Source of the DNA: Paragonimus westermani
Taxonomy: Eukaryota > Platyhelminthes > Trematoda > Plagiorchiida > Troglotrematidae
Length of the DNA stretch: 64,000 bases
Direction: 5' to 3'
Assembly (NCBI GenBank): GCA_008508345.1
Contig: QNGE01003346.1
Span: forward strand, 22,694 to 86,693
Shown here: positions 1-64,000 of the stretch, piece after piece
How positions within the stretch are numbered: the stretch's first letter is position 1
How the letters are laid out: every line of letters begins with the position of its first letter
Notes under the pieces: generated by a model
Told to the model about the DNA's origin: nothing
What the model saw: only the letters and a program-made list of their open reading frames with translations
Databases searched by the model: none
Made by a program: the position numbers and the translations under genes

Positions 1-3000
1 AGCACAGCTCAGCTGAGGACGTGTGTTACGGTACGCGATTCATTAGACCACAACGTTGAACGCAAACGCTGCAATTTGAACAATCACGACAGACTTTCAT
101 TAGTAATAATGTGCACCACATTCCGTTATTCCAAATACCTCAATTTTGTTCACTCTTGCTTATTTTTGCCAAGTAGACGGTTGGGTGGGTTGTTGTAAAA
201 TCCTACCCCTCTTCAACGTGGTACAGCAGTGGCAATCAGCCACCTTGCATTGATGAACTAACGGGGCTCTGATTAACGTTTCTGAGAATAAACGTTGTGA
301 AAATTTGCGAATTTGTATTATTAACTTGATTTTGGATTCTCATTAAGGTCCCCAGGGTTAATGCATTCCCGTTAACAAAAGTGAAACCTTAGTTTACGGT
401 AATGTGACAATTTGGCAATAGTTTGATACGCGTATTGATATCACATTACTCGCACGTTATCGGTTACCTTCGTGTTCGTGTGACACCAGTACTTAATGTT
501 GCATTAAAAGTTGCGTCCCAAATAACGCCATACTTACTTGTTACCCGATGCATTAAAACAGTCGCCACAGTTTTGCCAACGTCACATAATCCCTTAAGCG
601 TTGGATATTATGTAACAGTAATTACATCAGAACAACGATGATTTGTTATGTGAGGAAGCTGAACTTTAGGATTACGTCATACGTTACCGATAACACGCAA
701 AGGGATAATACGTATATCACAACTATGCTTCCTGGGTTAAGCAAGGAGCATATGAACACCAGGGCAACGCAGAGTCCTCACAATTCAAGAACACAGAGGC
801 GAATCAACCGATATCAATAGGCATCAGAAGCACATCATGACAACTCAGTAACCGCACTATGAACACGTTCGTTAAGGAGCGCATTCTGGTTGAAAACTGT
901 CATGCAGCGACTCATTACCGTACTCAAACAGCTGTGCAACCTAAAACACTCGATCTTCCCGTAACGTCTTCATGTAAATGTGTAGTCACATGCGTTCGTT
1001 CAGGGAACTGGTAGGAAACCCTGTGGTTTCAGTCATCTCGAGATGGTGACAAAAAACGTTAATTTGACGACGTGCGAACTTTTATATCATCGGTGTACAC
1101 AACAGTGCTCTAGGACAAAGTGACATAATGGACGTTGGTGTTTAGTGGTAACAGAAAACGAATTAGTGACATTCACCTTCCGCATCTATCCAAGCAAGGG
1201 TGCATTAACGGTGTGGTCCTGAGTCGTCGTTACTTCGACGTTGTACAGAGTGTAGGGAATAAATGTCTATCAATGTCTATTGCCGATATATTGGTTGCCA
1301 TAGTGAGCCCCTAACAATGCCTAATGTAGTGACCAGTGATCATGTGGCTTCGTTAAGGATCCCCGTTGCAACCATGTTCTCTTTCTTATTTGTTCTGTAC
1401 ACTTGATTCTGTGTACGCCTGCTATAGGAAGCCTGATAAGAACTCAGTGCCGCTTTCTTCAGCCATGCAAATAATTGCACGTAGAGAATGCTAGCTCTTT
1501 TACTAACGACTGTTACATTAGTCCACTCTTCAGGGTCGTTCAACCCGGCTGTTTTCGAGCGTTGTTCAACACACCCCGAATTTCTACGCACCGCTCGCTA
1601 CAGCCCACCTGCTATCGTGGGTCCCAGATTAGGCCAGAACTAACAATTTATTATATTTCCAAACATTATTGGAAATACACGGTTTGCTTCCAGACTCTAC
1701 TGCGTTCTTTTAATTCGATGTCTGTTGAGACTACATTTCGACTGCTCTTCAGGAGAGACGTTTTAAACTGTTAGTAGACCAGATTCAAAATCATACCCAA
1801 TGGCCCAGTGCACTAAGACTGTAAGCGTCAAAGAACGTGCCGTTCTCTACTCGCCAAAGAAACAGCTTATATATGACGTGTCACTGAATATTATAGGTAG
1901 GACATCAGTTGTATTCAAAAGCAAGCCGTTCAAATCATTCACATGGTCTACGTTCAACCTTCGCGCGATTATTTCAAATAGATGATGTTCACTGGCTCTA
2001 AAACCACACAAAATTATTGAGTACGGGCTAAACACAATCATATCGAGATGGCAGTCAGTTTTCTCAACAAAAAAACATTCATCTGTTACTGTTACTGCAT
2101 GGAAAGCAACCAGAGAATCACACACACACAGACGGATTCTCATTGAGCGTCATCACGTCACTTTACTGCCTTGGTACTCCTACTGGTGTCGCCTTGAAAT
2201 TCTATCATTATGAATTTCAAAGACCCCAAAGTGACTTAATTCACGCACACCTTTTCCACACCGCAAACCCCGGAATTTTCAAGTGCAACATTTCTCTCCT
2301 TACAGGGCCATTGTTAACTGGAATGATCTGTCATTTGAGGTGGTTAGTCGCTCTTCTTGGTACCGTTTTGAGGTGCTGCTAGACTATCACTCACTCAGTT
2401 TACTTTGTTCTTGGCAATTGCCGTGAATCTGTAAGAGCGCCGCTACGCCCCGTTTTCTGTGATTCTTCAGGTGAACGGAAGCCCACCAGGTATCGAAGTA
2501 GACTGATTGATTAGATCTCTGTAAGTTGAACTTCAAACATCAGGCCAGTGGGGGAACTGTTAGAATCGCTGGAAGCCAGCGCGAACACACCGTTATTTAC
2601 TAATAAAGTACGGTAGGGGCTTGCTAAGTGAGAAGCCATATACTTCATATTGAATCAGAATAAACTTCTAAAATTTGTTGAGTAAAAGATTTCACGAAAA
2701 GTATGCTTAAGTCTTACAAACCAAATAGAGGCAAGAGTTGCACAATCAGAGGACGATATCGCCACTGACAGGTTGTTTAGCTAGAAAATCCATAAATGCA
2801 CTGAAAGCATACACAAACGCGAAGAAGTGGATACTAAACAAACGCACGAAAACTATGAAGTGCAATCACTGGATGGGCGCGTGGTCCAACCAACTAAACT
2901 AATGGTGGGACACAAGAAATCCACCATTAGGGAGACTCCCCTACTACACACAGAGTCATTTTTACGCACACACATCAAGTAATCCACAATTTTCGGTTGA

Positions 3001-6000
3001 CCTCATCATAGAGGAGTACCGCTTGCACAGTGAACACGTGTAGATGATTATGCATTGTTGGACACCCCCGTAAACAGTATTTTATATCAAACCAGAACTC
3101 AACATTACGACGAAAGAAAACGTTGATGTGTTGTCATTTGCTGTGACTGCTTGTTGTTTCGGATTTGCTAAGGTATAGTGGGGTGTGTCTGATCGCAGGT
3201 GGTTGGCTTGTGGAATCTTGCTTAGGTTCAAGTTGTAACCGGCCCCACATTGTTCTTCATAATTTGGTGTATTCTGATTCTTTAAGTCTGCGACCCAACA
3301 AGCATTGTTAACTGTACTGCTCGAAATTAGGGGCTTCGAATAGCCCTAGAAATCGTACTCAAATTGAAACCTCCACGCAAGTACTACAGGGGAGACCTCG
3401 TAATTGCTGCAGTAAGCAGCTCATACTTACGGGTCAAGAAGTCGAATTTATGGATATATAACAATATTAAGGTAATTAACATCTGTCATTAGCTGGTCGT
3501 ATGGGCACCTGCGAAGTCACAAACCGTGGACTGAATGGTGTAATACAGGTCAAAGAATTTGGCGAATAACGGAAGGCGTAATAATGAGAATGTCCATCCA
3601 AACCTAATGTGGTATCTTTAACGCGACAATTGGATTACTCCTCTTCTGGATCTTGTAGGGTGTCGTGGTTTGGAGAAACGATAAATCGAGTGAATTTTCG
3701 CCATATTAACTTGTTGAATTCCATTAATTAGGACGATAATTTCTTTCTTAGACGAACAACGAAAAAAGACTTCATGTGTGTTTTGTAATTGACGTCAGTT
3801 CAACTGCTTATGTTGTATATCCACTCTTGTCTTTGGTTCCTACATGAATCGCGACTTTCCGTTCGTTATTTCGTTTTGTTGTATCAATTGTGTCCTTCTA
3901 CTGGCTACAAGAAGACTATACTTTTAAGCCGTCAAATGAATCTTCATAACCTACAGAGCCATCTGTTATTTCTTATGGGCTCGACAAACTGTTCTCTCGC
4001 TCAGTGAACTGTTCTATGTTTGTTGAGCTTCCCTCAGTCTTGTTTCTCATCAGGGTAACGGTTAGTGTCTTTAGTGCACCTTTCATCTTACACACTGGCT
4101 CTGATCTCAATCCGATTGTTGCACTATTTTGGACTTCGTTGGTTACAGTGCATAGTGTTAAGTGGATATCACGCATTAAGAGGTTTAGTGATTCCGCACA
4201 CTTGAGATTTCCATGGGGAGGCACAGCTGAGGTTTCTTACATTAATTTTGCTTAGTACAGTTTTATTTCGTACTGTGCCCTGCCATCGTCTTCACACCTA
4301 CCTTCAACTCGTGACAGATTAATCTACAAACGTAACTTGGATTACCTGACCTTAACCATTCGTTCCATCAATGCAAGTCCGTCACTCGCGTTGCCGATTG
4401 AACCTGGTTTCGTACAGATTCAACAACAAATTCAAACGAAATGAGTCTTCTATCAATTAATGGCCTAACCTCATTTTCATCAGTTACGGTTAACTTCCAA
4501 CAGACCGCCTTCTACTAACACAATCAATCACAGTTCGAGAGGCAAAATTTGGTGACTTGCTCGTTACGGTGAAACTGGAGACAGGTAAGCTTCATGACAT
4601 CAGATCAGAGCTCAGCCTAGCGATGAATATTCCAGTGAAACAGGCGAAGAAAACTCCAAATTGGGATGTTCATAGAGAATGAAGACAGTGTGGGAGAAGG
4701 ATCATGGATACAAATAGAGCAACAGAAACACCCTCTTAAAGTGGTCCTTCACTAAGCAGCAACGGACCTAAGTACAAAAAGGCCTGTAATCAACTATGAT
4801 ATCAAGGATAGTAAAGTCTCATACAGGCGAACAAACGCGAGCCTCAAAATTGAACTCACTCTTCAATATGGGGCAAAAAGTACCTGATCGTGGCACAACG
4901 ATCAACTAGTGAAAGCTATTGAATTGTACTTTCTGTCTGCCAGCAAACTTGCGGCACGTCAACTAACGCAGTTGGAGTGAAGTGACCAGCTGATTGGTGT
5001 GCTCCAATCAGACCGACGTGAGTCCTCCTAACCGGCCTCGTCTACATAATCGTGTTTTCCGCATCAAACCATGTGTCTTCTGTTTGTTAAATCATTTATA
5101 CTGGCTAAGCCCGGAAAGGATAAGCGATTTTCACGTTCACAGGCTCGCTTCAGTCGAACAATTCAGTTGGCCTGACGCAACTATGGGTCCATAAAGCACG
5201 ACGTTCATGCAGCCGAGTGTTGCGAGGCCGACTGTCACTGATTTCGAATTTAGTTAAGAAATCGATTCGAGTAACCTAGCGTTTTTCACGACAGCACCCA
5301 ATCAATTAGCTACACCATGTTGCTGGGCGAGACATTGAAGTCGCCGAGTCACGTTATCGGGTCTGTGCATCCAAGTGGTATGGAGGCACCGACGTAGGGA
5401 AGCCGCTGTGAGCGCGTCAGTCGATCAGCCTATGACCCCAGTTGAGCGGAATACGAATCTGTTTGCAACTCTAGCTAGAAAGGCTACTTCTTTCCTCGGC
5501 ATATTACCGGACGAGGTCTAGATACACATGAATTCATTGTATATTCCCCCACATATCTATGTCTTTGTGATTAACCTATGGTTTTTCTCAGTAGAATAAC
5601 TTTAGTCATGATCTTTCCAGGCGAGAATCTACCAAGCATAAAATCCATATTTTAAAATTCCTGTGATTTGATTTGAACAGAGAGGAACCGTTTGTGTCAA
5701 TTCTAACTGAGTACACTGATATTCGAATTTTTGATGGGCTTCGCGAAAGCTTTTTACCCACAAAACAAATGACGCCAATCCCATTTCCACAGGCAGCCAG
5801 AACACACTTTTCCCGGTTGTTAGCTGTAAACAGAATTATCATTTGCGATCTGTCACTGAAGCTGAATGTTTGCTTTCACGATTGCGACGCCAGACAGAAG
5901 ATAAAATCTTTGTGACCAAGTTGACTGCAGACATCACATCCGTGCTTGTTCTGCTGTGACATCCCACATGTTTTTCATCTAGTTAGAGGCGACCACCTTG

Positions 6001-6590
6001 GGCACGGTAACAACGGAATGTTTTCAGTATATAGGCAGTTAAGGCATTCGTACCTCGGTTGCACAGTGCGGTGGTGAACGTAGTCGATGACAAACAAGTG
6101 CCCGTCGCGTTCCATAAGTATGTCTGTTACTTTCCACAATTACTCTCTGTATGTTTACTACGCACTGTTGTGTTATACCTGGACAGATCTTGTGTGATTG
6201 TTTCAACCTCGTTGTTGGTTAGCTGTCCTATGGACTGATCAATTTTGGATCTGTGTGTATGTGTGTTTGTGTCAGGGAAGAGAAACAACATGTATCAATG
6301 AGCGTAATTAGCGAAAGTGGAAATACGTTATTTTTCTAACAGACTGTGCTATGACGATCATTTTCTTTCAACAGACGATAGATATTGAACAGCTGCATTC
6401 AGAAATGAAACTATCTCGTATATTAATAGGAGATAGACAGAAATCTAACAGCCTTACTGATAAAATCTAAGACACGCCCTGCTGCTTTTAGGCTTACTGT
6501 GTTATTTTTGGAATCCGTCGTGTCTTCGTATAGACGTGTTGCTAAGTGTTGCATGTCACTTTTCCGTTCTGTAGCTTTGTTATTGAGTCA
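1..6590. other. No gene recognised
   Basis: Only short open frames (under about 100 codons) without recognisable motifs are present. A short CA run lies near 2118-2130 and a TG-rich run near 6253-6275. A stretch at 5373-5403 weakly resembles 38812-38837 (shared core GGCACCGACGTAGGGAA versus GGCAACCGATGTAGGGAA), so a very old repeat may be present there. I see no RNA gene. Confidence 0.5.
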
Positions 6591-6598
6591 AGTCTATT

Positions 6599-6868
6599 TT
6601 GTGCAATTATAACTTTGAGACGAAGTGTGAAACTGTGGTCGCACAAACCAATCTGAGACATGCCCGTGGGCGCGAAGCGGTATCTGTTGGAGAATATATT
6701 GTGGGTACGCTGCTGGATCAGTGCAGTATCGGACGGCAGATACGTCGCACCGAAGTAGTCATCGTGCTGCGATATCACGTTCGTAGCTCTGAACGAGACA
6801 ATGTTTTCAGACCAAGGCATCCTCCGGGAGGAACAGGTCCTAAGTATACATTCTATTGGATAGGTTAG
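6599..6868 (+). pseudogene. LINE endonuclease, N-terminal part
   Basis: In the frame opening at 6599 the peptide contains VGTLLDQ..GRQ.RRTE, which matches the NVRTLLD...RRTALVA start of LINE EEP endonucleases. It ends in KYTFYWIG, matching the GYTFYWSG segment. In the living enzyme this domain nicks target DNA. The metal-binding Asn of the NVRTL motif is Ile here, and the catalytic LSETR segment is scrambled (SSERD). The homologous stretch at 47109 is better preserved (HNVGTLLDQ, ALGEAAF). The open frame is a chance survivor of a dead gene. Confidence 0.7.
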
Positions 6869-7107
6869 CCGGCAGATGGGTCTCAGAAACCAGTTGTCTG
6901 CTGACCGCATCTGTTGTTTACTAACAGGCAACCCGCGTGAAACCCCCTCCCTTGGATAATTTCCATGTGCCTACGACTCGCTCGAGGCAGGCCTGTCAAA
7001 ATCCACAGTGCTTATAACCTAGGCATGTCATGCTGATGATACAAACGACCAATTCTATGATCACCTGTCCATCACACTCCATTTGACACCAATGAGTTAC
7101 CCACTAT

Positions 7108-7470
7108 TTGTTCTGTACAACAATGATTCGCGAGGTGGAAGCGAATCAGAAATCTGACCGGAAATTTTTGAGCCTCGACGTTGGTGCAGTCAGTGACAAC
7201 GGTGATCGGCTGCTCCAACTGTGTGGTGCCCACAAGTTGGCTGTCACAGCCACCCAGCGGACCGACCCACGAATCGGCCATTACATTCTGTTTGATTACT
7301 TGATCCTGCGACAGCTCGACGCTCGCGAAGTATGTATCACGCAAGTGATGCGCGTGGCTGAACACAGCACAGATCACGAGCCGGTTGGGACCAAGTTGTT
7401 CATCCAGGGCAGCAATCTTGTTTATCGTAGATCGTCGGGTAATTGCAGAAACCGGATATTGAACGATTAG
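7108..7470 (+). pseudogene. LINE endonuclease, C-terminal part
   Basis: This 120-codon open stretch contains SDNGDRLLQLC (residues 29-39), then DYLILRQLDAREV (63-75) and STDHEPV (87-93). They match the NDNGLLLL, DYVLVRRRD and TDHRLV blocks in the second half of LINE EEP endonucleases. The Asp-His pair of the last block, needed for catalysis in the family, is still present. The usual W-x-H segment before DYVLV is not clear. It continues the domain begun at 6599 after a gap of about 240 bases. The start Met is not meaningful, because the original gene was one long polyprotein. Confidence 0.75.
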
Positions 7471-8239
7471 AGAGCTCAAAGTCAAGGAACACTTTTTGAA
7501 GTACTGTTGCCGTTCATCCAAAAGGTGCTCTTGTATCCACTATCCGCAAGGGTACGTGGCAACAAATCAAGGAGTGAATGAGGACAGTAGCCGTCGAATC
7601 AGCATCGAAGACGACCACACTTTTTCTTCGACAGCGAGACGGTTAAGTCTAGCCTGCTACGAGGGAAGAATACAACGTTTTCTGCTTCTACAATGAACTC
7701 GGACAATGGAGCCACATTCCGGAGTGTTCGCAGACAACAGGTCAAACGGCTTTGCAGAATGAAGAATGGTTAGTGGAAAAATCACAGTGATCTGGTGTGG
7801 ACGTTCGCAGATCGTTGAAAACACCAGATGTTTTTACAACTGGCTAGAAGAGTTTTTTGGTCCATACGTCCAGTCCGCTAGGGCACCGACCGAGGGGAAC
7901 TCCGGAATTTTATACGCTCAACCGGAGGTCGTCATGAAAGCCAGGTACAAATAATTTAGAATCTTAGTAAGCCGTATTACCGCCGTTGGGTTCGAAGTTG
8001 TCAGTGGCCTGCCACAGCCTCTCTCTCAGACATAGCAGAGTTAAGAAGAACTATCGTACATTTACGAGATGGAAGGGCTGTGGGTAAATAAGGTTGCCAG
8101 AGGAATTGCTAAAGTATGACGGCCTATGGGACGATCTATGCCGCAGGTGGTTCATTCTCTCTGCGGCAGTAGTCCTCCAAGCTTCTAAAGATGCCCTGAT
8201 CGTACCTTTCTAAAGGTTAGGGTAGCAATAAATGCATCG

Positions 8240-8479
8240 ATGGTTGTCGAAGCACTAGTCTGCTGGGTTGTACTGAAGATGTTAGCAAGAATTCTCCCGG
8301 AAGGGCTCAGTGAGAAAGTTGTGAAGGTGTGGAGTTCGCATATCAACAGGCCTAAGGGAACTACACTAAACGCAACCAGCCGGTGTGTGCTCTCTGTATG
8401 TATAACTAAAGCGCTTGATTCTATGAGCCGTGAGCCATTGTACACGGTGATTGATGACCATATAATTACACCAGTTTAA
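8240..8479 (+). pseudogene. LINE reverse transcriptase, palm block A
   Basis: The peptide carries KMLARILPEGLSEKVVKV (residues 13-30), matching the GKILARILLERLSE block of LINE RTs. It also has CITKALDSMSREPLYTVI (54-71), matching DLTKAFDTVSREGLW. The catalytic Asp at the start of the second block is replaced by Cys (codon TGT at 8399-8401), so the polymerase would be inactive. Upstream, 7500-8239 should hold the endonuclease-RT linker and RT fingers, but only vague similarity remains there. Confidence 0.75.
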
Positions 8480-8613
8480 TCAAAATATTGCACGTGAGTA
8501 CAACAAGGAGGGAGTAGTGATATGGATAGACCACTGACGATTACGATATTGTAACCGAGATTAAGCAAGGTTATGTCTCAGCCCAAACTTTATTCCTTTT
8601 TTATACAAACTCA

Positions 8614-9200
8614 TTGCTGAAGGTTGCTTCTCAGAACCCGGAACATGGTCTCAAAGATGAATATCGCAAATATGGCCTCTTACTGAGTATTCGATGCCTC
8701 AGTGTTCAAAGTTGTCTACATCGTTCGACGACGCATACGCCTTTGTTCTCGGATGTTCTCAGAGAAGAAGAATTTCAACGACTGGCTACGGCATTTACAA
8801 ACGCGGCATTCAAATATGGTTTCAATATAAATGACACAGATAAGGCGTTCGCCTCTTGGCAGCCTTCTCCTCCTTGAGATCCTGCGCCGTTATATAGAGT
8901 CCGCATCACTGGAGACATTGCGGGTAGCTGCATAAACTCCCGCAGCTTGGATGTCGATCTGTCAACAAACCTGTCCATGGATTGCTAGTTGCGATGTTGT
9001 GTGGCGGGAGCTAGCGCTATATTCCGGCACCTTGGAGAACATGTCTGGTAAAACCATAGCCTCAGCATGAACACTAGGCTGCTCGCCTACCATTCAATGA
9101 TGTTGTCTACATTGAGTATTCTTTGTTGTGTAGCAGTGGAACTTAAAAATCTTGTTAACGAAATGTGCTTCGTCTGGACCGTTTACTTTTGGACTGGCTG
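8614..9200 (+). pseudogene. LINE reverse transcriptase, palm C to thumb
   Basis: The frame at 8614-8877 reads through LLLSIRCLSVQS, then PLFSDVLREEEFQRLATAF and FNINDTDKAF..QPSPP. These align with the LLFADD..EEEMQRSMDLF..FGLTINT.KT..M.QPPP region of LINE RTs. The FADD catalytic box has become FSDV. Past the stop at 8875, the same frame continues with a peptide resembling the thumb and connection (SRSLDVDLSTNLS, then NTRLLAYHSMMLSTL, matching NTKL.VYRAVVLPTLL). The remnant fades after about 9200. Confidence 0.7.
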
Positions 9201-9560
9201 ATGTGCACTGTGGCTAGTCGGTGATCGGACACAATTCCGAACATAAATTTAGTTCGGCTAGCGAATACAGAGTGGACGAAAACCACATTGATGCTCAGTC
9301 AACTTCGTTGGCTAACACACTTCCGTCAAATCGGGGAAGAACGAATTCTAAAACAAGTACCCTCCAGGTAGCATAAGGCAGGTAGGCGAAATCTTGGTGA
9401 ACAGAGGCTGCGATACTAGGATGTTACTCATGCAAGCGTCTAACATTGTAACATCATTTCTTGATCACCGAAGGTCGAGGTCATGAACTAAAAGGACGGG
9501 AGGAATACAATCCAGATGGGTGTTCCAAGTTTCAATGGGTGACAACTGTGCAGCAGTGAA

Positions 9561-9690
9561 GTGAATTGCGAGGAATGCTATGTAACCGTAGGCGTCATAG
9601 CTAGTGGTGACGTGACTACATGGCGTTGCGATCATTGCGACCGTGAAAGCACTGACCGTCTCAGACCGTTAGTTCATCAATGTACTGATG
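9561..9690 (+). pseudogene. LINE C-terminal CxxC zinc finger
   Basis: Residues 22-41 of the frame opening at 9561 read RCDHCDRESTDRLRPLVHQC. This matches the CxxCxRTFRARIGLxxH finger that closes many LINE polyproteins, with C23, C26 and H39 as likely zinc ligands. The finger is thought to help bind the element RNA or target DNA. The frame stays open to 9896, but the part beyond about residue 46 is hydrophobic, low in complexity and not recognised. It is probably 3' flank. Confidence 0.55.
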
Positions 9691-9699
9691 GTTCATCGT

Positions 9700-10019
9700 T
9701 AGTGATGAGAAGACGAGCAATTAAGACATCAGGAAGTAATGCTTGTCATCCATTTTTTCGTTTGCACCCGCCGTTTGGTGTCATGATAGCCTTTAATCTT
9801 TTTTCTTCAGCTCTGTTGATACACAGCATAACTTTGTTTTTCAGTCTACATTTAAAGATGTGTTTCTTTCCCATCATCCTAAACAGGGCACAATAATATG
9901 CACCCTTATTTTGAACTACTTCTTGCCTTTTATTTCCAGTATTTTTCTTCTAACTGTTTATCTTACCACTGCAGTCTTCCTGGTTATTATCCTAAAGACA
10001 CGGTTTTCATTTGTGTACC
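9700..10019. other. No gene; T-rich LINE 3' flank
   Basis: This T-rich stretch follows the LINE finger. No polyA tail, terminal repeat or target duplication could be identified. Confidence 0.4.
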
Positions 10020-10240
10020 AGCTTATCATTTGACTAGCCAGTGTTAGCTGGTTGGACCACACAGACCTCTACCCATCTGCTTCTGGTTTTGTTCCTTCAA
10101 ATATACACCGGATTTAAAGCATGTTCGAAACCACAAGTGGTGCACCGCCAGTCACTAATTGCGAATGTTGTGTATTTGCTTCCTTAAGCTTCGACAACTG
10201 TGACAAGCTGATTCGAAACGGATGCTACCAATCATGTTTG
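10020..10240 (+). repeat. Unclassified dispersed repeat, copy 1
   Basis: It aligns, with many substitutions, to 35495-35725. Shared landmarks in order are AGCTGGTTGGAC / GGCCGGCTGGAC, GTTCCTTC / ATTCCTTC, and CAACTGTGACAAGCTGATTC / CCACTGTGACAGGCTGATCC, followed by CGAAACGGATGCTACCAA / CGAATCGGATGCCGCCAA. The last landmark recurs in reverse at about 21465-21500. No protein or structure was recognised in it. Confidence 0.5.
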
Positions 10241-12554
10241 TGTCAACATGGGGCATTAAACCTCCATGGATCGTATGACTATACTACTTCATTCAGGTTG
10301 ATTGAATTTGACTGTCTTTTTCTGATTAACTCGTTTGCGGGTTTTGCATTGTTCCATTGCATGATGTCTACACCAACACCAACAATACTGTGAGGATGAA
10401 CGATCGAACTACACTACTCACGATTGAAGGTACTCACTGAGGTACTAAAGTAACCGGAGAATACACAAAAAAACAGGTGAGATCTAGTTCTGTACAGATG
10501 TTTTTCATGCATGAAATTAGCATTGGAAACTGTGGGTTTTCCGGGTTATCATTGTGTGTAAATAGGTGTTTGCCTCTGGGTTTTGTTGAAGCAAATACCA
10601 GCTGTGTTGGGCTTCAGAGAAGGCGGATCACAGTGCAATCCTTTAGCGATTACATTTTAAGCAATAGACATAGGATGCACGAACTTGCGGGAGCGTGGTT
10701 TCCCATATAAAGTGTTAACTAGTCACGGCGCATGACTTCCTCACAGATATATGGGTTTGTATGCGATTTTTGCACAGTCCGGACCGGTAGCGGACATGCG
10801 ACAAGTCATATGTTTCGTACGTTGACGTTGAAGCCGTTAAAATAGCCATTCGGTCAGTTTCAGGAAGCACTGCGACAAAATTACAAGCTACACCAGACTC
10901 AAGGTTTAAAAGACGCATGGATCCTTACACAAATAAGTTCACTTTGGTTCGTCGATGACCGCTCATAACTCACTGATTGGCCCCATTTAACGCACGAATG
11001 ATGCATCCAAAACTACGCAGGCTTTGAGGAAACAATACAGCCCCAAACGGCTAGGTAAATAGAGTGACCTGCAACGTACAATAAGTGAGGAAGCAGGTAG
11101 GCGAATTGTACATGAACCACACTTCACCTGTTGGAATCCGCAACCTTTGTACAGACGTGCAGTAGCTGAACGACCAATTGCCTAGCCTAGACAAAACAAA
11201 TCGTTGTTGTTGTGATTGGCTCGGTAAACGATAGGCAAGTGATCATCAATGCACATCGGTCTTTTGTCCAAACCTTATTGCTCACCTGATCCCAAGTCCT
11301 ACCTTGATTCACCCAACACATTTGGAAAACGTCTGTATCTCTGTTTCGCACTGGGTGTTCATCTAGTTAGCTGTTCAACCTGCAAAAAATTACAGCACGG
11401 TACAAACAGTCATCTCATTCGCATGCACTCAGTCATTTTCTCTTCACCCTATGTTAACGCTCAGGTGGTCTATCTAACTCTCCGAATTCCATTACCACCT
11501 CATCAGGCGTCATTCATTCCTATGTGATGTTGTGTTTATCGGTCGGCACACAGCGAGTTCAGCGGAAATGTTCTCACTTACATAGACGAGTGTGGTTCGG
11601 ACGTGATGCAGATGACACACGTTGGTCTGATGGATGATCAGCTTTCATTGAAATGCAATGATTTATTCACTTCGATTGAGTGGCTATTCAACCAGTGCAT
11701 ACGGTCACACAAATAAAGTATGTCTGGATCAAAACAGTACTGATTCAGTAAAGTGTACTTGCCGGACAAGTACGGTTTGAAAGCTGCAAAATAACTCTGT
11801 CTATTATGTTATCAAGTACGTACGTAAATAATGTGGGTTACAACTATACTGATTATATAACTTAAAATCTTATTTATTGATATCCGTGGCAATCTAAACA
11901 ATCAACAGATCTGTTGGATGACAATCATTACACAACATTTAATGCTGATAATCGCGGTCAAACAAGCGTATACATAAAATTCGGTAAAAGGGGTGCCTGA
12001 TGTCTTGTACAAGAACATTTCACTCATTAATTATTAGTCACTATGCCGAGAATGATAAAAAACAGTGATAATGAGAAGATATGATAGTACTTTTGATAAC
12101 AGCACGGCATTTATATTCTGGATAAATTGTGCACGTAACTATGGCGTTCTAAACAGTGTAGAGTCCAAACATCCATCTGGAGTTTCCAAAGGACGTGACA
12201 ATACGCTCAACGAACCCTATTTTTCGAGTGCAAGTCTAAACGATCAATTAACTTACTTTATCTTGGTAATCTAATTTGTTTTACTGCGTCAACTTTTTTC
12301 TCTCTTATGAATTTATTCACTTTAATTTGAAACAGTGAGTTTCTTTGGTCCAATTCACCAATAGTCATAGAAGACATACATCGCGAGATGTTAACTTTTC
12401 GTTTACTCCCTTCACTCACGAAAGTAAAACATTAGAATAGATAGGACATGCGAATAGGAACCACAACAGAAACAATCAGCTATTGGTTTTAAGTGAAACG
12501 AGCTGTCACTAGTTCCACGACAGAAAAACCGCATGCGTCAACAGCTTATACACA
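10241..12554. other. No gene recognised
   Basis: Short unrecognised open frames only, for instance 67 codons on the minus strand at 10715-10918 and 92 codons on the plus strand at 11249-11527. Base composition becomes AT-rich from about 11.8 to 12.5 kb. No terminal repeats or RNA genes seen. Confidence 0.5.
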
Positions 12555-12729
12555 CAGAGCCTGATGGCAAGTACTGGTTACCATTGCCTCGGAGAAAACA
12601 AACAATTCCGGGTTCCGAATGCACAACAGTACTTGAAACGAGTTGACTGGATCAACAACATGTTCTGTTTCCATGATGTGCATTGCAATGAGTGCGGTCG
12701 GATATCAATCTCTCTGTTGCCATTGCCTG

Positions 12730-13389
12730 TTACGTCATCGCATGCACCAAGCACTTAGGCATAGGCTCAGCCAGTTGTTGTCGTGGACACCGATCTGTTC
12801 TGTCGATATAAATGTCAACGCAACTGCAAGTGAACTGATAGATCATAGGTGAGACAGCACATTTCGGTAGATCACGATTATATGTAAGCTGAGTGGAATT
12901 CTTAGTTGTGAGTAGCAACCGCAATGCAGCCGCAGAGTATGTACGAGTTCCAGCAGATTGTAGTTTTTGATTCACGTCAGTTGTTGTAGGAACGCCTTTG
13001 AAAGTTAGGTTCAGAAAGACCTGCTTCTTAGAAGCCGTACTCACGGTAGATTTGATCAACCTTTTCTGGCTGTGAATATTGATAGACTCCACAGGGTGTC
13101 CGTTTGCCAGCAGCACCTCCCTTAATCTCCCCTTCTCTCCTTGCAAACAGTCATCGATGCAGGCCCCCCACGCTCTGTGAGGCATGTTTCGCACCAGCAC
13201 TCGTTTGTAAGTAACTCGCACGAAAGAAGAAAACTGCAAATACTGACCACTCCAAACGACTTTAAGGTGCAGTGAACACTGTAGTGAGCAACTGTGCCGC
13301 TTAGTAAGAAGAATGTCTAGATAAGATAGACTGTTATTTGTCTCCTCTTCTTGAAAAACACAAAGGTTAGGATGGATGGAAGGGACCAA
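12730..13389 (-). pseudogene. PLE RT thumb, linker and GIY-YIG endonuclease
   Basis: A 219-codon open frame. NSLSYLDILLTKRHSCSLQC (residues 19-38) matches the LPFLDVLVTR.DGSLQ block that follows the RT active site. VVWSGQYLQFSSFV and YKRVLV then match the TWTGQYLHFSSFVP..YKR block. Near the C terminus IYQFTCSCVDIYIDRTDR is the entry to the GIY-YIG nuclease, with the Gly of YIG changed to Asp. Sequence below 12730 continues the C-terminal tail in another frame (VNSFQVLLCIRNPELFVFSEA), so the stop at 12730 is a mutation. In a live PLE this nuclease nicks the target for priming. Confidence 0.8.
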
Positions 13390-13441
13390 CTGGCTACGCC
13401 CTTCTACACCAACAACTTGTTTACAGGATGCTCTACCAAAA

Positions 13442-13803
13442 TCAAAGTGAATATTTTATGTACACAAAAATATGAACTCCTTGAAGTAAGCAATTTGAAG
13501 AAGAAAAGGTTAATTTTGAGGGGAAATAAAATCGTATAAAAAATCGGCTGTTTTTTTGGGAGAGAACGTTTGTAAATAAAGAGTCAACATCGGTAGAAAA
13601 ACTATTACTTGGACAAACCGATACATTCTGTAAGGTTTGCACTGGTTCAAAGGATTCATTTTAAACAATGAGTGGTAAGCACTTGACGGAAGGGTGATTT
13701 GTTTATGCACATGATTGGCATTACCGGGACAGCACATTTGCGTATTTTTGAAGTATCTCTTAACGGTGATGTGCAGATTTCGGTTGGTTTCATTTCTCTT
13801 CAT
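13442..13803 (-). pseudogene. PLE reverse transcriptase, central part
   Basis: Two overlapping minus-strand frames share this stretch. One carries LPSSAYHSLFKMNPLN, matching the GSPYHSLA.WLV.LL block of PLE RTs. The other carries STDVDSLFTNVLSQK, matching the catalytic-domain block S.DVDSLFTNVPL.ET. The switch of frame between them is a frameshift mutation. The Asp of SxDV, an RT metal ligand in the family, is retained. Confidence 0.7.
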
Positions 13804-14366
13804 TGTAATCCTGATTTATTCTCGTGTAGCAGTAATATTTGGAGCTTACATGAGATCTGCTTCTCTTTCGACATGTTGTCAAGCGTACTGTCTGTGTGAA
13901 ACTTTCTTTTGCCCGCTAGGATATCTATCATTTTTGACTCATAACCAGTCTTGTTCATGAACACTGTACCGAAGCCTTCGTCTGATAGAAGAAAAACCAA
14001 AAACTTCATTTCTCGCAGTTGTCTCAGAACTTGATAGTGTGCAGGCATCAGGCAGCAAAGCTGAAGCGCAGGTGAGGTCAGGAAATGGTACAAAATATAG
14101 ACTAGCTTCGCGCGGAACCAACCTTCGTTGTCCTGTGACGTTGGGGAGAAGTCCATTGTTTGATCACACAGGTTCTCACGTTGCGCTGGCGTTTGTAATC
14201 GGTCGACTGTTTTGGGAGGAATTTTAAACTCCAGTCCGAGGGATAGGACCGCTAAGTGTGCACGGGTAAACTGAGCCAACGATAAGTTCTGCACGTATTT
14301 CAAGCCATCTGTAATTAATAGGCACGCTATATCTGAACGCAACAAAGTTCCTTGAAGACTGCGCAC
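13800..14366 (-). pseudogene. PLE N-terminal region and RT fingers
   Basis: A 188-codon open frame. LAVLSLGLEFKIPPKTVDRL (residues 38-57) matches the LSLGPKFCIPP start of fluke PLE proteins. FLLSDEGFGTVFMNKTGYESKM (near residues 125-146) matches the LRPDKGSGTVVMN..DY..KM finger block. The usual Pro-Asp-Lys is Ser-Asp-Glu here. The minus-strand frame at 14385-14750 may continue the extreme N terminus (IQPCLTSTLNSLSLICR), with less certainty. Confidence 0.75.
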
Positions 14367-14834
14367 AATCTTGGTTCTAGTATTTTACATTACGATACTA
14401 ACAGATTTCTCAAACTTTATACGACATATCAGTGACAGACTGTTAAGTGTGGATGTGAGACACGGTTGAATCTGCAGATATTGTTCAGCCTTTCTTCTGA
14501 AGCCTTGACATGCGAATTTGCTAGCCTGATATGGTTGACGTTGTTTCTGGACAATTTTTCCTTCAGCAGCAAACGGTAAAATAACGATGGGAATCGACTT
14601 GATCTTACGCACTGTTTGTAGAACCCAATAGTTATATATTTTTATTTGCGAGTTGGAAGTGGCTGTTGTCGTTTCAAATTTCGTTATCCACGATGATAGT
14701 TGATCAACACGTTTTGAAAGTATTACGTCAATACCAACATTTCCCTTCACTTCTGATTCGAATTCAACCGAAACTCAGAATTTCGCAGTTAGGTCCCCAA
14801 AAATTATGACCAAATCTACCGCAGTAACGTACGA

Positions 14835-15064
14835 TGATTTGGTCGTGTCTAATATGAGGACAATGGTGCATTGGTTAGGACGGTTGCCTCAAGAAAATGT
14901 CCGGGGATCTACTGCCGGCCGCGGCAAAGATATGCATTGCTGACAAGCTCTAGTGAGAGCGAAACTCTAGTCTGGTGGTTGTTTTCGAAAGGGATCGACT
15001 GGAAAGTCTGTGAGAAAGCGACAGCTGTGATCAGTTGTGGGTGATACTCAATCTATATGAAAAC
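14835..15064 (+). repeat. Old tRNA-derived SINE with dead hammerhead
   Basis: It follows the full SINE found at 18117-18360: head GATTTGGTCGTGTCTAATAT, a tRNA-like part with A box near 14870 and a degraded B box near 14905, a hammerhead region, then a tail ending ATATGAAAACC. The hammerhead core at 14943 reads CTGACAA in place of CTGANGA, so cleavage is not expected, although stem II (GCTCT/AGAGC) and GAAA survive. No upstream inverted half was found. Confidence 0.7.
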
Positions 15065-15784
15065 CAAAATGTCATACCACACACCGGTAAACAAGTTAAA
15101 TACTCAGAAGCGGTGTTGGCAGATTCTGACGTGCACTGTTTGAGAAATCATGCTTGGGTAGCCAAAAGCATTTGTTTGATGGATTCCATATGACAGAGCG
15201 TTGGGTAGATAAAAAAATCTAAACTCTGTGAGTTGTAGGCGTGGCTGCATAGCTCGACCGGTACGGCGCTTGCCGCATTTGAACGTGTTGTTGCTGGCCT
15301 CAATTCAAATTTAGCAGAAGTTCCGGTCTTTGGCAATAGGATCTGTTCCGAAAAAATACATCAATTGAGTCACTCTACTTATCATTATGCATACCGACAG
15401 TAAAGAAAGCATCATACTACTGTCTCCAGAATGTCACTAATGCGTTATTATCAAACGTCTCTTGTCGCTATGTCTGTTCGTATGAGTTCCGCCATAGTAA
15501 CTCATTAGAACCAAGCGTAATTTCATCGTTCCACCGCTTACATATTTCAAGGTCAGTAGAAGCGAATAACTGTTTCACAGGCATTCGCAGTAGGTTAAAC
15601 CGAAGAATTTACCAGCAGGATGTCTCAATGATGGCATTGCATCAGACCATGATTGAAGGTTTCTGCTAACCGCTACGTTAGATGAGTTAATGTTAAAAAT
15701 ATCGTCCAAAACGTTTGCTGATTTCTGTGATTTTAACTTGGAGGGGTCATCGTGGGGTCATCGACTGAGGTTAACAGAACACTT
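15065..15784. other. No gene recognised
   Basis: Nothing recognised apart from a weak tRNA-like string at about 15238-15310, discussed under rejected items. Confidence 0.4.
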
Positions 15785-16083
15785 GTTGTCTCCTCTCGAG
15801 GCCATTGCGCATTCTGAGCTTCACTCGCAAACGGGCGTGGCTGAGAGTGTATATATTATGAGTTAGTCCTGCCTAGTGTTAGGTCAACGACGCAGTGGTC
15901 AACCTAGTTGCATCATGAGAACATCCAAAATTCCGATCCCTACCGTGGCATGGATGTGCAATACCGACCAGCTCTAACAAGATCAAAATTCGAGTCTAGT
16001 TCTTGTTTTTGAAAGGGGCCGATCGGTGAGTCTATGGGAATCCGACGGCTGTAATCGGTTGTGAGTGTTGTTCAACTTGAAAT
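15785..16083 (+). repeat. Degenerate SINE keeping the composite linker
   Basis: The left part (TTGTCTCCTCTCGAGG near 15785, then CACTCGCAAACGGGCGTGGCTGAG near 15824-15847) matches the linker between the two halves of the composite SINE at 17880-18375. It is followed by the CCTAGTGTTAGGTCAACG head, a tRNA-like part and a mutated hammerhead (CGACCAGCTCT...CAAAATTCGAGTC). It is therefore a 5'-truncated relative of the composite family rather than a plain SINE. Confidence 0.6.
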
Positions 16084-17879
16084 GTGAGATTATATCTGCC
16101 AGTTGGATGAGTTAATTCAAACAGCGTCGAGATGTTCACAGATTCAACCGACCAGACTCGATATCTAACATATTTAGACCACTGATCTCATGACTTTGAA
16201 ACCATACCAGAGTATGATTAAATTGCCATTTTTGCACTCAAATTATTTTGGTTGCTTTGTACTTATGAACTTAATTCGCTTCGCACAACTGGGAAAATGT
16301 TATTAGTAACGGTGAATGTCATCAAATCTCGTTTTAGTTTCCAGTTTGCATTAATCGTCTGCTCATCACTGATGGCATATTGGTCTTGCTGTTCTCATGA
16401 ACCTGATCTTCCGGGTTAGATTTTCAGCTGGGGTACGCAGCTATGATTTATGAAACTGGGACCCGCTTACTCAGATCACAAGCGACTATCGCGCTGTGCA
16501 TTTTTGCCGAAGGTGACGGGGGACATAGAGGCAGATAGTCCAAACGTTCAATTACTGTCACCGGTGTCCGCTCGCCTCTTTAGTTACTATCTGCATAGAA
16601 GAATGTGAACAAAAGTGGTACAAGGATAGCGGAGACATTCCCAAGAAGCAATGTGAATGACATTCAACGTACGGAAAACATGTCTTTGTGTAGATAAGAC
16701 AAACTATATCGAAGGATGCAAACGATAACGTCCATCTATACGAAATCTATAGATAAGGCTGGTCACTTCTTATACATATTAAGATACGTAATGGTCTGTC
16801 AGCCCCTCCAATATGTGCAGAAATGATGCACTGAGATTCGGAAACATTAGCAACGGACCACCCCATCTTAGTTTCTTTTAAGTGCAAAACACATTTCAAA
16901 TATTGCTATACGTCTGTGGTGGCCCATTTGATATACTGGTCTTCAAAGGTGGAATAACCATCTGACGATGAAATCTTTTCTTGTTACCCTGATCAGTAAT
17001 CAGTTTAGCCTGCAGTTTACGCGTCACGATGCACACCGTGTATTAACGGCCGAGTCAGGAAAAGGGCAGAGGACACGTCTCCCAACAACTGGTCTCTCTC
17101 AATGGTTTGGCGACGCGGGACTCAAATCTCTCAGGCAATATTTTAATTATATATATATATATGTATATGTATATTCATCTGCCAACGCCGGCGCTCAAAT
17201 TCCGAATGAAGGTAACCGTAACAAAACCGTAATTTTGAGTGTTTGTGAATAGTGGTGATCACAAACTCGACTTTTATCCACAGGGTATACAATACAAGAT
17301 CAAGCGAAATCGAGTACACATGCAAAGTTCTTCAATCTATCAATGCAGTAACCGGAGGGTGAAAACTTCTTGTTTTTGTAGCGAAAAATGATATAGTTTG
17401 CATGCTAGCTGAACTATACACAAAAAGGAAATGGACATATGAGACTTAGTGACGATTCGGACTGGTGGTCCCAACAGTCGTTATTCCAAACCGTTCTAAG
17501 AATGGTGTGTGCTGTGTGAGACAACAACGGTTTGTGTGCTTAGAATCAGAATATCTTGTGGCTATATCCGCCCTTCATTTGCAATGTACCCGGATAACGT
17601 TATCTGTGCTCGTACCACTGACAGACTAGTCGCAAGACATACAGGGCAGAACTCTCAGAAAAATAATTAGAACTATGGAAAGAACGAACGCTCAAGGTTA
17701 ACCGAAATTATGAGTAAGTTGCCGTTCGGATTAGGATCAAAACTGAGGCAAACAACATATAAAACAAAAATTCCTAACTGCGTTTAATCAACGGACTAAG
17801 TACAACACAATAAATTCGAACGCAGTTACTGGCGTAAGTTAAAAAACCGGCCATTTTCAGATTGTGTAATGGTTAACAC
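16084..17879. other. No gene; one AT microsatellite
   Basis: No gene recognised. An open frame at 16968-17252 runs through the AT microsatellite at 17147-17175 and has no known motif. Confidence 0.45.
17147..17175. repeat. AT microsatellite
   Basis: A run of about ten AT units followed by degenerate GTATAT units. Confidence 0.9.
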
Positions 17880-17996
17880 TTATACAATTATTGATAAGTA
17901 GTCAGGGATTTGGTTGTGTCAAGTTGAACACTACTCACATTTGATCGCAGCGCTCGCATTCACGTAGATTCTCCAGCCAGTCTCTTCCGAAAAGAA

Positions 17997-18041
17997 ACAC
18001 TAGACTCGAATTTCGCTTTCATCAGAGCTCGTCAGTAGTGC
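17997..18041 (-). ncRNA. Hammerhead ribozyme, inverted SINE half
   Basis: On the minus strand: stem I GCACTA/TAGTGT, core CTGACGA, stem II GCTCT/AAAGC (one C-A mismatch) with loop GATG, GAAA, a 3-bp stem III with CG loop, and C17 at the expected cleavage site. All core bases needed for cleavage are present (position 7 may be any base). The stem II mismatch may reduce activity. Confidence 0.75.
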
Positions 18042-18154
18042 ATATCCTTGTTACTCTGTCTCCTATCGAGACGATCGGGCAACCGGATCATTGCTCACAT
18101 GCGAGAGTGGTTGAGCGTCCAGATTTGATAATTCGGTCGTGCCTAATGTGAGGT

Positions 18155-18228
18155 CAGTGGCGCACGCAGTGGTTAACACGGTTGCCTCATGATTGGATTG
18201 TCCGGAGTTCAAATCCCGGCCGTGGCAA
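18155..18228 (+). promoter_or_regulatory. tRNA-like SINE head (pol III A and B boxes)
   Basis: The A-box region reads GCAGTGGTTAACACGG (about 18166-18181) and the B box GAGTTCAAATCC at 18205-18216, close to the GGTTCRANTCC consensus. A 4-base insertion relative to the 44.3-kb copy (GGCGCACGCAGTGG against GGCGCAGTGG) lies in the A-box region and may weaken it. This internal promoter would transcribe the SINE, including its hammerhead. Confidence 0.7.
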
Positions 18229-18234
18229 GGATAT

Positions 18235-18279
18235 GCACTACTGATGAGCTCTAATGAGAGCGAAACTCGAGTCTGGTGC
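18235..18279 (+). ncRNA. Hammerhead ribozyme, full SINE half
   Basis: All parts of a minimal type I hammerhead are visible. Stem I is GCACTA (18235-18240) with TGGTGC (18274-18279), 6 bp including one G-U. The core is CTGATGA (18241-18247). Stem II is GCTCT/AGAGC with loop AATG (18248-18261), followed by GAAA (18262-18265). Stem III is ACT/AGT with a 2-base CG loop, and C17 is at 18273. The very short stem III is typical of Sm-alpha and PLE hammerheads. Predicted cleavage falls between 18273 and 18274. Confidence 0.9.
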
Positions 18280-18375
18280 ATCTTTTCGAAAGAGGCGGGT
18301 TGCAATGTCTACCTGAATGTGAAGGCTGCGATCAAATGTGAGTGATATTCAGCTTGAAAATTATACAATTATTGA

Positions 18376-20199
18376 ATCATTTAACGAAGTTGACAATTTC
18401 TAAAAAGCGGAAGTTTGGGTGCCCGCAAGAAAATGGTCTGTTAACTGAAGGTGAGGTTGTGCAATCGGACACCAATAATTATTAACTGGATATTGATTTG
18501 AAACATCACAATTTTTGATTCGCAGACGACATGGAATTTAGTTCTTCAAACGACGGACTGGTTGGGGTTAAGCAAAATTTCTCTCCCTATTATAAAACAA
18601 AGCTTGAGTCGACACAGGTACATAGGCGCATACACCTCGGTTTAGTCATAGAAAGACAGAATCAATCAACCAGGACATTAGCAACGCATATTTGGTAAGT
18701 TCTTATTTCACGGTGTATACGGAAAACAGTTTTCATGATCATCACGCTTAATGTGGTCACCCTGAACCTAACTAATAATGTTACTACTGATGGTAATGTT
18801 AGTTTTAATAGGTGCTCGATGGCAACCCGCATGGAAGATCAGAAGTGCACAGAAATTTCGAAGGATTACAATCAAAATTAACATCGCGCGATTATTCCCG
18901 TTGAGACAGAAGAAAATGACAGTAAACAACTTTTTCCCACGAGTCAGCCGGCTCTCACTTCAAATGTCATTTCATATAGGATGAGGTTTGAAATGAGAGT
19001 CAACTGTCAAGTCCGGTTGCACAGCTCTTCACATCGCCTACCGATTTCTTGCCGAGTAGCTTGACTACGGATGATTGTAAAGCTTCACTCGATCTCATGA
19101 CATTCGACTAAACAAATTTCCATTGTTCATATATTGCTTTTAGTCCGATAAATTAATTCAGTTCCGTTGATCTGATAAAGATTCGGTGAAGAGGTATAGA
19201 ACCAATGAAATCAGACCTTGTTTGTTCACGTTGTCAGTACAAGCAGTCAGGTTGATCACAGTAACTTCATTACCAACAGACAACTTCAAGCACTGAGGAC
19301 TAACCGCGGATGCATTGAGATCCTCATGGCAAGTTGAGATAAAGGTGCAGGGCAGCAGGGTGGTTGGCAGAACAAACTGAACTTATTCACGGGCCGTGTA
19401 CGCATTGCTCCACATGATCCAAGTGTTACTTTAGTACCGGATTAGAAAACGTTAGTAGGAATAGACAGTTAACAGTCAGCTAATCAATGGGACATTCTAT
19501 TCAAAATGAAACCTTCGCTGAAGGAACCGCTTGTACGATGTAATGCGCACGTTTAATTCAGACTTAATTTCTTTCTAACGTCAGAACAACTTATGAACAG
19601 TCAGTAATGGGGTTCACTGGTGATGTTTCGCATTTAACACAAAAGGTATTTTTTAGACCAGATGAATCTAGGATAAATTTGACGTCACTGTCATCCTGAA
19701 TAAAGCAGGCTTTCAAGCGAAATCAGAAAGAAATGTACAACAGGAAACGTGAAAAACAATTGAAAATACAACCGCGACTTCCATTATGACCAGGCACTAA
19801 GATGAAGTAAACAAGTAGTTGCGTACGTTAAATGATACAGTTTATAAACGCGGACAATAATAACCCCATGTATTTATAGCTTGCTAAAAGTTCAAAGAGC
19901 CCATTCATCTAACTTACTTATTGTTGATCGAATTCGTTCAACTACACGTGAGCTCATGAGGTGTCTGTCCGAAATTTTACAACGATGAAAGGGGAAATCG
20001 GGTTTTACTATCAAGAAGTGTTGACTGCATGCATAGAATTAAGTCAGTTTCTGTCCAGCACCGTGAAAGATTCATTAGTTTTGATAACATATCACCATTC
20101 ACCAATGTACCTCAGAAAGCTACATTAAAATCAGGCAGACAGTTAGTATTAAACGACGCCACCCTAGAATAGAGGACACTTTTAACTATCGACCAGACA
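18376..20199. other. No gene recognised
   Basis: Short unrecognised frames only, the longest being 68 codons at 18778-18984. No repeat shared with the rest of the window was noticed. Confidence 0.45.
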
Positions 20200-21260
20200 A
20201 TAGCTGGGATACTGATCTGTTCATATATAAACTGTTGTGTCTGCACTCCAGAATTAAGTGTTCAAGAGCAAGGACTAGCCATTGGAACGCTATGTCTCCT
20301 GCTCTGTCAAGTAGTTATGTTGAACAAACTGTAGAAGGGACATTTGGTCAGTTTGAAAGCCCACCAAAAGTTTGCTACGGTATTTAGACGACATCGTTGT
20401 GATAACGAAATCAGACCAGGTTGAAATGCTATTATCAGTCAAATGGAACCAAAAATCGAACGGGCAGTGGAACTAAAATCTTATAGTGGCCAGCTGTCAT
20501 ATGCGGACTATCTGGTCCGTAGGTTAGAAGAGGTCCTGAAGACAATCGTCCATCACAAAACATAGAAGTACCTGATATTCTTGGCTCCAAATCTGCGTAG
20601 CATTGCAAGCTCAATAGTCCATACAATCTTGTATTTGTGTACGGATTACTGTGATCAATAGATGACAGAGAAATAGGCCGTAGTCGTGTTAGTGAATGCA
20701 GGATACACTGAACAGCCTTTTATAAAACAGTTAGGACGGGTGTTCAACCCAATATGGAGGACAACAAGGGAATGGACTAGTAGTTGTGCTGTTATTCGAC
20801 TCAAGAAAGGGACAACCGAGGCTATTCCTATGGTCTTGAACGAGGTAAGTATCAAGACGGTTTTCAGAACAGGGATGACGATACGTAAAATCCTGTTGCA
20901 TCTCAAAGACCCATTGTTCACTGGGAGAACTGACAATTGTGTAAGTAGAGTGAAGTGCAGGGACTGTTCGCAGGTTTAAATTGGGCAGGTGACACCAGCA
21001 CCTGGAGCTAGAATGAATGAGCATCGATGGAACATTAGGAAAGCACTCAAAACTCAACTGGAATATAAAGCCATGATCAGAGATTCCGCAGCGGCCTGTA
21101 GAGCCTTAGGAGCTGGTCAGTTGTTCTGGGAAATGCCGAGGTAATTAGACGAGGGGTTAGAAATGCAAGTGGGCGGTTAGTTGCAGAGTATGTTGAAATT
21201 ATAAGAGACAAATGCGCGGTAAATAGAGTCGGTGCGGCAGAAGTGTCTGGTGCATGGCAG
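20200..21260 (+). mobile_element. Penelope-like element, family B
   Basis: A decayed PLE 3' half distinct in sequence from the other PLEs in the window. In order: SPALSSSYVEQTVEG near 20295 (RT palm block B, G.AMGSPVSP..A..YVE.FE type), the intact active-site box RYLDDIVVI with YLDD at 20381-20392 in another frame, YADYLVRRLEE near 20508-20530 (PFLDYLVRR block), LVNAGYTEQPFIKQ near 20688-20730, then the linker and GIY-YIG domain. Several stops and at least two frameshifts make it a pseudogene. Family B is suggested by the KCRDC-type nuclease entry, unlike the CxC entry of family A. Confidence 0.75.
20686..21145 (+). pseudogene. PLE-B linker and GIY-YIG endonuclease
   Basis: The frame at 20686-20979 contains RKILLHLKDPL (residues 66-76) and CVSRVKCRDCSQV, matching the R..L...KDPLP...TNVIYRI.C.DC..YIGQT entry of PLE endonucleases. 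A stop codon replaces the Tyr of YIG (TAA at 20977-20979). The same frame then continues IGQV...ARMNEHRWNIRKA, matching RMNEHRLAIRR, where the conserved Glu-His pair is retained, and AGQLFWEMPR, matching the ARLFLEAWHS end block. The minus-strand open frames overlapping this region are antisense shadows. Confidence 0.75.
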
Positions 21261-21759
21261 CCGGTCTTGCATCGATCGAACTGAGTTGTATTGATGGCTT
21301 GATGAAATGACAATACTAACCCACTAAAACTGTGATTCCCCTGTCGACTTCCCCCAAAACAATTTATCTATTGTTCGATCTAGCTAACAGTCCACGTTGA
21401 TTTCAATTCTATCCAACTGCTGACTTCTCCTTGGTGCGCTGTAATTTACCGTTCGAATCCACTAATGGTTGGCGGCATCCGAATCGGATTAGCCTGAATC
21501 CAATAATGGCCAGTTGTTTACATACACTTGCTTACGTCCTATTTGCCTCAAATACCATCGAATTTGTAAATGGTTCACCTGATCTGAGAAGAATTTTGTG
21601 TCACATGTGAAACTCTACCAGGAAATCACGTTAACAATCGTTCACTAGTTGTTCTGAAATTACGACTGTCATTCGAATGCCCAACCCGGATTTTTGTTCA
21701 CGCAGGAAATTTGCGCATCTTGCAGTCGACGAACCAGCGTGCAATAACACCCATTCCAT
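21261..21759. other. Spacer between two PLEs
   Basis: No coding similarity. At about 21465-21500, GGCGGCATCCGAATCGGATT is the reverse of the core of the dispersed repeat at 10.0 and 35.5 kb, so a minus-strand scrap of it probably lies here. Confidence 0.4.
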
Positions 21760-22815
21760 TAATATCTGGTCGACGTGCCAAAAACGAATTTCCAGGAGTC
21801 GCTTCTAGAATGTACCCATAATGTACAGTTTATTTTTTACGGTGACATTTGTAGACAAATGAAGGCAGTGGAAATGGGGTCACCGATAGGAGAAGTGCTG
21901 ACAGATATTTTTGTGGGCAACTTGAAACGAACGATGCCGAGCACTGTCAGAAATCAATTGGTTTTCTACATTCATTATGATGACAATATTTCCTACATTA
22001 CAAATTCATCTGTCAACATAGCTGATATTTTGGAGGAATTCACTTGCGTACATCCGTTGATCAGTTTTGCATCGGAATTCGAGTCCGATGTGTCTTTCCA
22101 CTTCTTGGACGTATCTCTGAGTGAAACGACTGATGGAAGTTTGAGATGCTCCGTTTATAGTAAGACTACTTGGTCAGACCAGTACAGTAACTTTTATAGT
22201 TCTACCGAATTAAGATATAAACGAAGCTTGGGCAAACGTTTGGCGGATAAAACCAGAAAAATCTGATCAGCAAATGCTTTGGAACGCCAGCTACAGATTG
22301 TAACTCGTACCCTACAAGAGAATAGTTACTCTGACAATTTTGTGACCAAACACATGAAAGCAGTTCATGCATCAGTTAAGATCCAAGGGGTTGGTAAAAA
22401 TGTCTTATGTTCATACTGCTGCCACACGGATGACATACGTTGGCTGAATCACTGACTTATCGGTTACTATTTACCCTAAAAGAACCTTCAACGCAGCCAG
22501 ACCGATTATCTCATTCACCAGGTCACCAGTGATTACTCTAAATCTGAAGGATAAAGTGCCGGTCCACCACTCATCTGAGGTGATTTACTCGTTCGTTTGC
22601 GATTGTTCAGTAGATTGCGTTGGTCGTGCTATTCGACACTTGTCTCGAAGGATCGAAAAAGACCATCCAACACGGATCCTAACAGACGAAAGATAATCAA
22701 TCATGAGTGCCATTCTAGATCAACTGGCTGACAGAAGTCATCAGGCCAACATAGATCGGTTGTTCGCCGTAATCTACACGGTTCCACTGAATCGGTCAAA
22801 ACCTGTTCACCAGTG
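21760..22815 (+). mobile_element. Penelope-like element, family A, 3' half
   Basis: A 5'-truncated PLE beginning inside the RT (LLECTHNVQFIF..DICRQ), running through palm, thumb and linker to the GIY-YIG endonuclease. In a second frame past 22266, LERQLQIVTRTLQENSYSDN and FVTKHMKAVHA give the linker. ITLNLKDKVPVHHSSEVIYS and FVCDCSVDCVGRAIRHLSRR then give the nuclease entry, with YIG read as CVG. SAILDQLADRSHQANIDRL ends the domain. It is dead through frameshifts and altered active-site residues. It lies about 500 bases downstream of a family B element on the same strand. Confidence 0.8.
21775..22266 (+). pseudogene. PLE-A reverse transcriptase palm and thumb
   Basis: 163 codons. QESLLECTHNVQFIFYGDIC (residues 7-26), then VEMGSPIGEVLTDIFVGNL (32-50), match the LLLCT.NVQF.FDG.IYRQ and VAMGSPLGPVLADIFVG.LE blocks. 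The active site reads HYDDNI where the family has RYVDDI, so a residue has been lost and the geometry changed. FHFLDVSLSETTDGSLRC and TTWSDQYSNFYS follow as the LPFLDV..TR..DGSL and TWT.QY.NF.S blocks. The chosen Met is only the first in frame; the true protein began far upstream. Confidence 0.8.
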
Positions 22816-25379
22816 AACGTTAACTAATGTCGAGGTCAGTAACACTTGATTACGTGGTCCAACCTTGTATGTATAGAAGAAGTTCGTCCAATCGTGTCGA
22901 CTGATTTAGCCATTAGTTGGCCCACCTGATCAATACACAGGCCATTAACCTCCAACTGGCGTTCGCAAACACAGAGTTGAGATGATGTGAATTGTGACCA
23001 GTATCAAATGTTGCATGTGACGGTTTCTGGTTTTGTTTCTCTTCATAACTTTAACAGGCTAATGATATTTTATCGAAAACAGGTGTTTGCTACACTTCGT
23101 GTTCGGTGGTTCAATGGGAATTTTCGAAATAAACATCCAACATCTTAACACCAAATTTGTGACCAAAAGGTCTGTGAGACTTCAATCAACTGATCGCTAG
23201 CACTGGTGATTTGTCATCTGAGTGGCAAGATTGTTGGTGGTTAACAATGTGTAAGGTGTTACATGATACAGTAATATACTTGTTTGAGTATATACCGTTT
23301 TACGTTCACGAAACCCATATAGTAGCACTGATGTGATGAGGGAACGCTCAAAAGAGTAGTTCTCAAAGATTCTCTTTCATGTTACAGTATTGATCGCTGA
23401 GCAGCCGTTCCATTAATTCCATAATGGGTTTGTCTGCTACAAGGATAGTCTGTCGAAATACGATATGCATCTAATCAGATTAAACAACGCAATGCTAAAT
23501 TCACTCATAGACATGTGTAATGCACAGAATTAGGGGATTCGAACATTCCAAGAAATCACACTGGAAGTTAACCGTCCCATATATGTAATAAGAATACCTC
23601 AGCTTATTACAGTAGGCAGGTCATAGCTATGAGGGAACAACTCGGAATTATAACCGTTCATTAATGAGGAGATTCGAATTTGTTATTGGCGGACATCAGC
23701 AACATGTACAGTGCTACACGCTGTAATCCGATCGGTCCACCAAGGAACAAAGAACTTGGCGAATAACAAAAAAAATGTAACATTGAAATCATTTTTCTAA
23801 TCCCAATGTTTTCTGAAAGGGACGTTGGGTTGATCTGCTGCTAAATTGCCTATTGTGTCGGGGTTCGGACAAGTGTTGTGTCGAATGGGTTTTCACCAAA
23901 ACATCAAACTTTTCATTCTGTCGACCAGGCGAATTAATATGGACACTAATTTGGTCTGAACACTGAACAGTCAACTGACCGCAACCATATTAATTCCGGA
24001 CAAATCGTTTTCGATCCCGCTTAGCGTTTTGCCAAGATTAGGTTCAGTGCGCTGCCAAAAATTGCATTGTTGTTGCACGGACTACGAATCATTTGAATTA
24101 GGCACCGACAGATTGTTTCCGGTGTACCATATCTGGAATTGTGGATCAGTGGATTGGTGACGGAGGTAGGACGCAGTAAATTTTGTGAGTCACACTTATC
24201 GTAGTCTCCACAAAAGTGGACTGGAATATAGAATAACGTGTGCAGCATCCGAACCGAAGTAGGAATCATCAACTCTACTCTGGATAGTGGACAGAATTAG
24301 GTAAAACAACACTGCTGAACAGATCCTTCCACATGCAAAACACACGCAATTTGAGGAAACTGTGTTGAATCTGAAGCTTCAAAGCATCATTTCTGAATGC
24401 GCTGCCACATGCCATAATAAACATCAATTGACCAGGAAGTGGAGCATCAAATTGCCTGTAAGCCGGCTACGTCCAGTAATATATTCAGTACTGGCAGTTT
24501 GTTTTTATAAGGTTGATTTTCTAATTTGTTGACTGTTATAATTGCAGATCGTTGTCTGGTCTCTAAGAATACCTGTAGAAACAGTTATCGGATGTTAGAT
24601 CAGTTGTCCTCATGCTGTCGGATGAAAGTGTTACAGCGAAGCAGGAAACACCGAGGCTAAAGTTGGTCAGAAACAATTTCGATCAGTTTTATTGAATTAC
24701 CAGCGAGTTTTGCATTTTTCCACGACCGCTGAGAGTCCGGGTGATTGGGAACGGTTTGTATGTATTTTTCCGTAGAAATGCATCTTCATAATAGCTGTTT
24801 CTACAAATATGTTGGATCAGACACACGTTTGTTCACTTGTGGCGCTTGCAGATCAGTAAAACGTCATGAACTAATTCCATGAGCCAAAGCAATCACCGGG
24901 ACTAACTTACCTTGGTTTATGAGAACGATGCCATAGAAGACGGGACCAGACGTGTCACTGTACAGATACATTTGACACAAATGTTTTCAGTAAACTCGGT
25001 TGATCACGGTCACTCGGCATTGGCATTCTGATACCGTTTTCAGTAAAACAACTCCCAGGTGTGCATCAGTGAACTCGGTGAGTATGTAATGGACAACCTA
25101 CCTTGGGGGCATCTCTACGAGAAGTGTAAAACATGTAATCAACAAATCAACTCAGTTCATTTTGACGTGTCAGGGGAAGTCGTAAATCAAGTTCAACGTC
25201 AGGAGACCCCTCGACCATTTAGAAGTACTAGACTGCTTAAAGTGTGCATCTGTGATCAGTCTGCCAACTTGCGACGTACCAAAAGTGTTCAGTTAGGTAT
25301 GTTGTTTCGACCTCCCCGATGTTGCCAACTAACATTGCTTCGTTGGGGTCATCATCTCAATAGCGGAAAAAACGCGTAC
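22816..25379. other. No gene recognised
   Basis: Short open frames, for example minus 24021-24272 (cysteine-containing, 83 codons) and plus 25059-25385 (108 codons with CKTCNQQ), show no known domain. No RNA gene or shared repeat was noticed. Confidence 0.4.
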
Positions 25380-25454
25380 GTTTGACATCCCGAACTGTAT
25401 AGCATTAGAATGGATTTACTCAGACACAAAATCAATCGTCACTGTGAGTGTCAC

Positions 25455-25600
25455 CTACGTGAACAGCGAACACACGTCCAGTGATAACGTTCTTTTACTA
25501 TCGATAGTCTGATTTCCCATAGATTCAGTGGACTGAAACGTATTCCCGAGGTTGTTTGCAGCTAGCTCAACTACTGAGGAGTCAATCCAACCATTTTGTT
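25455..25600 (-). pseudogene. Inverted PLE RT block (SxDVxSLFT)
   Basis: Minus-strand peptide LGNTFQSTESMGNQTIDSKR followed by TLSLDVCSLFT, matching the palm block that holds the first catalytic Asp (SLDV). After a stop, LTVTIDFVSE matches the NVPLTETIDFLC continuation. The amino-terminal half of this minus-strand open frame, above about 25600, is only antisense to the plus-strand PLE. Confidence 0.7.
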
Positions 25601-25639
25601 TCGTGTTCCTCCTAAGCCACCGTCCAGAAGCGGCGGGCT

Positions 25640-26063
25640 TCCCACAGAATCCGCATAGGTAGGCATACCGGAGGAGCAACTCAGAGACTTTTTGTTGGTT
25701 TGCACGCAGGACATTCAATTTCAGTTCGATGAGAAAATCTAACGCTAGAAGGATGGAGTCACAACGAGCTCGCCGTCATGTTCACTGTTGGCTGACATTT
25801 CCGCAGGCATGATAGAACATACAATGCTAACAGGATTTGCAGACCAATGCCTACTGTACAAGCGGTATGTGGATGATATTTTCTGTACCGTTGGTAGCAA
25901 CAATGATATTGACTCACTGTTATCAACGGCCAACTCAGCTTACAAGAAATTGAAGTTCACTATGGAAAAGGAACGAGATGAAAAGTTGGATTTCTTTGAT
26001 GTTACACTATTGAAACACCCAGACGGATCGATTCAACAAGGCATGCATAGGAAGCGGACGTGA
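25640..26063 (+). pseudogene. PLE-A reverse transcriptase palm with intact YVDD
   Basis: In one plus-strand frame from 25660: VGIPEEQLRDFLLVCTQDIQ, FQFDEK, two stops where the family has Tyr and Gln, then KDGVTTSSPSCSLLADISAG (family DGVAMGSPLGPLLADI.VG). From 25788 it is open for 91 codons: LLYKRYVDDIFCTV (residues 22-35) is the intact RT active site, and KLKFTMEKERDEKLDFFDVT (53-72) is the block before the thumb. It ends in a stop just before the DQYAHFHSFVPMN block, which survives in another frame at about 26064-26100. Confidence 0.8.
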
Positions 26064-26123
26064 AATGACCAATATGCCCACTTTCACAGCTTTGTTCCAA
26101 TGAATCAGAAACGGAACTTGATA

Positions 26124-26289
26124 GTTTTTTAGCAAACCGGATTCACAGAATGTGTACTAAGAACTTGCTAGACAATAAGCTCAAGCTCCTATATGAAACG
26201 TTTCGTGCTGATAAATATCCTGACAAATTCCTAGTTCTGGACATGCTACGAAGGGAGCCGCAACAGCGTGAGTTTTCTGACGGGCGGTA
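26124..26289 (+). pseudogene. PLE-A RT thumb and linker
   Basis: A frame uninterrupted from 26124 to 26289 begins LANRIHRMCTKNLLDNKLKL and ends LVLDMLRREPQ, with a Lys-rich centre. It matches the RA..ICT...LD.EL..L...F..NGYP..F block of PLEs and follows directly from the QKRNLI segment. It is not apparent from Met-to-stop open frames because it has no internal start codon at its 5' end. Confidence 0.65.
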
Positions 26290-26379
26290 GGTCATCTGTA
26301 TGAACTTGTCTTAAAAAGGTGAATTACCAAGTCTATCACTGACCACAAGGCTCAACACGACCCTGATGAGAAGGTTCTA

Positions 26380-26800
26380 TGCCGCTCAACTAATCTAACG
26401 TTCTCCACTAAACCAGCTGTACGCCATCACCTCCAAGATACAATGCCCAGTAGTACTAACATGTTTTGTAACTACTCACGCTCTTGTTCCTGTGGAGGGG
26501 GCTATATTAGTCGTACAAGACGCTTGTCGGAAAGAAAACGCGAACAGCATCCAGCTTGGCTGACGACCGAACAACAACGATGGATTTCCAGCGTAATTTT
26601 GATTCACCTATTTGACATGTGTCACAGATTCAATGTGGATGTCGCATTCAAACCGATCTACCGTGTCACAAATGATCACACCAGCGGTGTGATATGTCGT
26701 ATCTTGGCTGCTGCGAAAGCGATCGGAATCTGTCTGTGAAACTCTAATCTACGTGCACAGAAGTCTTTTGTTCAAGCATTGAAATTCTCGTGGCCTATCT
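26380..26800 (+). pseudogene. PLE-A GIY-YIG endonuclease
   Basis: The frame from about 26388 (TLTFSTKP...) through the Met at 26443 to 26739 contains CSCGGGYISRTRRLSERKRE, then PAWL and LFDMCHRFNVDVAFKPIYRV, and near the end AAAKAIGICL. These match the CSC...YIGRT.RRLS.R..EH.PAWL, H.VD..AF..IYRV and AEAIGI.L blocks. The Gly of YIG is Ser, so nuclease function is doubtful. A final block, RAQKSFVQALKFSWP, follows past the stop to about 26800. Confidence 0.8.
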
Positions 26801-26820
26801 TCTTCGGAACACTTGACCCG

Positions 26821-28716
26821 GTGTCATATTAACCACATCCGTAACCCCCAAATGAGACCAGATTCACACTGTGTTAGATTGCAAGAAATCTTGAATTGAC
26901 AACTAACTTCGTTTTTACTGTGTTGTATTTAGTGTTAAGTTTCTGCCCAAAAATAATTGTTTCTGCTGACTGGAAACTTTGGAATTTTTCAGTTACAGCT
27001 TCCGGAATACTAAAGTAGGCAAAGAGTAAACACGTTGTTGCCATAATTTTTTTCATTTTGACGTACAAGACAAGGTGCTCACCTATCCACTGAGGGCACG
27101 CATGCTATAGCAACAAAAACCACTTCCGTGAATCGCACCTGAGTAGTCGGCATGGATAAACTGACATGACGTGTCAGGTGGATGCCACCAATGTAGTGCA
27201 TCCGGTACGCTATTACGTTATGCTCGATAGGAAAAGCATGCTTTTTTAAAAAGTATTCTATGTTTTCATTGGGCTTTTGATGATGTGTTCATTCTAACTC
27301 TTGCCGTGTTAGCAACAGGAGACTTGCCGAACGTGAAAATGCCTGTTTTGAAATGCATTACTTGGAGAAGTCGAACAGATGTCTCCGAACACAGCCGTCA
27401 GATGATTTCAACCAACTTTGACAACTCATAAACGGTTGCGATTCAGGTGTTGTCTCACAGGGCTATCTGACGGTTACGGAACGTCCGACGACTGAAACTA
27501 TGGAATCACGATCAGTCCAGTGCGTTACATGGGCATTGGTGAAACGATTCAAAAGACAAATCCATCTTGTGTCGTTTGGGCAATTGAAAAGCTAGATGGA
27601 GCACTAATTGTAGGGTTGACTGCTCCAGGAACATACAAAATCCTGCATCTGTATATAATTAATGCTGCTGTCCACCTCCACACTACAGAAAGAATACTCG
27701 TTGTATGCCCTCCTCATCACCTAATGTTTACAGTAATATCTTGTGAACCGGTTAAGACTTGACGACACCGTTTTACGGATATTGATGAAATATTTTGTGT
27801 TCAAAAATCACAAACAGAACTTCCGTGTCAAGTTATGAATACTATTCTCCACCATTGCAAGGTGCACGACGAGAAAATTGTGCCTCCCACCAGCGAGAAC
27901 GTGACACATTGGATAATGAGTGATCGTTGCCACTCATAATGCACCCATACTGATAAGGAAGCGAAGGCTGTTTTGTAGTGTTAGAAGCTCTTTGTTGTTG
28001 GGATTCTAAACGCCACAGTGCACTTTATAGAATGAACTGTCTAATGAAGGGAGTATAGCTGACACACTCAGTGAGAACTGGGAAAGCAAGACTACGTTTC
28101 CGGAAATAAACGAATTTTCTCAGTAGCTTCGAGAGTTATTTCGATTTTGTCATGTGAGTACGTCAACCGTATTTACCGCGTCGACGTCCTGAGTAACGCA
28201 AAGAACTCGCTGGATTGTAAATTACCCCAATATACTTTCTTTTTCATCAGACCTACGAATACAGTAGCTTTCGGTTGCAGATGGTCAAAATCGGGATATC
28301 TCAGGATTGTCGAGTAAACATTGGGAAAATATTTGTAATGTTCGAACTGAATTTATTTTCTTACTTCCGTCAAAATCTACCAGAATTGCATGCTAAACAC
28401 TTTTGCAAGACGAAATCTATTCAGTCAGATAGCAGGGGCCGTTGAAGTTGGGCCTTTAATAAAGCATCAACTGTGATAAGTGGTATTGTTTTGTTTTCGA
28501 TTCAGCATGCAAGTGGGGGGGGATTCATGTCCTGAACCTGCAGGCTGTTTTTTTCGTTACGGCGAGCTCACACATTTCATCCTTTCCACTCATGTGTTTT
28601 GTCAATCGTTCATGTACAAATGTGTTTTGGAAGAACAGTGTGACGTTTATTCATGGCCGTGTACATTTCGGATGACTGCCACAAAAAATTTTACCTCAAA
28701 TAAGACATGAGGAGAG
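26821..28716. other. No gene recognised
   Basis: The first 250 bases are T-rich and could be PLE 3' flank. Short unrecognised frames follow (80 codons at 27520-27762, 76 at 28480-28710). A run of eight G lies near 28516. Confidence 0.4.
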
Positions 28717-28771
28717 TGTAACACGCGACAGAAACCAGCAAGCGCGCACGGATTGAATTTGAGTTGTGTAA
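28717..28771 (+). repeat. Fragment of gypsy LTR start
   Basis: TGTAACACGCGACAGAAACC, then GCGCGCACGGATTGAATTTGAG, matches the first 50-55 bases of the LTR at 38985 (TGTAACACGCGACCGAAACT...GTGCACGGATCGAATATGAA). The base context GAG|TG is also the same. Similarity stops after about 55 bases, so this is an LTR remnant and not a whole solo LTR. Confidence 0.6.
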
Positions 28772-30797
28772 CGTGGTATGCTGCTGTGATGTCGGTGCCG
28801 TTTTAGCTTACGTTTGTGTAAGTCGGGTGCATGGCTTACTGGGCCTTTGGCGCACGCTTGTTCATGTTGTTTCTCTTTACAGGACTTTTGTTGGACCCCC
28901 TACTTCGGAATAACTCTGTTCCCCGGTGCCCCCGGATTGCCTCGAATTCGGTCCACGGATAGTCTGAGCGGAATCGGCTGGCCTGCATGTTACAAGAGCC
29001 CATGTTAGCTTGTTGTTTTAGATGGATTGGTTTACCCTTTTCGGTGCTACCTCGTTTGCACATTACTCGACGATAACTATTTGTTTCTTCACATCTTAAC
29101 GGTGAGGAAACCACGTTTTAGTGTCCGGTATTTCTAGCCGTCATACTATCCTTAAATGTAAGTGAAGGTTCGGTATTGTAAAATTGACCAAATTTAGCTT
29201 GGCTGGCAATTGTAAGTTCTGCTGCCGATAAAACAATTACCTAAGACAAGGGCTCTGTTTGATGTAGAACTTTTGGTTCATCAGACTACCGGATCATCTA
29301 GTCTCGTGACTTCTTTCTTGACAGGCTTACACCAATCATTTCTGTAATAAAAGAACGACCAGAATTGTGAAGCCACGTAACACGTTTTGCTTGGGTAGCT
29401 ATTGTAGATAGGAAAGTGTAGACAGTTGCAAAAAACATTCGCGATTATACCATACAATTGTGCTGTGTATCACAAGTAGGAACAGGCTTGATACGAGATA
29501 GGTGCGCTACTTTGGTTTTTTATGCACATCGATACACTCAGACGAAACAAGCACAAGCTTCACCGTTTCGATTACACGGCTGTTTCCAGTTTGGCCGTTG
29601 GGGCAGTTCACTCCTGGGGACGTCTAATGTTGGTGAGACACTGAGCCCTACAGTAGCACCACGATTCGAGACTATGTTTGCAGATCTTAACACGCTCATT
29701 CTTTTATGAAGTATAAACTCTGAACTATTTACAAATTGTGAACAGATACACTGCCTACTTTGGAATTTACAAACTTGTGTCAATTTGGAGGAGTGAACGA
29801 GGTAACAGAAGTGTTTTTTGTCTGACTTTAGAAATAGATCCTCAAGTGCCATCTAATATAGTCAATTAGTTCATATTGAAGACATAAAAAACGTTTTCCA
29901 TACAAACATTAAAATGTATATCGTTGGTAAGTTGACTGAAGTGCAAGCTCCATCTCTGAAGAGCATGCTAGTAGTATTGTTCTTCATCAGGTCTGGTATG
30001 CTGACGTTTGGTTGACTACTGTCTTACTCTCCTACCTACCCTCATGCACTGTGTACACGTGCTACGCACTCAACTGTATATGTCGACTCATCCTTCAGTG
30101 TATGTCATTCGATTTGTCAAGATAACTTCAATTTCATATTTAAGTCAAACAGATACGAACCACCTGAACTGTGATGGTGAATGTTTTTCCGCTTGAGGTT
30201 GCATTCCCTAATCGTACGGTGGTGGAACAACACTCACCCAGTTCACATTTTTTCCTGATTATTGGAGCAAACAAAATACCGCTGATGAATCTGGATGTCG
30301 TGTGTTCCAGAACAATCCAACCGAGGCTGGAACTGTTGGTTAAAACTCATTTTCATTTATTTCAGTCACGGACTGCTGTGCAACATCCACTGCGCAGCCC
30401 TGGCAATGGTATCAAGATAAGATGTCGATTTGAGCTCCGAATTATTCCTTGTTTCGTTGGAACCGAGTTGTACTATGAGTCGCCTATCTCGTCTTGTAAA
30501 GCGCACTCGTCGTCCCCTTCTCAATCAAAATGCAAGAGTAGCTCTAGACCACCAAAGTCCTCTGACGATTTGTCACTTGCTTATACGCTAAATTCTTACC
30601 TCATTACCAGTCGTTTTGTTAGTTTCTTCGTGAAATGGCGTGGGCTCTGGTTACATGACACTTATCATACAGACCACTGGAAATGCAGACAACCCTTCGT
30701 AACTCAGTAACAACGTTAACTTTAAGGGAAAATCACAAAATGTTACGCTTATGCACTTTTATCAACGCTACTTCATAAGCTATTGCGAGTACTGATG
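28772..30797. other. No recognised gene; two unexplained open frames
   Basis: The longest frames are 179 codons (plus 30171-30710, Ser-rich near residues 110-135) and 104 codons (minus 29538-29852). Neither shows a domain, repeat or signal peptide that I recognise. See findings for the longer one. Confidence 0.4.
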
Positions 30798-31275
30798 AAT
30801 AATCGGGGATTTGATCAATTTCAATAGTACATATGCTTGCCACGACTAGGATTTGAACTCTGAACACGCTTTTATGGGTTAGATATCTTTTGAATCAAGG
30901 ATTGTTTGTGGGGCCCCAATAAGCCAAATCTCCTTCTCAGCCTGCCCTCGCAAATATGAATTTAAACTGATATCAGTTATGGATTTTGTCGTACATTTCT
31001 GCTCTCCTGCAAATTTCTGCCGTTACAAATTAGTTTTTCTCCTGATGGTTGGGAACAGTGGTGGTGTTTTTCTCCTGTCCATCCTCTTTTGTAAGCAGCT
31101 TCATCCCTAATAAGACCCGATCCCTCCATCACGCATGCACTAGAGACATGCGGTGGCATGAATATGCACTAGTGACGAGCTCTAGTTAGAGCGAACCTCA
31201 AAACAGGTTGACTGAAAAATCTATTTGAATGCAAAGATTACGATCATATGGTGAGTGACACTCAACATGAAATTA
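30798..31275 (+). repeat. Degenerate composite SINE
   Basis: The left end AATCGGGGATTTGATCAATTTC resembles the 5' end of the composite element at 17.9 kb. It runs directly into an inverted tRNA-like part (TGCTTGCCACGACTAGGATT TGAACTC, reverse B box at about 30849-30861). The right part (about 31143-31275) is a forward hammerhead-plus-tail segment. Its core GTGACGA (first C mutated to G) and GAAC in place of GAAA mean it cannot cleave. The middle 250 bases are unrelated or too diverged. Confidence 0.5.
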
Positions 31276-32790
31276 ACCATATGTCCGACTATTATGTGTA
31301 GTACGTTTTTGATGCAAAGCATTCGGACACAATTTAACTCACAGCATTCCGAAAGCATTTGTTCGTCTATTACGAAAATCGTTTGATGTTGATATATGTA
31401 TGGTAGACAAACGATTTGAAATAATTCTCCAAACTTTGAATGACTGACGAAAATGTCTTTACATAAAGCGCAGTTCTCTTTGCAGAACTTGATCATATTC
31501 AGATGCAATTGTACTAATGTTTTACTCCGAATTAGGAAACTCATACATTGACCATTTCGTAACACCCGCCTGGTTCTCTCCTATGCTAACAAATGTGCCC
31601 AACTATCCACCAGCAGCAAAGAATCGGCGTTCAGCAGTAACGTCGGTGGATTCCATACAGGTATTCATACCTCTCTTTGTCCTATTCTACTCTCTCTCTC
31701 CCTTGATGCAGTCACGTTGTCCTTATCTGCAGAGATTTTTGAACAGAATGACCGAAAAATTAGGGTCGAAACTGTCACCACACTTTCTATCTTTAACGTT
31801 GGTGAACAAGCATTTACACTGAGGACATTCTACTCTTCGGTAAAATTGATTTTATGTAGTAGTACACAGTCTGCACAATTTTACGATTTTACGTGATGTC
31901 CCATTCTAGCAGTATCCGTGAGCGCAATCTTTGCACAAATCTAATCTGTGGGGATAGCAATAACTCGTCGAAATGTCACTTTTTTAGATAGTGAGCGTTA
32001 CACATTTCAGTCTTGCGTGTTGTCTGTTGCATAGATTTCTATCTCGCCTATCCCCTTGTCCATGGTAGGGGTTATCTCTAGACTTGTTTAATGTTTGCAC
32101 GTTAGTTTCATGAATTTGTTTTTCCGTAGCTTAACAGTGTAAATAATCACAGTCGGAACCCTGTGTGGGCTGGAACTTATCCTCGACAGACACGAGAGTA
32201 GAAAAGAATATGGATTTAGTGTAGATCTTGTTGTGGACGACAGATAAAAAGATGTTCGGAAAATCATATTCAGTTCAAGTATAACACTACCTCATAATTT
32301 GTTACTGTAGTAAAATTGTATCTACAGAGTGTTGAACTATACGAGGGAGCCAGTAATTCAAAGGTGAACGAATGTGATACATTTAAACACATAAAGCGGT
32401 GTAAAATTTCAAAATGAGCCACGGTTTAACAGGCATCATTAGACACGTGAACATTGAGCACCACATTCTACCCAGTTCTCGACTGATGGATCAAACGTAA
32501 AGTTCGTCGATCAGTTAGAACACATTTTTGAAATTCACTCTTGTAAAACTGGTAGAATGCTAACAGTTGGGATGTGGATTATATCTGGAGAGATCTGGGG
32601 GCGGGTTGCACTTAGAATAAACAGATTGCGCGTTTGTGACGGGATAAAATTGGCCCAACAATTGAAATGCCAGTGCCTAGGTGAACGAGGTTATTAGTGA
32701 ACAGATCTGACCAATATGCTCGATCACCAGCGGATGACGTATATCTGACTATGAGTATTTCTGAATATTGATGAACATTATTCACATAAA
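31276..32790. other. No gene recognised
   Basis: Unrecognised open frames only (114 codons on the minus strand at 31221-31565, overlapping the SINE tail; 101 codons on the plus strand at 31517-31822). Confidence 0.4.
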
Positions 32791-32906
32791 TTGAACATCA
32801 CCCACAGACTTCCCAATCGGTCTCTTTTAGAAAGCAGATCGACTGGAAAGTGTGTGGGAACGCGACAGCTGCGATCACTTGCGGCTGATGTTTAATTTAT
32901 ATGAAT
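32791..32906 (+). repeat. Minimal fold-back remnant of SINE tails
   Basis: An inverted SINE tail (TTGAACATCACCCACAGACT, TCCCAATCGGTCTCTTTTAG) is followed at once by a forward tail (GATCGACTGGAAAGTGTGTG, GGAACGCGACAGCTGCGATC). Both ribozymes and the tRNA head have been lost, leaving a near-palindrome of the outer ends of the composite SINE. Confidence 0.55.
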
Positions 32907-34439
32907 ATTACCCACTTCCTCGCTCTGGAACATTGTACTGTGACCGTAATTGAGACGAAATTAGCCGGTCTGGTTGTCTACTAGGCAATGCTGGTCTAGA
33001 TGGCATTGACGCTGATAACGCTAGATAACGCTCAATCCCAGAGGCACACCAGACACATTAACATTCTCGGTTGAAGATCTGGTACATCTCTTTGTGTTAA
33101 GCAGTCGATTAATTCTGCAATAATGATCCTTCGAAAGTTTGAATGTTGTTCAAATGAGGACATTGTTGACCCTGTTCTATTGACGATCGAAACGCTCTCT
33201 GTTCTCATAAGCAAATGAACATGTAGTAGATTGCCGGACTGGTGAAACTGGGCCATCTTGATAAAGGAAGTAAAGAACAACAGTGAACAGGAGTGGGTTT
33301 GACGGACTTGTCATCTGGGGGAAAATGAACAGCTGTTTTTCAAATGTGGCTTCTCACAGATATTCTACCCACAATTTACTTATCATAGTGGCGGAACCGA
33401 AACAAAACCGGATCAACAGCAGTTCATTGTACTCATGACATTAGGAAATATTTAGGGGTGATATAATTTGGGAATACGAGAAAAGGTACAAAGAACTGTG
33501 TGTTTCTCTTATACGTTTACATTTACCCTACAACCAGCAGAAGGATTTCAGTGACTTGTAGTATATCTGTGGTTTGTAGGGTGGAATAGGTTCTCTGAAC
33601 TTCCTACAGGGAAAGTCAACTGATGTGCTAATGTTCAGAGAAACCGTGATACACAGGCAGTTTTCTTAAGTTAAAAACTCAGAACTGTTCCAGAAAACAT
33701 ACGCTTGCGACATTTTTGCAAGCACAAAGAACATTTTTGGCGTATTTGCAACCGTAAACTGGATTTTTGTTTCACTATTGGTGAAAACCTCACGTCAATA
33801 AAAATCATCCCAGCACCAGCAGCTACATACCAAGTGATCGGGACAGCCAAGACACATGTCTGGATGGTTTAGTATATTTCAGAAAAATAGCGTCACGGAG
33901 TGGCGTGTAGTTGTTTGAAGCACCACGGCGAAGTGGCAGAATAGGTGACACTGTGACTTTTAAACAGGTAATGACCATAGGAAGCATCCATCCGTTAGTA
34001 AGTTTAACAGAAGCTATGGCAGAGTAATAGTCATTCTACAGTCACAGTGATACAGACTGCCAGATGGAATTCACTGAACGTAACACGGCTGAGTCGAACG
34101 CAAATTGCACCGGAATAAGAACGACGATCAGTTGGCGATTGGACGCAAATCCGTGTTTCTGCAATTTACTCCCTCTCGAAGTTCTCAAACATGGGCGGAA
34201 TGAATGAAAAATATCAACTGTAGATTGGATATCTTAAATTACTGACAAACAGATCACTATTAGAGACAAAAGCCCAAACAGTTTCAACATTTTCTCGACA
34301 AACGAATTTCATTGGATAGTTTTTTCGTGTAACAAAACTTGCCGTTTATCTAATCCGTGGGTATGAAACGTAATAACCACTAATAACTTGAATGTCAAAG
34401 CAGGATCAGTGAAAAATTGACCTAACCACGGCAAATCCC
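32907..34439. other. No gene recognised
   Basis: Nothing recognised. A small direct duplication of GATAACGCT occurs near 33016-33031. Confidence 0.4.
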
Positions 34440-34621
34440 ATGTGACCTCTGTTCCTCTGTCAAGGTGATTTCGATTACAACACTCCTGAGGAAGGCCACC
34501 CGAGGTGGTTGAAACGTAGAGTATTACAACTTGCTCGAAACGTTGTGCTAGTCCCAATCTGTTTTTCAATAACATGTTAAACACGACGCCCAAACTATTC
34601 AACTTCATTCGTACTACATTT
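34440..34621 (-). repeat. PLE-type terminal repeat with minimal hammerhead, copy 1
   Basis: Two blocks are shared with 51605-51770. Block B (about 34472-34545) holds the hammerhead-like motif. Block A (about 34546-34621) reads on the minus strand AATGAAGTTGAATAGTTTGG, then GCGTCGTGTT. In the other copy block B has the opposite orientation relative to block A. Block A also reappears at the window end (63964-64000). PLE pseudo-LTRs are known to carry such minimal hammerheads, so a PLE origin is likely, but no PLE protein is next to it. Confidence 0.55.
34482..34522 (+). ncRNA. Minimal PLE-type hammerhead motif, copy 1
   Basis: Stem I ACTC (34482-34485) pairs with GAGT (34519-34522). The core is CTGAGGA (34486-34492). 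Stem II AGGCCACC/GGTGGTT pairs with one bulged G and loop CGA, followed by GAAA (34511-34514). Stem III is reduced to one A-T pair closing a CG loop, and A17 (34518) makes a permitted UH cleavage site. Such one-pair stem III hammerheads, described for PLEs, are thought to work mainly as dimers. Confidence 0.6.
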
Positions 34622-34931
34622 GATGCGGATATCTTACAGGATCAGTGATATCCGTTTTGCATGTTTAAAGCTAATTCAAGAAATCTTCGTTATTAGTCCA
34701 AATCTTAGTTGCGCTTGCATGCCCGTACTGGTTATCATCAAATGGAGTTACACAACCTGTCTGGCTTCGAATTTCAATTTGTTGCAGATTACATGACGTT
34801 CAGCATAGCATTTTGAAAAGTATGCATAGCATCTGAGGAAATTCCACAGAATTTCTGTTTCCTTTCCAAGGAATTATAATTAAAATAACTGTGTTAGTTT
34901 GTCAGTCGTTACCATCTCCATTACCTACAAA

Positions 34932-35158
34932 GGAAAGCGGTTGAGTTTTCAGTTATGGCAATTCGGTCTTGTCTAATCAGGGGTCAAAGGCGCAGTTGTC
35001 CAATGAAAGCCGGGGTTCAAATCCAGGCCATGACAAATACAATCAGTAATGATGAAGCGTAGCTAGTGTGAAATTCTCTTTGAAAGAGGTTGCCTGGAAA
35101 GTCCATGTGAATGCCAGCGATACGGTGACTCGTGAATGACGTTTAACCTGAAAGTGAA
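34932..35158 (+). repeat. Old tRNA-derived SINE
   Basis: It has the linker end and head (GGTTGAG...AATTCGGTCTTGTCTAAT), an A-box region (GGCGCAGTTGTCC), a B box (GGGTTCAAATCC, 35011-35022), a badly decayed hammerhead zone (AGTAATGATGAAGCGTAGCT) and the tail ending ACCTGAAAGTGAA. No upstream inverted half was recognised. Confidence 0.65.
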
Positions 35159-35489
35159 TCAATAGTATATTGCATTAAAAGAAGTTTCTGCCGCGTAAAA
35201 ATGGCCTAATAGCAGGTTCAACGTATTTTGTTCAATGCCACACTGCTTTAAACGTAATGATACGGATTGTCTAACATGGTCCCCTTCGTATTCGAAGAAA
35301 TTTTGCGAAAATCCCCACTGAATCATATCCACATGCGTTGACAAAAGCCCATTGTCAATGTCGTTATTGAAACACATCTGGTATAGTGTGTGTGTGTGAA
35401 CATTCACAAAGCTTTCGTCCTAGTTTAGATCTCGTCAATGCAGCCTCTATCTGTTTAGTTGCCGAGAGGTAGGGGTTTCCTTTCCTTAT
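35159..35489. other. No gene recognised
   Basis: Contains a short TG run near 35384-35397 only. Confidence 0.4.
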
Positions 35490-35725
35490 TAGCCAATCAA
35501 GTGGCTAATCAGCATTGGCCGGCTGGACAAAAAGGCCCCATTGGCACACCTCCCGGTCTTATTCCTTCGGGTTTATACTGGATAGGTGGTGTGTTGGTGG
35601 GACTGCAATTGGTGCAGCGCAAGCCAATCGCAGTGATGGATAAGCACAGACGTCCTTTGGCTTCCGCCACTGTGACAGGCTGATCCGAATCGGATGCCGC
35701 CAACCGTGTGAACCTTTTCAATGGT
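35490..35725 (+). repeat. Unclassified dispersed repeat, copy 2
   Basis: It is homologous to 10020-10240 along its length (landmarks given there) and better preserved: CAGGCTGATCCGAATCGGAT, then GCCGCCAACC. Open frames run the full length on both strands (74 codons plus, 70 codons minus), but neither resembles a known protein and the other copy does not keep them. I therefore list it as a repeat, not a gene. Confidence 0.5.
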
Positions 35726-38700
35726 CGCTTGCAGCTACTGGATTTTCTGAAGTTGAGAACTGCCCTTCACTTTCCACGCGTTGGGCTGGTGTTATGATCT
35801 CTAGTTTTCACGTTGTACAATACGTGACAATGTTGTTATGTACACAACAAATTCGCCAAAACGGCTTTAGACAGAGCGATGTTGTGCTGCTTATTGTATC
35901 TGGATTTGAGCCCGATGCTATTAACTCATACAGCTATGAACAAGTAACTTCAGCATCATCATATAGTATTCGGATTAAACACATAAAAAACAGTAAATTT
36001 AGCTAACCGGCGATGACCAGTACTGAGTTTGGACACGGTTAACTTGTATAGAAATGTTAGTCCAGATTAAACGACCCATACAACTAACATCAATTCATTG
36101 AAACTTTTCGAATTTATTTCTGTGAATTTAGTAAATAGTCTAACAAAGTAGAGACGTCTTGTCGGGCATTTCAAGTGATTTACCCACTGACATATTTCCT
36201 TCTTAGAAGAAAGGAAGTGGTTTACTTTAAAAAAGTTGTTTGATGTCTACGTACCATGAGAAACGTCAAATGTCTGCATGGTTCTCAGTACAGAATCCCA
36301 GAAAAGCGATCGAAAACTCAATGTGACATGTGTTATCGTTTAGTTCAGTAACAACTATACTCACTTATCCCTGAAGTCAACACTTTATCGTCTCCTTCCA
36401 CATTCATCTCGTTCGGTTTTCTTCCACAGCCATTAATTCCAGCTTGTCACCCCTCCCCCAAAGAATACACCGTCAGAGTCCATATCTCAGACGAATTTAG
36501 CAGTGCTCATTACTAAGATACTGAGAGTGATAAGGAATAACTGATGTTCCGTGTCTAGACTGGCCTACAAATATTGGTTCCAACATTTGTGAGAAAGAAA
36601 CAAACGTGGTAGTTAGGTAGCTTAATGTGTCTGAATAAATGGGAAACGTTTTGTGGGGAGAATGCCCGCCAGGTTAATAGTGTTTGACATAAATGAGTCG
36701 AGATGGATTAAATTGGGAGGGCGTTTATCAGAACACAATGTAAGTCTGAAGCTCACATAAAAGAGACTTGCAACAAAAACAATAGAAAGATATAACTAGT
36801 GTAAAAAGATGTCAATCTTAGTAAAACACCCACATTAGTGTGAATGCGAGGTTTCATTCCATGGAGAAGAGTTCTGCTGATTGAAACCCTACAAACTAGT
36901 TTGTGGGAAAGTGTAACTGTGAGCGCGTTAAGGAAGAAAAGTTATATCTTGAAACGAAAATGAGCATTCATATAAGAGTAACAAGAAGCACGCTGCTTGC
37001 AGACTACGATTTGAAGAGGGAAATCATTACATTCGGGAATTTTGTGGAAGTTTCTTCTAAGTTTCCAAAAGAAAACCAACATGGTGGACCAGAAATAACA
37101 CAGTGAGGTTTCCATCCGCTTATATGAGATATCACAAAGCAGAACGTCGTTTACACACTAGCAAAATAGTGTTTCTTTTGTTGAAACCACAAGATCGTTA
37201 ATGGTGTAGAGACTAGGGTGTGCTGGAGAACATAGTGGTTGTTGTTACTTTTGACTGGTGTAGGCGTGAGAAAGTGAATTGTAAATGGGTGTTTAATTAC
37301 TCCGTACTGCGCCATAGTAAGACAGTCTTAACTTCGTTCATTTGAAGAATATTGACGAGGCCGTCGCTGAGACCTTTGCCACATATACGAGGTAATGTAG
37401 ACTCACAACTGTGCCAGAGTTTTCGAACATCATCTAAGTGTACAGGAAAACAACTAACAGATCTCATAGTGCAGTGGGGATTCGTGTAGGTGTGAAGTTT
37501 GCCCGAGACTATGATACGGAAACGGTCAGCCGTGCTGCATAATAATGCAGGCAGACAGGCCCTGAGGTAGCTTGGTGTTATAACTTCACTGGATGAAATT
37601 GTCTCAGCAAGTTCCACAGTTCTGTGTTACGGGAAAAACCGCGTGGTAACCCACCTATTCGTTTGCCGGACGAATTACTTGTTGGGATGGCAGTGTGATG
37701 CAAACAGCTCATAAGTTGGTAAACCTTGGAGGCATACCGGATGCCCACATTGTTCAAGTTTGGTGGTAGTTGACATCGTTTGCTGTGACAGCCAACGGTA
37801 AAGCTGTTGTGGTTCGCTGACTCTGCATGCGTCAAGCCGGTTAGAGTGATCCATGCACGGATAACCAGACACATCCTACTCACCACTTTAATTAGCCTTA
37901 TGATCACTTGTTTTGGACTATATAGCAACCCGGTAGGGCACGGAAAATATCACGATCGGTAGTGAGTTGGAGTATGCCAGTAATGTTTTTCATTAGTTAC
38001 TCCATAGTTGTACTCATAATATCCTGATCACTACAGACCCGAACATGGTTTAACGTCAGCGGAAGACTTCTCTGTATATGAGGCTTCTTTTGACAACACC
38101 GAATTCTACTTTGTTCATATTAACTGAATCTAAATTGTGCACACATCGCCAACCAACAATAGTGTATGCAATCCACATATTTGTATCACAGCATTTCATC
38201 TGACTTTGACGGATTAGCACGTTTGGTGGGTATTCGTTGTGTGGTTGATTAACTGAAGGGAAGTACATAAGTCTGCAGACTGCGTTGGTAACGTGCAGTG
38301 CATCGAATACAATCACCTGCTCTGTGTGTAATTCGAACCGTCCACACACTACTGCACTGGGTTCTCTACGTTGATCGTGAAATCATTGACTTCGGCGTAG
38401 ATGGAAGAAGCTAGTCACCTATGCACTGACGGACCAATCATTTTCTCTTCGCGGTCTGACTAACCGCGAATGGCACTGAGGATCGAACTACCTTGCATTC
38501 TATTGGCTACAATTCCGGGCCGTTTGACCACCTGCACATTTCACTAACCCAGTAAGACTGCTCAACTTAAGAACTCGGGATTTCTGTCCGAATTTAAAGG
38601 GTGTGTGTGAACAGTGGTGCTGTAAAACTGGGTTAAAACGAGATGGATTTCATCTCACAAGTACAACGATCAACAGTAACATCAAGGCGCTATCAGTCTA

Positions 38701-38979
38701 TAACGAACGAGCGGCGATGTAAATCAAGGGGTGGAATTACTTATCCTGTTTCATGAAGCAAAACTTCAAACCACCACTCCACGAGTAGTTTCATCCCGGG
38801 TTGAACTAATCAAGTGGAGGCAACCGATGTAGGGAACCGAACACTCAGCTCATCGCGCTACAAGAGATAGAGAGTGTGAAACGATTCTCATTTGGAACGA
38901 TGAGCTCTCTCAGGATGGCAGATAAGTGGCGAGGTAGATTCGAAAGTATCAGCAGCACCACTTTCTCATAAGCAGTACT
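35726..38979. other. No recognised gene
   Basis: On the minus strand, overlapping open frames of 106, 116 and 65 codons lie at 37297-37928, and one of 97 codons at 38056-38349. None shows a recognisable domain; they might be remnants of a decayed element. 38812-38837 weakly resembles 5373-5403. Confidence 0.4.
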
Positions 38980-38984
38980 GTGAG

Positions 38985-39204
38985 TGTAACACGCGACCGA
39001 AACTAGTTAGAGTGCACGGATCGAATATGAAGTGGTAATTGTTACACGGTTGTTTCGTTCACCTTTCAGACCGCTAAGTCAATGTTGTGCACGAGGATCT
39101 CGAACCAACGGACAGTCAGACAAACAAGCAGAACACTTGTAGTTAAACTGTCGTAATACATTTTCGGTCATAATCTCTGTCTGCCCTTACGGTTGTATGT
39201 TACA
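38985..39204 (+). repeat. Gypsy 5' LTR
   Basis: 220 bases, TGTAACACGCG to GTATGTTACA, with inverted ends TGTAAC/GTTACA. Compared with the 3' LTR it has scattered substitutions and lacks 12 bases inside the segment that reads ATTGCCGCGTGTTGCG in the 3' copy. The LTRs were identical at insertion, so the differences record its age. Confidence 0.92.
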
Positions 39205-39207
39205 ATT

Positions 39208-39220
39208 TGGCGATCCTGCC
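39208..39220 (+). promoter_or_regulatory. Primer binding site (probable tRNA-Trp)
   Basis: TGGCGATCCTGCC starts three bases after the LTR. It begins with the required TGG and matches 9 of 13 positions of the tRNA-Trp 3' end complement as I recall it. The mismatches are what decay of an original perfect site would give. Primer identity is therefore tentative. Confidence 0.5.
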
Positions 39221-39230
39221 ATGATACGGA

Positions 39231-39925
39231 ATGTCCAAATCCTCAAAGAAACCTGAAGAAGACCAACATTCTTCTACACCTTCCACCTCCGGAGAATTCG
39301 GTCACCCCATGCAAACTCTTAAAAACATCCTAGACAAACTATCGTCGAAACTCACATTAGCGGAGGTGCAGGTATCGATTCCACACCCCGACAAGTTTAC
39401 TGTGGGGGGGCATTATTCCCGTTTGGAAGGTCAAATACGGGCCTATCTCCGTAACTTCCTAGCAGAGTTCCACAACAAACTTATTCAGAATTAGCTGAAT
39501 GGAGAGGTCTGCGATGTTGTTGTTGAGGCAAAAATTTGAAACACCCCGTATCAGATGAGATGTTTACCGAGCTACGGCGTCTACTGGACGCCCCCTTGCA
39601 TCCGACTGTTTACCGACAACAGTTCCATGCTCATAGACAGCTCGAGGGAGAAACCGTTTGGTCGTTTGTTCGCGAACGGTGGCAGCTGGCCGAAGGCGGA
39701 TATGAGAATGAGTCCTCAGAGGAACTCCGGAAGAGGATTCTTGAACATCTAGTGGAGGGGATCCGGCCAACAAACATAAAAAAGTGGTTCCTACTCCATC
39801 CATCCAGCGACCTTGACGCCGCAATGCGATTGGCGGAAGACCTCGAGCAGGTCGAGGCAGTCGTCGGCCGACCAGCACAATATTGCGTCGCGGCAAGAGC
39901 GACCAGTCAGCCCCCCAAAACATAG
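39231..39925 (+). pseudogene. Gypsy gag (capsid)
   Basis: Two frames: 39231-39494 (87 codons, starting MSKSSKKPEE, Ser/Pro-rich then PHPDKF) and 39536-39925 (129 codons). The second contains FTELRRLLDAPLHPTVYRQQ, VWSFVRERWQLAEGGYE and LVEGIRP, typical of retrotransposon capsid (FxxRxQxxGExVxxFVxxLRxLA..., then LxxGL). A stop and frameshift separate them around 39494-39535. No CCHC or CHCC knuckle was found downstream before the protease; it may be lost in the shifted frames at 39900-40100. The product would coat the element RNA in virus-like particles. Confidence 0.7.
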
Positions 39926-40129
39926 AAGAAGCTCGGACCGGTATCGGGGACCTAGCCACTCGCTGTATGGTGACCGCGAATGGCGACCTTTGTGGAACAA
40001 GTTGCGTAGACTATGCGACATTGCGTTCCGGGCAAATTGTCAAGCCTCCAAAACTGTCGACCAGGCCGCCAGAAGCTACGTCGGAACAGGTAAACCCTAC
40101 AATCAAGTTTACGCTTCTTCCCTTACCGA

Positions 40130-40315
40130 TTGTTCCCAACCCCTGCAGAACTCACGGTTGAGCTATTAATATGTGGAATAGCATTGGTAGGTCTGGTGCA
40201 TACCGGAGCGTCCTTAAGTGTAATCGGCACACACATACAGTACCCAGACTTTCGGGCTACAAACGAAAACCCCGTTGTCAACGCATCCTTACGGCCAGCA
40301 GTGATCAAATGCTGA
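40130..40315 (+). pseudogene. Gypsy aspartic protease, active site mutated
   Basis: The motif LVHTGASLSVI (residues 22-32) corresponds to the LVDTGASLSVI active site of retroelement proteases. The catalytic Asp is His here (codon CAT at 40199-40201, one base from GAT), which alone would abolish activity. The rest (GTHIQYPDF, then NENPVVNASL) fits the protease core loosely. It lies in the same frame as the gag piece at 39536. Confidence 0.75.
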
Positions 40316-40763
40316 CAGAGGGCAAAATCATTGCATCAGTTAAAATAGCCGAATGCCATATAGAGCACAGTTTTGTGGTGAGCTCCAACCTCCCATTCTG
40401 TGTTATAGTGGAGATGAATCTTTTAGGCCTCTTAGGTGCACTCTCGATTTGCACAGCCTTAGGCTAAGGAACCCGTCCGGTGTCACTAGAACTCCGCCAG
40501 AAACTGAATTCCCTCTCTATGTCACTACAGCCCCTTCCGAAGCGAATCGCCAAACTGGCCAGATGATCCAGTCAAGTGGGGCTCTCAGCAACTCGCGAAT
40601 TTCTCAAAGCTTGAAGTCGACAATCCAAAGTCGACCACAAGTGTTCGCGTGGGACGGAGCAACGTTAGGTCGTACAAGCATTGTGAAGAATGGAATTATT
40701 ACAAGGGATGCGCTTTCAATCAAAATACTCTCACGCAGGATACCTGCACATCTTTAGGATGAG

Positions 40764-41359
40764 GTGCGTAAGACGGTTGACGACTTGTTACAGAAGAACG
40801 TGATCCGGCCCTTGAAGTCTCAACGGGCTGCCCCAATAGTTCTGGTAAAAATAAAAGGCGACGAATTTCGGTTATGCGTGGATTGCAGGAAGCTCAATGG
40901 GGTGACAAAGAAAGATGCATTTCCGTTACCAAGAATTGAAGTCCTATTTGATGCTATCGATGGAGCCATGTATATAAGTATGTTAGACTTGGCATCAGGC
41001 TATTGGCAGGTGAAGGTCGAAGAAAACGATCGAGCGAAGACGGCTATCACCGTACCGTCAGGGCTGTATGAGTTCAAATTATGCCTTTTGGACTATCAAA
41101 CGCACCTGTGACATTTTCACGCTTGATGCAGGAAGCATTGCATGATTTGATCCCTCGGACATGCCTAGTGTATCTATATGATGTCATAGTCCATGAGAGG
41201 TCCGAACTAGAGCATATGCGCAATTTGGAGTGTGTGCCGGACCGCCTGGCCGAAGTCGGTTTAAAACTAAATCCCTCAAAGTGTCACTTTCTATTCAAAG
41301 AGGTACTTTTCTTGGGGCATGTAATCTCGGTGGCTAATATCCGCACAGACCCAAAATGA
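40764..41359 (+). pseudogene. Gypsy reverse transcriptase
   Basis: First frame (40764-41111): VIRPLKSQRAAPIVLVK, FRLCVDCRKLNGVTKKDAFP, then MLDLASGYWQV with the first catalytic Asp intact. After a one-base deletion near 41078 the second frame gives MPFGLSNAPVTFSRLMQEAL and the active-site box YLYDVIV, where the family has YLDDIIV. The first Asp of the box is Tyr (TAT at 41177-41179), so the enzyme is dead. LKLNPSKCHFLFKEVLFLGH closes the thumb. The order and spacing are those of Ty3/gypsy RT. Confidence 0.9.
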
Positions 41360-41384
41360 CGGAACAAATTCGATCTTGACCTAC

Positions 41385-41889
41385 ACCGGAGGACGCAAAC
41401 GAGCTGAGGAGCTTTGTAGGGCTAGCGTCCTATTATCACCGCTTCATCACTGATTTCGCTCGCATTTTCATTCCCCTGACCAGACTACTACAGACTAATC
41501 GGGAACTCATATGGACAGAAGAATGTGGCCATGTTTTTAACTCACTACGCGAAGCTCTGTGCACGGCACCCTTGCTAGCTTTTCTGGATCTGTCGCCGAA
41601 GGCTGGGGAGTTTGTTTTGGATACCGATGCGAGCGACAGTGCAGTCGGGGCGGTTCTCTCGCAACGAAGACAAGACGGTAGGGAACCAGTGATGGCCTAC
41701 GGTAGCCGGTGTTTAAGTAAATGCGAGAGAGACTACTGTATGATGAGAAGAGAAATGCTTGCGCTAGTATTCTTTGTGCGACATTTCCGACATTATCTTC
41801 TGGGCAAAAGTTTCATTGTACGCACAGACCACCAGTCTCTCCGCTGGTTACAAAACTTCAAAGACCCAGAGGGGCAATTAGCCCGATGA
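41385..41889 (+). pseudogene. Gypsy RT connection and RNase H
   Basis: One frame from about 41385 begins PEDANELRSFVGLASYYHRF and leads to the RNase H domain: LDTDASDSAVGAVLSQ, then CERDYCMMRREMLALVFFVR and VRTDHQSLRWL. The catalytic acidic residues (Asp in DTDAS, Glu in RREML, Asp in RTDHQ) are all present. A TGA at 41887-41889 replaces what is normally a Trp codon (ARWQ), after which the same frame continues into the tether (EYDFVCEHRPGRRHSNADSL). Confidence 0.88.
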
Positions 41890-42900
41890 CAGGAGATCTC
41901 ACAGGAATACGACTTCGTATGTGAACACAGACCGGGCAGACGACACTCGAACGCTGACTCATTATCGAGGCGTCCTGCAAGCAATCACGGTGACTATTCG
42001 TCTTGTACTATGCAACATGTTGCGCTGATCAACCTACAGGGTGCAGAATATGGCCGATGGCAGCGGGCTCAAGCAACAGATCCTGAGACTGCGCTAATCT
42101 ACGAAAGGTGCCAGAACAGTGGTGACAGACCAAAAACCAAAGAAATGGAAGGAAAGAGCTATGAATCTCGCTGCCTTTGGGCGTTATGGAAACAGCTCAA
42201 GATGGCAGAGGGAGAATTATTCATCCAATACGGACCCGTTCAAATGAGAAGGATCGTGGTCCCTCAATTTATGATACGTGGCGTTCTAACAGACTTGCAC
42301 CCCGAGCTCCGAAATGCGGGAATAAACAAGTTGGAAGCGGCCGCACGACAACGATTTTGGTGGCTGCATCAGCGAAGGGATGTCAGGTTGTCATGTCAAT
42401 CTTACGAGAAATGCGGCACTTTCAAAGGCCCTCGAATAGGACGTCGAGCACCGTTGTAAGTTATGGCCGCAGGATATCCTAACGAGTTGGTCGGTGTAGA
42501 TATTGTGGGGCCGTTGCCCGAGACACCCCGAAACAACCGGTACATCTTGGTCCTGGTAGATTACTTCACCAAATGGTGTGAAGCTGTCCCGCTTGCACAA
42601 GTGGGGACATCTACAGTAGCAACAGCCATTTTCGACCACTGGGTGTGCTTGTGGGGAGCCCCAGCACAAATCCATTCAGACCAAGGCTCTTGTTTGGGAG
42701 CTCTTTGGTTCGCGAAATGTGTAGGCTACAGGAGTAAATAAGACACGAACCACAGCTTACCACCCTCAGGGCAATGGGCAAGTAGAAAGGACGAATCGGT
42801 CCCTCAAAAATCTCCTCAAGCCTTTCGCAGAGCAGAGTGTCACTGAATGGGGCTTAGCTATGCCAAAATGACTGTTAGCTTATCGTAGTGCCATTCACAC
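41890..42900 (+). pseudogene. Gypsy integrase, zinc-binding and catalytic core
   Basis: Same frame as RNase H. The zinc-binding region holds VLTDLHPELRNAGINKLEAA and SCQSYEKCGTFKGP. The second His and first Cys of the HHCC set look mutated (Arg and Tyr). A TAA at 42457-42459 precedes MAAGYPNELVGVDIVGPLPE. Catalytic Asp residues fall at 42499-42501 (VDIVGP) and 42679-42681 (HSDQG). After a stop and frameshift near 42740 the core continues TTAYHPQGNGQVERTNRSLK, with the catalytic Glu at 42785-42787, so the DDE triad is retained at codon level. Confidence 0.88.
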
Positions 42901-42966
42901 TTTGACTGACCAAACCCCACATTTTTGTGGACAGACCGAGAAGTAAGACTACCCTGAGATGCCCGG

Positions 42967-43436
42967 TTGCTCGTTACACAGCAACTGCAACTTCCGGTAG
43001 CACAATACGTAAGCAGCCTTCTGGACACACTTCGGCGGGCCCACCAGATAGCACGAGCACATCTGGAGACATCTCACAGGCATCAGAAGGATTATTACGA
43101 TAAGAGGGTATTTGGAGCTCCCTTGGAGGTTGGCGAAAGGGTTTGGTTGCACAACACGGTTCCAAGCCCGGGAGCCCCAATGAAGATGCGTAAACAATGA
43201 AAATGGCCGTATGTTGTAGAGCAAATACTTTCGGAGGCAACCTGTCAAATTAGTGAACTAAAATGAACCAACAGACAGCCAATTGTGGTTCACTTCAGTC
43301 AACTAAAACCATACACACAAACTACTGGCCTGGGACCATCACCGGTCGTCCCCGAGGTCGGGATGGAAGTGGAAATCCCGAACGTGCTAGACATAAGCGA
43401 AGCAACGGGGACGGTTCTCGGTGAAGAGGGAAGCTG
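42967..43436 (+). pseudogene. Gypsy integrase C-terminal part
   Basis: The frame contains TLRRAHQIARAHLETSHRHQ, KDYYDKRVFGAPLEVGERVW and, after a stop, KWPYVVEQILSEATCQI, then VVHFSQLKPY. This is the GPY/F module (here WPY) followed by the final HxxxLKPY block usual in Ty3/gypsy integrases. No chromodomain is seen. Stops at about 43198 and 43261 break the frame. It ends next to the purine tract before the 3' LTR. Confidence 0.8.
43423..43433 (+). promoter_or_regulatory. Polypurine tract
   Basis: GAAGAGGGAAG immediately precedes the 3' LTR, the expected primer site for plus-strand DNA synthesis. Confidence 0.7.
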
Positions 43437-43668
43437 TGTAACATGTGACCGGAATTAGTTAGAGCGCATGGATCAAATATGAAGTGGCGATCGTTACACG
43501 GTTGTTTCGTTCATCTTTCAGACCGCTACATCAATGCTATGCACGAGGATCTCGAACCAACGAACAGTTAGACAAACAAGCAGAACACTTGTAGTTAAAC
43601 TATTGCCGCGTGTTGCGTAATACATTTTCGGTCATTGTCTCTGTCTGCTCTTCCGGTTGTATGCTACA
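43437..43668 (+). repeat. Gypsy 3' LTR
   Basis: 232 bases, TGTAACATGTG to GTATGCTACA. It is 12 bases longer than the 5' LTR and otherwise collinear. The terminal GTTACA has become GCTACA. Followed directly by the TGAG target duplication. Confidence 0.92.
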
Positions 43669-43672
43669 TGAG

Positions 43673-44130
43673 CTAAGGCATCGATTCAGAGCAAAGCATT
43701 GCATAGCGGTCATGGATTTACTGAAAACTGGAGCACAGGTGAAAGTTGAGATTTAAGAAAAAAGTATTCAAAAGATGGAAATAAGTAGACGGAAAAAAAT
43801 AAATCGTTAAATCGACCCGAGGTCAGACGGCCAAACGGCAACCAAACACAACACAATGACGGTTGCAAATATCGTTAACGTTGGGTTATCAAAGTTTCAC
43901 TGAAAACTGATTGCTTCAAGTCCGACCAAGTAATAATCGAACCTCACGGTCGGTGAGATCTGAGAGTCGTGCTGAAATGAGTGAATTGTTTGCCATAAAG
44001 TTGTGTAGTGTTTCCGACTCTAGTGTGTGTTAATAATTTGGCGGAGAAGGTTTAATTGGGTTCCAGAAAGCGCATTGCGTTCTTTTCTACAAACATTTGC
44101 GTTTGTTAATGTAAGCGGTCAAAACTGGCT
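43673..44130. other. No gene recognised
   Basis: Spacer between the gypsy element and the composite SINE; nothing recognised. Confidence 0.4.
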
Positions 44131-44220
44131 CTCTGGAAATTTTCAAGTTGACCATCGATCACATTTGATCGCAGCGTTCCCATTCAGATAGACTTTCCAG
44201 CCAGCCTCTTTCGAAAAGAA

Positions 44221-44265
44221 GCACTAGACTCCAGTTTCGCTCTCATTAGAGCTCGTCAGTAGTGC
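44221..44265 (-). ncRNA. Hammerhead ribozyme, full SINE half, copy 2
   Basis: On the minus strand: stem I GCACTA/TAGTGC, six perfect pairs. The core is CTGACGA, stem II GCTCT/AGAGC with AATG loop, then GAAA. Stem III is ACT/AGT with GG loop and C17. This is the best-formed hammerhead in the window. The predicted cut on the minus strand lies between plus-strand positions 44227 and 44226. Confidence 0.92.
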
Positions 44266-44275
44266 ATATCCTTGC

Positions 44276-44345
44276 CACGGCCGGGATTTGAACTCCGGAC
44301 ATTCCAATCATGAGGCAACCGTGTTAACCACTGCGCCATTGACCT
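44276..44345 (-). promoter_or_regulatory. tRNA-like SINE head, copy 2
   Basis: The reverse B box GGATTTGAACTC lies at 44284-44295 and the reverse A box GTGTTAACCACTGCGCCA at about 44321-44338. Spacing and sequence are close to pol III tRNA promoters, and it lacks the A-box insertion seen at 18.16 kb. Confidence 0.75.
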
Positions 44346-44532
44346 CACATTAGGCACGACCGAATCATCAAATCTGAACGCTCAACCACTCTCGCTTGTG
44401 AGCAATGATCAGGTTGCCCGATCGTCTCGAGAGGAGACACAGTTACTGCCTGTTAACTCCAATCGATAACCCCGCGATGAGGATTTCCGAGGTAGGTCGA
44501 GATCACTGAACTCATTAAACCTGCAAGGATGT

Positions 44533-44577
44533 GTACTACTGATGAGCTCTAATGAGAGCAAAACTCGAGTCCAGTGC
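44533..44577 (+). ncRNA. Mutated hammerhead, truncated SINE half, copy 2
   Basis: The core CTGATGA, stem II GCTCT/AGAGC and stem III ACT/AGT are present. GAAA has become AAAA (loss of the general-base G12) and stem I is broken (GTACTA against CAGTGC). Cleavage is not expected. Confidence 0.7.
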
Positions 44578-44929
44578 TTCTTTTCGAAAGAGGCTGGCTG
44601 CAACGTCGTCTATCTGAATGCGAAGGCTGCGATCAAATATGATTGATGGTCAACTTGAAAACAAACCAAATCCTCGACTACTCATGATTAAGCTCTGGAG
44701 ATTTTCGACATCTGTCTTCGACGTTTATCTTGTTCGTAATTGCATCCGCATTTTTTTTACATCCTTCTGAGATTATGATCCATATTTGTCCCACTACTGT
44801 CCTGAAATCTTCGGGAGCCATGGAATCTTTCTGTTTCTCAGACTGCCTCTGCTGGCATTATTGGATGCGCACACTACGCGCAACTAAGTGATAAGCCTGA
44901 GTCTGCTACGACAGATTCAGCAAGCTATA

Positions 44930-45180
44930 TTACAGCAAAAGGACATACAATAAAACAAGACCTTTGTCAAACTCGTACGTTTTCACGCCACGCGCTGACC
45001 CATGTTTATGAACTGTAATTCCGGTCACGAACACAGCGACCGTTTCTAGTTAACCATCATGTGCACTTCCGTCTTCTTCTGTGCGTGTAGCCGACGCTTT
45101 CTATGGTGTATTTTTGCATGCCACTCTTCTCCTGTTGTTCCGGCTTGCTTGGTCGCTGTGGGTTTGGAGCTACCACGTTA
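44930..45180 (+). repeat. Unclassified dispersed repeat R2, copy 1
   Basis: Homologous to 55110-55345. Shared landmarks are TTTATGAACTGTAATTCCGG / TTTATGAGTCGTAATTCCAA, ATGTGCACTTC / GTGTGCACTTC, GACGCTTTCTATGG / GGTGCCTTCTATCG, and TTGCATGCCACTC / CCGCTTGCCATTCCTC. No coding similarity was recognised. A terminal or 5' part of a retroelement is possible. Confidence 0.55.
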
Positions 45181-47093
45181 AGGTGTTACTATAATCGCGC
45201 TTCCGATTTGGTCGTATATCTCACTCATCCCTTGTTATGAAGGAATTGCCGCGAAGGTGGCTGATGTGGTACAAACGCCCGCCGGCATCCTAAGGAATGC
45301 GTATTGCTGTCACAAGGTTGGTCAACTTCTAAAACCTTTCCATTCTGTGTTTACAGCAACTCATAAGATCTTATAAAATTGACAAAATAGGAAGCGGCAG
45401 TATTGCAGTGCAAGAAACAACCCTTGTATTGTCTGGAGGAACACAGCGAGATCAAAACGGTTTTAGCGGTTGAACAGATTGTCCTGGAAATGTCTGTTTT
45501 TAATAGTTTAAGAAGCTTCTACCCCCCTATGAAGTTTCGGAGCGTGTGGTAACCTGTTCGGAGTGAAGCGTCCGGCCGATCGTTGATCGATCGTCAAAGC
45601 AACTTCTTACCTTATTACTGCTGACTATTGAACTAGCGGGCCACAAACAACAAACACTAAGTCCAGCCAGAAAAGCCGGCATGAGTCTATGATCACGTAT
45701 GGGCATTGTAAAAATACGGTGGTTCAATAGCGGATTATGTAAGCAGAATAGCTTTTCCACCAAACGATGGATATTAGAAGGCTATGATCATGAAACAAAT
45801 ATGTTTAGAAATATGTGGTGTATTGACTGGAAACCAAATCTTTCTCGTAGTAAATGAGACACGACATCTAGAGTTGCTGGTTTTGCCGCACCATTTGAGG
45901 AATGGGGTGGGACGTTCTAAATGCACATTGTGAAAACGCCTGGCCGCAAATAGTATTTACACTTTTTGTGACGTTGTCGAACTGTGTTGTTTTAATTCAC
46001 GTCGACATGTCGTTTCTGTTACTTTAACAATAAGGTAATACAGACCAGGGCGGAGAGCGGATACAAGAATGCCCAATCAATTTGGCTGCATCGTCGTAAA
46101 AATGATGTGTCAATGATGCGGAGGTTGTCCAAGTTTGACTGACATAACCCATGTGTATCATACGGGGCAAACAGTTTAGGCACATATCACCTAGGACGAT
46201 ACACTGATACGTGTGTGTATGACATAATGACAAAAATCAGTTGAGTTAACAGCGTAATTTTCCACCTGTAAGAATTGTGTTTGGTCATCAGATAACTTCT
46301 CCTGGGACGCACAGACTGTTTGGGCAGATAGTTCTGTTGAACGTTCAAAATCGACGCTTTTTACCGAAGGCACTCCAGAAAGTCTAGTCGGCTGAAACGT
46401 TCAATTCTTGTGTATGCTTGTCCTGTCTTGTTGACCATGTCTACTACCTTGGCGTAGTAGTCAGACTGGTGTACTTTGTCTATCCGAAGCAGCATGCGTA
46501 CTAAAACTTACCAGTTTTGGTCGAGTCAGATTGGCCTCAGGGAGGTGATTAGGCAGAAAGTAACCAGGCTTGTAAGGCTCTAGTTCACATCGCTGAGTAC
46601 CTCAGAGTGTCTATGCAATGGGGACCTATTCTATAAATATGCAAAAGTATGATATTTAAACTGTCCTTCGCATTTGAAGGAAGCGGTTTACGAGAAGTAC
46701 TGTTTAACAAAGAACACTTCCATCACCCAGCGTTTGATTACGAAATTCAGTAGACAGATAAATAAATGAAGTATGTGTATATATAAATATATGAGTTTAT
46801 AGTTAAATGTATACATATCTAAACAAGCAGAAACTGGGCGTAACTTTAAATACATCCACTGCAAGAAACAGCGAGTGGGATCAGATGGAACTAACTAACT
46901 CAATACTCACTTGATTTGTGTTAGCCTTTGCTATCAAATGAGTGGGACTATTGAGTTAATGAATGCGGGTGGAGTACACCAATAAAACTCCACATCCAGT
47001 TACTTCCAAGGTAAGTCTTCTGATTTAGAGGATGCTGGTGGGTTTCTGTAAAAATGCCGTATTTTCTTTTGTCCTACAGGTCGGACTGTTCGG
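45181..47093. other. No gene recognised
   Basis: Short unrecognised frames. An AT-rich patch lies near 46775-46830. Near 46371-46400, CACTCCAGAAAGTCTAGTCG then GCTGAAACGT vaguely resembles the PLE hammerhead motif but lacks its core. Confidence 0.4.
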
Positions 47094-47440
47094 TCAGAGT
47101 TTAAAAATGTGGTCGCACATACCAGCCTGCGACGTGCCAGTAGAGGCGAGATGATGTCTGTCGGAGAACACAACGTGGGTACGCTGCTGGATCAATGGGA
47201 CACCGGACGGCAGACATGCCGTACCGTACTGTACACTCTGAAGTTGATCTTCTATGGCATCAATTTCGTAGCTCTGGGCGAGGCAGCCTTTGCACATCAA
47301 GGCAGTTACGCAGAAGCAAGTGCTATGTACACCTCATATTGGATATGCTATTCTGCGGGCGACCATCAGGAGCAGGATATCTGTTTCACAGTGATCGAAA
47401 GCAAGGGACTCCTACACATAACACTCACAAAAACTGACTT
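47094..47440 (+). pseudogene. LINE endonuclease 5' fragment
   Basis: A 130-codon frame from 47109. GEHNVGTLLDQWDTGRQTCR, then NFVALGEAAFAHQGSYAEAS and MYTSYWICYSAGDHQEQDI, follow the NVRTLLDQ...RRTALVA, IDIAALSETRF...GSYEEAS and GYTFYWSG blocks of LINE EEP endonucleases. The metal-binding Asn and the Glu (SET read as GEA) are retained. About two thirds of the DNA around GTGGGTACGCTGCTGGATCA is identical to the copy at 6.6 kb, so both come from the same LINE family. Similarity ends near 47440; the RT is absent. Confidence 0.75.
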
Positions 47441-50400
47441 GTGTTGCATCGTTTCTGGTTTCATTCACGCACAATTGAGCCCACGGCACAAGTGCAACTA
47501 AACTTACGGAGTTTGGATGAAAACCAAGACCTTTCTGTTTTTTTCATAATCATCTATTCAATAATCACTGGCTCTTCAACAAGCAAATATTCTGAAACTG
47601 ATCTGGGGCCTAGTCTGTTCCTCGATTTACGCAACCTATCTGTTTTGGATTGAGTAAGGCAGGTGTACTTGTTTCCATCACTTTAATAGGCTACAAAGAT
47701 TTGCCGATCACGAGGGCCATGCATGTAGCCCCTACTATGGACGTACCAGCGCGTTGGTCTTTGGCTGGTATTAATGAGAGCTGACAAATTTCAATGGCCA
47801 TATATGGCAACGGGTTACGAAAGATGACCACTGCTTAAAAATCGGAAGTAACGGACTAAGAATCGTTCGTAGGCAGATGTGTTTGTCTCAATTTTCAACT
47901 AGATGGGCATTTTTGACCCAATGGTTCTACCAGATGTGATAAACAGGTGGGAAAGACATTTAGTTCCAAAGATAGTGGAGTATCATGAAGTATTCTTATA
48001 CTGAGGGAAATCGAGGGGAAACGCAGGAAAACCTGCAATAAACAACACCATCTAAACGGTCAGCATCGCTCAGAAGTACACAAAACGTTTGAAGAGCAAC
48101 GTGAGTTTTGGGTTGGAATTCTTGTTTAAAAACACTAATGCATGATTGACGGCTCCGAGTGAATTGGTGAACGAAGTTATTGTTTTATCAAACATGTATT
48201 TTCTACAGTGTGTCCCCCTCTCAGCCATAATTTGGGTTATCGTTGTTTCAATGGTCTCAAATTATTATCCGCATCCTTATGATGAAAATGCATTAGGAAT
48301 GAGTTCGAATGGCTTGAGGGGCATCATGATGCCCCTGGTCCGAACAACTGCTCCTGATAGTCTGTAATCGCTGACACCATTTCGAGTCTATATTAATCTA
48401 CGACCTGGGTTAGAAGCAGAGTTCATGCGGGATAAAAAGCCTCAGCAAAATTCACCCGTTTCGAATCTCCAGAGTATGATAATGTAACGCCAAGGAGTGT
48501 CGGTTTGATTCCTCTCTTAGATTATCTCTATCCATTGAGTTAGAACAAGGACCGAATCGGTCATGATTCGTGAGTGAACATCACGAATCATTGTAAACAC
48601 CCTTCCGATTCATTGTAACCGTAGCTCGTGTAAACTGACAATGTAAGGTTTATAAAACATCCTTTCTCAGTTAAAAATTTGAATAGCGAAATCAGAAGAC
48701 CGGTTTTGCAAGGTGGTAAAACCAATTCGTATTTTCACGTCAGATGGTACACATAACAACATTGAACATCAAAATATCTTTAGGTGAATTAAGTTCACAC
48801 ATCAAGTCAGTGAACATACTAGTTTGTCGTTGGTCAAAACTATGGCAGATAGATTTACAAAGTTTACTGTTGCCAACCTTACCAACTGCGTGCGAAACAG
48901 GTTACTGTTCAGTTGATTGTTATATGTGTTAACCAGGATTTCAATGGAAGCACATGACCAGTGTCATGGTTACCGCCGCGTGTCAGGTGTGCTTACCTTG
49001 TAAACCATACCCACATGCTGAATTTAGGTGAGAATAGATTTTTGTATATTCTTTCACGTTTGTATATATTTTTGTATGTTTGAGGTTCAACAGAGTTAGT
49101 TGACAGCTATTCAAGAGCACTCGAGGGAAGTATGTCGCTAGTTGGTTTGCCCCAATTTTTAAGTTAGTTTTATTTCGTAAAAAATAAACGTAAATAAAAG
49201 GTACGGTCATTATATTCATGAGGTAATTTCTTGTATGTACTTTGGCTCTGGGTTCATGCTTTCCCGCTGGTCTACAGCGGCTTCCAAGGAGACTTATAGA
49301 CAGGCTGGCAGAGAACACAACGGTCTCGTGCTTGACAGTCAACAGAAACAAACCGGACGAGCAATGCGAGTGACATCATCCTGTGTACACTATAGGCATG
49401 ATTCAGGTCAGCGCCGCTCGTCTTCACGAACATACTTCCTACGTCACTGCCTCTGATTGAAAATCTGGAGTCCACTGATTCCTTGAGTGCACCCATAACA
49501 AACACCTTTAAAGACGTCTTTCCGTTGATCAAAGGATCTAGAAGGGGTTACCTGTGACACTGTTTAATCCGTTCGTAGTCTATCGTCGGTATACATTCCA
49601 AACGTCCCAAGAGCTTATTACCTCTCGTTTGCCATCCAAGTGAAACCCGTAAAGTTCATGTGTTGTTCTCTCTTTGTTGGAGTGCGGTGCACGGAACTTT
49701 AAACGAGTCCACCTGAAAGACATCTAGTCCTGTTAGATTAAACTACCCGGATGTTTGCACTGTAGGTTCGTACGTCTGGATCATTCCTCTGTGTTTACGT
49801 TTCTTTCTAACAGGATCCTATTGCCAGCGTGCCATTTGCACAACCTCAGGTCATAACGTGACAGTTTGTCTTAATTTATTAGCAGATATACTAGAGAGAC
49901 TGAGGTCAGTGGGTTACTCATCGCTACACAGATTACTTATTGAAAAGTATTTTGATGTGCATCCCTATTCCGATTAACAGCAATGGATGGTAGGAGACAG
50001 GAAGTAAGCCAGGATATAACCACGCATAGCACTTGCAATTTCGTGTAATGAAACTTAAGTGAATAGAGGAACGACGTCAAAGTTTGAATATTCAGATCCT
50101 TAAAAATGGATGATAAGATGACGTTTACTCACCGGGTTATTCCACGGTAAGGAAATCGTGCATTGTTAGAATGTGCGTCACGACGATATCAGGTTTGTGA
50201 ACCTCCATGACGTCTTTGTTTCTATAGGTTTCAGGGTGACATATTGTGGCTCAAAGATAAACCGTGTTTACAACTCACACTATAGCTGTTTATTCTACCA
50301 AACACAAATGCTGCTCTGTATTGTCAGGTTTCAATTTGTCTTAATCCGTTGGAGAGTTCCTCCGTTTTTTTCATTCACTCCAGGCGGCTTACCACCGTAA

Positions 50401-51604
50401 CACCAATTCGTCTTGCAGGCACGAGTATAAAAATTTCGTGTCAGTCGATTAAGCACGTCTAGATGCTTGTTAGTCAGGTTACACTTCGAGTGTATTATAA
50501 GATTTACGATTTCTTAAATGTCCTGACCCCAAACCATGCTGAGTATTTCATGAGTTGCTTTTATTCATTCCTTTAATAATATCAAATGAAAACCTGGGCA
50601 TTAACATCATTGTCTAATGGTACCACAATCGTTTCTTAGCGTTGATGTGTATTGGCTGGTCTAGAGGCCATCGGGATTTGTTGTGCCAGACTTCACTGTT
50701 TACGTCACCTGAAGTTAAGCACCAAACTTGAAGGCCGCATATATGTAAATGACATTTTTATCTGTGTGATGACCAGCTTGCAGACCATTACATAGCGCAC
50801 CGGAACATGCAAATGGAGTGCAGTGTTTCAGGTAGACTTCCAAAACCTGACCACCTGCAAACTTGGGGTAGGTCAATTTTTCCGCAAACATGCATCTCGT
50901 TTGCAGTGTCAACTGCCCGAATAGCTGACCGTCCATATGTTTAAAGGCGTCCACTAATGTCTGTACTTAATTCAATCCATGCTGGATATCGGTTAGAGTA
51001 ATAGAACAACACCGGTCAAATTCCGCACCAACAATCATCGCGTCGTATACACGTGCTCCTTGATAACGAGGGTCTGTGAGTTTCTTCAAGACGCAAACAA
51101 TAGGTGAACGTTCTGCGCATTTCATAGATGCTTCTGAATGCATAGCCATAAAAAGGTATCCTATGAGTCAACAGTGCATACAGCTGCTCTCGAACATTCG
51201 TATAAAGCGACACTTATGCTTGAAAATCAGCACTAGTCCCATAAGTCATCAGCTGCTAGTTGAACATTATTACAAACTGGTCTCAACCTTGCCCTTCACT
51301 TTCAAGTCTGGTATCTGTCTTCAGGAAGATTGGTTGATTAGTCTAAGTGAATTACAACGTTGTGGTCAATTTTGAGCGACGTTCAACTGGCCTACTACTT
51401 GCCAGTAGTATCCAACAGAGCTGGGCAGACTTGAGGGATGGGTTGATGTTGATGGCTGCCGGCTACGAATGGTTTGCGCTTAAACAGATTCCAAGTGATC
51501 ATGGAATAAGTGAACAGAGTGAGATTGTGCAGGCTGTTTCCGCGCAAGTAAAGATGGATTGTAAAATCTGACGGACGAGTTAGGGCTTGTAAACTGTCCG
51601 CACC
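47441..51604. other. No gene recognised
   Basis: About 4 kb with short open frames only, for example minus 48983-49351 (122 codons) and plus 50173-50400 (75). None has a recognised motif. Overlapping frames on the minus strand at 50715-51213 look unusually open but match nothing I know. Confidence 0.4.
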
Positions 51605-51770
51605 AAATTTAGTACGAATGAAGTTGAACAGTTTGGGCGTCGTGTTTTACATGTAATTGATAATCAGATTGAGAATAACACAACGTTCCAATTGCAACAC
51701 TCCTGAAGAAGGCCACCCGAGGTGGTTGAAACGTGGAGTATTACAACTTGCTCATAACGTTGGGTCAGGG
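51605..51770 (+). repeat. PLE-type terminal repeat with minimal hammerhead, copy 2
   Basis: Block A (51605-51686) reads AATGAAGTTGAACAGTTTGG, then GCGTCGTGTT, and continues to CACAACGTT. Block B (51690-51762) then reads CAACACTCCTGAAGAAGG, CCACCCGAGGTGGTTGAAAC, then GTATTACAACTTGCTC. Both blocks match 34440-34621, but there block B is inverted relative to block A. Block B itself has inverted ends (TTGCAACACTCC against TTGTAATACTCC in reverse). Confidence 0.55.
51699..51739 (+). ncRNA. Minimal PLE-type hammerhead motif, copy 2 (cleavage base lost)
   Basis: Same fold as 34482-34522: ACTC/GAGT stem I, core CTGAAGA, stem II with one bulge and CGA loop, GAAA. The base at the cleavage site is G (51735), which hammerheads do not cleave after, so this copy should be inactive. 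Confidence 0.5.
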
Positions 51771-54700
51771 CTCACTTTACGAATAGAAATGTAAAACATA
51801 CCACCATTACATTTTATACAGAATGAAAAATGGTGGCCTTGAATACAATTACATATTAAGTGAATACCATTTACAGTTGGTTGTAGCATTCCCACTCAAC
51901 CAGTCTTTTTGGAAATGATGCATCCGCCGTAAGTTCGTTCTTGTTGGGTCTCATCAGTGTTTTGGTCAATGCCGTCACTTGAAACTGATCAAAAACTTGA
52001 CTAAGAACAGAAGACTGATTGACTGAGGATAACAGGATAGTTTTATTCCCACTCTGGAAGATAGAAACTGAGTTCTAATTACAAACGAAACTGCTTACTT
52101 CTTACTTTAAAGTCGTTTCAGGGTGGTCAGCATGATGGTCACATGAGAGTGTGCACTAAAACATACATCTTAGTTACGACAAATCATGAGCCACCAATAA
52201 CGGAAACCGGGTGCAAAGCTATTTTCAGAAATTTTATGGGAATGCAAAATCCTCCGATAGGTGCACATGATTCTAAGTTTACACGAACCAGTTTCTACAT
52301 TGTTCTCTTCATATACGTACATTGCATGTGTCAGCTTCTTGCAACCGATTACCATCCATGGAAGCTGTCATTGTTTTATATGCAGGGTGTTGCACGTACC
52401 TCACTCTCATGGTTAACATTCTAAACATGTCACTTTATCAAATACCGAAATTTGGCGAAAATGGGTTCTAAACTTATCTCTAAGATATGAATGCACTGAT
52501 GTCAACAGTCACATGCATACGTCGTAAAAAATTAGTTTATTCAGCTAATCGATTAGGTAACACAGCAATCAAACATGCATTTTTGAACATGAGGTTGAAC
52601 CTAGCTGGACATAAGTGTACTCTATTTGCTCCGATCACTTCTTTGCCTGAATGCTCACATCCATTTCATTACTCACGAGTATCATAACCTGGTCGTTCAT
52701 CTTTCCCACTGTTCTACCTTCGCGAAGTTCATTTCAGCTGCAGCAAGAGTTCCTCATACTCTTGACAGTCTCCAAATGATCTGCGTGCGTTTAATGACGG
52801 TGTTCACACAGCTGACGTGTGTTTATTTCCGAGGTGGAGAAAATGCCGCCTAGACAACTGGGTTTGGTGTGCCCAGTGTTGATGTTTTATAGTCCTGATC
52901 AAATATGTTGGGCAGCAGAACCATCTGTGGTGTGTCACTTCGTTCTCTATGGCTGGCACCAGTGACGGTCACGTGGACCAAAATTAGAGTGCATTCATTG
53001 ACCCGACTACATAACTGTCGATTTGCTTGTTAATGCCCCGGCAGCCGGACGAAGATTAATGGATGAGAAACTTACCTTTGAATGGTAGAAGGAATTTCAA
53101 GGGTGACGGTATTATTCGGGTGGTGATGAAAGCGTAGCCGGCTAAGCTAGATAAAACGTGCATCCGGGAGCTGGAGTTTGCCAAGTTATCAGGAGAACTG
53201 TAGTAACGTTGAAGTTGTAAGAAGGATTGTAATAAGATTTGATTTTCCAACCTGTTGTTGACGTCACAGCAACCAGTGTGTGACCATTCCCCTGGAATGT
53301 CGGTCTCAGTAATGGTATTTTTTCAGTGGACGCTTTCTAAAGAGTGGTTTGTCTAACACAATGAAACCGAGCGCTTAGAGGACCGAGTTAGAACTGAATC
53401 GGTAAAAACAGTCGAAGCTAAGGTGTGATAAAGCAGGAGTGGGTTTCTCGCGGACAAACCGAATCGTTGTTGCGATACCTCGTGAGGACGCTTCGAAAAG
53501 TCAGAAATTGAACCTACTTTATCCAGCATACTTTGAGGCTCAGCAGGTCCAATGAATTAAGCCTATTCATTAGCACTTCTGTGGTGTCCACGGGTGGTGA
53601 GATGTCGTCATCTGAACGTTATTGGGCGGTGCATAACTGATGACGACGTCTGGTTTCCACCCTCAGGGGATTACGAACATATTGGCCAGGAGCGTAGCAG
53701 TTGGATGTTCCGTTTATACGCAATTGTTTCCAGGAGAAGTACAACTCAAGATTTGCCATGAAAAGACGTTCTAACATAAGTTCTATGACTATAGTCAATC
53801 TATTGGCAGATCACGCAAATGGTTTACATCAAGAGAGCCGTCTTGAAGAATGAAGCAATTTCCATGTTGACCATATGTTTGCGGTGAAACACCAGACTAC
53901 ACACTAAGTCGATCAGCTCGAAGGCACTCTGTGCAGCTTCTAGAAATACTGATCGTTTTAGTGTGCACAAAAGTCCCGTCAGCTTTTTGGCCAACTTGTA
54001 AAGTACACCTGGGCAGTGTTGACATCTAGGGTACACCAACCATGTTGCTTTTGTTCATACCAGACGATTGATTCCACATCACCTAGAAGTCGATCGATAA
54101 CGCGCCTTCGACAGGGCCCACATCTCCCCCTCAAATTTCAAATATACGAAAAGAATGTTAGCGGAACGAGGATTTAGCGACATGTGGTAAAGTACGCGAG
54201 TAATTCAACCCGTCCAGATAATGAAAGTTGGAGACAACAGTGAAGACAGCGGTTTGAAACAAAATTAACTAGAGACTTAACAAACAAGGCAACAATTCCA
54301 AACTTCACTTGTGACCATTTTCGGACAGCTTCACAACAGAGTACCAGTAGAGCCGGTAACGTATTTTTTGAGATGAACAGTAAACAGTGCAACCACCACA
54401 GTCCGAACGAATACAACAGTCGGATGGGAAACAGAGCCAATGTATACGACGAACAACATACTCAAGGCAAGGCAGACGTAACATCGACAAGCGACATTGC
54501 TGGAACGGCCTAATCAAGAACAAAATACTTGTCTGGGAAAAGAACAGTTTTTTAGACCAGTAAGGAATGAGAGATAGATTTATAGACTTGCCAGGTTTTC
54601 GCCGAACCACCCGAAAAATAGAATCTTTTTACAGCCAACATGAAATGGGTTATTGATGCGTTGAACTATTCATGAACAGACACTCGTAATTCATGTGATA

Positions 54701-55109
54701 CTCGTGATATATGTTGAACATAAGTAATACAATACCAGTTATTGTCGATTGAGAAAAACGGAGATAATCGTCTCGATTAGCCAAATTCAACATTATGAGT
54801 TGGGATGTAGAAAGAAAGAAGTAGAGAAAAACTGTAATTATAAAGCATAAGAAAAAAATGTGGGAACGGTTACCTCGTGAATCCAAATAATCCGAGTGCA
54901 AAAAGTCGACAATCGGCTACTGCATAAGCAGGCCAATATCATATCAAAGAACGCACTATACTGCAACGAAATCGATAAATACCGATGCGGTATAATTGAA
55001 TCCGTGGAAGAAACCGGTTTCCTCATAACCTCATCGACTATTTTGTCTCCTAAAAAATGTTTAGTTTTGTGTTAATGCTTTATCCAGGCGGATTTTGAGC
55101 AGGTCATAT
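51771..55109. other. No gene recognised
   Basis: Short open frames without recognised motifs (93 codons at 52143-52424; overlapping minus-strand frames at 54174-54610). Nothing else identified. Confidence 0.4.
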
Positions 55110-55345
55110 TGTAGCGAGAAGGCGTCCAACAAAGCACAATCTTTATTGTCCAAATCGCTGGTCACATGCAACGCGCGCTCTCTCGTTTATGAGTCGTAAT
55201 TCCAACCCGCAGCGCCCCCCGGTTTCCGTTCACACGTCGTGTGCACTTCTAACCGGTTTACGTGTGTGACCGGTGCCTTCTATCGGGGGGTTTTCCGCTT
55301 GCCATTCCTCGTCTGTTTGTCCGATTCCGTTGCGCGATGGCTCGT
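55110..55345 (+). repeat. Unclassified dispersed repeat R2, copy 2
   Basis: Second copy of the repeat at 44930-45180, more GC-rich. It begins near TAGCGAGAAGGCGTCCAAC and contains a CTTTATTG motif. The similarity covers at least 55170-55320. Upstream and downstream limits are guesses. Confidence 0.5.
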
Positions 55346-55440
55346 CCGGCTGCTCGTGCTGTCCGCCATCCACCCAATGTTGGCCTTGACCGTATTCCAA
55401 CATCGTGTCGAGATGTTCCTCTAAATGTTGGAAAAACCAC

Positions 55441-55441
55441 N
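55441..55441. other. Ambiguous base (n)
   Basis: The only undetermined base in the window. It falls inside a 231-codon minus-strand open frame (55258-55953), which could owe its length to how this base is read. Confidence 0.99.
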
Positions 55442-55904
55442 CTGCTTAGACGACAAGCTGATAACGTACGTAGTCGAATGGGCTGAGAGTATCGAATTAC
55501 TAATGTTGGATACAATTCCTCCATTGTTTGAAGAGCATTGTCAAACAGAAGTGTTGTGTTCGTAAAATGCGTTTCGTCAACTGGTTCCTTCGTGGTGTAA
55601 ACTTCCGTATAGGTCATGCCAAAATCTAGACCACAAACACGTGCACTCATTTGCATGGCAAACATGCACTCACATACACTGGGTGACAGTACGTTGTCAG
55701 TCGCCTTGGAGGAAGTTTTCACACGCGAGTATACACGGTTTCGATAGTCTCTTCTTGTCCGTCGTGTTCGAGGCTTGTCCTTTTGTTCCTGAATGCCGCC
55801 TGTGTGTAATATACTACTTGTGAGCAGTATAATACTCACAACGCAACTGCCTGTTATACAACACCGTGCGATGTGCCATTTGGTCGTAGAGTTGACCAGT
55901 AAAA

Positions 55905-56270
55905 CATGCTTGTCTGGTGATCTCCATAGCATCGTTAATCGCCAAATCACCATATGTAAGCAATTTTCTGTCTGTCAGTTCACTTGCAACTGTATTCAAA
56001 TTTACATCGGCAGAACGGCTCAGTACATTTGTCAATGAATATACGAACACATCCTCAAATGGATGATCATTTCTGTGGAGCAAGGAAGCTTTACAGCGGA
56101 AGACAAACAACGCAACCTGTCATCCCCGAATGGCAAACACATCCGGATGACTGGTCGATCAATTCATTCTACGTATTAGTACGTAACTCAAACTTGAAGG
56201 TTTTAGCTATCAGTGAATCCCTATTGATCAAACGTGAAGAACAACCTATGTGACCTCAAAGATTACAGAC
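55905..56270 (+). pseudogene. PLE-A GIY-YIG endonuclease, 3' end of an element
   Basis: KQFSVCQFTCNCIQIYIGRT (about 55957-56016) is the nuclease entry with YIG intact. A stop follows, then EHILKWM in the same frame (family EH.P.WL). In a neighbouring frame TQPVIPEWQTHPDDWSINSF and YVLVRNSNLKVLAISESLLI, KREEQPM match the H..D...AF.VLYRNRN.RLL.IAEALAIKR..P.LC end. It is closest to the PLE at 12.55-14.75 kb. The RT part expected upstream was not recognised; the overlapping long minus-strand frame is antisense. Confidence 0.7.
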
Positions 56271-56570
56271 TCAGACCGCATCTCCTCCACAGCAGTGAAC
56301 TTCTGATCTTCAATGTCTGAACTGATGTTTTAAGTAACCGGTGAAACTATTAAACATACTGTCGTCATCCAGCATTATATGTGTTCTCTCTGATTTGGTG
56401 AATTTTCCAATAACCACGTTTTATAGAAGTACACGCTGTACGATAAAATTCCGGCTGTCATTATCTGCTGGAGTTCAGTAATTATTGACTGTCATATAAC
56501 TAACTAACTGTAGACAAATTTTTCCATCGGAGCCTAAGTTTCAAACACATTCTACCACAGAGTTTTTTAA
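56271..56570. other. Spacer between PLE 3' and 5' pieces
   Basis: 300 bases with no recognised content. By position it could be the pseudo-LTR region of a tandem PLE, but no hammerhead was found here. Confidence 0.35.
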
Positions 56571-56956
56571 TTGATCAGCGACTTGAACAACGTCATTCTC
56601 GTCACTAAATCGATGTGTTCCACAGGCGTTCAGTCACTGTTCACATATATCTCGCCAGATAAGACTATTCAATATACTTTTGAATGCCTTGAAGCCAAAA
56701 AGAGACAATTACATTGTCTCTGTCTATTGATATTCCGAGAGCAACTTTACTGTTATGCGGTGAAAACGTCAGTTCCTGTTTTCTTGATCGACACTATCAC
56801 CAAGTAGCCATGGGAAGTCCATTAGGGCCCAACTTAGCAGACTTTTTCATATTAGGGTTTGAGCAGGAGTTAGCCACTCTGTCACTTTATCGACCCAGCT
56901 TGTACATTCGGAATCCTATTACGTCACTCCAATCCAAGATTCATACGATTTGCTGA
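56571..56956 (+). pseudogene. PLE-A reverse transcriptase, palm fragment
   Basis: Frame 1 (56571-56807): SMCSTGVQSLFTYISPDKTI matches S.DVQSLFTNVPL.ETI, with the catalytic Asp of SxDV replaced by Gly. Frame 2 (56714-56956): DRHYHQVAMGSPLGPNLADF, then FILGFEQEL, matches YYRQVDGVAMGSPLGP.LADFF...LE, and Tyr-Arg-Pro-Ser-Leu-Tyr follows. A frameshift lies between them, near 56800. The YVDD box expected just after is not found. Confidence 0.75.
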
Positions 56957-59900
56957 GGCGGTCGCAATCAGTCGACTGAAGCCGGCTTTGTGCGTTCAGA
57001 AATAATCGTTCGTAAACTTGACCCTTCTCTGGATTCTGTGACCTATCCCAAACTACTGACTGACTGTTCATCCCACTCCTCTAAATGCACGACATTGCTG
57101 TCGTAAGGACTAGTCAACACGAAATGCTTGCAGTTATCAGTTTTAGTGTTCTAACTGTTTTATTCAAATTATTATATATTTAAAAGTGTGCTTAAATGAT
57201 TGAAGTAAACGGACGAGTATGGTTTCAAATTTACTGACGCAGAACCGAAGCAACGAGAAACCTTGCCTATACACGGACGCCCAATGAGCCACCAAAATTC
57301 GTCATGTAGTGAATCAACGAAAAATTGAAGAACTGATTACTAGTATGTGAGAGACCGCGTATGAATAGAGTTGCAGGATTAGACAAGGATCAGGATTTAA
57401 CGGTAAACTGAGAATGACCGTTATCCTCCCATAATTCGGCAGCAGTCAGATTGCACCTTTGTAATATATCGAATAAATGTATGAATGTAAAGTTATTGCT
57501 AAGATTAGTTGACTAGTTCGCAGAAAAAGCTGGATAAAACTGCAGAAAAACAGCAAGGCTAATTGGACAGTGTGTGAACGTTGATCAGTCCTAAACTGAG
57601 GGAATGTGAGAAGTGTAAAATGCTAACAAGCAGACCGTTTAAAAAACATGTCTTCTAACTTTTCTAAAAACAGTATTGATGTACACGGACGACCGTATGT
57701 ATACTTCACAACTGGGTCCCAGATGCTGCAACGAATACATCCCGGAGATGTAACTTCCAGTGCTGTATCATGGGTCGTGAATAAGATTGTTAGCAGCATT
57801 CAGAAGCGAAGCATCCACACACACCGTGTGGTAGCACTAGGCACGTTATCACTGCTCTATAAATGGCTAAAAACAGCCAGCCTTCATTGCAGTGGCGTTT
57901 ATCTAAATGCATCTGTAAGGGATGAAGGCCAAACAATATCGTCGTAACCCGTGGAAGATATAAACCGTTGAGATGATAGCATTTCATTTGTGTAAGCTGA
58001 AATTGCCAAAGTTAAGAGAGTAGAACGTGTGGGATACAGAGAAGTGGGTTTTTACGTTACAGATTATGGAGTAATGTGTAGTGCTTCTGTGGATGGACTA
58101 ATTGCCTAGTGCAATAAACTAGTTGGGTTAGTTTCCACTATCCTTCCATTTAAGCAGGAACATTCAGCACCGTAGTCCGAGAGACTGTTTTATTAAGTGC
58201 TAGTGGAAGGAGCTGGGCAGCACATCCAGTGCCCACCTTGAAATTAGAACAAGGTTGTGAGGAGATACTTTAAGGTCAACTTGGGTAGCTGCTGTAAGAG
58301 TATATTTCTTAAACGGTTTCCGCCTTCAGGAAGTACATGAGCTATTGAACACTGTTTGGAGGAATCTGTTTCAGGGCAGAGGCTGAGCTAGTACATCCAC
58401 ACAATGTTTTGGGACAACTGGAGATTAACACATTCACTGGCTGTCAATGCCTAATCCGGAGCTTTGGCTGCGCTTTCCTATGTATATTTCGAATGAAGGT
58501 GCGTGAGATGAATTCAGTGGGCATCAGAGTTTAACATTGGCACAGAAAGAAAGTTGAACTCGGATCCACGTGTTCGTCACCGGAGTGCGCTTAACGACAA
58601 GCCAGTAATTTCACAGAAGTATGAGGCAGTTATATCGAGTTTTGGCCTGGTAACTTGGGAGATACTGTGTTGCTTTGAAGCAGTTTGGAATACTCTGAAT
58701 TGCTACATAGGAACCCCTACAACTTCAAACTGCAGCACAATCCAATACAGCCGGTGGTCATAGGTTTTGTAGAAACAGAATTAGGGGTGCCTGGACTAAA
58801 TCGGTACTAGAAGGATTGTCACCAGCGCCAGTATTTTCAGCGGTGTATGTCGCGCGTCACACGTTCACAATCGACCTGGACCAAATTTGCGGAGGTATTC
58901 CCATACCCGTGGGTGTCACATCCACTCGATTAGTCGAGATGGTGGAACGGGCAACAGGACGACTGTACATATTTGTGCCTACATTCATTAGTGGTTGATC
59001 ACAGATACGTTTGAGCGAACTACCACTCACTCAACATCAATAGCAGTGTAATGAAGGAAAGATGCTTCACTTAGGTTGATAAACTGCACGCGATAGTATG
59101 AAAAATGTCAGCGTGAACTGCGGCTGTGAACGAATTACCGTTCCCGTCTGTAAGAAAGTTTAATTGGATGCAAACCAAAACTGCATGAGGTTCAACAAAC
59201 CAGGTCACTATATTTCCTTTGGTCGGTTACCAGGAATGAACAATTTTGCTCAAACGATCTGTACAAGCCAAACATTTTCCACTCATGACATGCCTATGAC
59301 GTTTATTCGTTGCCAGCGTTTTCCTTCTGAAAAACATGGATCGCAGACACACCGAGGATTTACTTTCTCATATTCCTTTTTGAGTAGGTCAATGCGCTTC
59401 ACAACAAAATCGTTCGGTTTGATCTTCTTCAGCTAACACACTCGGTTTCGATTGTAACTGGGACCGGGTTAGACAACCGAACAGAACAGCAGAGCTGTGA
59501 AGACCGAATGATTAGAAAACACTAAAAAGTCTAAAACATTCGACCAATTCAATAAGACGTCTTAGTTATCTATCCGCTAAATACAGAAACTGTTTTGCAC
59601 CAGGGTAGTTATAACGATCCGCGTCTGACTGCTAAGCTTCGAGTAGCCTAAAAATGGATCCCCTAATTGAAAGCTAGAGCGCACCCACACATTACACACA
59701 TTACACTGTTAAGAAGATGTGTAAATAAGTACACCAAGCAGAAGTTAATCGTTCACGATTATTGTTTGGTCAAACAAAGTCACTGGGGTATGGCCAATGC
59801 CGGTAATGCCAGAATGAGTCGCTGCGCGAGTCGGTCAGGTCAGGAATGGCCACTAGTGGCTCATATTGTAAATGAGTAAGTAGTTCAGTAAAACAAATAT

Positions 59901-62900
59901 GGTATGAATAGAGCATGATTACCCAACTTTAAACCGGTGAGAAAAGATAAGAGATGCAAATAAGAGGAACGAATCTTTCCTGTTCAGCTAGCAGAATTTT
60001 CACAATAGTCATAAGCAACTCATTTCTAGGACCACGCCTAATTATTACGTTTAGAATGACACAAGTTGTGAGATCGACATCAACTTTTGGATGTTGACTG
60101 ATAATTAACCCAATTAAATCCGCAAAAGGTTACCGTGTGTCTGATTATTCAGCTGGTCGTTCAGCAACTTCGTCATTCGTGGTGATGTCGTCCCGATCTC
60201 ATAGTGGCCATCTCAGCTGACAGAATTTAACCGATTTTGGGTATGCCCTTTCTATCGTCGGTTAAAATCTATGCGAACTTCAAACTGTCTGAAATTGGGT
60301 CCGCCAAACTATTTACCAGTAACACAAACGGTGACACTGACCTAGAAATGGTCGAAATAAGAAAACAAGGATTAGGGCCACATGGATACAGGAATCCAAG
60401 TGTAAATGTGACACAGCGTAGCCAATCTTAAATCTAAGTGATTTTCGTTGAAAACTGAATGAGACAGGAATTTTAACAGATCACGATAATGATCCTTGCA
60501 TCCTTCAGCTTCAGCTAAGTTTAAAAACCAAAGTGACGCATTCTTGTTTAGTTTGTGTGTGGGCTTATTGAGACCGCTCTCGAAAACGGCAGTTCTGAAA
60601 ATCAACTGTTTATTTGCCGTTCCTTTCTAGCTGACCACATCTAGTTCATGTCTCGCTCAATGCTCGTGTTCCCCCGAATTGTCATGGTTAAAAATTCTAA
60701 TGTGAAACTGAATCCTTGTGTAAGTTCACTTGACTCATGACATCTTACGTTGGATTACGTTAGTGGCTTATATCTGGCTGGCACCAACTATGCTTGACTT
60801 CATATCTCGATAACCTGGTTTAATGAAGCTTTTGTATTATTACTGAGGAGTCGTTGATGGAAATTCATTGTAATATTTTATAGTGTAAACGTGTACGGAC
60901 ATGACAGTGTCGACAATATGCCGACAGCACACAGACATCTTTTCCGTCTCGAAGATTGACCTACGGCTATAGTAAGAGAGACGATGCATATCAAAACAGA
61001 ACATGTATAGATATGTTACGGTGAGAATGATTGCAATCAAATTAGTTGCCAAGATAGTGTCTACTGTCTGGAGTCGCATTTGTGCAAAAAACAATCAGCA
61101 TGGTTGGTGGATAACGACTGAGCTTCCCATTTATAGCCAACACTTGAGAAAAATTTCTCATGAGTGCTGTTGTAAGTAGGACTGGTCTTTTTGTAGAAGG
61201 GAATGAAAAACACATGCAAAATCTGCAAAGCATGAATTAACAACGATTTTGTTTCTCTTCAGGTCCACTCAGAGTCTGAAGTATGCTTAGAGTGCTAGTG
61301 TCTTATCATGGATTCTTTTTAACAGCCTCGTTAGTGCAGAAGGGAGACGAATACTGCGATATGTTAACATCACTCTCAAAAGTTAAGCGTAATTAGTATA
61401 CAGTATAAATTAATAGAAACGTAAAGACAGTAGACAGACCTACTTTCCCATGTGTTATGTCGTTAACCTCACAACAACCTCGTAGAATGTTTCAACATCA
61501 CCTGCGCACATAGCTTCAGCTGACGAGTTTTGATCAACATGGATTCGTCAAAATAGCTATATGTTCCGATTGCGTGACGAAATGTCAAATGATAACCAGT
61601 CGTCGGGAGAGAATAGTTGAGGAAAATACTTTCAAGAATATGTAAACGTGATCCCTTGGTGATGTCGGTCAGCCACATACGTATGCATTATGGCTGACTT
61701 CAATTTGTGAGTGATTTCGTTTGCCAGGTTACTTCCCTTGAATTACAGAAGCATAAATATACATTTATTTTAACCCTTGTGAACCGGCTGGTTGCATTTG
61801 TTCTTCCTGTTGTGAGATTTAATGAAGTTATCAGAAAATCCACTTGTCAGTAACGTTTTTCTTAGCACATCGTGTTTCATATGCAACTAACTACGAACGC
61901 AAATACGGCTGACCCTAAGAAACAGGGTCTTCAACAAACAACACTTGCATTCTGTCGGCGGCAATGCCAGCGAGGTGAAGAAATTGCCGACCCCACGTTG
62001 CCTCACGATGATCAGATCGCGGTGATTTCCCATCCTCAAGCATGGTGATGCTGCATGTGGAAATTTAAGTGGCTCTTTGATTCTATTTCTCAAAACTAGA
62101 GTGCATTTGGAGGAATGAAATGAAAAATGTCAAAATATAAGTCAAAATGATCATTATTGGTAAAAATAAGAATACCATCGACGTACAGTTTGTACATTGT
62201 GGTTTCAACAAGGGTGGCTGGAACAACCCATCTGTTCACTGTGATATGAATGGCATAGTGCACATGTCTACCCCTCTGTATGTATTTATCCGTGTAATGT
62301 AAACAATCCGCATGTTTTGAATTTGTAACAGATCTGAGTAAACATAATGTTAACATAGCACCACATGCGTTTTCTTTTTGCTCTGATAAAGAAGCCAGAT
62401 CCTGCTAAATAGTGTGGGGATCACTGGCAGCAATGAAGGGTCATGGGAGGGAATACACTGGGTGTATATAAATCAATTCAATCCAAGTTGCATGTGGTTT
62501 CACAGAGCAAAAGACACCGCAGACTACCGCCGTCAGTTGCATGTTCAGCTAAACCCACTAAGGTTCGGTTGCTCGTAACTTCATCCAACAAAGATATTGT
62601 ATGAACTGTGTGGCCACCTTGGTTTTTCCTGAAAGTCGTATGAATCAAATCGGTTAACAGCACAAATCGTGCTAGATCGTAATTGGCACTCACGGCTTAA
62701 GCCATGGCAAACAAAGACTGACAGTCAGTTAGCGTGAGCGTCCATCAATACCTTAAACAGTGAATAAGACGTTGACGACTCATTCCTATTACCGCCGAAC
62801 GCAGTAGATGCATTGTGAGCTACATCGAGCTCAGGAGAATTTGCGTGTGTTTTTCGACCGCACGGGATAATACACTGGTTGTCACGGTCAACCTTCGGGC

Positions 62901-63963
62901 GATCAGTGTCCGCTTTGATGGAGGGTACATTACCTAACATCCTCCTTCCATACACGGATGGCTGCAGTGTTGCAACCATAAATATGCTTCTTCTGTATGT
63001 TCGTAGGTTAGTGCCTCCTCGTCTAAGCACCCTTACGCAAACAGCAGTGTAACATATGAGAGCACAAGCTTGACCAACACGCCAAGGTTTCAGTACCACA
63101 AACGGTACAGTGCAAGTCATTTGCGGTCACTAAAATGCGTTCACATTCCAGCGTTCATAGCCCGTAGGAGTGATCACATTACGAACTGACTGTGACTATA
63201 AATATGTTGGCCCTTGAGCAGAGAAAGTTCGTTCCCACTGTTTGTGTTCCTTGTTTTGTCTCACCAAACTGGAATTTGATCCCAATGCCTCGCTGACCCC
63301 GTTTTTGTTTTATTGAATCACTTTGTCAGTAAATCGTCTGCGGCGCGAGTAGCCATCCTTGACATGGCCTACTGGCGTGAAAATTCATCTTTCAACGTGA
63401 TGGTTCCGTTGGGAAACCACTGATTTTGTTGGACGAAGTTATCGACGTGAACGATCGAGGTTTACTTGCTGTAATTAGTGATGCATTGTCTGTAATAGTA
63501 CCGTGGAAATATTTGGACCCTCTCTTGCTTTCAATTTGAGGATCCGTTTTGGGTTACGCCTAACTCAACGATCAGGCGTGGATCGTTAATGTATCAGGCT
63601 GATTGAATGTTGACAACATTTTCAGTGACCTATCATTTTGTTCGTGGTTCGCTTCTGACCCTTTGACTTCCAGGCAGGAAACACTTGTCAGTACATATAT
63701 ATTAATTAAGAAGTGGAGAGATTTAACTTCGTGTTATACGTTTAGGGAAGTGGATTTCAGATTCGCCAGTGTTTGCGCTCTTGCAAACTAATTAAAGTAT
63801 TCTGAACGTACACTGCGAGGCAGATGCTGCCATACATTTTTGAAAAGTTACAAACCTCCTTGAGAAGAATAAAAAACTGTATCACCAAGACTATCGCGTA
63901 GAAGTAAGCAACAGCGGACCTCATTTTAATTTGAGTTGCCAATATAGATCTGTAAAAAACATA
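56957..63963. other. No gene recognised
   Basis: About 7 kb with short open frames only, the longest being 131 codons on the minus strand at 62725-63120 and 99 codons on the plus strand at 57648-57947. No known domain, RNA gene or repeat in common with the rest of the window was recognised. Confidence 0.4.
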
Positions 63964-64000
63964 TTGATAAACAGATTGGGAATAACACAACGTTACGAGC
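63964..64000 (+). repeat. Start of a third PLE-type terminal repeat
   Basis: AAACAGATTGGGAATAACAC then AACGTTACGAGC matches the junction of blocks A and B in the repeats at 34.5 kb (reverse strand) and 51.6 kb. The window ends inside it. Confidence 0.55.

Follow-up and report, generated by a model that had tools for sequence, protein, structure and literature searches.

The closest described parallels to the insertions reported here come from Penelope-like elements (PLEs). Insertions of Penelope itself comprise pLTRs inverted head to head, one of which bears a 31-bp tail, and have target duplications of 8-10 bp (PMC3846280). The purified PLE protein of an anole cuts and extends both strands of an AT-rich target (5'-ATT-3'), and reverse transcription begins at two adjacent sites that lie inside the RNA within an AC-rich stem loop; the nucleotides separating these start sites make up the 30-40 bp 'tail' of genomic copies (PMC11167929). 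The same source reports the hammerhead to be dispensable for insertion, and observed no start-site difference between the top and bottom strands (PMC11167929). Retrozymes have in turn been proposed to be mobilised by PLEs or by Terminons (PMC7761336).

We analysed a 64,000-nucleotide stretch of Paragonimus westermani DNA (hereafter, the window), in which a 466-bp insert (17895-18360) lies between two target duplications. These are copies of a 15-bp direct repeat without a mismatch, TTATACAATTATTGA, at 17880-17894 on the left and 18361-18375 on the right, with no strand assigned. The duplication scores 15, while among 300 random pairings of flanks the 99th percentile was 8 and the highest score 12, bearing out the perfect target duplication claimed in a reading made from the window's sequence only. 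The insert consists of two copies of one SINE placed head to head, with positions M431 to M267 of the SINE monomer joined to M95 to M402. The inverted arm (17888-18050, minus strand) runs from its outer end at M431, termed site B below, to M267, and its alignment enters the left target duplication by 7 bp, a near-microhomology as judged by eye. The forward arm (18050-18361, plus strand) runs from M95 to its outer end at M402, termed site A, and the two arms show 83% complementarity across 132 nt (17919-18050 against 18226-18357). The sequence-only reading had divided the insert into a truncated inverted SINE, a linker and a full forward SINE. Its truncated inverted unit holds (M267-M431), whereas the forward unit is not full, covering M95-M402 of a monomer of ~431 bp, and the linker as a separate module is ruled out: the 100 bp between the arms belong to the forward arm as its own 5' part and are 94% identical over 98 bp to a second copy in the window. 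No open reading frame of at least 130 aa overlaps the 466-bp insert, and the reverse transcriptase plus GIY-YIG frame of an autonomous PLE was not found there.

The second copy in the window is likewise a head-to-head pair (44139-44691). Its long arm (44139-44528, minus strand) covers M13-M402 and ends at site A, its short arm (44523-44691, plus strand) covers M266-M431 and ends at site B, and the two overlap at the junction by 6 bp, CCTTGC. The flanking target duplication is 14 bp long with one mismatch (44131-44144 and 44693-44706, no strand assigned). Older, diverged pieces of the SINE lie at 30790-30866 (minus), 31150-31291 (plus) and 34919-35162 (plus); the first two face each other head to head across about 280 bp. 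An Integrase_H2C2 domain at 42010-42459 (plus strand, E 4e-7) probably comes from an LTR-type retroelement.

Monomer coordinates were taken from two tandem arrays, L023 and L024, in which SINE units of ~431 bp follow one another in exact register with a 431-bp period. An internal 25-nt pattern of the SINE has 7,632 matches with at most 2 mismatches in the 823-Mb genome. At C3447:28470-30663, six pattern matches spaced 433 bp apart form a longer in-register array that is possibly a source of multimeric RNA. We annotated 90 loci (L001-L090) together with the second window copy. Loci L001-L040 were retrieved through their resemblance to the insert at 17895-18360 and are therefore biased toward such pairs. 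The remaining 50 (L041-L090), hereafter the sample, are perfect 25-mer matches taken in contig order, a choice that is blind to structure and favours younger copies. Arms were paired when the gap between them was up to 35 bp, and L073, whose head-to-head partner exceeds that gap, was therefore counted as unpaired, as was L064, which has a run of N at its left edge. L034, an unpaired copy at one of the listed places, was omitted from the sample, and L038 was dropped as the same duplicated locus as L037, giving 45 pairs in all.

Head-to-head pairs were present at 23 of the 50 sample loci, three of which (L052, L053 and L080) depend on inverted pieces of only 16-38 nt. Tail-to-tail pairs were absent from the sample (0/50), and direct tandem pieces occurred at 12 loci. 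Each pair was scored for its own target duplication: a score of at least 8 was reached by 17 of the 23 sample pairs, compared with 6 of the 27 unpaired copies (P 0.0005, Fisher's exact test) and with 1% of 300 random flanks, leaving 21 of the 27 unpaired copies without a duplication of that score. Among loci scoring at least 8 the median duplication is 12 bp, and duplications are 73% A+T, compared with 56% for the loci over their first 200 bases. The sample therefore shows the PLE-type arrangement of a head-to-head inverted partner within one target duplication. At two loci, L003 and L036, the head-to-head joint contains or adjoins an N base, perhaps a mark that the palindrome left in the assembly.

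The outer 3' ends of the arms fall mostly at two sites. Among 135 arms, 61 end at M396-407 (site A), 60 at M425-431 (site B) and 14 elsewhere, so that the family has two 3' end sites 29 nt apart, as in the tail of a PLE; the intervening stretch, M403-431, is 76% A+C as against 47% for the whole monomer. Within a pair, the two sites tend to be used once each. Of the 15 sample pairs in which both ends could be typed, 13 are A/B, one is A/A and one is B/B (P ~0.003 under independence); among the unpaired copies of the sample, 15 end at A, 11 at B and one elsewhere, so that about half of the pairs would be mixed by chance. In the other 8 of the 23 sample pairs, one outer end is internal and falls at neither site. 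Across all 45 pairs, a set that includes the biased loci L001-L040, 28 are A/B, two A/A, two B/B, and 13 have an internal end.

The insert was also compared with Rfam models. The right arm matches the type I hammerhead HH9 (RF02275) at 18223-18296 on the plus strand with 33.9 bits (E 1e-6), and the left arm matches HH9 at 17980-18053 on the minus strand with 19.8 bits (E 0.036), its stem II having one non-standard pair. Both fall below the Rfam gathering score of 52 for RF02275, and no match in an Rfam scan of the window attains a gathering score. In the tandem array L024, all three units match RF02275 at 35.3 bits (E 1e-6), also under 52. By eye, stem III of the SINE hammerhead is palindromic and very short. 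In isolated folds, the right hammerhead is slightly more stable than shuffled sequences (z -1.4; 16 of 200 equally good), the left one is not (z +0.9; 161/200), and the consensus hammerhead in isolation folds no better than its shuffles (z +0.5; 133/200). The claim of a hammerhead in each half thus finds matches on both strands, with scores under the gathering score and little support from isolated folds. A whole hammerhead (M276-322) is present on both arms in 22 of the 45 pairs and in 8 of the 23 sample pairs.

The expectation that the insert could form a hairpin was confirmed by prediction: a transcript of 17896-18360 is predicted to fold into a single long hairpin (-250 kcal/mol, z -17.4), which makes double-stranded RNA from such a transcript plausible. 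In this minimum-energy fold, the arms pair with one another over most of their length, hammerheads included, and self-cleavage of a transcript that spans the whole insert therefore appears unlikely. Motifs resembling the A box (18170-18181, plus strand) and B box (GGAGTTCAAATCC, 18204-18216, plus strand) of a Pol III promoter were recognized by eye; as for a tRNA-related head, ARAGORN returned 0 genes and the Rfam search of L024 gave no tRNA match.

The hammerhead is predicted to cut after M314. None of the 135 arms has its 5' end at M309-320, and two have it at M321, which argues for uncut templates and led us to reject hammerhead-cut RNA as the template. Two outer 3' ends, in L036 (M308) and L048 (M312), lie beside the hammerhead cut, which would fit the use of a cleaved RNA end; two cases are too few to interpret.

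How the pairs arise can be judged from their junctions and arms. The sequence-only reading had proposed that the insert moved as a fold-back unit, and had held that varying junctions would mean two chance insertions. A 27-nt pattern spanning the junction at 17895-18360, searched with up to 3 mismatches in 823 Mb, has one match, namely itself, and the 45 pairs fall into 44 distinct junctions (4-nt bins), so that the pairs were joined independently and a moving fold-back unit is not borne out. The junctions do vary, as two unrelated insertions or an assembly artefact would have it, and the N bases at or beside the joints of L003 and L036 might be read in the same way. Yet varying junctions do not imply chance: the target duplications shared by the arms of 17 of the 23 sample pairs, together with the end-site rule, point to one event per pair, as the sequence-only reading had also maintained, and the pairs are spread over many contigs. 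We therefore reject two chance insertions and consider this reading, artefact included, highly improbable. In favour of an inverted dimer as the transposing unit, the junction of the second window pair, which joins M13 to M266 (13|266), recurs: of 28 matches to its pattern, itself included, 17 have the inverted-arm form by eye, the remaining 11 resembling an ordinary unit boundary. Four of the 16 other places were retrieved, of which three (L119, L120 and L121) are readable pairs and one (L122) was unusable. The duplications of L119 and L120 differ from one another and from that of the second window pair, as judged partly by eye, and L121 has no visible target duplication. Between different 13|266 pairs, B arms differ from B arms at 14-18 of 135-137 positions, and B arms from A arms at 10-16 where similar numbers of positions were compared. 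Like arms of different pairs thus do not cluster, which indicates that the 13|266 junction, sitting on the 6-bp microhomology, arose repeatedly. On junction diversity and arm divergence we reject the dimer as a moving unit for the pairs examined, and rate it very improbable overall. Microhomology at junctions is possible more generally: an exact-match count was usable in 9 of the 45 pairs and negative in 7 of these 9, and BLAST pieces overlap by at least 2 in 24 of the 45, overlaps that are inflated by extension.

Two further explanations place both arms in one event of another kind. In a snap-back event, a single cDNA or an antisense template would prime itself and the second arm would be copied from the first; self-priming has been offered for Penelope (PMC3846280), and the presence of head-to-head pairs and lack of tail-to-tail pairs in the sample fit it. 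Arms within a pair also agree at 175 of 239 polymorphic columns (73%, against a null mean of 63%, sd 2.5%, with 0 of 2000 shuffles as high) and have 34 rare variants in common (null mean 7.7, 0 of 500 shuffles as high), so that the two arms of a pair would frequently derive from one source or from related ones. A copied arm should end like its template, however, and 28 of the 32 typed pairs end at different sites. Moreover, divergence from the consensus differs between the arms in 10 of 40 pairs at P < 0.05, four of them at P < 0.01, where about 2 and 0.4 would be expected; pairs with an arm under 40 nt were dropped from this test, leaving 40 of 45. The second window pair is among the unequal ones, and in the first the arms agree at only 2 of 7 polymorphic columns. 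We thus judge snap-back to be unlikely. Strongly unequal arms were seen in L035 (9.4% versus 1.7%), L009, L010 and the window pair at 44139-44691, as if transcripts of an old and a young copy had been inserted together. In twin priming of L1, inversions arise with short microhomology joints and target duplications; classically, the 5' segment of the same RNA is inverted and one 3' end remains. Twin priming during LINE-mediated insertion of the SINE would yield the inversions, short joints and duplications, but 3' ends are found here on both arms, the arms overlap across much of the monomer, and inspection by eye revealed neither a poly(A) nor a simple-repeat tail. We hold this explanation to be quite improbable, less credible still than snap-back.

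PLEs themselves are well represented in this genome. Their frames are abundant, one being 646 aa long, and the best-named relatives of the PLE protein are from flukes (Dicrocoelium, Trichobilharzia, Paragonimus and Schistosoma). Relics of Penelope-like reverse transcriptase genes lie in the window at 12730-14366 (minus) and 21775-22266 (plus); a Pfam search of these relics gave no match, and identity to PLE frames reaches 69% for 12730-13389 and 56% for 21775-22266. Just past the first relic lie remnants of the SINE, at 14833-15051 and 15749-16082. Among the matches listed, PLE pairs within 4 kb of one another are head-to-head in 10 cases, direct in two and tail-to-tail in none (n = 12, by eye). 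In four PLE loci with an inverted piece that were inspected by eye, both end sites occur only in L095, where a 12-bp duplication is also present and just one side carries a tail (~25 nt); in L092, L097 and L099, one of the ends is internal.

The PLE 3' regions were compared with the SINE. A first downstream set was of limited use, as six of its seven loci began beyond the 3' UTRs and only L107 contained one. In a set of 11 PLE 3' regions, sampling part of the PLE families, none matches the SINE at E <= 0.5, and a PLE partner with the tail of the SINE was not found among them. A pattern search found hammerhead cores in 5 of the 11, and in L107, whereas the Rfam hammerhead search of the 3' regions of L095, L097 and L100 gave none at E <= 5. 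The core patterns of L107, L109, L110, L112, L116 and L118, which are matches by pattern only, differ in sequence from the SINE. At other PLE loci, SINE pieces are only weak, lie downstream or were inserted separately.

We propose that the insert is probably one product of a hammerhead SINE mobilised in trans by a PLE. A PLE protein would cut an AT-rich target on its two strands, at positions separated by about 12 bp, and both target 3' ends would then prime the copying of SINE RNA into cDNA, starting from site A (M~402) on one strand and from site B (M~431) on the other. The growing cDNAs would meet head to head and then be joined, possibly via a few shared bases, and gap filling would create the target duplication. 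The RNA template would be a head-to-tail multimer or a circle, since copies cross the unit boundary in register. The enzyme, the priming of both strands and the joining step are inferred. A more specific version, to which we give an even chance, is that a PLE ribonucleoprotein has two active halves which in a single event prime the two target strands, with site A as the start for one half and site B for its partner; the pair would then be a normal product of transposition and not an accident, and the SINE would be exploiting this mechanism and leaving a record of it in thousands of copies.

In the account of PMC11167929, later steps of PLE insertion are left for validation, and the SINE family offers thousands of small, readable insertions on which to examine them. 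It would also add a testable point that we did not find in that account (PMC11167929), namely that when both strands are primed the start sites A and B tend to be used once each. In its discussion of animal retrozymes, PMC7761336 leaves their autonomous mover undecided; this SINE family shows the PLE-like signature of a tail and an inverted partner, and its ends and pairs support the retrozyme-PLE link proposed there (PMC7761336). If the two-halved version of the proposal is true, the SINE would offer a natural readout of how PLEs work, as well as a missing link that ties hammerhead retrozymes to them. SINE pairs are in addition a source of inverted repeats, and possibly of double-stranded RNA, in a fluke genome. 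In the open-licence literature searched, which omits most subscription papers, we found hammerhead SINEs described neither with PLE-type ends nor with paired insertions.

Compared with known systems, the family most resembles the Penelope and Poseidon PLEs, with which it shares the head-to-head, 5'-truncated inverted partner and partial direct tandems (PMC3846280; PMC11167929), as well as a one-sided tail of ~30 nt, duplications of ~10 bp, a pair of neighbouring start sites inside the RNA and the presence of a hammerhead. Unlike PLEs, it has no open reading frame, a unit of 431 bp, thousands of pattern matches and, by eye, Pol III-like boxes, and its sequence is not shared with the 11 PLE 3' regions. 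The SMalpha SINE of Schistosoma is also a short SINE-like fluke repeat with a type I hammerhead, a likeness drawn from its description and not from its sequence, and the passages of PMC8490949 that describe it do not mention paired insertions. With metazoan non-LTR retrozymes the family has in common a type I hammerhead whose stem III is weak, a lack of coding capacity and a tandem arrangement of units a few hundred bp long (150-450 bp; PMC7229834); its Pol III-like boxes, identified by eye, set it apart from retrozymes, which seem to be promoterless (PMC7761336).
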